Source: Eunapius fragilis
Lineage: Eukaryota; Porifera; Demospongiae; Spongillida; Spongillidae
Direction: 5' to 3'
Assembly (NCBI GenBank): GCA_963681505.1
Contig: OY811972.1
Span: 13,136,847-13,200,846 of the forward strand
DNA length: 64,000 bases
Positions 1-64,000 of the stretch are shown here, piece by piece. A program made the position numbers and the translations under genes. The stretch's first letter is position 1. Every line of letters starts with the position of its first letter. The notes under the pieces were generated by a model. It had not been told where the DNA came from and made no database searches. It worked only from the letters and a program-made list of their open reading frames with translations.

Positions 1-46
1 CCAAATCGCTAGGGAAATGAGGCCGGGCGGACCCATTTATAGGGGG

Positions 47-64
47 GGGGGGGGGGGGGGGGGG
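47..64. repeat. poly-G homopolymer
   Basis: An uninterrupted run of 18 G. Similar long G or C runs recur through the window (for example near 10171, 15000, 16400, 32683, 39955, 48320, 50403 and 51806), so it is either a real trait of this genome or a base-calling or assembly artefact. Confidence 0.9.
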
Positions 65-80
65 CCTACATCGCTACGAC

Positions 81-249
81 ACCGGTGATATCCTAAACCA
101 CATCCCAGCTTTGTACGGAAGCTTAATTAATCTATAGCCAGTTGATAAACCGGCGCGCGCCGGTTGTTCCACAGGTCAATCGGCTGGGTTGGAGATAGGT
201 ACTGGGTACTTTTGAAAATTAAAATAACTTGAACTTTTTCATAGCCTAC
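81..249. repeat. dispersed repeat, copy 1
   Basis: About 160 bp are nearly identical to 42236-42390 in the same orientation. Shared landmarks are a GGTGATATCC block, a GATAAACCGGCGCG palindromic core and a run reading TTGAAAATTAAAATAAC. Copy 1 has small insertions relative to copy 2. No coding potential is seen. A non-autonomous element fragment is the likeliest origin. Confidence 0.8.
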
Positions 250-865
250 ATCTTGAAGGGAGGGTACACTTGCTTCCACACACACATACACACACACATG
301 CACACACACACACACACACACCTACACACCGTTTGCACAACATTTATATAGTGTAATCTTTGAGTATGAAGGAAGGGACAGGTAGCATTCTCTATGAATT
401 ATAGATGGTGCATGGTGGTAGCTATCATAACTTCTAAAGTGATAATCAGCACACACTGAAGCCTATATCAAAGCAGAGGTATAGAATGTGTGTAGATGTC
501 CACTTCTTCATTTGCCAGCTGAATGCCACTAGGATCGCTGTTAACTAGGGGTCTTCTTCCAGTTTAAGCCCTTCACACTCCCGGACCATTTTCCTCATTG
601 CATGTTTACCTTTGCTTATATAAAAGAAGAATAAATAGTAAAAACCACCAAAGTTCACAAATCTGTCTGTAAAGGTGCTAAGTCTTTGTAAACATCTTTC
701 AATCTTGGTGGGAACTCTACCCACAGGTGAGCTTGAGATATATATCAAAGGCCTAGCTAAGCACACAATAATCCCTTCCCAGCATATTGCCTTTAAATCA
801 CCAGTGGTTTTGTTCCCGGCATTATGTATATAAGAGAGGTCAGGGAAGGGTCACTCACTCAGACA

Positions 866-1045
866 TCAGCCTTTGTCGTTGGTACCACCTCTGCACCTTG
901 CCCAGCTAATGCTGCTTTTCATTCGGACAAGAAAATCTACAGCACATCCGTCACCATTCTGGTCCTTGTGCACGTACCACTCCTGAAAAGATACCTTGGG
1001 ATCGAAGTCATCAAATGTGATATTCTTTGTAGCCTCGATTGGCAT
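866..1045 (-). CDS. possible exon or small ORF of 59 codons, unrecognised
   Basis: Minus-strand ORF with ATG at 1043-1045 and TGA at 866-868. The protein begins MPIEATKNITFDDFDPKV and continues with an EWYVHKDQNGDGCAV segment; its composition is protein-like, unlike the low-complexity ORFs nearby. A second minus-strand ORF at 545-766 could be a downstream exon, but I could not prove a joining splice pair. I do not recognise the family, and a chance ORF remains possible. Confidence 0.25.
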   Translation of the reverse strand: MPIEATKNITFDDFDPKVSFQEWYVHKDQNGDGCAVDFLVRMKSSISWARCRGGTNDKG

Positions 1046-1134
1046 CTACATCTTTACCGTCAAACAGGAACTTAAGTAGGCATGTCTAAGTTAGGGCGTT
1101 TTTGGGATGGTTCCAGCCACCAATGAGCGCTGAA

Positions 1135-1785
1135 CAGTGGCGTAGGAACGCTTCAAAAAGGTGGGGGGGAAGGGGCTGATATTAATTATTCATAAGTGGG
1201 TGTGGTAATCGAAATACTGAGAAATCTCTGCAAGTCTTGCAAAATATATTTTGAAGCAGTATCAGTGAACCTTTTAAGCAAACTTGTAACCTTATTGCTG
1301 GTAGCGCTAAGCTTTAATACCTTCCGTTGTCTAAAAAGCATTCACATGTACGCGCGCGCGTGATACGAGTATAGGTATATGTATAGTCTCGTACCCAGAC
1401 CGTCTATGACGTAAGCGATTATCGCTGTAAACAGTATAATCACTACGTCCATACGTATGGACGTAGTGATTATACTGTTTACAGCGATAATCGCTTACGT
1501 CATAGACGGTCTGGGTACGAGACTAGTATATGTACGTGTGCGCACAATTTTTTTAAACATTGAATGCACAGAGTACAGTATATAAATCAAGTTTAAATTC
1601 AAAAGCTGCCAAAAAAATCTCTTCGACGATCACTGGCTTGTAAAAAGTCTTTCGCTACAGCCATTAAGTCTAACGCATCTGGTCGCTCCTTATGTCCATT
1701 TAATATCATTACATTGTTTAGTCTTTCCTGAGTCATGGTTGACCTTAGGTAGAGTAGAAAAGGACCGTTCTGCTGTTGCTGTTAA
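1135..1785 (-). pseudogene. hAT transposon 3' end with broken C-terminal transposase
   Basis: On the minus strand, 1599-1782 encodes the hAT C-terminal dimerisation region: an AERSFSTL piece, then in another frame YLRSTMTQERLNNVMIL and a tail ending FFGSF-stop at 1599-1601. hAT proteins normally read ERSFSTL-RR-K-YLRSTM, so a short deletion has removed the linker and shifted frame. The transposon end is probably CAGTGGCGTAGGAACGC at 1135, resembling the end at 44129. A palindromic MITE (1386-1523) is inserted between coding end and terminus. The N-terminal half is absent. Dead copy. Confidence 0.65.
1386..1523. mobile_element. palindromic MITE, Tc1/mariner-like, copy 1
   Basis: The two halves are near-perfect inverted repeats beginning GTCTCGTACCCAGACC and ending in its complement, flanked by TA on both sides (1384-1385 and 1524-1525). 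TA duplication is the hallmark of Tc1/mariner-type insertion. Copy 2 is at 41987-42133. It lies inside the hAT relic and so is younger than that insertion. Confidence 0.8.
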
Positions 1786-1998
1786 TACAAGAACTATTGA
1801 AAGGAGACAGCTGGGCCCTGGATTCCAAGCAACCTAGGATCCAGTCGTGGTCCTTCTGCCCTCTACCTTCCATTCCTTCTCAATGTTTGCATTGTAGGTG
1901 TCACGCAATGCCTTGGCCTTGAGGTGTTGGTTGCAGTTGTCATTTGCTGTTTTGCGTTGCCCATCAGAAAGGCTTATCCTCAATGTGACATTATACAT

Positions 1999-2019
1999 GT
2001 GCGCGCGCGCGCGCGCGCG

Positions 2020-2105
<86 letters not shown>
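1999..2105. repeat. (GC)n(CA)n microsatellite
   Basis: About 22 bp of alternating GC run into about 80 bp of alternating CA. Alternating purine-pyrimidine of this length can adopt Z-DNA. The ORFs across it on both strands are low-complexity artefacts. Confidence 0.95.
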
Positions 2106-2109
<4 letters not shown>

Positions 2110-4635
2110 ACTCAGTGACATAACACTTGGGTAGTATATGCATGTGCGTAATCTAGCTTTCATGCATACGCAAACACTAGTCTGAGGACCCGACTAGATC
2201 CCGAGACTAGTGACGCACAGAAGCAAAAGGCCCAACCTGTAGGTATCACTTAGATAATGTACGTGTTCTTGAATAGAAGAGCGAGCACACAGTAGAGACA
2301 GCTTTGCAATGTAAGAATTTAAGACACTGCCGCTTGTTCCGCCATTATCTCTGCACGCACGATCCTGTAGCAAAGCCTTCACGTGATCTCGTTGTTGTTG
2401 TTTTATGTTGCAGTATCTAATTAACGTGCTGTATTAAAACAGATCAATAATCGCAAGTGCACGTGATCCATGAGGGCAAACATAATCGCATAAACAAATA
2501 CGTATCCGTAAAAATACGACCTTAAATTATTGCGCCCAAAACAATTTAAAAATCTGAGGCAGAAAACAGTGGGCTCTAAAAATATTTTGACTACTGTAAA
2601 AAACAAAGTACATTACCTTTAATTTCCAAGTGCGACCTAATCACTGTCTTATTTGAGCTAAGAATTATGAGTGATTGAATACATTAATTAGGTATGAAAA
2701 ATAACATTTTGTATACATATCTATGGAAAGTGCTATTTTGTAAAAAGGCAAGAAATATTTCATTGTAAAGTGATAGTTTTTTCTCTGCGACCTAAGGTGG
2801 GCGGATTGTAGTTAAGGCATTAATAATCAATGTGTTAAAAATCCATTCATTTTCTATGGAAGTTATACAGGAGTATACGCGAATATACAAACCGCAACAA
2901 TATTGTCAATTCCTTTTGACCGGGCCATATGTTATGGACGCGCTATAAAAGCTTGACTTCTCTATATTTTTTGATATTTTTTTCAAATTGATATTTTTGC
3001 AACAATTCGCATGGTTCTAAAAAGAGTTTAAAAAATGCGCATTCCAATGCTATTACTTATGATATCGTCTTTCGGTCAATATATGGCTGCATAAAGTGGT
3101 ACCTTTGAACGTATGGAATCGAATGGCCGCGCTGAGTGGCGGTTTAAATTATAAGATCTTACTAAACATGCTACTGCAGCCAAATACATAAGAAGTAACT
3201 GCCACACATGCCTGCATATAAAAATCCTTTTTAGAAGATACTACAGCAGATATTATGCATAAATCATGCCAAATATGTAGCTATAGGTTTGTTCATAGTA
3301 GCGATATGCAAATATGTAGTCCTCATGCATACATATCATGTTCTCGGAAACAAAATTTGTCCCAGATCCAGTGAGCACCTGCCATTATATCCCATGAAAC
3401 TGGAACCACGGTATATTAGTATTCAGTGACCCAGAGTTAGGATTTTAGATTATTCCGGATCGTCTTCCAAGCCTGATTGTTGTACAAAACTCTTGTTGAA
3501 TGTTCTCATAAAACTCATCTATCCATCACCGGTGCAAAGCAATCTATATCCCATGCATGATCGTTAATATTATAACGGGTATGCATGACTGAAACTAGGG
3601 TGGTGAGTACGTTGTACGAAATGTTACTGCTGTATCTTGAAATAGCCAGGAGAAAATTAATCAACTGATGACAACTGTTCTTTCGATGAGAGATATTTTT
3701 CACTATATTTTTCCTCCTGCGCTGTCTTCAAACTCAGAACAGCAGGGGCGGCAGATCCAAAGGACGGCGGGAAAACTGAACCAGTGCATGGCCAGTGTTT
3801 TGGCCACGTGAGTGGTTAGAAAATAAAGCGCACAAAAAGATTTAGACTTATACTAGTCCTGACATAAAATAAATAAATTAAGTGCAGCACAAATGAATAA
3901 CGCATGACTTTTTAGCAGGCATAACCTTTGTGACAGGAATAAAACATTTGCGTTAATTATGGTATTATGCCATCGAATCCCATACACCTCAATGTTGCTA
4001 ATCATCTTTTTTTCTTTTTTTTTGCACAAAGGTGGAAGTACACTGTACATCTAAACGGCACACTGTATTGTATATTTCCATTGGTCATTTTCTTGTGCTT
4101 GGTATTAATGAATTTATCGATGCTCGCCGTTGGAAGTTATACTAACAGTTTTACTCGGTGTGACATGGTTGCATAAATTATGACTGATGGGTTGAATTTT
4201 CACTGTCCTTTCGATGAAGATTGCAAAGCAAAGATGAAGGAGCAGTCGCTGGAGTATTGTTTCTTCTTATTTCCCACATCGGAAGTCATCTCAATGATGA
4301 GTTAGATTTTTTATTTTCATTAGATAAAACCAACATGAAGTAACCAAAGTTAGCTGCTTGATTTTAATAAATCAACTTTTCATTTTGTGTCAATGGCGCA
4401 ATTTTATTACTTGTATGCTGTTCCAATATGACATTTGGTATTTTCAGTGATGTGTTTTTAAAATTATGAGTAGCGTATAAAAAAATTTGATTCCACGCTG
4501 AACTACTGCCGTTCTGAACAGAAAAATGCTTAAGCAGATGTTTCTTTTTTCATCATACTGATTCATACCTATGTGCATGTATGTTTTTTAAGCCTTGTTT
4601 TTTTTTGTACTGATACTGTGCCACTCAACATCATA
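2110..4635. other. AT-rich intergenic stretch
   Basis: I see no ORF with protein-like composition, no RNA gene and no clear repeat here. Short homopolymers and isolated ORFs under 70 codons only. Confidence 0.5.
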
Positions 4636-5535
4636 ATGTAACGCCGTCACGTCATGCTATAAGGGCGTCATGCTGTAAGGACGTCATGCTGTAAGGACGT
4701 CATGCTGTAAGGACGTCATGCTGTAAGGACGTCATGCTGTAAGGACGTCATGCTGTAAGGACATCATGCTGTAATGACGTCATGCTGTAAAGACGTCATG
4801 CTGTAAGGACATCATGCTGTAAGGACGTCATGCTGTAAGGACACGTCATGCTGTAAGGACGTCATGCTGTAAGGACGTCATGCTGTAAGGACGTCATGCT
4901 GTAAAGACGTCATGCTGTAAGGACGTCATGCTGTAAGGACGTCATGCTGTAAGGACGTCATGCTATAAGGGCGTCATGCTGTAAGGACGTCATGCTATAA
5001 GGAGGTCATGCTGTAAGGACGTCATGCTGTAAGGACGTCATGCTGTAAGGACGTCATGCTGTAAGGACGTCATGCTGTAAGGACGTCATGCTGTAAGGAC
5101 GTCATGCTGTAAGGACGTCATGCTGTAAGGACGTCATGCTGTAAGGACGTCATGCTGTAAGGACGTCATGCTGTAAAGACGTCATGCTGTAAGGACGTCA
5201 TGCTGTAAGGACGTCATGCTGTAAGGACGTCATGCAAGGACACCATGCTATAAGGATGTCATGCTGTAAGGACGTCATGCTGTAAGGACGTCATGCTGTA
5301 AGGACGTCATGCTGTAAGGACGTCATGCTGTAAGGACGTCATGCTGTAAGGACGTCATGCAAGGACACCATGCTATAAGGATGTCATGCTGTAAGGACGT
5401 CATGCTGTAAGGACGTCATGCTGTAAGGACGTCATGCTGTAAAGATGTCATGCTGTAAGACGTCATGCTGTAAGGGCGTCACGTCATGCTGTATGGACGT
5501 CACATCATGCTGTAAGGAGTCATGCTGTAAGGACG
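4636..5535. repeat. 16-bp minisatellite, about 55 copies
   Basis: Head-to-tail units of the form GGACGTCATGCTGTAA with scattered point variants and a few 17-bp or shortened units. A higher-order block (units around 5236-5262 and 5350-5376, both containing CATGCAAGGACACCATG) is repeated 114 bp apart, showing segmental amplification. Each unit contains ACGTCA, the core bound by CREB/ATF-type factors, though nothing here proves binding. Confidence 0.95.
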
Positions 5536-5929
5536 CGCAAGGCTTTCATTCAATGAATTCAACTTGCATCGATTCGCGCAGTATAATTTGATCAGAGATC
5601 TTATCACACGAGACGACAGCATCAAATCGTAGACTGTAGACTGAGATTATACGATCAAATTTCGATGATATTATATTTCGTGCAAGTGTTACCCTTAATT
5701 AGAGCAGCAATTATGATAGATGTAAATGTGGTGCAAATATGTTCGTAAATATATTATACATTTACACGGATAAATAAGGTGGCAAATGTATAACATATTT
5801 ACATCACAGCAAATATGTTTGTAAATTTGTACTGACATATTTACAATACAAATATTTACACGATTAGTAAATGCATGGTAAATGTACTTTTTCGCGTAGT
5901 GCAGGTTGTACTGAATTTAAAAAAAAATG
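5536..5929. other. AT-rich intergenic stretch
   Basis: Contains loose repeats of GCAAATATGTTYGTAAAT-like words around 5736-5860 but no gene that I can support. Confidence 0.45.
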
Positions 5930-6105
5930 GTTGGATATCAATGATGTTATTAGGGAGGGGATTATAACGAAACATCAATATGTTATCTTTTCCAAATAGT
6001 TTGGTGTCGCCCCCCAAGAGGTGTATGGCTGACCCCAGACACATAAGCATTATCCCAGCTAACCAACGGCACACAGAAAAATATGCACACACCCACCCAC
6101 CCACA

Positions 6106-6194
<89 letters not shown>

Positions 6195-6485
6195 CCTCAA
6201 TCTTCCTGCTTCCTTCCTTCGTGAAGGGTACAACGTCACCAAAGACCCCACTGGAGGTTGTGGTAGTAATGATAGTGGTTGTGGCGGCGGCGGCGATGGT
6301 GGTGGTGGTGGGACCCAACACCCGCATCGATCCGGACCCTCCGTATACGCTGGCAACGTTAGTGGCCGCTTCGGAATAGCAACGCCTAGGGTCCATCTCT
6401 GGTGGGACGGAGACGGGATACGAACGTACACGGAAGTGGACATGAATCAATGGCGATATTACGCACGCACCCAGCCTACCCATGT
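5930..6485. repeat. segmental duplicate of the zinc-transporter exon 1 region
   Basis: This block aligns almost throughout with 51125-51725 in the same orientation: the upstream text, the (CA)n tract at 6108-6192, the exon and its 5' flank. Differences are a few substitutions, a shorter CA tract and missing codons. Homology fades at both ends, so only this exon and part of its intron were copied, not the rest of the gene. Confidence 0.85.
6193..6396 (-). pseudogene. orphan copy of zinc-transporter first exon
   Basis: The minus-strand ORF from ATG 6394-6396 reads MDPRRCYSEAATNVASVYGG and ends KEGSRKIEE at a GAG|GT donor (exon boundary 6193). It is 68 codons against 71 in the real gene; it lacks three codons after SEA and has W-to-R near the end. 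Frame and donor are intact. No downstream transporter exon is visible between here and the left edge, so it is either an orphan or the first exon of a paralogue beyond the window. Confidence 0.6.
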
Positions 6486-6716
6486 TTCGGACTGTGTGGA
6501 AGTTAGCCCCACATTCCTCAGCCGCACATTTAAGCATGAATAAGTTTAACATTCCTCAAGCGGCGGGCGTCCGAAACGAGCGCTTCTTAATATAGATCAC
6601 GTTATGAACGTAAGCAAACACTATGCAACGTGTTATATGAAGTTGCTGTGAGCTAGTACTGTTGCCACAGGCCAGGGTAGATGTGTACCTGTGCCAACCA
6701 TGGACTCAAGGTCACG

Positions 6717-6815
6717 TGCCGATCCTGAACACTGGACTAGCTTGGATCCTGAACACTGGACTAGCTTGGATCCTGAACACTGGACTAGCTTGGATCCTGA
6801 ACACTGGACCAGCTG
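6717..6815. repeat. 24-bp tandem repeat, four copies
   Basis: Units of GATCCTGAACACTGGACTAG plus four bases. The word GAACACTGG also occurs in each terminal repeat unit of the adjacent retroelement, so the minisatellite probably expanded from it. Confidence 0.85.
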
Positions 6816-6836
6816 GGGTTACAAGCTGTTCCATGT

Positions 6837-7620
6837 ACCCACAGGGTAGGTGAGTACCTACATGTATGCCAACCAGGGACCCAACGTCACGCGCAGATTC
6901 TGAACACTGGGGTATGTGACCACAACTAACAAGCTACTTTCAAGCTCCCCTATGGAGATGGGTGACATTCTTGTGAGTTGCAAAGCACACTGAATCTGAC
7001 TCTGAGGTGTTTCATGTACCCACAGGGTAGGTGTGTACCTGTGCCAACCAGGGACCCAACGTCATGCGTGGATTTTGAACACTGGGGGAGTAACCACAAC
7101 TAATAAGTTCTTTCAAGCTGACCAGTGGAGATGGGTGCCATTCTTGTGAGTTGCAAAGCACACTGAATCTGACTCTGAGGTGTTTCATGTACCCACAGGG
7201 TAGGTGTGTACCTGTGCCAACCAGGGACCCAACATCACGCGCGGATTTTGAACACTGGGGGTGTAAACACAACTAATAAGTTACTTCAAGCTGATCTGAG
7301 GAGTGGGTACATAAAACACCTCAGAGTCTGCCTCTGTGTGCTTTGCAACTCACAAGAATGGCATCCATCTCCTCAGATCAGCTTGAAGTAACTTATTAGT
7401 TGTGTTTACAACCCCAGTGTTCAAAATCCGCGCGTAACGTTGGGTCCCTGGTTGGCACAGGTACACACCTACCTCAGAGTCAGATTCAGTGTGCTTTGCA
7501 ACACACAAGAATGGCACCCATCTTCCATGGACCCACAGGGTAGGTGTGTACCTATGCCAACCAGAGACCCAACGTCACGCATGGATTTTGAACACTAGGG
7601 GTGTGACCACAACTAAATAT
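6837..7620. repeat. left terminal repeat cluster of the YR retroelement
   Basis: Units of about 171 bp start near 6837, 7017 and 7188 with TACCCACAGGGTAGGTG and contain GGACCCAACGTCA, GAACACTGGGG and GTTGCAAAGCACACTGAA. From about 7304 to 7530 the same material appears in reverse orientation, then forward again to 7620. The same unit recurs at 11848-12140 beyond the recombinase gene, so these repeats bracket the element. The inverted arrangement is unusual for simple split direct repeats. Confidence 0.75.
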
Positions 7621-7689
7621 ATGTTTCCATCGGTTGAGTGCAGCGAATTAGATGGAAACTATGCTCCCTGCGGAATCCGGTATATGGGT

Positions 7690-7791
7690 AATGCACGTGA
7701 CTCATCCACGTGGTGGTATTTAAGTGTGAGTAGGTAGACTCTTCTTCAGTCTAAGCGTTCGTGCAGAGCCAGTAACTTTTATCGCAGCAGG
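7690..7791 (+). promoter_or_regulatory. putative retroelement promoter and leader
   Basis: A TATTTAAG box at about 7717 lies some 75 bp before the gag ATG at 7792. The leader word TCTAAGCGTTCGTGCA is shared in near-identical form with 50480-50500, which also has a TATA-like word upstream. Shared promoter-leader layout suggests a related element copy there. Confidence 0.4.
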
Positions 7792-8639
7792 ATGGAGCAA
7801 ATACTGGAGGAAATGCGGCGACTACGCGACGACGTTAAAGCATCTCAGGAGGAAGCGGCTCTACAGGTGGCCAGAAGCAGCAGGCGTGATCCCTATACTT
7901 TTAAAAGGAAGGGGAATGAGAACCAGCACGCCTTCAATGACGATGTGGAAGACAAGCTGGTGCAGGTGCAGGCACACCTCGGCAGGGTGGAAGCGGGAGA
8001 AGAGGGCACCAGGAGTGCCAGCGCGCTCGCCAAGGCGAAGGAAGCAGTTAAAGAAGGTAGGCAGCTTATTGCACGTCGCCAGAAGCTGCTAAAGCTGGCG
8101 GACCGTTCGGAGTTTGGATGGGCGGTGGTGGAGGAGTACATTGACGATGACCTGGCCGAAGACTCGGACGATGAGAAAGAATCGAAAGAGCTGAGCGGGC
8201 TGCGGAGAGAAAGATTTTTAAGAAGAGGAGAATGGAAGAAAAAGGGGCAGAAAAGGCAGATGGTATGGTGCAGCGGGTGGCAAGGGGGCAGCCTAGAGCC
8301 CCAGTAGAGAGGCCGCGTGGTGCTGTGCCGGCTGTGCGTGAGGAGCGGCCAGCCGGGTTCTCGGGAATCTGCTTCCAGTGCGGGGAGTTGGGGCACATGA
8401 GACGCGATTGCCCGAAAAGGTTGCCTGTGGCAACTGCGTATCCTTTGCTTGAGTTGGATGGGCACTTGCTGCATGTTGGGTTAGGTGGTGATTCGTGGAA
8501 TGTATCACCTGGTGGTGTTGACGACTGCATGCAGAGGTGCTGGGAAGTCCAGTCACCTGACTTTGGTGCTGTATCTGTAAGGGGTGGGCTTCGCCAATGT
8601 GTGGATTTTTGGAGGAAAGAGTTGTGTGCACCTCCATGA
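7792..8639 (+). pseudogene. Gag-like protein of YR retroelement, frameshifted
   Basis: The start is ATG 7792 (MEQILEEMRRLRDDVKASQE). An N-terminal coiled-coil-like acidic/basic region is followed by DRSEFGWAVVEEY and an Asp/Glu-rich DDLAEDSDDEKES stretch, a pattern I recall for Gag of DIRS/Ngaro-like elements. The frame changes near 8205-8235; in the second frame (8232-8639) there is a zinc knuckle, CFQCGELGHMRRDC, for nucleic-acid binding. The product then reaches TGA at 8637-8639, in the same frame as the RT downstream. The family normally has a tryptophan at this point before VLDTI, so TGA probably replaces TGG. Role: packaging of element RNA. Confidence 0.75.
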
Positions 8640-10463
8640 GTACTTGATACTATAACTAAAGGGTATGTTCTCCCCTTATTTTCAGAACCTACACCATACT
8701 CACGTCCTAACCAGCATTCTGCCCTAGCCAAACTAGATTTTGTAAATACAGCAGTCAGCGAGTTGCTTGTGGGTGGGTACATAGAGAGGACGGAAGGGCC
8801 CCCAATAGTATGTAGCCCTTTGTCCGTGGTAGCTAGTGGGTCAGGGAAGAAGCGGTTAGTAGTCAACTTGAGACATGTAAACCAATATTTGTGGAAACAG
8901 AAGTTCAAATACGAAGATCTCAGAGTTGCAATGATGCTATTCAACCCAGGTGAGTGGATGTTTACATTTGACCTGAAGTCAGGTTATCACCATATTGACA
9001 TAGTTCTGCATCATAGAAAGTACTTGGGTTTTGCATGGGGAGGGGAGTATTATAGGTTTGCAGTGCTACCATTTGGTTTAGCCTCAGCACCTTATGCATT
9101 TACAAAGATTTTGCATCCTTTAGTACGCTTATGGCGTAGTAAAGGCTTACGGGCCATTCTTTATTTGGATGATGGTATATGTGCAGTGGAGCATGAGGAA
9201 ACAGCAAAGATAGCCAGTCAATGGGTGCAAGACACACTGCGGCAAGCAGGCTTGGTGGCGAATGAGGCAAAGTGTGCATGGACGCCCTCCACAGTAGTTC
9301 AGTGGCTGGGCTTTAAAATTGATCTTTTAAAGGGGTGTATTTCGGTCCCAGAAGAAAAAATCATATTGCTGAAGACCATGTTGAGGACAGCAGTTGGGCA
9401 GAGGGGGCTTTGTGCTAAATGTGTAGCAAGCTTGGTAGGCAGGATAATATCTATGGGTATAGCATTGGGTCCCATTGCAAGGTTCATGACTAGAGAGCTA
9501 TATGCACTGCTGCAGGAAAGATATTCATGGTGTGACGGGTTGACTGTTTCACCAGGGGCTACATTGGGTTAGAGTTCTGGTATGATTCATTAATAGACTA
9601 TAATTCACAGCCAATTTGGCATAGCCCAGCTGCAGTGAGATTTGCATATTCAGATGCCAGCAATACTGGCTATGGTGGTTACATGGTAGAGCATGGCTTG
9701 CATGTAGCGCAGGGTAATTGGTCCCCAGAAGAGGCTCAGCAAAGTTCCACATGGCGGGAGTTGGTGGCGGTAGGCAGGGTGTTGGAATCAGTTGCCTCGA
9801 AGCTTGGTAATGGTAGGGTGCGATGGTTTACTGATAACCAAAATGTTGTTCGTATACTGACAGTAGGCAGTGGCAAGGAGCATTTGCATAAGGAGGCTGT
9901 TAAGATATTCCGATTATGCATGGGTCAAAATATCCGTTTAGAGCCTGAGTGGATCCCTAGAGAGAGGAATGAGTTAGCAGACTACATCAGCCGTATAATT
10001 GATAGGGATGATTGGTATCTGGATCCAACAGTATTTGCAGCATTGGATGACCAATGGGGCCCACATACGGTGGACAGATTTTCTAGCCACTACAATACGC
10101 AAGTGCATCGTTTAAATTCACGTTTTGCATGCCCAGGAACAGAAGCAGTAGATGCCTTTACAGTTCACTGGGGGGGGGGGGGGGGGGAACAATTGGTGGT
10201 GTCCCCCACCTATACTAGTACCTAGGGTGTTAAGGCATGCCAAGTTATGTGGAGCATTTGGCACCCTTATAGTTCCTTGTTGGGAGTCAGCCCCATATTG
10301 GCCATTATTGTGCCCGGATGGTGACAATCTTGCGCAATTTGTGAAGGGATTTTGTTTGTTGCCTGTGATGCCAGGACTATTCAAACATGGAAAGTCAGGA
10401 TCAGTGCTGTTTGAGGGTAACTCCCCTAATGCGGCGGTGTTTGCATTGCGGATTCAGTTTTGA
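8640..10463 (+). pseudogene. Pol of YR retroelement: reverse transcriptase, RNase H and C-terminal region
   Basis: From 8640 the frame reads VLDTITKGYVLPLFSEP and enters a reverse transcriptase with FTFDLKSGYHHI (first catalytic Asp), LPFGLASAP and the YLDDG catalytic box near 9165. A one-base shift near 9553-9568 moves to the frame of 9635-10225, which encodes RNase H: YSDASNTGYGGY, the Glu in WRELVAVG, FTDNQNVV and the trailing Asp in NELADYISR. A second shift falls in the G run at 10171-10188, after which NNWWCPPPILVPRVLRHA continues to the stop at 10461-10463. No methyltransferase domain is seen, favouring a Ngaro-like over a DIRS1-like element. Three breaks including the upstream TGA mean this copy cannot make an intact Pol. 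Confidence 0.85.
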
Positions 10464-10470
10464 TCTTAGT

Positions 10471-10672
10471 GGTCTGGAGGGCTAGCACTATATATTGGTG
10501 GGCGAAGCCTGGACCAATTAGTCTGGAGGGCTAGCATCAACAATTTGGTGAGCGAGGCCCAGACTGGATAGTCTGTAGGGCTAGCATCAAAGTGGTGTTG
10601 GTGGGCGAAGCCTAGACTAGTGAGCCTTGAGGGTTAGCATCAATACTGTATTGATGGGCGAAGCCTGGGCTC
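10471..10672 (+). ncRNA. array of four covarying hairpins between pol and recombinase
   Basis: Four head-to-tail units (10471-10515, 10520-10565, 10570-10618, 10622-10672) each fold into a hairpin. The outer stems are GGUCUGG/CCUGGACC, AGUCUGG/CCAGACU, AGUCU/AGACU and GAGCC/GGCUC: sequence differs but pairing is kept. The inner stems are CAUCAA/UUGGUG in two units, CACUA with UUGGUG in unit 1, and CAUCAAUA/UAUUGAUG in unit 4. Conserved unpaired-looking sides read GAGGGYUAG on the 5' side and GRGCGARGCC on the 3' side. Compensatory change with conserved internal sequence suggests a structured RNA or recombinase-recognised DNA, not a random minisatellite. No known RNA family is recognised. Confidence 0.6.
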
Positions 10673-10736
10673 GGATAAATGTTGTGGCAGGAATGCAGTA
10701 ATCATATACCATCTCTTCGCAGACATCCTCTCAGTA

Positions 10737-11717
10737 GGGGTGCTGCTGCTACTGAGGGACTCACAGGACCCGGACTTGCGTCGCCTTGCTGCAGAGCTAC
10801 CCGCAGTTGTGCTCGACAGCAGAGCAGATAGCACAACAAAGAAATACCTGGGTGCATTTCAAAGATGGAAGACATGGGCCGCAGCACACCAAGGGGTGCC
10901 TAGTTTCCCAGTACAGGAGGGTCATCTGGCCTTGTACATGGTACATCTCAGTGAGTCCACCCAATCTAAGGCAGCTGTCGAAGAGATAATGCATGCAGTA
11001 TCATGGCTACACAGAGTGTCGGGTCTCCAGCCACCAAATGCTTCCCCCTTAGTTCACACCACACTAGAGGGTCTGCAGCATAAATTAGCCAAGCCTAAGA
11101 AAAGTAAAGAACCCATAACTGTTGAAATACTGAAAGCTATGGTTGAGGCAGTAGGGCCTTCCCCCTCACTAACAGATGTTAGGTTTTTGGCTGTGTGCCT
11201 AGTTGCATTTGCGGGTTTTTTGCGTTGTGATGAACTGATAAAGTTGCGATGCAACGACATAGTGTTTAATGAACAGGGCATGGTGGTGAAGATAGTATCA
11301 AGCAAAACGGACCAGTTTAGAGAGGGTGCATCATTGGTTACAGGTACCTCAACTTGTCCTGTAGGCATGATGGAAAGATACTATACCATGGCAGGGCTAG
11401 TACCTGCCTCGCCTGAGAAGTTGTTCAGGGCAATAGTGCATACGAAAACAGGTGAACGGTTGAGGGAGAGTGGTGGACTTAGTTACTCTAGATTACGGGA
11501 ATTGCTGTCAGACAGGATTCAAGGGTTAGGCATGGACCCTAAGCAGTTTGGCATGCATAGTCTGCGAGCGGGTGGAGCAACAGCCGCAGCTAATGCAGGT
11601 GTGCCAGATAGATTATTTAAGAGGCATGGTCGCTGGAGATCAGAGTCAGACAAAGATGGCTATGTTAAGGACTCAGTAGAGAGGAGGCTCTCTGTTTCCA
11701 AGAGTCTTGGTATTTGA
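10737..11717 (+). CDS. tyrosine recombinase (integrase) of YR retroelement
   Basis: An open frame of about 326 codons ends at TGA 11715-11717. It opens LLLLRDSQDPDLRRLA, with an N-terminal SAM-like core-binding region (STTKKYLGAFQRWKTWAA), then the catalytic domain: Arg in FAGFLRCDELIKLR, HSLRAGGAT giving the His-x-x-Arg pair, and the nucleophile Tyr in DGYVKDSVERR. It would integrate element cDNA without target duplication. There is no upstream ATG in frame: TAG lies at 10734-10736 and the first candidate is GTG at 10740. A pyrimidine-rich tract ending CTCTCAGTAG suggests a splice acceptor at 10736/10737 instead. This is the only undamaged ORF of the element. Confidence 0.85.
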   Translation, partial: GVLLLLRDSQDPDLRRLAAELPAVVLDSRADSTTKKYLGAFQRWKTWAAAHQGVPSFPVQEGHLALYMVHLSESTQSKAAVEEIMHAVSWLHRVSGLQPPNASPLVHTTLEGLQHKLAKPKKSKEPITVEILKAMVEAVGPSPSLTDVRFLAVCLVAFAGFLRCDELIKLRCNDIVFNEQGMVVKIVSSKTDQFREGASLVTGTSTCPVGMMERYYTMAGLVPASPEKLFRAIVHTKTGERLRESGGLSYSRLRELLSDRIQGLGMDPKQFGMHSLRAGGATAAANAGVPDRLFKRHGRWRSESDKDGYVKDSVERRLSVSKSLGI

Positions 11718-11847
11718 TGATGCAAAAATTAATCCTATTATGCCCGTTCTTTGTTCTTCTATTGGTGTTGTTGTGTGATACTGGCTGCGTGCACAATGGA
11801 CGCTGCACAAAGTATGTGGTCAAGTGCATGGTACAGGGGTTTAGGAG

Positions 11848-12140
11848 GGAGTAAGTTCTTTCAAGCTGACCAGTGGAGACGGGTGCCATTGTTGTGAGTT
11901 GCAAAGCACACTGAATCTGACTCTGAGGTGTTTCATGTACCTACAGGGTAGGTGTGTATCTGTGCCAAACAGAGACCCAACGTCACTCCCGGATTTTGAA
12001 CACTGGGGGTGCGACCACAACTAATAAGTTTTTTTCAAGCTGTCCAGTGGAGATGGGTGCCAATCTGAGCTACCCACAAGGTAGGTGTGTATCTGTGCCA
12101 TCCAGGGACCCAACGTCATCCGGAGTAGTGGACTTGCTGA
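11848..12140. repeat. right terminal repeats of the YR retroelement
   Basis: One full and one partial copy of the approximately 171-bp unit found at 6837-7620, same orientation as its forward copies. With the left cluster this delimits an element of roughly 5.4 kb. Confidence 0.75.
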
Positions 12141-12248
12141 GTGTGTACAACAACTGATCAGTTGCACATCTCATCATATAATACGACCTCCTGTCATGAA
12201 CCTGCTCAACTGATTTTTTAAAAATAGCTGTTATGTTTCTTGTTTGTG

Positions 12249-12254
12249 AATAAA
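12249..12254 (+). terminator. AATAAA polyadenylation signal
   Basis: Canonical AATAAA about 530 bp after the recombinase stop, followed by a T-rich stretch and GTTATGTTGGTTG. It could end the retroelement transcript. Confidence 0.45.
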
Positions 12255-12259
12255 GACTA

Positions 12260-13115
12260 TTTTTTGTTATGTTGGTTGATCCAGGGGACGTTAGTGTCTG
12301 TTATGAATGCACTTGTGTGTGAGAGTGTATGGGTGTGAGACTGAGTGATTATATTATGGCGGATGTAATGTTACATAGATGTGGCTTAACCAATACTCAT
12401 GCATGCTCCAAAAGGTGCCCAATGTATGTGCCTTTGTGGTATGATTGACAATCGACTATGCAACAGTTCTTTTAATACACTTTCTAAACTATGTTTCATC
12501 AAATATTCCAACTCTGGACATCGTAACTTGTCTTCGTCAATTTTCTGCATGACATTTAATTTAAAATATGTTCATTAACAACAGATGCTTGTGTAGTGAG
12601 GAGTAAGAGCTAATGGATTAACTACAATGATATGACTGCAAATGTTAAGTCATCTCCCAATTTATAACACTTTGTGTTTAGTTGAAGTAAGATTTTTATC
12701 ATTAATATCTTCTGCCTGTCCTGCAACAACTGAGTGCTACACATATGCATACATGTATTTGTAAGCAAATTTAATTTATGAATCAAGGCTTGCATATTTT
12801 AGAAGAACGCCTGCATTGCTGTATAGACATCTGTAATGACAACAGTGAGTTAAAATCATTAAACATGACCTTACGTGATTATTAATTGTCCTGAAGGCAA
12901 TTGTTGCACAGCGATAGACGGTTTGCTTGCAAAGTGTTTTGTAAGATGCATAAATGTTTTTAACCATACAAATTTATGTTTACTGGCCAGACTCTGCAAA
13001 TTGAAGCCAAGGTAAGTTTCTGTCATTCCGTGGAATGCAATCATTGCATCAGTTCACAGTTATATCAGAAATTGCCAGCACCATACTCAACCCTTCAGCT
13101 TCAAAAGTGTGATTA
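12260..13115. other. AT-rich intergenic stretch
   Basis: No supported gene. A possible small exon ends at a good AAG|GTAAGT donor at 13012 and may belong to the protease remnant that follows. Confidence 0.4.
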
Positions 13116-13119
13116 AAAA

Positions 13120-13565
13120 AACTTAAGACTGGCCAATGTTTGGATTCTATGGTGGATTCTGTAATTCAATACTGAACACATAATGTTACATTGTACTTCT
13201 CTACAAGATCATTTCAGCATACATGAATCTTCTGCAGTCAAGTGGAATAAAAGTAAACCATTTTTCCAAGGTACACCTTATAGTTCATCATCATGTATTA
13301 ATAGTTACTCAGTGTGATGCACTGTTACTCCCTATACACAAACCTCAGCATTGGAGTCTATTGGTTAGCTATCATTTATGCATTCACCATATACGTGTAT
13401 TGTTCACTCCATTCAATGTAATTTATGGTGTATTTACTATTCCATTGATTGATGCAGATTGTGCACGTGAAAACACACACCATTCATTGCATAGACTTAT
13501 TACATTACAGTGATGAAGATGCACTGAATGAATTTTGTGAGATTGTGTTTTCAACCACTTGCACT
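13120..13565 (+). pseudogene. Ulp1/SENP-like (C48) cysteine protease remnant
   Basis: Three pieces match the order of an Ulp1-fold protease. 13205-13265 reads KIISAYMNLLQSSGIKVNHF, the N-terminal helix region. About 13305-13365 reads CDALLLPIHKPQHWSLL, the substrate groove and catalytic His of HW. About 13455-13560 reads VHVKTHTIHCIDLLHYSDED, the catalytic Asp strand. They are separated by short AT-rich gaps with plausible GT and AG ends. I found no catalytic Cys segment downstream, so the copy is truncated. Such domains occur as transposon cargo, as in the MULE at 18.4-23.7 kb, but this one has no visible transposase partner. Confidence 0.4.
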
Positions 13566-13930
13566 ATGTACTCATTTCTAAATAAGGTTGTATCTCTGTG
13601 AGGAAACAAGATATCGATTGAAGACCCACATGTCAGTTGTAGAATGGAATTATGTTGATTCAACAATAAACAAATGCAAAATGTTAAATTGTATGCTATT
13701 GATTTTCAACCACTGCAGTGTACTACTGCTTCTTTACCATTGCAACGCAATTTTGTTGACTGTGGAGTTGTTCTGTGCTTTGTAAATAAATATACTACTG
13801 CTACTTAATGTATTTTTTCAAAAGGCAGCAAGGCTGAATTTGGAGGAATTTTCATACCTCGATACCCAGGTAGAGAGTTTGCAAATTCATTGGAGTGCAT
13901 GGCACATTCGCATGACTTGTAATTCAACAC

Positions 13931-14224
13931 AAGTAAATAAAAACATTCTCTAACAAGAAAGTTGTTAGTATATAGGATTGACCAATGCTGGTGTAAAACG
14001 CATGGAAACAAGAGTGACAGAAATTTGACTGGAAAATTGAAATAGGCCTATATTTAGCCCATTACTCAGACATGCACTGTTATAATGTGAGTGTGCTAAA
14101 TATCGGCCTATTTCAATTTTCCAGTCAAATTTCTGTCACTCTTGTTTCCCTGCTTTTTACACCAGCATTGGTCAATCCTATATACTAACACCTTTCTTGT
14201 TAGAGAATGTTTTTATTTACTTGT
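13931..14224. mobile_element. foldback element, family with CATTCTCTAACRAGAAAG ends, copy A
   Basis: A long imperfect palindrome: AAATAAAAACATTCTCTAAC at the left is answered by its complement at the right, with the arms meeting around 14075. Further copies lie at 15690-15834, 28902-29190, 42443-42640 and 60796-62442. No ORF. Transcription through it would give a long hairpin. Confidence 0.75.
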
Positions 14225-14479
14225 TTCATAAGTTTTTTTTCTCCCTCAGACTGTCATATCAGTATTGTAGTGAATAATCAAACTTTGGAAAGGTCAATAA
14301 TCACTGGACGATCCATGTCCACCCCTGACTTTATCTCTTAGTGCAATAAACTAAATAACTAAAATGGTAATGATAATTATAACTATTTTTATATAGTGTA
14401 CAAATTGTCCTTGTTCTCGAGGGTCGCTGCGCCCTTCTCCCCAGCCTCCTCTCCTGCCAGGTTCTGACCATGTGGTGTG

Positions 14480-15680
14480 CAAGGGTGACAGTACTTCTGC
14501 TGCTGCTTCTGCTGGTGGTAGGGGGCAGCGCAGCTAGTGGTGGTAGTGACGGGGTCATTGGTGCTGTTTCTGCTGGTGGTGGGGGGTAGGGGGCAGTGCA
14601 GCTAGCGCCGGTGGCAGTGTTGCTGCTGCTGGCGGTGGGGGACTTGTAACAGCCTTTTGAGCTAGCAATTACAAGGTTCATATACAAGGTTATATGGGAG
14701 AAGGATATGGTTGCAGTAAATTTCATTTCACCTAGTAGCAGCCCTTGCAACTGCAATTAAATTCATACACAGTTGCATGCACAGGCTGGCAAGCCTAACA
14801 TGTAGAATATACATTGACGCAGATCAACATGGCACCCCTAGATTCATACTGCATGCACAGGCAGGCATGTCCTTACATGTATAGCAGCTAGTGCTGGTGG
14901 CGGGGGAAGTGCTGCTGCTGCTTCTGCTGGTGGTGGTGGGGGTAGGGGGTAGCGCAGCTAGTGGTGGTGGCGGAGCTATGCTGCTTCTGCTGGTGTGGGG
15001 GGGGGGGGGGGGGGGGGGGGCATTGCTGCTTCTGCTGCTGGTGGGGGTAGGGAGCAATGCAGCTAGTGCTGGTGGTGGGAGTAGTGCTGCTTCTGCTGGT
15101 GGTGGGAGTAGTGCTGCTTCTGCTGGTGGTGGGGGTAGGGGGCAGTGCAGCTAGTGCTGGTGGTGGGTGCTGCTTCTGCTGGTGGTAGGGGTAGGGGGCA
15201 GTGCAGCTAGTGCTGGTGGCGGGAGCAGTGCAGCTTCTGCTGGTGGGGGGTGCTGCTTCTGCTGGTGGTGGGAGTAGTGCTGCTTCTGCTGGTGGTAGGG
15301 GTAGGGGGCAGTGCAGCTAGTGCTGGTGGTGGGAGTAGTGCTGCTTCTGCTGGTGGTGGGTGCTGTTTCTGCTGGTGGTAGCGGTAGGGGCAGTGCAGCT
15401 AGTGCTGATGGTGGGAGTAGTGCTGCTTCTGCTGGTGGGGTGCTGCTTCTGCTGGTGGTGGGGGTAGGGGGCAGTGCAGCTAGTGGTGGTGGCGGGAGCA
15501 ATGCTGCTTTAGCTGGTGGGGGGGCAGTGCTGCTTCTGCTAGTGGTGGGTGCTGCTTCTGCTGGTGGTGGGAGTAGGGGGCAGTGCAGCTAGTGGTGGTA
15601 GCAGCCGGTGCAGTGCTGCTGATGCTTCTGCTGGTGGTGGGGGCAGTGCAGCTAGTGTTGGTAGTGGCGGGGGCAGCACA
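14480..15680. repeat. GC-rich minisatellite field
   Basis: Irregular repeats of words such as GTGCAGCTAGTGCTGGTGGT and GCTGCTTCTGCTGGTGGTGG with a 20-G run near 15000. Both strands give long low-complexity ORFs (Ala/Gly/Ser or Pro/Thr/Ser) that are shadows of the repeat. It lies between two right ends of the foldback family and may be expanded element interior. Confidence 0.85.
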
Positions 15681-15689
15681 CTCACATTA

Positions 15690-15834
15690 TGACAGTGCAT
15701 GTCTGAGTAATAGGCTAAATATAGGCCTATAGTCAAATTTCTGTTACTCTTGTTTCCGTGCTTTTTACACAACCATTGGTCAATCCTATATACCAACAAC
15801 TCTCTCGTTAGAGAATGTTTTTATTTACGTATGT
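15690..15834. mobile_element. foldback element, copy B, right arm only
   Basis: Matches the right arm of copy A (14080-14224), including TCTTGTTTCCGTGCTTTTTA and the terminal AGAGAATGTTTTTATTTAC. The left arm is not visible next to it, being displaced or replaced by the minisatellite. Confidence 0.65.
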
Positions 15835-15839
15835 CACTA

Positions 15840-16350
15840 TCACATTTTGTCAGCTTGTTACAACCTTTCACGAGTTGAAGTCAGCCAAGATGATAATTAA
15901 TATTCATGACCTAGCTTGCATGCATCAGTACACCACATAACTGGGTAAAAAAGATGTCAAAAACATATCAAGAATACAAAAGGCACAAAAGGGACCATAT
16001 TGCTTGTTGCTTGTCATTGATAGATGTCATGATTCGACTCTGCAACAAACTTGTATTGCAATAAAGATACGAATGAAATGAATTCTTAAGATTTGATTGT
16101 AGCCCTGTGGATTAGCCTGATGATTCCAGGATGGACACGGTAGTGGGCGACTTGTTGCGGGAAAATATGGATCCATTATTTCATTTTTACAAATTGTACA
16201 GCAATCTATGTACATACATGTACCTGCTGTATTTTCTAATTGTTTCCGTAGCTCAGGTGTAGTTGCATTTTTCCACACTTAGATGTGACCCGTTAAGACA
16301 AACAGCGCCCTGCACATGAGTGAACCATGGCTAGACTGAATTGAAGAACA
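15840..16350. other. intergenic stretch
   Basis: No coding sequence or repeat that I can support. Confidence 0.4.
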
Positions 16351-16354
16351 GTAC

Positions 16355-16525
16355 AAAGTGACTCGCCCCCCCCCCAGGGTAAGCACCGCTATGTCTCCCC
16401 CCCCCCCCCCCCCCCCCCCCCCCAGGTTAAGCACCGCTATGTCTCCCCACCCCCAGGACAGACTTGTAAATGCCTGCGCCCCCCCCCTCCCCCGGATAAG
16501 CTTCTATTTTGTTTCCCCCCCATAG
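16355..16525. repeat. C-rich minisatellite
   Basis: Three to four degenerate units of AGGTTAAGCACCGCTATGTC followed by C runs of 8 to 26. The C runs vary between units. Confidence 0.8.
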
Positions 16526-17139
16526 GCACACACTGTACACTACAAATGGCCAGTGATAGCTTCATTGTATGTAGTAATCACCTGTGTTCTTCATTGTGGT
16601 TCCATCTGTTGTGATGGTTACTGAAGATGCCTGTGCAAGAATTGCACGGAAGGGTAATTATTATTAGAATCAGTACAATAACTGATGAACCTACCAGGTC
16701 TTTAAACTCCTCATATTTAGCTTCAACTCTGTGGCAGTACAAGAACCTCGTGTGTGAGATTTTTGAATAAACTGTCGAAAAGACCCCACACAATGGCATC
16801 CACTAATAGGTCATTTGCTTCCTTCACGCTTTCCTCGCTAAAGTTAGGTGGCAAGCCAAAACATATCTCGGGGCTGCCTATGGGAGGCTTTGAAAGTTCT
16901 GGGCTGAAAAATCGTGCACCACACATCACCAAGAAGGAATAATAGCAAACTAATATGACGACTTATAGCAAGCACAGTTCCTTGTTGTTCCACGTGCACG
17001 TGACACAACGATATGACACAGCTTACTTGGCGGAAGGGGAATCTTTCCTTCGCAGCAGGCTGCCGTTCTATTGTGAAGTGCTTCCACTCACAGCTTTGCG
17101 CATTCCTTGTGGTCGTACTGCTACATGTACAGCACTCAC

Positions 17140-18271
17140 CAGGGCCGTAGATAACTTTTATAGTTTGGGGGGGCACAATAGTCTGAATGTCAATGTGGTC
17201 TAAATTTTATAGGTATGCCATGTACGTAAAAGCCTACATGTAGGCACAATTCTTCGATCACAATTTGATTTGAACCATATTTTGCATGCATGCGCGCGTT
17301 ATCATATACACTCATTAAGGAAAAATACCAAACACTTCTTGGCGACTGGAATTGCGGCTTTCAAATTCATTGCCAATGGTTGCAAGGTCAAGCTTGTCTG
17401 TTTCATCTTTGTGAACATGCAGTAGCATGCACCAGTTTACCTTGATTGGTGCATTGCTATCTGAAGTCATATCAGCATCATAATGCGCTCCACGTAAAGC
17501 CAAACCTTGCCGTGCTAAGAAGCGAATGTTTGACATAATTGCAAAAATACATTTTCTGTTTAAAGCATTATGTTCAGTATATTCAGCACTTAGTTGTGTA
17601 CCCACATTCATTGTCTCTGTCGAAGCTGCTGCAACCATGCTAAGAGCATCGCAATGGCATGCTGATTGATCGTGCTTGCTGAATTTATCTAATGCTTTTT
17701 TCCAGTTAAAGAATCCAGAAGTAATAAATACGGTATCCATGTATCCTCTCATTGGCATCTTTAACTGGACTGCAGTAGCGCAATAGAAGCATAAGACGGC
17801 ATCTAGCTTCTTCTTCAATGTAATGCAACCAGCGGTACTTTTCATACCACGAGTAACAAAAGCTACGACGCTTACTACCAAACTGCCTCATGGGAAACTT
17901 CAGCCTGGGCTGATTGGGCTTTAATGGGAGAATTCTGGTACAGGTCACAGGACTGGTAGTGGGGGATGGTGAATCAGGTGCATTTGCTTCATCATGACCG
18001 CATTCTTCCAATAGGCCTACGACTTCATTACTCCCGCTTATAGGCTCGCTACTAGATTCACTTGAGTGAAGTATTACCTGAGCTGAGCCTGTATTACCCG
18101 AAGTTCGTCGGACATCAGAATCCTCCTTTGATGATACCACGGGCCGTATCGGCACAATATACTTTACATTGCGATTGCCACGCACGTGATTGCACTATAA
18201 TAATTTTAAAATATCACAGAAATTTTGGGGGGGCACGTGCCCCCCCAAGCTCCCCCTTATCTACGGCCTTG
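17140..18271. mobile_element. internally deleted hAT transposon
   Basis: Ends are CAGGGCCGTAGATAA at 17140 and TTATCTACGGCCTTG ending 18271, with GGGGGGGCAC and its complement just inside. CAGGG...CYTG ends and coding capacity indicate hAT. Flanks share CTCAC, but a clean 8-bp duplication is not obvious. Only about 1.1 kb remains, so it lacks most of the transposase. Confidence 0.75.
17315..18185 (-). pseudogene. hAT transposase N-terminal part (TTF-finger/DUF4371-like), frameshifted
   Basis: Minus strand. The N-terminal segment (ATG 18183-18185) carries an acidic/Ser-rich leader, then FPMRQFGSKRRSFCYSWY and KYRWLHYIEEE, the TTF-type zinc-finger region. A frameshift near 17800-17815 moves to LDAVLCFYCAT and then FITSGFFNWKKALDKFSKHD, ending with ILSN-type SNIRFLARQGLALRG near 17515. 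This order is what I know from ZMYM1-like/DUF4371 hAT transposases. The catalytic RNase H fold and C-terminal dimerisation domain are missing; the ORF stops at 17315. Confidence 0.75.
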
Positions 18272-18379
18272 CTCACTATCCACACTTCCTTCAGACATTG
18301 TACATGTAGTGAGTGTCGCTATGAATAAAAGCGGTATCGTCGAGTCTCGCCGATACCTAATTATTAACGAACTGTCTAC

Positions 18380-18670
18380 AGAACCGGTACCGGCACTTTA
18401 TTAAATATAACTACCGAGCCGGTACCGGCACTCTAGTCAATTACTTTAGAGAGCCGGTACCGGCACTCTAGTCGATTACTTCAGAGAGCCGGTACCGGCA
18501 CTCTAGTCGATTACTTCAGAGAGCCGGTACCGGCACTCTAGTCGATTACTTCAGAGAGCCGGTACCGGCACTCTAGTCAGTTACTTTAGAGAGCCGGTAC
18601 CGGCACTCTAGTCAATTACTTAAGCGAGCCGGTACGGGACTCTAGTCTATTACTTTAGAGAGCCGGTACT
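18380..18670. repeat. left subterminal array of the MULE (35-bp units)
   Basis: Seven to eight units of 35 bp, each with the palindrome CCGGTACCGG followed by CACTCTAGTCGATTACTT-like text. The last two are eroded. The matching right array is at 23348-23715. Paired arrays at both ends are likely transposase-binding sites. Confidence 0.85.
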
Positions 18671-18762
18671 ACGTGACTTGGCAATACTAATCTTCCAGTA
18701 CCGATTTGATATAAACTCAACAACTGAGGTACACAATTACACATAAGCAGCGTACACACCAT

Positions 18763-19142
18763 ATGCATAAATCACCATTTATAATTCGTGGTCACGTGAT
18801 ACAAGACACACGTGTGGATGTGGACGGAATGGAAGCAAAGTTTTCAGTTGGTGACAGGTTCAAATCATTTGATGAATTACAGGCCAAAGTACATCGCTAC
18901 GAGGAACTAGAGTTCGTAAAACTTTGGATACGAGATTCACGAACAGTTACAGCAGCCAAAAAGCGCGTGACGAGGTATTTTTGCAGTCAGATCAAGTACT
19001 ACGAAATTACATACGCTTGTATACATGGAGGCAAAAAGTTCAAACCTCGCGGCAACGGAAAGCGTGCGACTTCGGAAATTCGTTAGAGGTGAAGAATTTC
19101 ATTGCTCATCACAACCATGAGAGAAAAAAGGTTATTGGATAA
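18763..19142 (+). pseudogene. FAR1/WRKY-GCM1-like DNA-binding domain of MULE
   Basis: ATG 18763 opens a frame containing FSVGDRFKSFDELQAKVHRY, RVTRYFCSQIKYYEITYACIHGG and KPRGNGKR, then stops at 19084-19086. In the next frame SLEVKNFIAHHNHERKK follows, the usual end of the FAR1-type zinc-binding domain (last His pair HNHE). The segment that normally carries a Cys (often GCPA) between these pieces is absent, so a deletion with frameshift has damaged the domain. It would bind the subterminal CCGGTACCGG sites. Confidence 0.65.
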
Positions 19143-19167
19143 GTAATATGTTTCACATGTTCATAAC

Positions 19168-20795
19168 TTGTTCTTTACTACCGTCAACATACAGGGCTTG
19201 TTTGACATGTTGCCACACCAAAGAAAATTGTCCAAGGAGGAAACAATGGAAGTTGAGAGGCTATTAAGTTTGAAGGCAAACAAAAAGATGGTTAAAGATA
19301 AGTTAGAGCAGATGTCAGGAAAAATTGTTACTCTGAAAGATATTTCAAACATATCAACAAAGCAAGGTCATAAAAATACTAGGAATGACTTAACTGAAAC
19401 AGTGCGTAAACTAACTGAGAGATATGGTACGTTAATAATGTTTTGCTTAGATGGTATGTTGATGGCCTTTGTAAAATACATAATATACTTACACATTTAT
19501 TTATACTTATACAGTTGTACAATATAATATTGTCTTATTTGCTCTGTGAATTTTATACTAGTAGCATGTTTTTACTTGCAGGTGCATGTGTATATGTCAT
19601 AGTTGACAATGACAATGTTTTGCAAGGAATTTATTTCCAAGATCATGAAATGAGGCAATGTTTTTCTTCCTATCCTGAGCTAGTTTGTGTTGATGCGACA
19701 TATAAACTTATTGAGCTTCATTTTCCTCTTTATATAATGTTGGTTGAAGATGGCAATGGACAGAGTGAAATTGTAGCAGCATTTATGGTGTTACAAGAAA
19801 CAGACAGTACATTTTCCAAAATGGTTGATCTGTTCAAAAAGCACAATTCCTCATGGGAACATGTTCGCGTAATCATGACTGACAAAGATGTAACTGAAAG
19901 ATCAGTATTCTCTGCACAGATTCCATCAGCTAGACTTGTGATTTGTCTATTTCATACATTGCGCTCATTTCGCCGTGAAGTGACTCTAGAAAAAATGGGG
20001 ATAACCAGTGGACAACGAAATCTCTGTCTAGAGATAATGCAGCAGATGGCATATGCACATGATGAGGATGAATACATGGACCTATACCATAACTTTCAAG
20101 TGAATGCTCCTATTGCTGTGCTGAATTATTTCAATGAGCAGTGGCATTCAATTAGAGATCAGTGGTCAATGGGTTTAAAATACACCACTGGAAATTTTTT
20201 TAACACTACAAACAATAGACTAGAAAGTATAAATGCCAAACTTAAGTCTGTAATCTCACGATATTCCTCACTTGAAGAATTTGTGGACAAGTTCTTTTTG
20301 ATTTTGAGAGTCTTGAGATGTGAAAGAGATCACAAAGCTGCACTCTGTTCACAAAAGGTTCCTACCACATTTCATTCAGCTGCTGATGTATATTCAACCA
20401 AGTATATGCGATACCTAACTCCATATGCTTACAAGTTTGTTGAAAAACAGCTTCACCTCAGGAAACAAGTTGTAATAGTAATGCATAGCTGTAACTCTGA
20501 AGTGTATGAAGTCAAAATGGGGGTCACGTCCACCCATATTTTCAAAAATGTTACAATCAATCAATGTTGCTGCCACTTATGGGTATCAATGAAATTGCCA
20601 TGTTGCCACATTTTCTTTGTGAGAGAGACCCTAGGACTAGATCTTTTTGATGAATGTATTTGTGATCAACGTTGGACTATGCAGTATTATGAGTCCAATC
20701 AGCGTGTGTTTTTGACGAAGGGTGCATCACATTCAAATTCTGCACAAGTTAGTGTTGTTACACTTCCAGAAAAACGCAAAAAAGTTTTGTCTCAG
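19168..20795 (+). CDS. MULE transposase with SWIM zinc finger
   Basis: A first exon (GLFDMLPHQRKLSKEE to KLTERYG) ends near 19425; an intron of about 155 bp ends in CTTGCAG at 19581; the main exon runs to a CAG|GTACAT donor at 20795/20796. The catalytic core has Asp in VCVDATYKL (about 19692), Asp in VIMTDKDVTERSVF (about 19877) and Glu in NNRLESINAKLKS (about 20224). The SWIM finger is NQCCCHLWVSMKLPCCHIF (about 20560-20616). It is the DDE transposase of a Mutator-like element. The main exon has no internal stop over about 400 codons, although the N-terminal domain is damaged. Likely inactive or only recently dead. Confidence 0.85.
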
Positions 20796-20854
20796 GTACA
20801 TTACATTATATTTTATGCATGCACTTGATTTAAATCTTCTGTCCATATTGCAGT

Positions 20855-21850
20855 TTGAAAAGTTTCACAAAGTCTCCACTATTACAACAAAGTTAGCTTC
20901 GCTGGCCTCCGAAAGCTCATATTCAGACTTTTCTGGTCGATGTGAGTTGTTGGAACGGCTGATTAACGCATGGGAACAGCAGTTGAGTGTCACACTTGTT
21001 TATGGTATGATGTATGCATGCATTGTATGATTGAGAATTGAGCAACATGATAATATAGGAGATGAAGATCAATTGCCAGGAAAAGGTGTGTTTATGTGCC
21101 TTGTGTAAATTCTTTTATGTCATTGTGTGCTGTTGAAGAAGTGGAATTAGAAAAGGTACATAAACAAAGGTCTTTTAAAGCTCTGTACAATTTTTGATAC
21201 ATGCAGATCAAAGTAACATTGATGTACCAGTTCACAATGTAACAGACAACCGTGAGACTAGTCAAGGTATGTATAAGGTTATTTTTAGCATTGTTTGAGG
21301 GTGTGCTATAGCTGATGAAATCAGTGACACTGAAGATGAAATTGTGCAGTGGCAAACTGCAAGTAAGATTATATGCGTGTGTACTATGAAGGCATTATAA
21401 TACAATTCGATTTATAAAAGGCGAAATTGTTAACGAGATTCCAGCTGAAGAAAAGGATGATACACCTGGTACACATGCTAATATCATTTTATGTCACATG
21501 TATCCATTCTGTCACGTGTGTTCCAGATGCTCAAGTAAAAAGTGACATTGAAGAAGAACATCAAACTTGGCAAACTGAAAAAAAGAGTGTTGAAGAAAAT
21601 GAAATTTGCTTGCAGAGTAAGTTAAATTGGGGAAACCAATGCAGTGTATGGTGTGAAATTAATTGTGTAGGCATAAAGATTCCACCAATTCTTCAAAAGC
21701 GAGGCCGACCTAAGGGGCATGAAGTCACGGTGGTTGGCTTGCCATCTAAGAATTCAAAGAGCACCAAGCCAAAACCATTTGCAAAGCTTCATACGTCTAT
21801 AAAGGAAAACAGTAGGTTTAGTTTACCTGTTGTGGTTGTGTGACCAACAC
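20855..21850 (+). CDS. linker exons of the MULE protein
   Basis: Starting after TTGCAG at 20854, a first exon reads FEKFHKVSTITTKLASLASE. It is followed by very small candidate exons (about 21060-21085, 21207-21267, 21316-21362, 21421-21469, 21530-21618), each with GT and AG ends, encoding acidic, low-conservation sequence. The last piece has an AT-hook-like KRGRPKGHEVTVVGLPSK. This basic motif follows the SWIM domain in related transposases as I recall. The precise exon set is uncertain. Confidence 0.5.
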
Positions 21851-21882
21851 TAGTATGACTAATTGAATGTATCTGTCTAGTT

Positions 21883-23092
21883 ATGCTACAGTGGTTTGTA
21901 GAAAAGAAAATTGCATTAGCAGTCCTTGATGGGAAACAAATGATTGAACAAAATGAAGTTCAGATAAGCCCTGAGAAAATAACTGATGCCGTTTTGGACA
22001 AAAATATTGATATACACCTCATTCGGAAGTACTTCAGCAGGGATGCTTGGAAAACAGTGATTGGAGCTGTAAAACTAAAAATGGCAAATTGCTTTTTCAC
22101 CTGCAAATGTTGCAATCATGATGCTGATGAGTCTCCATCAGTACTTTGTGAGCTCTGTCTATGCTGGTATCATCTTTGCTGTGTGGCACTAAAATCCCAA
22201 CCCAAAGTTCGGTACTGGTATTGCAGGTCATGCATAGGAGTTTATAATGAAGTGGTGAAAATGAGAACCAAGAGTAAGTGCCAAGTCAATTATGATTTTA
22301 ACATGTTTACATACTCGAATTTAGGACTCCATGGTCCAAAAGGATTAATTGAGGTAAATATATGAGGTGCTTTTTTACTATATGAATTGCAGTGTTAAGT
22401 TTTGATAACTGTTGCAGGCAGTGACCATACCCAGATGTGTATCAACTTTGGGATTAAGACCAAGTGATATAGAACACCTGCAAAACGGGCAGATGCTAGA
22501 AGATACACATATGATGGCAGCTCAAAATTTGGTACAGCAACAGTTTCCTCAACTGCAGGGATGTCAGTCAACACTTCTCTGCCAAAATAAACAATTTGTT
22601 CCTGTGAATGGGAATGGAAATGGTAAGTTTGAAATACTTGCACGCACCTATGATACGGGTGCCTATATTTTTGTCCCTAAAGCTATTCAGATTCTTTACA
22701 ATGGACACTACCACTGGGTTACAGTAGTGTACGCAGAAGGAAAGCTGTATTTATGTGACAGCCTGGCCAGTGACTAACTGACACAAACCTTGGAAGAATC
22801 CATAAGAGTCTTATTTCAGAACACTTCAGAGGATAATGTGGTAACAATACATCGCTTGCCAGTGCAACAGCAGAAGAAAGGATCTATGAATTGTGGAATC
22901 TATGCCATTGCTTATGCCTTTCATGCTGCTAATGGTGATGATTTATGTCTGCTGAGCTTTGAAGAAGAACAGATGCGAACTCACCTTTTGCAATGTTATG
23001 AGGTCCAATGTATCAAGCCATTTCCAATAACAAGTGACAAAGTTGTTAGGTGCAGAGGAAAGAAAATGTTGGTGAATTTAAATGCAAACTAA
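21883..23092 (+). CDS. PHD finger plus Ulp1-like protease part of the MULE protein, one in-frame stop
   Basis: 21883-22352 encodes LQWFVEKKIALAVLDGKQ and a PHD finger with Cys pairs CKCC, CELC, WYHLCC and YWYCRSC. A GAG|GTAAAT donor at 22353 and TTGCAG acceptor at about 22416 lead to AVTIPRCVSTLGLRPSDIE and an Ulp1-type C48 fold: His in NGHYHWVTVV (about 22712), Asp in LCDSLASD (about 22757), Cys in KKGSMNCGIYAIAYAF (about 22890). TAA at 22775-22777 interrupts it just after SLASD in the same frame. Readthrough, a mutation or an unrecognised splice could explain it. The likely activity is removal of SUMO or a SUMO-like modifier; the PHD finger may read histone tails. Confidence 0.75.
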
Positions 23093-23347
23093 ACTCATTG
23101 TGTGTCTTTTATGTATATGCGGTCATATGGTTTCAGATGTGTACTTTTTATGAAAACGAAATGTGGACTTTTTTTCAGTGAAATATCTCACACCTGATCA
23201 TCAAAAGGCATGTGACTCCACAATGCAGGATCTAGCTAACAGCCTTTTCCTGGAGAGACAGGGGACTTAGAACCTACGGTGCACGATGAGTACAATATGC
23301 ATAGTGCAATGGTGCCGTCTTCGTAACTATATGTGTGTTATTACTAC

Positions 23348-23715
23348 ATACCCGGTACCGGCTACTTGCGGTATTGCAGCAAAAGAACCGGTACCGATTT
23401 TCCAGCCAAAACTGTCTACGGACCCGGTACCGGCACTACATTTATTATATCTACAGAGCCGGTACCGGCACTATAACCATTTTGTAAGCTGCCGGTACCG
23501 GTTCTCTAGCCAAAACTGTCTACGGAACCGGTACCGGCACTACATTTATTATATCTACAGAGCCGGTACCGGCACTATAACCATTTTGTAAGCTGCCGGT
23601 ACCGGTTCTCTTGCCAAAACTGTCTACGGAACCGGTACCGGCACTACATTTATTAAATCTACAGAGCCGGTACCGGTACTATAGCCATTTTTTAGGCTGC
23701 CGGTACCGGCTCTCT
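23348..23715. repeat. right subterminal array of the MULE
   Basis: About ten CCGGTACCGG palindromes spaced roughly 35-40 bp, organised in three higher-order units of about 115 bp containing GCACTACATTTATTA and CTAGCCAAAACTGTCTA. Complements the left array at 18380-18670 and ends the element near 23720-23780. Confidence 0.85.
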
Positions 23716-23799
23716 AGCCACAGCCAATTATTAAACATCGCCGATTATCGATACAGGATGCGATACAGGATATGCATCGACGATCTCGAGATCGTTTCC

Positions 23800-24430
23800 G
23801 GATCGCGGCAACACTGGTGCACTGCTGCTTACTTGAGGGCCGGAATCCATCTTCTGGCTCGAACTTCACATACATTGGTCCAACACTGAGGACGATTGGG
23901 TCCATGTTTGCTATACATTTTTAAGCATCTATAGGAACAGTGAGCACAGCGTATGGGTTGCATGTAGTGTCATTTTTGATTTTATTCGTGTATTCATCAG
24001 TGGTACGTTTTAATATTCTCTGAGTTCGTTGAAAGCTGTAGCTTATTCTGGTCGCACTGTCTATTACGTTATCCACGCGTACTAACCAACCATGTCCTAT
24101 ATGTCGTTAACAGTGGACCAACTTCGCACAGCCATCATCCGCCGCCCGCCGCTAGTGAATGTTAATTTATTCATTGTAAAATGTGAATGTGCGGCGAGGA
24201 ATATGCAATGGGGGTGTTTTTAACGATAGACATAGTCGGGGCCATGGTACTAATATTCCTGGTTCGAGACTGTAGTCCATGGCCGTAGGTATATGGGCGT
24301 TTTTGGGCTGAATAACTATATATATATTTTTTCATCGTGTCTTCAGTCTTATAAGGAAGGTAGGGTCGATAGCTCACGTCGCGTATAGTGTCTGATGCCT
24401 ATAGGTGCATATAGTACTCTGTGCCTGCAG
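23800..24430. other. intergenic stretch
   Basis: No supported gene or repeat; short AT-rich and dinucleotide patches only. Confidence 0.4.
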
Positions 24431-24472
24431 GCAGGAAGCACTGACTATATAAAGTACCTCCTACAGCTATCA

Positions 24473-24703
24473 GGAACTACGATAGTAGTTCCTATATAGG
24501 AATTGACCCGGGTCGTGAATATCATTAAAAAAACGCAACCAGCGTACAACTCGCGTACCAAGAAACGGATAGTTTAGCTCTTTGTTCCTATCGAACCAGA
24601 AAGCAAAGACGGTCATTTTAATGTTTTGTTCCAGTCTTCAAACCGTTTGCTTCAAGAGAACAAAAAAGTTCGTGTTTTACCTCGTCCCCAGGCCAAATCT
24701 TCT

Positions 24704-24747
<44 letters not shown>

Positions 24748-25010
24748 TTCTTCTTCTCGGGTGAGTATAACTCGGGATAGGAATGGTTTTAAAGAGCGCA
24801 AATTATACCAATCGCTTTAGAATCTCCTGGAAGGACATCTTCAAGTATCAGATATATGAATAAAGCTTAAAACGTACATACGTAATCATTACGTAATGCG
24901 TAGTGTTAAATAGAAGCGTTCCCATGGCGACATTTCGTATATTTAGAATTGTGCAGCGTTATAAACAGGTGGTATTTCATATGATTGCAGTTTTGTTCAC
25001 CACTTTTGGC
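24473..25010 (+). mobile_element. Helitron-like element 5' end and spliced leader region, copy 1
   Basis: Begins with the hairpin GGAACTACGATAGTAGTTCC (24473-24492), also present at 62446-62465. A shared leader follows, then a (TCG)n tract at about 24706-24750. TTCTCGG|GTGAGTATAAC near 24760 looks like a 5' splice donor, and ATATGATTGCAG at 24990 like its acceptor, 43 bp before the ORF start. The leader recurs at 25817 and 62525 and, diverged, near 42650 and 60255. Confidence 0.6.
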
Positions 25011-25032
25011 TAGTGAAGTTGTTTATTTCAAA

Positions 25033-25809
25033 ATGCCTTCACGTCAACAAAAGAGGAGAGCTAAACGACGAGAGGAATACATCCAAAATCAGGACGACGA
25101 GTTAGAGTCCTCCCGCGTTCGGTACAATGCTGATCCTGAAAAAAAGCGGGTGTCTACTCGTGACAGCTACAGAGCAGATCCTGAAAAAAAGCGGGTGTCT
25201 GTTCGTGACAGCTACATAGCAGATCCTGAAAAAAAAAAAGCATCAGCTGAATTGGATAGACTAAACAAAGATTGCAACATGACTGCTGGTTTAGAGGCGG
25301 AGTTAAAACTGGCTGTGGGTGTCAGGGTCATGTTAAGACGCAATCTGGATACTAGTAAAGGGTTGGTAAATGGTGCACTTGGTACTATAAATTCAATTGG
25401 AAAGGATTGCATCCATGTAAAATTTAACCACAACACTGATACACATTTTAAAATTGAAAGGGTACGTAGTAAGTTTCAAATATTGCGTCGTTTCTATGTG
25501 TACAGAAAACAATTCCCAGTGATACTGGCATTTGCTGTAACCATACATAAATGTCAAGGCTTATCACTAGACTGTGCCATAGTAGACCTATCAAGTAACG
25601 TATTTGCAACAGGTATGGCCTATGTTGCTTTGTCACGAGTAAGAACACTAACTGGTCTACACTTACTAGCATTTGATCCCAAGTCAATCAAAGTTAGTAG
25701 GGAATGTATTGAAGAAGTAAACAGATTAAGAAAACTGTTTAGAAGCGACATTCCAAGTATTAACCTTTCTGAGGTTACTGAGCTGGGAAAGGGCAAACAT
25801 AAGCAATAA
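25033..25809 (+). pseudogene. Helitron-like protein, internally deleted: N-terminal repeats fused to PIF1 helicase C-terminus
   Basis: ATG 25033 gives MPSRQQKRRAKRREEYIQNQ and three DPEKK-type repeats (for example NADPEKKRVSTRDSY). Without a stop it continues into LKLAVGVRVMLRRNLDTSKG, LVNGALGTI and the helicase motifs AFAVTIHKCQGLSLD (motif V) and GMAYVALSRVRTLTGLHL (motif VI). A full Helitron Rep-helicase is over 1000 residues, so Rep and most helicase motifs were deleted while keeping the frame over 258 codons. The second copy at 26282 shows the undeleted N-terminal repeats. It cannot be a functional helicase. Confidence 0.75.
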
Positions 25810-25816
25810 ACATAAG

Positions 25817-25958
25817 AAACGGATAGTTTTAGCTCTTTGTTCCTATCGAACCAGAAGGCAAAGACGGTCATTTTAATGTTTTGTTCCAGTCTTCAAACTG
25901 TTTCCTTTAAGAGAACAAAAACGTTCGTGTTTTACCTCGTCCCCAGGCCAAATCTTCT

Positions 25959-25996
<38 letters not shown>

Positions 25997-26260
25997 TTCT
26001 AATTCTCGGGTGAGTATAACTCCTGATAGGAATGGTTTTAAAGAGCGCCAATTATACCAATCGCTTTAGAATCTCCTGGAAGGCCATCTTCAAGTATCAG
26101 ATGTATGAAAAAAGCATACAACTGACATACGTAATCATTACGTAATGCGTAGTGTAAAATAGAAGCGTTCCCATGGCAATATTACGTATATTTAGAATTG
26201 TGCAGCGTTATAAACAGGTGGGATTTCATATGATTGCAGTTTTGTTCACCACTTTTGGCT
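25817..26260 (+). mobile_element. Helitron-like leader, copy 2
   Basis: Nearly identical to 24553-25010 from AAGAAACGGATAG onwards, including a (TCG)n tract (about 25960-25997), the GGGTGAGTATAAC donor and the GATTGCAG acceptor before the ORF. The 5' hairpin is missing because copy 1 abuts it directly. Confidence 0.7.
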
Positions 26261-26281
26261 AGCGAAGTTGTTTTTTTCAAA

Positions 26282-26940
26282 ATGCCTTCACGTCAACAAA
26301 AGAGGAGAGCTAAACGACGAGAGGAATACATCCAAAATCAGGACGACGAGTTAGAGTCCTCCCGCGTTCGGTACAATGCTGATCCTGAAAAAAAGCGGGC
26401 GTCTACTCGTGACAACTACAGAGCAGATCCTGAAAAAATGCGGACGTCTGCTCGTGACAACTACAAAGCAGATCCTGAAAAAAAGCGGGCGTCTGTTCGT
26501 GACAGCTACAGAGCAGACCTTGATTCGAGCCGAGCTACTAAGAGGCAGCATTATGAACAGAATTCTGATGCGGTGCGAGCTTCTAAGAGGCAGCGTTATG
26601 AACAGAATTCTGATGCGGTGCGAGCTTCTAAGAGGCAGCGTTATGAACAGAATTCTGATGCGGTGCGAGCTTCTAAGAGGCAGCGTTATGAACAGAATTC
26701 TGATGCGGTGCGAGCTTCTAAGAGGCAGCGTTATGAACAGAATTCCGATGAGATGCGAGCTTCAAAGAGGCAAAAGTATCAGCAGAATTCAGTGACCAAT
26801 CGGGTTTCCAAAAGGAGTGCATATTGGAGAAACCCTTCTGCTGCGCGTTCAGCGAAAAGGGCGCTATACCAGAAGCGTCCGGAAGGGAAGCGTGAGGCGG
26901 AGAGAACACGCTACCACAAAAAAAAGACTACCACCCAAAG
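26282..26940 (+). CDS. Helitron-like protein, N-terminal repeat exon
   Basis: ATG 26282 opens the same MPSRQQKRRAKRREEY start, then four ADPEK repeats and five to six near-identical repeats of YEQNSDAVRASKRQR, which are also near-identical at DNA level (45-bp units, about 26545-26775), followed by a basic tail. The exon ends CAAAG|GTGAGT at 26940/26941, an excellent donor; without splicing it stops at 26942-26944. Highly charged, helical repeats of this sort occur at the N-terminus of Helitron-like proteins in basal metazoans as I recall. The next exon may be 27268. Confidence 0.6.
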
Positions 26941-27267
26941 GTGAGTTATGCACAATGTGTGATTTGGGCATGGCTTGGCGCGTTTTTTCGTGTAGAGCAG
27001 CTGCAATGGTGACATAACTGTAAACATTGTGTTGCTAGGCAGTAATCTAGGTACCAGACTTTATTCCGCACCCAACTATGTGTTTCTAGCATGTTATAAT
27101 AAGCGCTAGTGTAGTACCGGTTTATGGTTGACATCCATGATGTGGTATAACTTTGCTAAGCAATTGCAAGTGGTGGTAAACTCCTAGACATGTATGTGCT
27201 TATGTGTATTGTATGTTTTCTTATACCTTAGTAAACAATCATACGTACTCCTTATTCCATTGTATAG

Positions 27268-28009
27268 ATACTCCTTATATGAGCCCAATGATAATTTACA
27301 ATTAGAGTACAAGGGTGGCCTTGAAAAAGCTATTCACATTAATAGCACATTGGTAGATCAGTTAAATGATGCCTTTAGCAAGACCCATCCTTGGTTGGCA
27401 CAAAAGGCACTTACTAGAGCTGGTTGTGTGGCTGTAAGTAAGATTAGTGGGAATGCTTTACTCACTAAGACATTACAGCTTCGGAGACAGCATGCAGGCT
27501 CATTACTAAAAACTGTTCGTGATATAAATGCACTGAAGCTTACATGCAGTGACTTATTACATGGTGAAAGGAATCACAGCAGTAGCTCAGAACCTTATTT
27601 CTATGACACCTCTTATACTCATGCAAAACTATCTGGGCCTATTCCAGTAGACCTTCAGGGTAGATGTGTTGTAACAGAGGAAATAGGGGACAGAGATGCT
27701 GTACATTTACGTCCTCTAAAATGGAAATGCACGAAGGAATGCAGACTTCTTGGTACTGATGAAGTTGATTTAGTGCTGCGAATAAAATCAGTATTCCAAG
27801 CATGCATTGAGGATATCAGATTAGAGCTTGACAACCTAGATTCAGGGTGCAGTTATGTTCATCATGATGACACCACTGAGTTAGATAATCAAAATCCGCG
27901 CTATAGTGTACTCAGTGGGCATCCCATCTGTTGTGAGCGCGCTACACAGCTGTCCTCAAAGAATGATCCTAACGCGGACCTCTTCGTGGCATCTTTAACC
28001 GGCGAATAG
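27268..28009 (+). pseudogene. downstream exon of Helitron-like protein, truncated
   Basis: After the acceptor GTATAG at 27267 a frame of about 247 codons reads LEKAIHINSTLVDQLNDAFS, HPWLAQKALTRAGCVAVSKI and CSDLLHGERNHSSSSEP, with a short HPICC at the end. It lacks Rep (HUH) and helicase motifs, so it belongs to the linker part upstream of Rep, or to an unrelated gene. Its position 327 bp after the repeat exon and same strand suggest one transcript. Ends TAG 28007-28009. Confidence 0.4.
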
Positions 28010-28115
28010 AATTACTTGGTAAAGAATTTGCGCGCTACACAGCTGTCCTCAAAGAATGATCCTATTGCGGACCTCTTCGTGGCATCTTAAACTGGCGAAT
28101 GGAATTATTTGGTAA
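27937..28115. repeat. tandem duplication at the exon end
   Basis: About 85 bp (27937-28022) are repeated with few changes at 28029-28115; shared words are GCGCTACACAGCTGTCCTCA and GCGGACCTCTTCGTGGCATC. The second copy alters the ORF end. Confidence 0.8.
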
Positions 28116-28215
28116 ATGTATAAATACTGATAGATGTGCACTTTTATTACTCACACCTAAAACCAACAATAAATGGTAAGTTAAAGAAATTATTGATGTA
28201 CATTTTCACAATTCT

Positions 28216-28632
28216 TTCAATATCCATCAGGCTGACGGTCTGCGCGAAGCAGTTAGTATCCTCGTCGAGGAGGAACGCCAGCTAACAGCTGGCCCCTCCC
28301 GACGAGGAACTATGCAGCCATTACAGGCTGGCCGACGACCCCTGCCCCACAACGACGACTTTCGTCCCCAGCTCCAGGAGGAGGAACCCCGTCCCCAGCT
28401 CCACGAGGAGGAACCCCGTTCCCAGCTCCAGGAGGAGGAACCCCGTCCCCAGCTCCAGGAGGAGAACTACGTCCCCAGCCCCAGGAGGAGGAGGACCTGG
28501 GGCCGCAAGAGGCAGAGGGCAGGAGGCCTGACCGCCGGAGGCCCTTCAAAAGAGGCCGAGGCCATAGAGGCCATAGAGGCCGAGCGAACACTTACAACAT
28601 TAAATGTGCGTACTTTTATTAATATTATGTAA
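28216..28632 (+). CDS. low-complexity ORF with EEEPRPQLQ repeats, unrecognised
   Basis: The frame includes ATG 28312 and can be read upstream through LREAVSILVEEERQLTAGPS. It carries four to five tandem EEEPRPQLQ units (24-27 bp DNA repeats), a basic PRRRRTWGRKRQR stretch and an EAIEAIEAE end. No domain is recognised. It could be the tail of the Helitron-like gene or a host fragment; repeat-driven chance reading is also possible. Confidence 0.25.
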   Translation, partial: FNIHQADGLREAVSILVEEERQLTAGPSRRGTMQPLQAGRRPLPHNDDFRPQLQEEEPRPQLHEEEPRSQLQEEEPRPQLQEENYVPSPRRRRTWGRKRQRAGGLTAGGPSKEAEAIEAIEAERTLTTLNVRTFINIM

Positions 28633-28787
28633 ATATATATATATAAGGTAAAACTCTTCAGTTGGCCACTACAATGCCCCGTCACTGTTCACAACGGTAA
28701 GCGGGCGTCTGCTCGTGACCGTAATTGGAACGGAGGGGGGAGGGGCACTTGCCTGTATAAAAAATGATAATAAAAAAATAGAGGAAA

Positions 28788-29190
28788 CAAGTAAAGAAAA
28801 ACATTCTCTAACGAGAAAGTTGGTGGGATATAGGAATTGGAGGCAATGGTGGTGTTAAAAAGTTGCTGTTAATCAGAATGATAATTAAAAAATAGAGGAA
28901 ACAAGTAAAGAAAAACATTCTCTAACGAGAAAGTTGGTGGGATATAGGAATTGGAGGCAATGGTGGTGTAAAAAGGAGGGGAACAAGGTTTTGAGAAAAG
29001 GGTAAATGAGATAAAAATCCTATATTATTTAGCACATGTACATGCAACAACCAAAAGAAGTGCTAAATATAGGATTTTTATCTCATTTACCCTTTTCTCA
29101 AAACCTTGTTCCCCTCCTTTTTACACCACCATTGCCTCCAATTCCTATATCCCACCAACTTTCTCGTTAGAGAATGTTTTTCTTTACTTG
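28788..29190. mobile_element. foldback element, copy C, with duplicated left arm
   Basis: The complete palindrome spans 28902-29190, from CAAGTAAAGAAAAACATTC to its complement. The first part of the left arm is also present at 28788-28865, 114 bp earlier, giving a tandem duplication of the terminus. Arms meet near 29045. Confidence 0.8.
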
Positions 29191-29481
29191 TATATTATAT
29201 TCTTCATTGCCTCTACATGCAACGAACAGGCCCCATGCATGCATGCATGCATGTCATGCCGGTATCTCACCCTAGGCCCTGCCCTGCCCGCGATACGCAT
29301 ATATACATACACCGGCAGAAAACAATACATGCGTCGCATTCACCGGTGTCGCTGCAGGATCATAAAATAATATTGCACAAATGCACCTATGCTAGCACTT
29401 CCAGAATCAATATATCCATGTATTATCCTATAGGCAACAGTATATAAGGCATGATGCCTGCGCTTCTACACATAATGTCAT

Positions 29482-29487
29482 TTTAAT
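29482..29487 (-). terminator. ATTAAA poly(A) signal of the small secreted protein gene
   Basis: Minus-strand ATTAAA 16 bp downstream of the stop. Confidence 0.5.
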
Positions 29488-29502
29488 CGTCAGTTCAGAA
29501 AA

Positions 29503-29928
29503 TCACGCCACAACCCTGAAGAGAGCTGCGACGAGTGCCGACACCAACAGAATAGCGTAGTTGAAATTCAGTTGTGCTGCCGCTCCCTGGTAACCGTTAG
29601 TGCATAGGACTGCATAATTAGTTCGTGTCTGTGCAGCTCCAAAACATTTCACAGAAGCCGCGTACAGGGAATTGCACGTCGAAGAGCATAGAGTAGTGGT
29701 GGTATTAGAGATGGCATCGAACGTAATACCGATAATGCAACTAAAAGATACTGACCCGGCGGCAATTTGAGCTTGGACGCATGTATTGTTTACAATGGAT
29801 GATTGCCGCTTGGAGTTCATTTTCGTTAGCATATCTTTGGCGTCAACAGCATTAGGTACGCAGTAGGCTAGCGACAGAAGTCCCAACAAGGAGATCCCGA
29901 CAAAGAGGAGTGTGGTTTTTGGCATCAT
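29503..29928 (-). CDS. small secreted or GPI-anchored Cys-containing protein, unrecognised
   Basis: Single-exon ORF of 141 codons, ATG at 29926-29928 (or the next Met), TGA 29503-29505. Residues 1-24 are a strong signal peptide (TTLLFVGISLLGLLSLAYC). The mature part has seven Cys, N-glycosylation sites (NNT, SNT) and no long charged stretch. The last 20 residues (YAILLVSALVAALFRVVA) are hydrophobic with no basic cytoplasmic tail, as in GPI-anchored proteins. Core promoter: TATATATAAAGC on the minus strand at 30006-30017; poly(A) signal ATTAAA at 29482-29487 only 16 bp past the stop. Looks like a real, compact host gene. Family unknown to me. Confidence 0.7.
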   Translation of the reverse strand: MMPKTTLLFVGISLLGLLSLAYCVPNAVDAKDMLTKMNSKRQSSIVNNTCVQAQIAAGSVSFSCIIGITFDAISNTTTTLCSSTCNSLYAASVKCFGAAQTRTNYAVLCTNGYQGAAAQLNFNYAILLVSALVAALFRVVA

Positions 29929-30005
29929 TTTTAGCTCGTGCTATATCTCTCTCGACACTTGCAGCCGAAATCAGAAGTAGAGTGAAAGGGCCAATTACAC
30001 GCACA

Positions 30006-30017
30006 GCTTTATATATA
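30006..30017 (-). promoter_or_regulatory. TATA box of the small secreted protein gene
   Basis: TATATATAAAGC on the minus strand about 80 bp before the ATG, leaving a short 5' UTR. Confidence 0.55.
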
Positions 30018-30019
30018 CA

Positions 30020-31150
30020 GTTGTCGGCTCCTTATATAGTAGTGTGCCGGCATTTCCTGGATCGTAGCGCCAAGGGTGTTTCGCATTGACAATGGATAGA
30101 TATTCGAGCAATGAATTGGAAACAGGTCAATGAATCTAATTTCTTATGTACAATCGCCGGTCCAGGAATTGAATATGTGCTTCAAATCCTACGGCACATG
30201 TACCAATTCAGGGCTGTAGCCACGATAAATAAACCGGTCTGGCCATTGGTGGGAGCAAGGGTGGGAGATCATGAGAGATTTAATAAATTATAGTATTAAC
30301 TTAATAATTGGAAGTTGACTAGGCTAAAACCGGTCCGGCCATGGCCGGACTGGCCGGACTGGAAGCTATATGGCCCTGACCATCTATTATTGTACTCCAT
30401 GTTCTCGTGTCTTTTTGTTATAAAGAACCTCATTTCCTCTTTCCCATTTTAATTCACGGAGACGAGTGTATGTGATAATTCGTTATACTGAATTAACTGC
30501 GCTTCCAATCCCTAGCTCTCTATGACCTAATAAACCGATGATCTTTCTCTACTATGCGATGTTTGAACCATAAAAATACCTACTAGACAATGTGATCCAG
30601 CCCCACAAGATCGGCCATTATATATACAGTACCCGCCGTGCACACCCCGCGTTTCACGCTACTGATGTGCTAATGATATCCAACCTAACGCAGTGTCTTA
30701 CGGACTACCAGAAGGCTTTCCGGTAGCTTACCTTACTCAGCGCACAGTCCCACAAAGCTTTTAAAGCCGATAGCATCGTAGGACAAAATAGATAGTTAGG
30801 CTCACTGTAAGCTACATTTCTCACCAGTCACACCAAACTGTATGGATAAGGGTCAAACTCACTTAAAGTATGTACGCCCATGCCTCATATTAGCGAATCA
30901 CGGGATGTTCTATTGAACGTGAATGGATCAAGTGAGATGTTTCTAATCCATTAGTCTTAATATCTATGGTTTGATATAGGTATGCAAGTGTTCGCATTCG
31001 TGCATGTTCTTATGTTTGTGGGTCTATTTGATATGGTTCACCCTAGGACTTTGGCCACCCACAATGCGCGGGATCTGTGTGACGAATGTTTTGAAACATC
31101 TTCTTTACAATCACAACTTCATGCAGCTCTTATCAATAATAATGAACCAA
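30020..31150. other. intergenic stretch
   Basis: No supported gene. A small cluster of GGCCGGACT words at 30330-30365 is the only repeat seen. Confidence 0.4.
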
Positions 31151-31154
31151 CACA

Positions 31155-31385
31155 ATACTCCTCCCACACTTAGCACCTACATGTACAAAACACTCCTCCC
31201 ACACTAGCACCTACACATGTACACAACACTCCTCCCACACTAGCACCTACACATGTACACATAACACACCTCCCGCACTAGCACCGGTACCTACACATGT
31301 ACACATAACACTCACCTCCCACACTAGCACCTACACATGTACACATAACACTCCTCCCACACTAGCACCTACACATGTACATATA
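31155..31385. repeat. minisatellite of about 38-40 bp units, six copies
   Basis: Units contain CACTCCTCCCACACTAGCACC and TACACATGTACACATAA, with one copy carrying an inserted GGTACC word. Confidence 0.85.
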
Positions 31386-31387
31386 AC

Positions 31388-31840
31388 ATAATGCAATATA
31401 TGTGCAGCTCGACCAAGGGGGGAGGGGGGCGGGAACAAGGGAACAATAGTTGTCCCAGCATATACATATGACACCGCCCCTTCCATAGTTGACCACCGTA
31501 CATGCATTAATTATCCTGGCCACCCACAACTGATCACGGGCTGATTATTCGTCTCGCTGTTATTCGTCTCGCTATTTATATGCCAGATTCTACCTCCTAG
31601 CTCCTCTATTTTTTACTGTTTTACCCAATGTTGCATATATAATCTACCACCTCTTCTAACATACGGTTACGACGCAACCTCTTATAACATGCCCGCGCAA
31701 TTATTATGTCAGATAGTAACTACATGGTCTCGGCCTGTACGATGAGACTTGAGAGTGAACCACAAAAGCGTTGCTTTTTTTTTCCAATTACCTGTACAGG
31801 CATATAGGTCTTGTGGCAAGCATGGTCACTAAGTACACGT
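31388..31840 (+). repeat. direct repeat, copy 1
   Basis: About 450 bp that recur in the same orientation at 32725-33154. Shared blocks include CATTAATTATCCTGGCCACC, a doubled TATTCGTCTCGCT and GGCAAGCATGGTCACTAAGT. The copies differ by small indels in G runs and some substitutions. They could be LTRs of a short element or a segmental duplication; TG...CA ends and a target duplication are not clear. Confidence 0.85.
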
Positions 31841-31953
31841 TGCTATGTTACTGAGTGTACCTTTGTGGAAGGTGTCGTTCCTATTGGTGCTAGGTAAGGT
31901 ACGTACGCGTACCTAGCAACCAATGGCGCTCGGCCGAGTATATAAATGAGTTA

Positions 31954-32161
31954 AGCCTAGTTCACAAATTGACGCAAGACCCCGCGACGCGTCGCGATGC
32001 GACGTCGCAGGAATAGAAAATTGCGACGTCGCAGCGATAAACCACACCTAAACCACGCCCGATATTGGTACGTTATAAAAAGTGACGGCCGAGCCATGCA
32101 GAACTTTTTTTCATTCATCGCGACGCATAGCGGGCTCTTGCGTCATTTTGTGAACCAGGCT
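31954..32161. mobile_element. MITE, PIF/Harbinger-like, with TTA duplication
   Basis: Terminal inverted repeats AGCCTAGTTCACAAA and TTTGTGAACCAGGCT are flanked by TTA at 31951-31953 and 32162-32164. The interior has a GCGACGTCGCA-rich core and no ORF. TTA/TAA target duplications are typical of PIF/Harbinger. It sits between the two direct repeats. Confidence 0.75.
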
Positions 32162-32724
32162 TTACGCGGACGTACGTACGTTCGTTGGAAATAATAGTAT
32201 TTGATTGTGCGACGCACGTGACACTGTAGAGATTTATTAAACGATTTGGAGACATTACAAACACATGATTCAATTTTACATCTACACATCACTCAACCTT
32301 TAACTTCAGGATACTGATCACCGTAAATGACAACATATCAAAACAACTCTGAACCGCCCGTTAATTAACAAATTAACTGCAGCATGAACGTTAACAGTAT
32401 AGGCAGGTAACGCCCCCTCGTAGTGTCTTTATGTGAGCCTTGCGCGCGCGCGCGTGATAATCATATGGCGATTGTTGTAAGAAAAACGATATGTCTATTT
32501 TAAAACGGCTGTTAAATGCCAGTGTAACAAGCATAGGATATAAAGTCCTAGCTAGCTTGTTTAAGTCATTATTGCATGATGTAATCGTTTCAATATTCAG
32601 TTCGGGGCGTAGCATAGGCCTTATTGTCTAATATATTTATTGGAGTGCAAACAGCTGTGTCATATCGGCAATGAATAATATCCCCCCCCCCCCCCCCCCC
32701 TAATTCGGACTGGGCCAGGTTATT

Positions 32725-33154
32725 ATAATGCAATACATGTGCAGCTCGACCAGGGGGGGCGGGAACAATAGTTGTCCAAGCATATACATATGACACCGCC
32801 CCTTCCATAGTTGACCACCGTACATGCATTAATTATCCTGGCCACCCACAACTGATCACGGGCTGATTATTCGTCTCGCTGTTATTCGTCTCGCTATTTA
32901 TATGCCAGATTCTACCTCCTAGCTCCTCTATTTTTTACTGTTTTACCTATGCATATATAATCTACCACCTCTTCTAACATACGGCTACTACGCAACCTCT
33001 TATAACATGCCCGCGAAATTATTATGTCAGATAGTAACTACATGGTCTCGGCCTGTACGATGAGACTTGAGAGTGAACCACAAAAGCGTTGCTTTTTTTT
33101 TCAAATACCTGTACAGGCATGTAGGATTTGTGGCAAGCATGGTCACTAAGTACA
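32725..33154 (+). repeat. direct repeat, copy 2
   Basis: Second copy of the 31388-31840 sequence; it ends at CACTAAGTACAC, where the flanks diverge. Confidence 0.85.
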
Positions 33155-33159
33155 CCGAA

Positions 33160-33205
33160 TGGAAGCTAGCCCCACATTCCTCAGCCCCACATTCCCTGCG
33201 GTTTA
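33160..33205. repeat. GCTAGCCCCACATTCCTCAG repeat word
   Basis: The word with flanking AATGGAAG also occurs at about 6498-6530, and in reverse complement at 38630-38680. Doubled CACATTCC units suggest the end of a short MITE family. Confidence 0.5.
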
Positions 33206-33404
33206 ACACTTGCATACTGAACATCGGCGCGCGCGGTCTAAGCTATATAGGCATATGTAGTAAACAAGGGAGACTCAAACATGGCTTCGGTACCTACTGC
33301 CAGGGATTCGAGTGCAAACAAGGTTACACTGGTGCAGCTGATTAGGGTTACGTCCCTTCAAAGAACAAGGTATAAAAAATCGAAGCGGCGCGCCAATACC
33401 AGTG

Positions 33405-34468
33405 ACTCGCAGAGATAGTGTGAGCACTCCAGAGTACTTCAGGTATATAGCCTCACATTCCTATGCATGTTGTCTGCCCATACAGCCATATACTTGTGAA
33501 CCTACATTTAATGGAGTCAAGATGGCCGAATATCTTCATCCAGGAAAGGGTGTGGTCAAAACCTTGATCCACAGAGATAGTGTGAGCACTCCAGAGTACT
33601 TCTGGTGTATAGCCTCACATTCCTATGCATGTTGTCTGCCCATACAGGCATATACTTGTGAGCCTACATTTAATGCAGTCAAGATGGCCGAATATCTTCA
33701 TCCTGGAAGGGGTGTGGTCAAAACCAGTGATCCACAGAGATAGTGTGAGCACTCCAGAGTACTTCTGGTGTATAGCCTCACATTCCTATGCATGTTGTCT
33801 GCCCATACAGGCATATACTTGTGAGCCTACGTTTAATGCAGTCAAGATGGCCGAATATCTTCATCCAGGAAAGGGTGTGGTCAAAACTAGTGATACACAG
33901 AGATAGTGTGAGCACTCCAGAGTACTTCTGGTGTATAGCCTCACATTCCTATGCATGTTGTCTGCCCATACAGGCATATGCTTGTGAACCTACATTTAAT
34001 GGAGTCAAGATGGCCGAATATCTTCATCCAGGAAGGGGTGTGGTCAAAACCAGTGATCCACAGAGATAGTTTGAGCACTCCAGAGTACTTCTGGTGTATG
34101 GCCTCACATTCCTATGCATGTTGTCTGCCCATACAGGCATATGCTTGTGAACCTACATTTAATGGAGTCATAATGGCCGAATATCTTCATCCAGGAAAGG
34201 GTGTGGTCAAAACCAGTGATCCACAGAGATAGTGTGAGCACTCCAGAGTACTTCTGGTGTATAGCCTCACATTGCTATGCATGTTGTCTGCCCATACAGG
34301 CATGTACATGTGATTCCTACATTTATTGGAGTCAAGATGGCTGAATATCTTCATCCAGGAAGGGGTGTGGTCAAACCCAGGGATCCACAGAGATAGTGTG
34401 AGCACTCCAGAGTACTGCAGGTGTATAGCCTCACATTCCTATGCAAGTTGTCTGCCAATACAGGCATT
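33405..34468 (+). repeat. 163-bp tandem array, left (about 6.5 copies)
   Basis: Head-to-tail 163-bp units containing AGATAGTGTGAGCACTCCAG, ATGCATGTTGTCTGCCCATA and AAGATGGCCGAATATCTTCA. 163 is not a multiple of three, so the frame rotates and the overlapping ORFs are shadows. The same unit is present in the opposite orientation at 35655-38385. Confidence 0.95.
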
Positions 34469-35654
34469 TAATTTAATAAAATCTCAGACCAGTGACAGTT
34501 CAGACAGCTGCCCATATGTAGAAGGCGGCACATATGATGACCCAAAAGAAGACCAAACCTCTACATGTAGTGATGAGAACAATGATCACAGTGATAAAGA
34601 AAACATAGATCTGAGTGGCAGTAACTCAGAATCGAGCTGTACAAATAATGATGTACATGAATTCCTAATTCCAGACCATGAAAATACTCCTGATCCGAAT
34701 GACATGTGGTCTTAAATGGGGCAGAGACCACTATATTCGATTTCTTCTTTCTCTTAAACGACAGTTGTACACGTGAGTTAGGGTTTGATCAGTTTTCTGT
34801 GAAGGTTTATATTTGTATGGCTATTGATTTCAGAGATGCTCAGTGTCCTTTTTCAAGAACATTCATAAGAAGTGTAGTGAAAGAGATGGAAGTAAGCATT
34901 AACTGATGGCTCTTCTAGTCAGTGAATGGCATTTCAGCCCACGATAAGGAATATTCCAAAAGGGAAGGTATGCACTGAATATCATGAACATATACAACTT
35001 GTCGAGAAACTGACCAAGCAGGATTGTGGCTGGCCTTTGCAGCACTGCTACGATATGGTAACTGAATTCATTTTATATGGGCACATAATATTCTATCTAA
35101 GCTGTAGGTATCAGAGATATTTTGGTACCTACAAGAACTGGAAAGTGACGTGAAATCGACAGCTATGGTATGCACTACACGAATAAATCGATTCATTGTT
35201 TGGCCTGAGGTAAGAAATCAAGTTACCTCTCCCCACCATTGAAAATAATCATACTGTCATCCAGATCATCACTAGCCTCATAATGAAGAAATATGCAGTA
35301 GATCATAAGCAAGCCAATGGATATTATCTTCAACACACACTACCGATTAAATTGTAATTTAAATGGGACAAATACTGCCATTCTACATTAAGAACAGTTG
35401 CTTCCGTTTTTTGAATTAAAATATCTCATTCAGTATTCTTTGTCACTTGTTTGTACTTGCATAACAAATCGCAAAATGTAAATAAATTCATAAGCAACGA
35501 AATACAAAAAACAACTAAAATGTGTTCATTCCAGCAATACATGAAAACAACATAGTAATAAAAGAGGCAATACAAGACCTCACTGTAAGCAATTACCTCT
35601 TCCCACACATATGTGCCATTCCTATAAAAGGCGAGGGCATGGCTGTAGTAGATA
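34469..35654. other. unique centre between the opposed 163-bp arrays
   Basis: At 34484-34714 a frame encodes an acidic Ser/Asp/Glu-rich stretch (DSSDSCPYVEGGTYDDPKED, then NDHSDKENIDLSGSNSE). Two more short ORFs follow (34706-34906 and 34926-35153) with protein-like composition but no motif I can name. AG and GT ends between them would permit splicing. This could be cargo or remnant transposase of an element bounded by the arrays. Low confidence for any gene. Confidence 0.35.
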
Positions 35655-38385
35655 GTCAACATGCATAGCAATGTGAGGCTATACACCTGCAGTACTCTGG
35701 AGTGCTCACACTATCTCAGTGAATCACTGGTTTTGACCACACCCCTTCCTGGATGAAGATATTCGGCCATCTTGACTGCATTAAATGTAGGCTCAAAAGT
35801 ATATGCCTGTATGGGCAGACAACATGCATAGGAATATGAGGCTATACACCTGCAGTACTCTGGAGTGCTCACACTATCTCTGTGGATCACAGGCTTTGAC
35901 CACACCCCTTCCTGGATGAAGACATTCGGCCATCTTGACTCCATTAAATGTAGGCTCACAAGTATACGCCTGTATGGGCAGACAACATGCATAGGAATGT
36001 GAGGCTATACACCAGAAGTACTCTGGAGTGCTCACACTATCTCTGTGAATCACTGGTTTTGACCACACCCCTTCCTGGATGAAGATATTCGGCCATCTGG
36101 ACTGCATTAAATGTAGGCTCACAAGTATATGCCTGTATGGGCAGACAACATGCATAGGAATGTGAGGCTATACACACCTGCAGTACTCTGGAGTGCTCAC
36201 ACTATCTCTGTGGATCACAGGTTTTGACCACACCCCTTCCTGGATGAAGACATTCGGCCATCTTGACTGCATTAAATGTAGGCTCACAAGTATATGCCTG
36301 TATGGGCAGACAACATGCATAGTAATGTGAGGCTATACACCAGAAGTACTCTGGAGTGCTCACACTATCTCTGTGGATCACTGGTTTTGACCACACCCCT
36401 TCCTGGATGAAGATATTTCGGCCATCTTGACTCCATTAAATGTAGGCTCACAAGTATATGCCTGTATGGGCAGACAACATGCATAGGAATGTGAGGCTAT
36501 ACACCAGAAGTACTCTGGAGTGCTCACACTATCTGTGGGGATCCCTGGGTTTGACCACACCCCTTCCTGGATGAAGACATTCGGCCATCGTGACTGCATT
36601 AAATGTAGGCTCACAAGTATATGCCTGTATGGGCAGACAACATGCATATAGGAATGTGAGGCTATACACCAGAAGTACTCTGGAGTGCTCACACTATCTC
36701 TGTGGATCACAGGTTTTGACCACACCCCTTCCTGGATGAAGACATTCGGCCATCTTGACTGCATTAAATGTAGGCTCACAAGTATATGCCTGTATGGGCA
36801 GACAACATGCATAGGAATGTGAGGCTATACACCTGCAGTACTCTGGAGTGCTCACACTATCTATGGGGATCCCTGTGTTTGACCACACCCCTTCCTGAAT
36901 GAAGATATTTCGGCCATCTTGACTCCATTAAATGTAGGCTCACAAGTATATGCCTGTATGGGCAGACAACATGCATAGGAATGTGAGGCTATACACCAGA
37001 AGTACTCTGGAGTGCTCACACTATCTATGGGGATCCCTGTGTTTGACCACACCCCTTCCTGAATGAAGATATTTCGGCCATCTTGACTCCATTAAATGTA
37101 GGCTCACAAGTATATGCCTGTATGGGCAGACAACATGCATAGGAATGTGAGGCTATACACCAGAAGTACTCTGGAGTGCTCACACTATCTATGGGGATCC
37201 CTGGGTTTGACCACACCCCTTCCTGGATGAAGATATTTCGGCCATCTTGACTCCATTAAATGTAGGCTCACAAGTAAATGCCTGTATGGGCAGACAACAT
37301 GCATAGGAATGTGAGGCTATATACCAGAAGTACTCTGGAGTGCTCACACTATCTCTGTGGATCACAGGTTTTGACCACACCCCTTCCTGGATGAAGACAT
37401 TCGGCCATCTTGACAGCATTAAATGTAGGCTCACAAGTATATGCCTGTATGGGCAGACAACATGCATAGGAATGTGAGGCTATACACCAGAAGTACTCTG
37501 GAGTGCTCACACTATCCCTGTGGATCCCTGGGTTTGACCACACCCCTTCCTGGATGAAGATATTCGGCCATCTTGACTCCATTACATGTAGGCTCACAAG
37601 TATATGCCTGTATGGGCAGACAACATGCATAGGAATGTGAGGTTTTACACCAGAAGTACTCTGGAGTGCTCACACTATCCCTGTGGATCACTGGGTTTGA
37701 CCACACCCCTTCCTGGATGAAGATATTCGGCCATCTTGACTCCATTAAATGTAGGCTCACAAGTATATGCCTGTATGGGCAGACATCATGCATAGGAATG
37801 TGAGACTATACACCTGCAGTACTCTGGAGTGCTCACACTATCTCTGTGGATCACTGGTTTTGACCACACCCCTTCCTGGATGAAGATATTCGGCCATCTT
37901 GACTGCATTAAATGTAGGCTCACAAGTATATGCCTGTATGGGCAGACAACATGCATAGCAATGTGACGCTATACACCTGCAGTACTCTGGAGTGCTCACA
38001 CTATCTCTGTGGATCCCTGGGTTTGACCACACCCCTTCCTGGATGAAGATATTCGGCCATCTTGACTGCATTAAATGTAGGCTCACAAGTATATGCCTGT
38101 ATGGGCAGACAACATGCATAGGAATGTGAGGCTATACACCTGCAGTAATCTGGAGTGCTCACACTATCTCTGTGGATCCCTGGGTTTGACCACACCCCTT
38201 CCTGGATGAAGATAATCGGCCATCTTGACTGCATTAAATGTAGGCTCACAAGTATATGCCTGTATGGGCAGACAACTTGCATAGGAATGTGAGGTTATAC
38301 ACCTGCAGTACTCTGGAGTGCTCACACTATCTCTGTGGATCCCTGGGTTTGACCACACCCCTTCCTGGATGAAGATATTCAGCCG
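35655..38385 (-). repeat. 163-bp tandem array, right, inverted (about 17 copies)
   Basis: Same unit as the left array on the opposite strand. Variants such as CTGTGGATCACTGG versus ATGGGGATCCCTGTG occur in runs of adjacent units (for example 36860-37220), showing local amplification. Some units are 164 bp. Confidence 0.95.
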
Positions 38386-38389
38386 TCTT

Positions 38390-39050
38390 CAAACCCCTTC
38401 TTGGAGGGGGAGGTGGTCAGAATCTTGTGGCTTCTTCAAGCCCATGTAGATGTACGTAACTGCATCGGCGTACAAGTGACCGATCCGACATACTAGTAGG
38501 GTACTAGTATACACTCACATAAACGCTGTCTTTTCCTCAACTGTTCTGTTCCTTCCATCTTTTCGATAAGTTATATATTTGGATAACGAAACGGCCGCTC
38601 ATTATCAAAATAACAATCTGGCCGCAGGAATGTGCGGCGAATGTGAGGCTGAGGAATGTGGGGCTAGCTTCTACGCGGTCATACATACCCGGTATTATTT
38701 CGAGCGAAGTGGGCGCCTTCGTGGTCACGCGACATTAAGTGTTGGTATACACAACGAAAAGTTTGATCTCGGTACAGGGGTGTATACAACCTGCAACAGG
38801 ATGTTTACTGGCTTGACACGATCAGTGTAAAACAACTCGATACACGCCCGAAAGGTACCAACCCGGATATATGCTGTAGCTAACAACTTGTAGCGACCCA
38901 GTAACAACCTGCAACAGGGCCGTAAACAACCTGTACGCAAGCAGATGAAATCCTTATATGGAGTTAAATATACCGTAACTCTAATTCAATGACAAAGTTC
39001 ATTGCGACTGTTGTTATAACTTTTAAAGAATACAATACACATTAAGGCAA
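38390..39050. other. intergenic stretch
   Basis: Contains a reverse copy of the GCTAGCCCCACATTCCTC word at 38630-38680 and nothing else I can support. Confidence 0.4.
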
Positions 39051-39068
39051 TAGATCAGCTGTGTCCAG

Positions 39069-40814
39069 TCATGTACAAACACAAGCTTGGTATCTGCCAC
39101 TTGCTCCAGTGTTCAGAATTACAGCCGTTTCAAACTTGCAGTGGTTTCCACATTCATTGACCATTGAAATTGCCTTCTGAATCCTTGTGCTATCCACAGT
39201 AAATAGCGTCCGTGATAGGGTGAATAGTGGACACTCGTACTCATTCAGGAGTGGCTGTCCATTATCCATTAGGTAGATTATGCATTGCCAAGAAGCCTTG
39301 TACCAGGCAAAGGGTACGACCCAACTTGAGCTTGAATGTAGTCAGTAGCTGACCATATTTGAACTGGGATATTACATGTACATATGAACAAAACAAAATT
39401 CTGAACAATTGATATTTTTACCTCACAGAATGGTGGGTGCAATTCGACATAGTCCCCCGAATGGACCAGCTCTGAACAGTTGGAGACGACCGCTCTGTAC
39501 TCCTGTACGTTGTCATCCATACTGCCCATGTGTGTGATGACACTATAGGGAGTCTCGAACTGTTGCAGTTCTTCAATAGTCCCATCAATTACAGTAGCAT
39601 GAAGCTTGAGATGGTTTAGTTTTCCATTATACGATGTAGCCTAGACATAATTTATATATACGCATAAAATCAACTTCAATACATAGATTACAACTCACCA
39701 TACGTGCTGTTCCAGGTTTATAAATATCTCGCTCTGCTTTCAAAACCTTGCTTGGAATGGACCTTGCACTTGTAAAGGTCTTTAACACCTTTACTGCATC
39801 TGTGTAAAGCTGGAGTTGAATGAAAGGATACAAATATCAGATGTCTAACCTTTCATTGCTGTTAAACAGTCCTCCGCCACAAATGTAGGAGGGGAGTGGG
39901 GGGCATCATTCAGTCATGAAGGACGGGGGGGAGGTCATTCAGTACCGAAGGGTTGGGGGGGGGGGGGGGGGGGGGGGGGCCCTGGGGATGTCCATGCTAT
40001 GTGTTGTATACCACACTAAAACAAACACAACACACACACACACATACATACAAACACACTCGTGAACAAAATCATACACAAAGATGGACAGATGTATTTA
40101 CCGTTTGGCACTGTAGGATAAAGTTGGTCCATACTCTCGACAAGATGAAGTAATGTACCTTCTGCTTTCGTAAGAGGGAGGGCATGAAGTCTCTTATGGT
40201 ATGCACAAACCCCACACAAGTCTGTTGCAAAGTGTCTGCCTCAGCAGGGTCAAAGAAATCGCAATATGCAATGCGAAATACCTGCAAAGTACAAAGTGTA
40301 TAACTATACTATCAACTCATACGCCTTACCTTTGACAGTGCCAACAAAACTTTTGATGTCCCTCTGTGAGGTAGGGGCTTATAATAAAGAGAGCCATCTG
40401 AGACCAGGCCTTATAGTCTCTCCCCACATGTAAAGCTGTTCTTCTGTCTGATGGTCCTCTGTCTCTATGGAATGATGTGGAGAAATGGCCATTTCCAGAG
40501 GCTCTACGCGAACATCATCATCGGGTGCAAGGGTATCCTATGATATGTGAACCGATAAGTGTATAAACTTGAATCACGTAAATACCTCGGCACGGGATTC
40601 AACGTGTAACTGTTGTGTCACGATTGACAAGCTTTCCGCTAGAGATCGATGCGTAGCACTTCAAAACGCCGATCAAGTCTGTACTTCAAATCAAAGCCTT
40701 TCTGGCATGTATCACAATAAAAGGGCTACAAACAAACAAACAAATACTTACAACAACTCGCATTGGGCAAACGGATCAAACACTCACCCTCGCACTCACC
40801 TTGCCAGCATCCAT
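39069..40814 (-). pseudogene. eroded multi-exon transposase-like gene
   Basis: Minus strand, ATG 40812-40814 (MDAGK|gtgag). Candidate exons: zinc-finger-like PFYCDTCQKGFDLKYRLDR (about 40640-40726); DTLAPDDDVRVEPLEMAISP (about 40335-40538); PSLLRKQKVHYFIL (about 40100-40282); LYTDAVKVLKTFTSARSIPS (39702-39812); LNHLKLHATVIDGTIEELQQ to HSGDYVELHPPFCE (39424-39640); and a last exon with GQPLLNEYECPLFTL and SMVNECGNHCKF ending TGA 39069-39071. Most exons have GT-AG ends, but frames do not all connect and internal stops occur (after WLSLL). Its last exons resemble, from memory, the C-terminus of large unclassified transposase-like proteins with an N-terminal C2H2 finger common in cnidarians and sponges. 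The catalytic middle is missing. Confidence 0.45.
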
Positions 40815-40886
40815 TTTGAAATTAATTTTGACCGGAATTTCTTTTTTTACGTTTTACGCAAGGACTACCGGCCGGCACTAGAAGGG

Positions 40887-40934
40887 CGGGCCCTACCACC
40901 GCGTTTGGTCGACCTAACGCGGTGGTAGGGCCCG
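40887..40934. repeat. 19-bp perfect inverted repeat (hairpin)
   Basis: CGGGCCCTACCACCGCGTT and its exact complement flank a 10-base centre that itself contains GGTCGACC. It lies 73 bp upstream of the ATG of the transposase-like pseudogene and could be the core of a tiny palindromic MITE or an upstream regulatory hairpin. Confidence 0.8.
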
Positions 40935-40999
40935 ACCAGCACTTGATGAAGCACCAGCACCACCAGTCCCTAATACCGACAGTAGTCAGCAATAACGGG

Positions 41000-41980
41000 A
41001 ACATTATAGCTTAACATCGATATCACCATTTGAAAGTGTATTGCAGCCATTTCAAATGTATTTGAACTAAAACTTGCATATAGTAATCACGCGCGAGTAC
41101 GTATACTATTACATGTAGTAGTGTACAATACAAGAATGCGTAGAATTAACAGAACATGGTAATGTCGCGTGCCCTACAAGTCGGTACGGAGCTGTCAACA
41201 CATGGGAACAATATGGCATTGTGTAATGATACAGGATGTAAACAAGTAATATCAGACTGTAATTACATCCTGTACCTGTCTGTACAAACTGCATCGTCCC
41301 GATATGTCATTCCTCGCGATACCGTACCAGGTTGTATTACAATGATGTACCGTTATGTGATAATTAACGGGCCTGTACCGACGTGAAAACTTTTCGTTGT
41401 GTAATATATGAATTATTCAAGATGTTTATGGCGTTTGTAGGTAAATAATACCCTCACGTGATGCATTACGTGTAATCAACAAAGCTTGAATATTCATGCT
41501 ATTACGGCCATGCAAATGGCGCGAATCGAGCGGGAAAGATGCGCATACTTTGCTCAGCTGTATCTCCGTAATGGATAAAGTAAAAATTAACGAACAGGAC
41601 AAATCGACAGGAACGGGATCCCTCTGTATATAAACCAAATTTGAAGTGAATAGAGATTTCCTGCCGAAAGATATGGGGAGTTTGAACCCCAAGGGGTATC
41701 GGCCGTTGCAACACTGGCACGAAGGCAATGCAAGACCCCAAAATCTATAGAAGTGGTGTAGTATGAAGTGTTGAAAATAGGAAGTCAATGGCGTGTACCG
41801 TTCCGAAGTTATAGCGATTCAAACGTGAGTCATTTTTTATAACTTTAAAATTATAATTATAGCGAAGGGCCATTTTCGCGGAGACTGTCCCATATATATA
41901 TATAATTAGATATGCACGGGCCGTGGATAACAAATTCCTTTCAGTATATCCAGCCCATGCATGCATGAATAAGCGGGGGT
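41000..41980. other. intergenic stretch
   Basis: Minus-strand ORFs at 41426-41788 are not convincing. No RNA gene or repeat recognised. Confidence 0.35.
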
Positions 41981-41986
41981 AACATA

Positions 41987-42133
41987 GTCTCGTACCCAGA
42001 CCGTCTATGACGTAAGCGATTATCGCTGTAAACAGTATAATCACTACGTTCAGACGTACACCACGTTCAGACGTAGTGATTATACTGTTTACAGCGATAA
42101 TCGCTTACGTCATAGACGGTCTGGGTACGAGAC
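41987..42133. mobile_element. palindromic MITE, Tc1/mariner-like, copy 2
   Basis: Same element as 1386-1523, flanked by TA at 41985-41986 and 42134-42135. The arms agree between copies; the centre differs (GTTCAGACGTACACCACGTT here), as expected if the loop is unconstrained. Confidence 0.8.
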
Positions 42134-42235
42134 TAGGGGTAACACAGGTCCCCGGCAAAAGTGTGTGTCTTTCTGTACGTGTGAGTCTTGCACACGCGCG
42201 CGTGGTAATCAAACGGCGATTGTCATTTATACAGT

Positions 42236-42390
42236 ACCGGTGATATCCTAAACCACATCCCAGCTTTGTACGGAAGCTTAATCTAGCCAGTTGATAAACC
42301 GGCGCGCCGGTTGTTCCACAGGTCAATCGTTTGGATTGGAGGTAGGTACTTTTGAAAATTAAAATAACTTGAACTTTTATTCATAGCCCA
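42236..42390. repeat. dispersed repeat, copy 2
   Basis: Counterpart of 81-249. In both places the palindromic Tc1-like MITE lies within about 1.3 kb, but at different distances, so they are probably independent insertions. Confidence 0.8.
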
Positions 42391-42442
42391 ACAGCAAATT
42401 GTATGCATCAAAAGTATGTGCATCGGAAGTATGCTTTTGCCT

Positions 42443-42640
42443 GAAGGCTTCTGATTGAAAAGGAAAAATGAAATAGACCTATATTAGCAACATGTTGTCA
42501 TATCTAAATGTGCGTGCTAATATAAGTCTATTTCATTTTCCTTTTCAATCAGAAGCCTTGTTCCCTTGCTTTTTACACCACCATCACCTTTGATTCCTAT
42601 AACCACCAATCTTCTCGTGTAGAAAATGTTTTTATTATTT
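42443..42640. mobile_element. foldback element, copy D (diverged)
   Basis: Arms GAAGGCTTCTGATTGAAAAG and complement meet around 42500; the right tail keeps TTGCTTTTTACACCACCAT and AGAAAATGTTTTTATTAT. The outer left arm is missing. Confidence 0.65.
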
Positions 42641-42649
42641 GTGTCATTA

Positions 42650-42960
42650 AAAACGCCACTCACGTCTAGCGGGACAGCCAAGAATCGGCGCTCTTAGTGG
42701 CAATCGAGCGATATCAAAAAAGCCGGAACTTCTGCGTTGTATCTGTGTCATAAGACGGTGTACTTTTAGAGAACAAGAATACTCGTCCCCATCGTCCGTA
42801 CCCAGTCCCACCTAAAATTTCTCCTCCGTCGTCGTCGTCGTCGTCGTCGTCTTCGGGATAGTATAACTCACGACAGAAACGTTTGTAAAGCACGCCCGCC
42901 AAGTGTACCAATCGCTTCAGGATGCGTCCGCAGGTTATCTTCGGGTGTATGCATTACCAT
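42650..42960 (+). mobile_element. diverged Helitron-like leader with (TCG)n tract
   Basis: Aligns with the 24500-24850 leader: AGAGAACAAGAATACTCGTC, a (TCG)n tract at 42829-42850, GGGATAGTATAACTC and GTACCAATCGCTTCAGGATG. No ORF follows. Confidence 0.5.
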
Positions 42961-43291
42961 GCTTTGCCCCCTTTTCATGCACTTCAAGCAACAGAGCTAT
43001 GACATTTTCTGAATTGAAACAGCCTCTAATGGATCAAGCTCAACAGCTGAACTAAATTGTTCCTCATTTTTTCCTCAACTGCGATATGCTCTTCAATATT
43101 TAACCAATTCCTCAGAATGTCAGTTGTCAGTTTTCATGTTGTCTGGACTACTGAAGTGATCCCCCCCCCCCCCTCCCCCCAATATACACAAACACACGCA
43201 CACAATCCTCGTCAGTTAATTAAGCGCCTCTGTCTGGGCCAGTTATGTTCGTGTGAAGTTACCTCCATCATTATCGGCGTTGGTTTCGAAT

Positions 43292-44129
43292 ACAATGTCG
43301 AACACAAACCGGAAGCTAAGCAAAGCTGAGAATCGAAAATCTAAGTTGCAACGACAACTGCATTCAAGTGCGCAATCTGTTGCATCGATAAAGATGTTTT
43401 TTGCACCGTCGAGCTCGAGCGAGCCTGCTATGAATTAACGATCTCTTTGCGTTACCAGGTCAACTGGCCATGGAGCGCGCAATGCATACCCAAATAAAAA
43501 CAATCATAATATTCCCTTGTTCTATTCCCACAGATGATCCTTCATGTACCATACTCAGTTCTGATTTGTCAGTTGCACGCGTTTTGCCTCCGATGTCTTC
43601 TGTTTCAGAATCGACGGCGTCAATTAGAAATCCATCTATTTCTCTCATACCATCGCGTCCTCTAAGTGTTTCTTCTTTTGCGTGTTCACCAATCGATCTT
43701 CCGCGGCCGGATACTCTTGCATCAGCACTAATCAGTGGTGAAGAGCGTATTTTCCGCTTGATAAAAATTGGTTGCACACTTCCAATTACTAGATGCACCT
43801 GCGAGAGAAGTGTTTCTACCTTACGCCGTCTGAGAAACTGGCTAAGGTCCTCTATGACCTGTAGTTCGCTAGCACTTATGAATATTCATTACGCACATCA
43901 GTGCAGTAAACTACGACACAGCGGTGGAGATCTTTTTCAAGATGCACCCAAGAAATATAGAACTATCAAATCTGCTTAATATGGAGTAAGGATTATTTCA
44001 CAACCTAACCATACTGTTATTTGCGCAATTGCTGTATGCCTCATAGATTAGTCAGAGCCACTCCCCCCATGGCGCCCCGGCCTCTGTTTGATTAGCCGCC
44101 CCCTTTTGAAATACCTAGGGACGCCACTG
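43292..44129 (+). pseudogene. internally deleted hAT transposon with N- and C-terminal coding ends
   Basis: 43292-43438 encodes SNTNRKLSKAENRKSKLQRQ and a SIKMFF segment like the N-terminus of ZMYM1-type hAT transposases. After an apparent intron (GTTACCAG...CCACAG) 43533-43979 continues with Ser-rich sequence and then the hAT dimerisation region ITRCTCERSVSTLRRLRNWL and SLALMNIHYAHQC. The catalytic part is missing between them. The right transposon end is CCTAGGGACGCCACTG ending 44129, complementary in style to the end at 1135. The left end was not found. Confidence 0.65.
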
Positions 44130-44134
44130 TTAAG

Positions 44135-45425
44135 GTTCCAAAAAATTTAAAGTTTCAAGTTAAAAAATATAAAACATAGTAAATTGATAGAGAACAATCC
44201 TGTTCGCAGAAAAGAAAGCATAACTGAAAAAACACTTTGACCAATACATGGCCTTTCTTACCTCCCAGCAGTTGACGGTGAAGTTATAACATCTGACTTC
44301 CACAACAACCTTTTCTTTAGAATAGTTCACTGCTGTCAAACTTAATGCACGTAGAATATACCACCATTTGAGCGGAAGGAAAAGGGTAGCAATAACGAGG
44401 TACTGTTACATCACGTACGTTTTAGCGCTCTTGTTCAGCCACGATGTTGCAGGTAGATCAAGGAATCCAACATTTCTGCCATAACGCAGTACAGAACACC
44501 ATTATTCTGTTCCCGACGTTACGCCTTGGAAGCAAACAAGGTGCCACACAAAACAAGTAATTGACAGCTCACCTCGCTGTGTAGCGTAGCCGGCCGTTCT
44601 TACTAACCAACAACCTGCCTGAATTGCTTCGCAAACTTTATCCCAATACACTATTTCCTGACAAGCGAAGCCTTCAATTCAAAACGAGTGTAGCCTAAAG
44701 GTAACTCACCTGGCTTTCGTTTGACATTCTGTGAGCATACTTACCGACGCGAGACGAAAATAATCATCACGTGATTCACGTGGCTAATCTTACCCGCGAA
44801 TGCAATTATCGGGCAAACTATGAATAGTTGTAAATGTCCGTTGTTCCGAATTCGCGAAGTGTGAAATTTCCGTTGTTCCGAGCCGGTACTGTAACTGAAA
44901 TTGTTATTTAATCTTATGTATGCATACCCTACATGTAGTTATATTCTGGCAAGATAATATTGAGTGGTACAATAGCTGCAGTAAAGAGAACATAAACCGT
45001 CACAATTTACTCTACGATCGCGCATAACCGTTCACTCAAAATGCAGTGTTTGGAACGCTGTAACTTTTGATATACTAATCCAAATATCATGCATAAGGTG
45101 TCATTCTGCAGCTTTTTTTTTTTTGCTCTTGTTAATGATAATATAATCGCAGCACAAAACAAAACACAATTTCAAAAAAATCTATATATGGAACCAACCA
45201 TAGCAGACCCCTATATATTCCAGACAGAAAACCATGTACATAATACTAACATGCACATGCAAGGAGGGTATTATGGGGGCCGTGAGCGGGAAAGAATGAT
45301 GCAAAAGCAGATGCCAGGCATGTGCATAATGCCACTGCATGGTGAATACTGTGGAGCAGGCGTGTGCATCACCAAATATGAACACGATATGATAAAAAAA
45401 TGACAAATCTAAATGTCTATTCATG
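44135..45425. other. intergenic stretch, includes the 3' flank of the zinc transporter
   Basis: No supported gene. The plus-strand ORF at 45089-45403 overlaps the likely 3' UTR of the minus-strand transporter and has no recognisable domain. Confidence 0.4.
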
Positions 45426-45428
45426 CCA

Positions 45429-51725
<6,297 letters not shown>

Positions 51726-51802
51726 CGGGCACCCTTTATAATACCATAGATAACATGCATGATTGATAATACTATTAATTCGTCACCCAATCTCTTGCAG
51801 TC

Positions 51803-51805
<3 letters not shown>

Positions 51806-51832
<27 letters not shown>
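51806..51832. repeat. poly-C homopolymer
   Basis: Uninterrupted run of C upstream of the zinc-transporter gene. Confidence 0.9.
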
Positions 51833-51833
<1 letters not shown>

Positions 51834-51904
51834 TTTCTCTCTCGGTTGGTCCGGAAAATTTTCATCGTGATGGTTCGACGGGGATAACTTTATCAGAAAG
51901 TCAT

Positions 51905-52025
51905 ATTAAGACAGGCATGCACACACGAGGTCGCCTGCTCGTTCAACTCTAATGAATATGAGTAAAGTTCCGTAAATCTTTAGTTTACTTAACTTCACCG
52001 TATTAATTTGATAGTAGTGTATGCC
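51905..52025. mobile_element. degraded relative of the 54829 MITE
   Basis: Shares AAAGTTCCGTAAATCTTTAG and TTTACTTAACTTCACCGTAT with the centre of the 54829-54988 element and has weakly matching arms (CACACGAGGTCGCCTGC). Terminal repeats have decayed. Confidence 0.5.
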
Positions 52026-52412
52026 CCCGGTTTTTTTTGTACTTACACTCGTGATCCTTGCTTCTTCCTCTGGCTGCGATATAGAAACGTACGTGCCGCG
52101 TGCATACAGGTTTCGTGTGCAAATCCTGTGAAGTGTCGTGTGCAAGGCACCTGGGACTCTTGTACGGCTTCTTTTCATCACGGCTTATAGAAATGTTTAC
52201 GGCTTCTTTTTCATGAACAAGCCTACACAGTAAAACTCCTTTGGCTTCGCTGCAAAGTTGCTACTAGTACGATTGGCCGCTGCATGTGTATGTGTCACGA
52301 TCGACGTACGTCCCACTTGGTCTTGGCCATCCCAATCAACCTCACCTGCGCAGCCCGTCAACTTTGCCATTTTGGATTCACTCAACCTTAACCCTAAATC
52401 TCACATTTTAAA

Positions 52413-54763
52413 CTGCAGAACTGGGCATTCATGTAGTTTAGCTTCCCCATCATTATTCATAACCGCTGTAAGGATTCTGGTCAGAATCGACTAGGGCATA
52501 TGTTATGAATATAATTAAAGCGAATCCGTTGAATTCTGGTCTAGTATTCTACGGTCGAACCACATAACGTGCAAACCAGCTCGCGGGCATACCCAAAGTC
52601 GACCACAGCCACAGCCCCTTCCCGCTAGCGGTATTATAGGCAGCCCCGGGATTACACAAAACACGTGTATCCCATCATGGCGACCGTGTACGACACACGC
52701 TTCAACAAAGAATTAATACTAATTGGGCTCACCTCTAGAACTCGCTTTGGATTTCTTGGACTATCTAGCTATTGATCAAGCTGCCGACAGCCGCACGCAG
52801 CCTCAGTATCACACGCGATAGCACAATCACGTGACTGCTAACCACGCCTCTTCATTACCCGTAAATTACATTTTTACGAATCTGAGAGCAATCTTCGACC
52901 AATCAATTTTAAGGCGCTCTTTTTATCTACTTAGTACCGATATAGTAATATGTAATTGCATGCTGCGGCTATACCACTTACTGATAGCCATTGATTCCAG
53001 CGTATTTTATCCAAAGCATATCTTTGTTACAACCCGAGCATGTTTGAGATGATGCTAGCAAGCCGTAATGCTTGCACCCCACAATGGTAGTTTCATGGTC
53101 GGAGAGAACTCGCTGCAGCCTCGTTGGTGACTAAAACTCTGCAGGCAAACCATGAGAACCAAAAAACTGCATTATCAACACGTTTCCAATGCTTTTTAAC
53201 ACTTAGAACCTTGCGTTTATATTATACATCCAGGGCTGCCGTAGGCCGGCCGACCTGCCAATCCGGCCTGACAGATCAAGATCGGCTTGGCAGGCCAAAT
53301 TAGTAGAAATTATAGTGTATAAATGTCAATCATTTATTCTATTAATGTCAATCAACGAAGCGTGTCCGTCGGTTTCTGTACCATCTGCTCAGCGGCTCAA
53401 ACCTGGTTCAAACCCGGATCTGTGGCAACACAATCCCGAGGAACTCGTGAGATTCACGCCATTGCGAAGGTTTAGTAGTACTGTAGTAGTGCAAACACAT
53501 CCGCTGTCTGGTCTCATTGTACTTCAAGGTTTATACATCAAAGGAGTACGCAGATAAAGCGTGGTGTGCTTACTGCCACAGGCCGTTCTCCAGGGAACAC
53601 TGCACTTTGTCTAGACACATTGAACGGCATCACAAGGATAAACAACAATGTATGTAAAGCAGTCTTCGCAACACAGTTAAGGAGGAATATGATGCTTGGC
53701 TTCGACTCTCGGAGATCTGATCAGTAGATGTCATGGCCTATTTAGACCCTTTGGTTAATGGTGTAAAATGCATAACACACAATTTACCACTATTGCAAAG
53801 CTCGCTCGAAAGTACCTGGCTATTCCAGCGTCATCCGCTCCATCAGAGGGCGGAATGTTTCAAGAGCCAAGTAGTTGTACTTCCCCAACGGCTGGAGGCA
53901 TCAATCATGCTAAAGCACAATGAATGGATATTCGATGCTTCGAAAGAAATAAGCCAATGCTATTGCTCAATGCGGAGCTATAAATAATAAACTGTTCCAT
54001 ATTTATTCGCATCTCAATCTCAGTATGATTTATTATTATTGCACAATCGATGTATCATCTTCATGCACGATTACATTAATATTTGAATTCTGAACAAGAA
54101 GTAAGCTTGATCTGTACATGTACAAAACTTTAAGCACGTATTCGCACGAGGGGCGTGGTCCGGCCTGGCAGGCCGGCTGGCCTTTCGCAGCCCTGACAAC
54201 CAATAAACTAGAAGCCCGCCTTTTCATGCACTTAGACACGAACTGATCCGGTACTCGTAAGTACATTTTTTAAAAAAGGGCGCCCTAAAATTGATTGGTC
54301 GAAGATCGTAATTTACGGGTAATGAGAGGCGTGGTTAGCAGTCACGTGATTGTGCTATCGCGTGTGATACTGAGGCTGCGTGCGGCTGTCGGCAGCTTGA
54401 TCAATAGCTAGATAGTCCAAGAAATCCAAAGCGAGTTCAAGAGGTGAGCCCAATTAGTATTAATTCTTTGTTGAAGCGTGTGTCGTACACGGTCGCCATA
54501 ATGGGATACACGTGTTTTGTGTAATCCCGGGGCTGCCTATAATACCGCTAGCGGGAAGGGGCTGTGGCTGTGGTCGACTTTGGGTATGCCCGCGAGCTGG
54601 TTTGCACGTTATGTGGTTCGACCGTAGAATACTAGACCAGAATTCAACGGATTCGCTTTAATTATATTCATAACATATGCCCTAGTCGATTCTGACCAGA
54701 ATCCTTACAGCGGTTATGAATAATGATGGGGAAGCTAAACTACATGAATGCCCAGAACTGCAG
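52413..54763. mobile_element. long-TIR DNA element, arms about 500 bp
   Basis: 52413-52925 is the inverted counterpart of 54262-54763; both begin at the outer end with CTGCAGAACTGGGCATTCAT. Arms stay over 90% identical by eye, including TTCAATTTTACGG-like and AGCACAATCACGTGACTGCT text. The interior of about 1.3 kb holds a second, hAT-like element. No clear target duplication. Could be a foldback transposon or an inverted duplication. Confidence 0.8.
53231..54195. mobile_element. hAT-like element nested in the long-TIR element
   Basis: Ends CAGGGCTGCCGTAGGCC at 53231 and a complementary end GGCCTTTCGCAGCCCTG (one base different) at 54195 with GGCAGGCC-rich subterminal text. Coding remnants on the plus strand include WCAYCHRPFSREHCTLSRHI with C-x2-C and H-x4-H (about 53564-53640), a zinc-finger like those at transposase N-termini, and an unrecognised 84-codon ORF at 53733-53987. 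No catalytic domain. Target duplications not evident. Confidence 0.5.
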
Positions 54764-54828
54764 CCTTTCAGTTAATTGGCATGCAGAGCGTGGCCGTTGA
54801 GGCACCAATATAATCTCACCAGACCTAA

Positions 54829-54988
54829 AGGCCGACATACACGGGTCGACTTCCTGCCTATTTATCGCCTGCAACTCAAATGAATATGCGTAAAACTCCG
54901 TAAATCTTTAGTTTACTGAAATTTCACCCGTATTCATTTGAGTTGCAGACGATAAATCGGCAGGAAGTCGACCCGTGTATGTCGGCCT
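54829..54988. mobile_element. MITE, PIF/Harbinger-like
   Basis: Inverted repeats of about 45 bp from AGGCCGACATACACGGGTCG to its complement, flanked by TAA on the left and TGA on the right, a decayed TTA/TAA-type duplication. The centre carries AAAACTCCGTAAATCTTTAG. Confidence 0.75.
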
Positions 54989-55185
54989 TGACGTACGTCA
55001 ATCGACTGACAAACGTACATCCCTCGTTCCCAGCCCACTCGAAGTTCTACGCAGACTAAATTGTCCCTTAACATTGGCCCTCACGAATCATCCAGTTTTG
55101 ATTAAAGTTCAAATGTGGCTGAGAGATGTTGCATGAAATATGGATGGCAAGCCTTAATGTAAAACTAGAAGGAAGAAATCTCTTA

Positions 55186-55334
55186 AGGCGAGCATACACT
55201 AAGCAACGATGTTGCATGCAACTCAATGAATCTAATTATATTTTCAGTAAAACATTAGTTTACTGATATTTTACTAGAATTTTGCTAAAATTCATAGTTT
55301 TGCACGCAACATGTTGCCTATTGTATGGTCGGCT
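55186..55334. mobile_element. MITE, PIF/Harbinger-like, with exact TTA duplication
   Basis: Ends AGGCGAGCATACACTAAGCA and TTGTATGGTCGGCT flanked by TTA at 55183-55185 and 55335-55337. Related to the 54829 element in its ends and in the AAACATTAGTTTACTGA centre. Confidence 0.75.
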
Positions 55335-55569
55335 TTACACAGAACCACACCATGGAGGCTCGCAGCTTTGGATGCATAGATAACATATACATCATTACCT
55401 ATATGCGTGAAATTGGCCCAGAAAAACGTCGCTGACGTCATATAATTACATTCCAATATCATGTAATTGTAACACGCTACACAAAAATCTAATATATAAA
55501 CAACTGGAGGGCAAATCAACAACAAATGTACAATTAATCTTTAACAAATCTATAACAAAAGTTTGTTTC

Positions 55570-57150
55570 GATATGATCATAAGGTGACAGCGACTTGTGG
55601 GTAGCACAGTTGGGCTAGAAGTGATAATGAAATCGATGCATCTTTCCTCCTGGATTTGATGAATTCAGCACATTACTCAGCACTCCCAATAGGAGCACCT
55701 AGCAATTCAAAGTGAGGACAAACAGAGCGTGGTATATGTCGGAGGGGACATGGAGAGATCTTTGCACTGAATAGTTGACATTTACACAAATTGATGTGGA
55801 GACCAGAAGCGTCACAAGGTGTCTAGAGCTCTGAATAGAGCATCTCTGATCTTGGCCCTGCCAGAGCACCATCATCCAGATACCAACAGTTCAGCAACAT
55901 TTCTTGCATTGGGGATCTGTGCAGATTTTGAGAATGGTGCAGTGGAGAACAAGGATAAAACGAAGTGGGCCTAAAGAAGAGGGCCTAAAGAAGAGGGTCT
56001 ATTGAAGAGGGCCTAAAGAAAAGGGTCTAAAGAAGAGGACCTAAAGAAGAGGGCCATAAGAAGAGGACCTAAAGAAGAGGGCCTAAAGAAGAGGGTCTAA
56101 AGAAGAGGGCCTAAAGGGTCACCTTGTTGGACAGCTGATGCCAATATTAATTGTTGCATGCCATTGGATGCCACAACGTTTGGTGCTGTGAATAGTACCA
56201 GGTCACCCACGGAAGATGCTCAATGGCACACTGGTGGAGGACAGCTTCCTGAGATACTAAGTTAAACACTCCGCATGCACATGCCAACTATAAAGATGGA
56301 AAATTCTAGACGTCCTCTATATCTTGCCTGAGCTTATGCACAATTTTTCAGAGCAAACTAGAAAAGGTAAGCTACTCCATATTGAAATGGATTGAAGAAT
56401 TGGGTATAGCCCTTTTTCTTTGTTAAAATGTATGCGCATTTACCCACAAGGCATCTCAGAACTTCTCCAACAGCAATTGGTCTAACATCCCATCTAGTGT
56501 CTTTGGGTTTCAATAGAGATGTTTTCCCCCAGCAAGAAATGGCGAGAGGGAGGTAGAGGTACTGCCAGCAAGCAGAATGTTAACTACTTCATGCAATAAG
56601 CTTTCAATCGATATTGTTAGTCCTGAGTCCAATGCATCAAGTAAATGCTGGAGATGGAACACATGCTGTTCCTTTAGGAAACGTCCGTAAAGTTGCACCG
56701 ATATTAAAGGTTGGTGGTAGTTGAATAGCTGGAGTTGTAGTAGTCACTCTGGAAATGGTGGGAGGGATGGCTTATGGATGTTAAGACTTCAATAAATCAA
56801 ACGTAATATCACTGTCTGGTGCAATGCCATGACTCACATATTAAATGCAGCAAGCCTTTGAAAATTGCCCTTCCTTTGCGCATGAAACTGCTGATGCCAG
56901 TTTTTTTTTCTTCTCAGGATCTGAACACAGGTTAACTTTTTTGCTGACTCTGTTCACTGCTTTGGTCCATAAGAGCAGTTCCTTGCCATTCTTCCAATCT
57001 TGCATAACAATTCCATTGGAATCAAAATGCTTTTTCCGTTCCCTTACTCCTGAGATGGCAGGAAAAATTTGGGTAACATCAGTAATTAGGTCCAGGGTTC
57101 AAAAGAGTTTTCAACAATTACTTGCTTTAGTATTTCAGCAAGTATGGATC
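55570..57150 (-). pseudogene. eroded retroelement reverse transcriptase
   Basis: Minus strand, many stops and shifts, but motifs are in order. About 57130-56850: VMQDWKNGKELLLWTKAV and AKEGQFSKAC. 56700-56520: LQHLLDALDSG and VVNILLAGSTSTSLSPFLAGG. About 56500-56400: DVRPIAVGEVLR and FFNPFQYGVAY. About 56150: SAVQQGDPLGPLL. About 55890: WYLDDGALAGP, the catalytic YxDD box. About 55700: FELLGAPIGSAE. The PIAVGEVLR-x-QQGDPLGPLLF-x-YLDDG order is that of a reverse transcriptase group I recall from cnidarian and sponge genomes. Integrase, RNase H or endonuclease were not seen. Dead copy. Confidence 0.65.
55965..56120. repeat. 16-bp minisatellite inside the reverse transcriptase remnant
   Basis: About nine units of GGGCCTAAAGAAGA with variants (GGTCTATTGAAGA, GGACCTAAAGAAGA). 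It begins exactly at the GPLL codons after QQGDPL, so it grew from coding sequence. Confidence 0.85.
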
Positions 57151-57199
57151 TGAAGTGTTAACGAACTTGCTTAAGGATTTACTTCAAGGTGGGAGCGAC

Positions 57200-57730
57200 G
57201 CAAACGGACTTCCACGGATAGAACTAGGGGAAATGATGCTATGTATGGATGTTGTGACATAATAACTATGGTGAATTTGTATCGGTGTTGTGTAGCATGT
57301 ACAAGTCCATGTATCCAATAAATATTGATGTATGGCAGTCGCTTATTTACAAGTTGAATTGCCCCACCCCCCACCCCCCCTTCCAAAGCCGGGTTTATGA
57401 GGAACTGGGACTGAAAATAGTACGGGAAACCTTTTTACCATGCTAAGAGTCTTATAAAATGCATGTTTCCACAATGATGTGGCATATATAATGGTGAAGA
57501 CATCTTGTTGTTTACAAGTATTTTACTACATTGCGGCCGGCGCGCCGGCCACACTTGTTTATAGATAGCTGTCTATAATGTACACCGTGGTTTCCCCTGC
57601 CCTGGCCCTATTGGCTCGTCAAAACAGTTAGACGTCACGAATGTCATGCACTAGAGCCGGGAGAGGCCACAGTATTCATACTCATCTATACACCATGCAT
57701 ATCCCTCTGATGAATGAAATACTTCTATCT
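57200..57730. other. intergenic stretch
   Basis: Only a GCGGCCGGCGCGCCGGCC palindrome (57533-57550) stands out; no gene supported. Confidence 0.4.
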
Positions 57731-57734
57731 TGAA

Positions 57735-58985
57735 TAACATTGTCTCGAAGATCAAAGAAAAACTTCCACGCGATCACCCCACAGTTCTTCAATATGCATC
57801 AGAATACTCTGGACTTCGAGAACGTCGCTCAACGCTGTCATAATTATAAGTATTTTGTCAATAGCCCGCGTGCACGTTCCTCTTCAGCAGTAGAAGAAAA
57901 TTTTAAGATTCATCTGTTGTCACCCAAACACACTGACATTTTTCTCTTGCGCCATATGCGTACTTGCATGCGAGTAGTGCACGCGTGAACAGAAAAGATA
58001 TTACTGGTAGGCGAGAGTATAATAACCTATGAAGCTCTGCAACCTATATGGCTAACGGATTAATTTAATAACATGAGTGCATTTGGGTCAGTTTTTCGCA
58101 CTGGTCATGGAAATTGGTACGGAGGGCGTGATTGCATAGGTTTTCGAGTGAATCGATTGTCCAGTTTCTTGAGTTTGTTGGATTGAACAGCGAAGTGTAC
58201 GCTAATTAAATCGCAATAGATTCCCCAATCCCCTCCTCCCCCCGGATACGCTACGTTATCTTTTGATAAATATTTACGCTAGGCCATTCCAAATGTGATG
58301 ATAGTTTCCCGTCCTCCGCAGCCCCACGTCACTATAACCCCCACCATTATGTCCATTATTCTAATTATCGGAACAATTTTTATTGTACAGACGGATCCAG
58401 AGGGCGAGGCCGACCTAATTATGATCACTTGCACAAATTACGTAGGAGACATTACGCAGGGTAAAGCTCTACGTATACACTCAAGGAAAACTTTTTACGA
58501 TTCCTCATTGTTACCAAAACACTTTTCTCTTGTGCCATATTCGCACTTGCATGCATGCAAAAAGTGAGAACACATATAAGGTTACAGTTAGGTGGTGTGC
58601 GTTATAATGCATGCTAAATCCGCCTACACCGGGTCTAATTGCCGCGACATAACGGATTGTATTGATAAGTCGGTAAGATTACACAGGGGAAAAAAAGCGT
58701 CTAATCATTTAGAAATCAAGGCGTGATTGAATAGAAAAACACACAAAAATCACACGCTTCTATTGATACTTGTGTGATTTTCTGTTCAGTCATGCAAGCT
58801 TTTTTCCCCCTGTGTTAGTTTTTTTTTTCACAGTGGGCGCAGAAATTGGTATAGGTAGGGCGTGATTTCATACAGCGGTTTTCGAGTGATTTTAACTCTT
58901 GAGTTCGCTGCCATTGAGTAAACAAGTGTACGCTAATTATTTCGCAATAAAATCTCCCCCCGGATACTCTCTTGGTAAATGTATA
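57735..58985. repeat. tandem segmental duplication, two diverged copies
   Basis: Roughly 57880-58270 and 58490-58985 align: TTTCTCTTGCGCCATATGCG with TTTCTCTTGTGCCATATTCG, AAATTGGTACGGAGGGCGTG with AAATTGGTATAGGTAGGGCG, and GTGTACGCTAATTA plus CCCCCCGGATAC in both. Only the second copy carries the MITE at 58682-58814. Confidence 0.75.
58682..58814. mobile_element. MITE with TTA duplication inside one duplicate
   Basis: Inverted ends CACAGGGGAAAAAAAGC and GCTTTTTTCCCCCTGTG, flanked by TTA at 58679-58681 and 58815-58817. The first duplicate lacks it, giving a natural empty site. Confidence 0.75.
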
Positions 58986-59220
58986 AACTATCTATAGGCT
59001 CAGAGCCGGGGCCGAGGAGAGAGCTAGGACTTACTAGTAGATCTACTACAGTTTACCTTTTTGATATTGCATATTGCAAATATCGCACTATGCGATTCTA
59101 GTTTTATGACAGTTCGTACTCCTAAGTACTGCATATATCTTTCACACGGAAATTCTCAATATACGGTATTACAAAAGAATAATTTCACTTTGCTGGACAC
59201 TGATGTGATAATAGTGCTAG

Positions 59221-59228
59221 TATAAAAA
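59221..59228 (+). promoter_or_regulatory. TATA box of the 59289 gene
   Basis: TATAAAAA 61 bp before the ATG, leaving a 5' UTR of about 35 bp. Confidence 0.6.
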
Positions 59229-59288
59229 GCACAGCTCTTAGCTTATAATCAGTTCAACACCAGTATTACAATAAGAAGAGATCGTACA

Positions 59289-59717
59289 ATGTCATCGAAC
59301 ATAGCTCTCGTGACTACTTCAGAGGAGGCTGCCATCACTAGCGATGGAACTCTCGTTAGTCTGGATTACCTCACTCTGAATGTTCCATCAAGCAATACCT
59401 GTCCTCTGCAGGTCAAGACGGTCCAAGTGGAGTGTTCGTCTCACGATCAAGGGAGTGTCAGCGACCCCAACACCTCCTCGTATTCTTGGATTGACCTTGT
59501 AGTGAGAAACGACGGCGTGGAAGTTCACCGGGAAGAGCGGGTGTTTAGCAACCGCGTGGCCAAAAAGGATTACAAGCGCTATCAGAAGACGTTCGACGAA
59601 AAATCTTCCATTGTGCAAAACCTGACGCCTGGATGTGAACTGGTCCTTGTCTTGAATGCCCTCTACCCTGGTTGGAGCAACTGCGCTAAACATGCCAGTC
59701 TTTCCGTTAACTACTAA
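59289..59717 (+). CDS. 142-residue single-exon protein, unrecognised
   Basis: ATG 59289 to TAA 59715-59717. No signal peptide or membrane segment. The sequence alternates polar and hydrophobic residues as in a beta-sandwich: YSWIDLVVRNDGVEV, FSNRVAKKDYKRYQKTF, then LTPGCELVLVLNALYPGWSN near the end. The combination of a PG-x-ELVLVLNA strand and YPGW reminds me of a small domain in fungal and other hypothetical proteins, without known function. TATA box, short leader and ATTAAA 15 bp past the stop make it a credible, probably inducible, compact gene. Balanced codons and no stops over 142 codons on a strand with moderate GC support coding. Confidence 0.75.
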   Translation: MSSNIALVTTSEEAAITSDGTLVSLDYLTLNVPSSNTCPLQVKTVQVECSSHDQGSVSDPNTSSYSWIDLVVRNDGVEVHREERVFSNRVAKKDYKRYQKTFDEKSSIVQNLTPGCELVLVLNALYPGWSNCAKHASLSVNY

Positions 59718-59731
59718 ACTCAGACTGACCA

Positions 59732-59737
59732 ATTAAA
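59732..59737 (+). terminator. ATTAAA poly(A) signal of the 59289 gene
   Basis: ATTAAA 15 bp after the stop codon. Confidence 0.55.
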
Positions 59738-60024
59738 ATCGAATGACTGCCGGCTGTGTCTGTCGTTTTCTTGATATAGATAGTTTTAAACGAGGTACAT
59801 ACCGGCATCTATTAATGTCATTATAAATCCAGTCTACTATCATGAATTATTTGCATTTACAACTGCATGTCTCACAACTGAGTCCCTGACGATTTTGGCG
59901 CCAATGGTATAGCTAAATCACTGGTACTTGTGTTAACAGAAAATTCAAGGGGCAGTCTGTGCATGTGCATATGTAGATTCATTAGTGTGCATAACATTTA
60001 TTGTCCATGCAGGCATGTGTGCTG

Positions 60025-60250
60025 GCTCTCCTCCCGTATCCTTCCCCCTCCTCCTCCCCTTCCCTCCCTTGCCCTCCCCTCCCACCCATCCTCCCCCTCC
60101 CACCCATCCTCCTTCCCTCCATCTCCGCCTCCCGTCCCCTCCTCCTTCCCCTCCCCCTCCTTCCTCTCCCCCCTCCTTCCCCTCCCCTCCCTCCCCCTCT
60201 TCCTTCCCCTCCCCCTCCCCTTCTCCTCTCCCTCTCTCCCCTCACCTCAG
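60025..60250. repeat. C/T-only (CTTCCC-like) polypyrimidine tract
   Basis: Over 200 bp of nearly pure pyrimidine on the plus strand. It is followed at 60255-60340 by sequence related to the Helitron-like leader (TAACTCAAGAAATAACAGT and GTATACTAATCGCTTGAGGA), so it occupies the same position as the (TCG)n tracts in other copies. Confidence 0.85.
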
Positions 60251-60795
60251 GACTTTAGGTTAGCATAACTCAAGAAATAACAGTTGTAAAGAACGCCAAG
60301 TATACTAATCGCTTGAGGATGTGTTCCCATGCCGGTTATCTTCAGAAGTCTGTTAGACGTCAAACTCATCGGGCATATTACTAAAGTGATTAGTAACTTA
60401 TTTGCTATTAGCAATAGGCTACAAATAACCAAATACATCAGCTTTTCTACCGAGAGCTTAATAATAGATCACGTGCACGAACGTTAAACAGTCTTCGTTC
60501 ACGCTGTGATTAGAGCTGCATAATATTTTCCCATTAATTGAAGGTGCAGTGGGAATTACACAGATCTCCATGGCACCGGTATGGGCTTGTGCAAGCTACA
60601 CTAATGTTCTGCAGAACGTGGGAAAGAAAAATATTGCGTCAGTAAACTGACAGCATGAATATGTTTGTCAAATATTAGTCATATTGTCCTCCAACTGATA
60701 AGGCTTCTCCAAAACAACGTAGAAATTTATAATATTGTTTACGCATGGGTTGCTTGCCAAGCTAGGGGAAGCTTGATAAAGGTATCGATCTATAG

Positions 60796-60934
60796 CAAAA
60801 ATGAGACAAAAATCCTATATTTAGCACATGTCAGAACCAAAAGGAGTGCTAAATATAGGATTTTTGTCTCATTTTTCTTTTCCCAAAACCTTGTTCCCTT
60901 CCTTTTTACACCACCTTTGCCTCCAATTCCTATA
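60796..60934. mobile_element. foldback element, copy E, part 1
   Basis: Palindrome ATGAGACAAAAATCCTATAT and complement, followed by the right tail CCTTTTTACACCACC. The tail is interrupted at TATA (60931-60934) and resumes at 62402-62442, so a later element split it. Confidence 0.8.
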
Positions 60935-62397
<1,463 letters not shown>

Positions 62398-62401
62398 TAT
62401 A

Positions 62402-62442
62402 TCCCACCAACTTTCTCGTTAGAGAATGTTTTTCTTTACTTG
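62402..62442. mobile_element. foldback element, copy E, part 2 (right terminus)
   Basis: ATCCCACCAACTTTCTCG through TTTTTCTTTACTTG, identical in type to the right end of copy C. Confidence 0.8.
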
Positions 62443-62445
62443 CCA

Positions 62446-62663
62446 GGAACTACGATAGTAGTTCCAAATAGGAATTACCCGGGTCGTGAATATCATTTTA
62501 AAAACCACTAACTCCCGTACCAAGAAACGGATAGTTTAGCTCTTTGTTCCTATCGAACCAGAAGGCAAAGACGGTCATTTAAATGTTTTGTTCCAGTCTT
62601 CAAACTGTTTGCTTCAAGAGAACAAAAAAACCCGTGTTTTTCCTCGTCCCCAGGAAATTCTTC

Positions 62664-62690
<27 letters not shown>
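62446..62690 (+). mobile_element. Helitron-like 5' end and leader, copy 3
   Basis: Starts with the GGAACTACGATAGTAGTTCC hairpin and follows the 24473 leader closely through CGTGTTTTTCCTCGTCCCCAG into a (TCG)n tract at about 62664-62700. It abuts the foldback terminus with no gap. The protein-coding part would lie beyond the right edge of the window. Confidence 0.65.

Positions 62691-64000
<1,310 letters not shown>

What the first reader, a model, noticed from the sequence alone, without database searches (positions are those of the whole stretch)
10471..10672. Four tandem hairpins with compensatory base changes between pol and recombinase of a YR retroelement
Outer stems differ in sequence but pair in all four units (AGUCU/AGACU versus GAGCC/GGCUC, GGUC/GACC), and inner stems CAUCAA/UUGGUG versus CAUCAAUA/UAUUGAUG also keep pairing, while the internal-loop sides (GAGGGYUAG and GRGCGARGCC) are conserved. 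That is the signature of a selected structure. It could be an RNA element controlling recombinase expression, a packaging or priming signal, or a recombinase-binding DNA array. I know of no described element of this kind in DIRS/Ngaro elements.
Basis: partly seen in the sequence, partly recalled or inferred. Interest (0 to 1): 0.75.

Follow-up and report, generated by a model that had tools for sequence, protein, structure and literature searches.

The report
Hairpin array in retrotransposon intron
A family of jumping genes carries, in the intron of its transcript, a row of small RNA hairpins whose letters change from lineage to lineage while the folding stays, which points to an undescribed RNA signal that acts only on the unspliced copy of the element.

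Summary
The four hairpins are real. Across 13 related units (12 distinct) 95.9% of cells pair, 7 of 17 pairs show double compensatory changes, and no shuffle of 500 reaches the covariation score; G-U cells exceed A-C 26:3, pointing to sense RNA. Part of the "internal loop" is a third, covarying helix. The host is a tyrosine-recombinase retrotransposon of Pat1 type. The decisive context: the array lies in an intron. A donor in gag (8056/8057) and an acceptor (10722/10723) join the gag start to the recombinase; 5 of 30 recombinase loci are copies of that spliced RNA. In 22 of 25 unspliced loci the same interval, between the pol stop and 52-107 nt before the acceptor, holds a tandem array, in about twelve unit families that differ in sequence and length, are built of stem-loops and follow the RT tree. 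Best reading: a cis-acting element of the unspliced genomic RNA, a row of protein-binding hairpins that lets intron-containing RNA escape splicing, nuclear retention or decay. Structure and position are shown; splicing is inferred from genomic copies; function is inferred. Only this one genome could be tested.

The parts
10470..10516 (+). hairpin unit 1 (P1 UGGUCU/GGACCA, P2 GGGCU/AGCCU, P3 CACUA/UGGUG type)
10519..10566 (+). hairpin unit 2
10569..10619 (+). hairpin unit 3 (weakest alone, z -0.49)
10622..10672 (+). hairpin unit 4 (P1 GAGCCU/GGGCUC, P3 CAUCAAUA/UAUUGAUG)
8057..10722 (+). inferred intron, 2666 nt: begins GTAGGC, ends CTCTTCGCAG; holds the rest of gag, pol and the array
   Evidence: Spliced genomic copies L005/L006 join exactly these two sites; acceptor seen in 25 of 25 unspliced YR loci
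7617..11851 (+). the retrotransposon copy, set into a 173-bp tandem repeat without a target duplication; ends at B1 and lacks A2-B2
   Evidence: and the sequence itself
7617..7782 (+). 5' terminal repeat A1 (extent taken from the A1/A2 match of L006)
7792..8056 (+). gag first exon, which is joined to the recombinase in spliced copies
8763..9572 (+). reverse transcriptase ORF (pol is broken into several frames in this copy)
   Evidence: PF00078 4.4e-21
10461..10463 (+). pol stop codon; the TRF array starts 9 nt later
10723..11717 (+). tyrosine recombinase exon
   Evidence: PF00589 2.9e-6

Best explanation
The array is a cis-acting RNA element of the unspliced (genomic) RNA of a Pat1-like tyrosine-recombinase retrotransposon. 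The element makes two RNAs: an unspliced one for Gag-Pol and for reverse transcription, and a spliced one in which the gag start is joined to the recombinase exon. The array sits wholly in the intron, just after the pol stop and before the branch-point region. It most likely works as a row of protein-binding hairpins that keep part of the transcripts unspliced and let that RNA leave the nucleus and survive, doing what retroviral transport and stability elements do. Shown: structure, position, persistence across lineages. Inferred from genomic copies: the splicing. Inferred: protein binding and the escape from splicing, retention or decay.
For: Covarying structure in the window family, sense-strand bias there. 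Spliced genomic copies in three lineages joined at the donor and acceptor. Tandem array in 22 of 25 unspliced YR loci, ending 52-107 nt before the acceptor and beginning 6-108 nt after the pol stop in 19 of 20 measured. Excess folding in that interval in 24 of 25 loci against their own controls. Array types follow the RT tree (12 changes, the least possible) and H2 stems change in a compensatory way between families. The array goes with the intron: it is absent from the spliced copies, which nevertheless moved, as expected if only unspliced RNA needs it.
Against: No RNA data of any kind. Copy number varies widely (one unit in L010/L014, about 18 in L020). Strand evidence is mixed outside F1: by alignment energy F4, F5, F7, F8, F9 favour sense, F2, F3, F6, F7b antisense; H2 has 9 G-U against 6 A-C. 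Perfect-stem test significant alone in 6 of 11 families. No other genome tested.
Confidence: 0.45

Rival explanations
1. Genome-identity (packaging) signal: the element's own Gag, through its zinc knuckle, binds the intronic hairpins and so picks unspliced RNA; each lineage has its own hairpin sequence because it co-evolves with its own Gag.
For: Intron-only position, as for retroviral packaging signals that sit behind the donor (recalled); zinc knuckle in Gag; lineage-specific sequences that follow the RT tree; many copies per RNA.
Against: Spliced copies without the array carry A1 and A2 (5 of 5) and B1/B2 (4 of 5) and so passed through reverse transcription and integration; leaky packaging would allow this.
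Confidence: 0.2
2. Decay shield: the array masks the pol stop of the unspliced RNA from nonsense-mediated decay, as the RSV stability element does behind the gag stop.
For: Array begins 6-108 nt behind the pol stop in 19 of 20 loci measured; the unspliced RNA has a long stretch behind that stop; RSV element lies immediately behind the gag stop, minimal 155 nt (PMC2925335, abstract).
Against: A fixed distance to the 3' splice site is kept as well; the noncoding stretch is the only place free of coding constraint, so nearness to the stop may be incidental. It overlaps with the main reading.
Confidence: 0.15
3. No function: a hairpin-forming minisatellite that expands by slippage in the one stretch free of coding constraint, each lineage amplifying a new unit.
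For: Copy number varies; four of 19 other tandem repeats of the window also fold strongly on one strand at least (z below -2), two of them with palindromes.
Against: Double compensatory changes between units of one array and between elements and between families; fixed placement; perfect-stem test: 6 of 11 families below 0.05, none of 19 other tandem repeats of the window.
Confidence: 0.13
4. DNA-level array of recombinase-binding sites or of cruciforms.
For: Inverted repeats in several families fold on both strands; H2 has only 9 G-U against 6 A-C.
Against: F1: 26 G-U against 3 A-C, alignment energy -14.55 sense against -8.77 antisense; F4 -12.3 against -3.8. By eye the units do not resemble the inverted repeat in A1. 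Spliced copies lack the array yet were integrated.
Confidence: 0.07

Closest known systems
Constitutive transport elements of simple retroviruses (MPMV CTE, MER11 element of SERV-K; PMC11379458, passages read)
   Same: A structured stretch confined to intron-containing RNA of a retroelement; would serve its export
   Different: Here in a YR retrotransposon, as a tandem array with lineage-specific sequence; no export test; no Rfam match
RSV RNA stability element (PMC2925335, abstract and outline read)
   Same: Lies right behind the stop codon of the unspliced message
   Different: Here tandem hairpins, and also tied to a 3' splice site; decay untested
Retroviral packaging signal (recalled)
   Same: Only in unspliced RNA, hairpins, zinc-knuckle Gag
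   Different: Here at the 3' end of the intron; spliced RNA is mobilised too
Cer1 CERV system of C. elegans (PMC10309623, passages read)
   Same: An invertebrate retroelement that must export unspliced genomic RNA
   Different: There a protein, CERV, is required; here a candidate cis element
Tandem repeats inside plant LTR retrotransposons (PMC7004042, PMC3648361; search listing only)
   Same: Tandem repeats that arise inside a retrotransposon
   Different: Here at a fixed intronic place with conserved pairing; whether the plant repeats form hairpins was not checked

Membership tests
Pat1-like (PAT group of DIRS) retrotransposon | RT with RNase H and a tyrosine recombinase in one element | tested here: met
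   Window: PF00078 4.4e-21, PF00589 2.9e-6, RVT_3 3.9e-4 just under its curated cut-off
Pat1-like (PAT group of DIRS) retrotransposon | split direct repeats A1 ... B1-A2-B2 | tested here: met
   A1/A2 of at least 165 nt in 9 of 13 element pairs, a partial 81-nt match in one more; B1/B2 in 4 of 5 spliced copies. The window copy itself lacks A2-B2
Pat1-like (PAT group of DIRS) retrotransposon | zinc finger in Gag | tested here: met
   PF00098 1.4e-7 in the window, 6.8e-6 in L043
Pat1-like (PAT group of DIRS) retrotransposon | methyltransferase domain behind RNase H | tested here: inconclusive
   PF05869 4.4e-6, 26.9 bits against a cut-off of 28.1 in L043; 0.008 in the window
Pat1-like (PAT group of DIRS) retrotransposon | place in a tree with reference Pat1 elements | not tested
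   no reference elements fetched
Constitutive transport element | lies in the intron of the unspliced RNA | tested here: met
   (splicing inferred from genomic copies)
Constitutive transport element | promotes export of unspliced RNA | not testable with these tools
   needs a reporter assay
any RNA family in Rfam 15 | match to a covariance model | tested here: not met
   No match at gathering score in the window; at relaxed level over 10440-10740 only mir-320 (E 0.76) and sR21 (E 9.2), both far below their cut-offs
RSV-type RNA stability element | immediately downstream of the stop codon | tested here: met
   6-108 nt in 19 of 20 loci, 874 in L025
RSV-type RNA stability element | blocks nonsense-mediated decay | not testable with these tools
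   needs RNA decay assays

The most novel reading that the evidence does not exclude
The intronic hairpin arrays are lineage-specific RNA identity tags: each retrotransposon lineage has its own repeat, read by its own Gag, so that the element recognises its own unspliced genome among spliced RNAs and among sister families in the same cell; the tags turn over quickly while the array architecture stays.
Probability: 0.2. Interest if true: 0.88.

Novelty: new variant of a known kind. Interest (0 to 1): 0.72.

Why it matters
In the papers I could search, nothing describes how DIRS/PAT-type elements divide their transcript between recombinase message and genomic RNA. Here one genome offers (1) genomic copies that record a gag-recombinase splice, and (2) a structured stretch confined to that intron in the unspliced lineages examined, whose sequence turns over while the hairpins remain. 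If confirmed, this order of retrotransposons has a counterpart of retroviral transport, stability or packaging elements, with about twelve natural versions to compare for what the binding partner reads.

Tried and rejected
Known RNA family: Rfam at gathering and relaxed level, nothing convincing. Autonomous Crypton-like element: first idea for L005/L006, rejected because they are the spliced form of the same element with A1 and A2. Array in other organisms: viral contigs and genome-contig scans with the recombinase alignment found no relative; phage records only a 23-base match at E 4. Strand test by agnostic stem counting was uninformative: the sense strand is G+T rich and shuffles give the same G-U count (166 against 163.8; A-C 34 against 52.4). 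Energy z-scores of repeat-unit consensus sequences: z below -2 on at least one strand in 9 of 13 units tested; not in F1 (TRF consensus), F7, F8, F11; but also in 4 of 19 other tandem repeats of the window. Perfect-stem test: p below 0.05 in 6 of 11 families with one unit each (F2, F3, F5, F6, F7b, F9); F1 unit 1 (0.34), F4 (0.28), F7, F8, F11 not; combined Fisher p 3e-9 is too optimistic because F5/F6 and F7/F7b share hairpins. Its first control set was hand-picked (12 of the 19 repeats plus one); the full set of 19 was run later and none reached 0.05. Hairpin counts by regex recovered fewer hairpins than are present and carry no claim; its stem-against-loop test gave p 1.0 for H2 and 0.009 for H1. 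Unit alignments of F3, F6 and F9 were poor; no covariation claim rests on F3 or F9, and F6 enters only through the arms of H2 (rows with gaps in the arms dropped). Pattern of three AGCC-5-GGCT in a row: none in the window. Pairing of neighbouring units through AGACU/AGUCU was considered; within-unit pairing fits better because unit 4 pairs only with itself.

Literature: ten searches of the PMC library. Keyword passages only were read in PMC3266345, PMC3783388, PMC8547959, PMC9210276, PMC4157794, PMC6681497, PMC11379458, PMC10309623 and PMC4495291; abstract and outline of PMC2925335. 'intron', 'splic' and 'hairpin' do not occur in PMC3266345, PMC3783388 and PMC9210276; in PMC4157794, PMC6681497 and PMC8547959 the few places found concern other things. 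That is the extent of the 'not in print' claim; older subscription papers on these elements were not available.

Full report
What was checked. The window lies in an unnamed eukaryote genome of 219 Mb. The four units at 10470-10672 are present as described. The stretch folds better than 200 of 200 shuffles (z -3.55); single units are less striking (z -2.06, -1.93, -0.49, -2.37). A DNA search of the genome with the array finds only itself, L002 (96%) and L003 (83%).

Structure of the unit. From the loci held I collected 13 units: four in the window, four in L002, one in L003, one each in L010, L014 (identical in L051), L039 and L044. Three helices fit: P1 (AGUCU/AGACU type), P2 (GGGCU/AGCCU) and P3 (CAUCAA/UUGGUG type). 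95.9% of cells pair; 7 of 17 pairs show double changes, in 26 cells (shuffles 10.1 +- 2.8, 0/500 as high); covariation 0.437 against 0.270 (0/500) and at most 0.123 when slid. Two measures were not beyond shuffles: pairs with double change (65/500) and further pair types (485/500). Non-Watson-Crick cells are 26 G-U, 3 A-C and 5 other (shuffles 40.1 and 17.1; none of 500 has 3 or fewer A-C), and the alignment folds at -14.55 on the sense and -8.77 on the antisense strand. For this family that points to sense RNA. The 13 rows descend from few units and elements, so the number of independent events is small.

The element. Around the array lies a retrotransposon copy at 7617-11851, set into a 173-bp tandem repeat with no target duplication. 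It has a gag start at 7792, a zinc knuckle, RT, an RNase H-like match just under its cut-off, and a recombinase exon to 11717; pol is split over several frames. Relatives are abundant: 130 recombinase matches and 148 RT matches are listed, lower bounds. I worked with the 30 best loci of each; many are the same elements. In relatives the ends are split direct repeats: A1/A2 of at least 165 nt in 9 of 13 element pairs and a partial match in one more. With zinc knuckle, recombinase and a weak Dam-like match this fits a Pat1-like element of the DIRS order; no tree with reference elements was made.

The intron. L005 and L006, whose recombinase is 98% identical to the window's, have no pol and no array: the gag start runs straight into the recombinase, joined ...GTTAAAGAAG|ACATCC. 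In the window the two sides are separated by 2,666 nt that begin GTAGGC and end CTCTTCGCAG. A pyrimidine-rich stretch and [CT]AG stand at that place in 25 of 25 unspliced recombinase loci (21 at the same locus coordinate, the other four shifted with the start of the match or a small indel), and 5 of 30 loci (L005, L006, L007, L009, L030) are intron-less there. The donor GT is at the expected base in 20 of 27 RT loci with a gag match; in the other 7 a GGTA lies within about 22 nt. The intron-less copies have A1 and A2 in 5 of 5 and B1/B2 in 4 of 5; L005 and L006 share 2,985 identical bases and are one event duplicated. So the recombinase is apparently made from a spliced RNA, fused to the start of Gag, and that RNA can itself be reverse-transcribed and integrated. 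This rests on genomic copies, not on RNA data.

The array belongs to the family. In the 25 unspliced recombinase loci TRF finds a tandem array between pol and the acceptor in 22. The other three are L010 and L014, with one window-type unit each, and L029, with long imperfect repeats. Among the 30 RT loci I assign an array or unit to 28: 23 by TRF, 3 by the covariance model, L046 and L055 by eye; L035 and L054 have deletions that remove the interval. The arrays end 52-107 nt before the acceptor (median 66, n 22) and begin 6-108 nt after the pol stop in 19 of 20 measured; in L025 other DNA lies between (874 nt). The units fall into about twelve families by my own grouping, for instance AGCC-UUUU-GGCU with GUCGAU-CAGUGU-AUCGAC, or AUUGACC-AGUG-GGUCAAU with CUGCC-UGGG-GGCAG. 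They differ in sequence and length; most alternate two stem-loops, F3 and F8 repeat one kind, and by eye nine of twelve share an AGCC...GGCU hairpin. Between families stem H2 changes in a compensatory way at two of six pairs (11 cells against 5.3 in shuffles, 0/500; covariation 0.362 against 0.268, 1/500; the number of such pairs is not beyond shuffles, 389/500).

Folding along the elements. In 80-nt windows over 25 loci the main dip is at -400 to -120 relative to the acceptor, on both strands (mean z down to -1.75 sense, -2.75 antisense); weaker dips occur elsewhere, e.g. +400 (-0.65, -1.17) and -1160 antisense (-0.99). Per locus 24 of 25 are lower there than in their own control windows (Wilcoxon p 1.2e-7); L025 is the exception. 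The stronger antisense z reflects at least in part the G+T-rich sense strand, whose shuffles pair through G-U, so z does not tell the strand. By alignment energy F4, F5, F7, F8 and F9 favour sense, F2, F3, F6 and F7b antisense, several on poor alignments; H2 between families has 9 G-U against 6 A-C. The RNA reading therefore rests on F1 and F4 and on the link with the intron.

Are hairpins special to these repeats? Counting only perfect stems, one unit per family, 6 of 11 families are below p 0.05 (combined 3e-9, too optimistic because some families share hairpins); none of 19 other tandem repeats of the window is (lowest 0.083). In the energy test, however, 4 of 19 of those others score below -2 on a strand, against 9 of 13 units here. 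Hairpin-rich tandem repeats are thus not unique to this element.

Descent. On an RT tree of 30 loci the array labels change 12 times, the least possible for 13 labels (0 of 200 shuffles as low); F4 taken alone needs 2 because the deleted copy L054 lies inside it. Each lineage inherits its own array. The window copy is placed beside the lineage with single window-type units (support 88/92, not starred; long branch).

Mechanism. The array is present where the intron is present and absent from spliced copies, which were still mobile. That favours a role in the fate of unspliced RNA: holding back splicing, export, or protection from decay. Retroviruses meet this need with transport elements (PMC11379458, passages) or a stability element just behind the gag stop (PMC2925335, abstract); Cer1 of C. 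elegans uses a protein (PMC10309623, passages). I commit to this class at 0.45 without being able to name the protein. A packaging tag read by Gag is the most interesting rival; a functionless hairpin minisatellite is not excluded.

Limits. No data from another species, no RNA data, few independent copies in the window's own family, and only the best 30 of 130 and of 148 matches examined.

Noticed in passing
18376-18669 and 23388-23720: Two tandem arrays of palindromic CCGGTACCGG-bearing units lie on either side of a MULE-type transposase frame (PF10551 3.7e-17, PF21056 5.2e-40 in 19443-20825); they look like subterminal repeats of a MULE-like DNA transposon of about 5.3 kb.
   Followed up: partly
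7617-7782 and relatives (L007, L020, L024, L047): A1 opens with an inverted repeat, GTTTCCATC...GATGGAAAC in the window and GTTTCTGTC...GACAGAAAC in relatives, i.e. paired changes around a partly conserved spacer; a candidate recombinase core site.
   Followed up: no
L005, L006, L007, L009, L030: Intron-less copies keep an open gag-recombinase frame (440, 440, 456, 348-class and 444 aa listed for the better ones) and full terminal repeats; they could be a non-autonomous lineage that spreads with help from full elements.
   Followed up: partly
L002:1517-1980: A short derivative holds the four-unit array, the acceptor, a few bases of the recombinase start and its 3' end, without gag-pol, set in other retroelement sequence.
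   Followed up: no
33394-34467 and 35657-38389: Two arrays of a 163-bp tandem repeat in opposite orientation, about 1.2 kb apart.
   Followed up: no
PMC4495291: LAP2alpha exons of mammals come from a DIRS1-like gag and are alternatively spliced; the authors infer that the element brought a splice acceptor. Splicing signals inside DIRS-order elements may be more widespread (passages).
   Followed up: no
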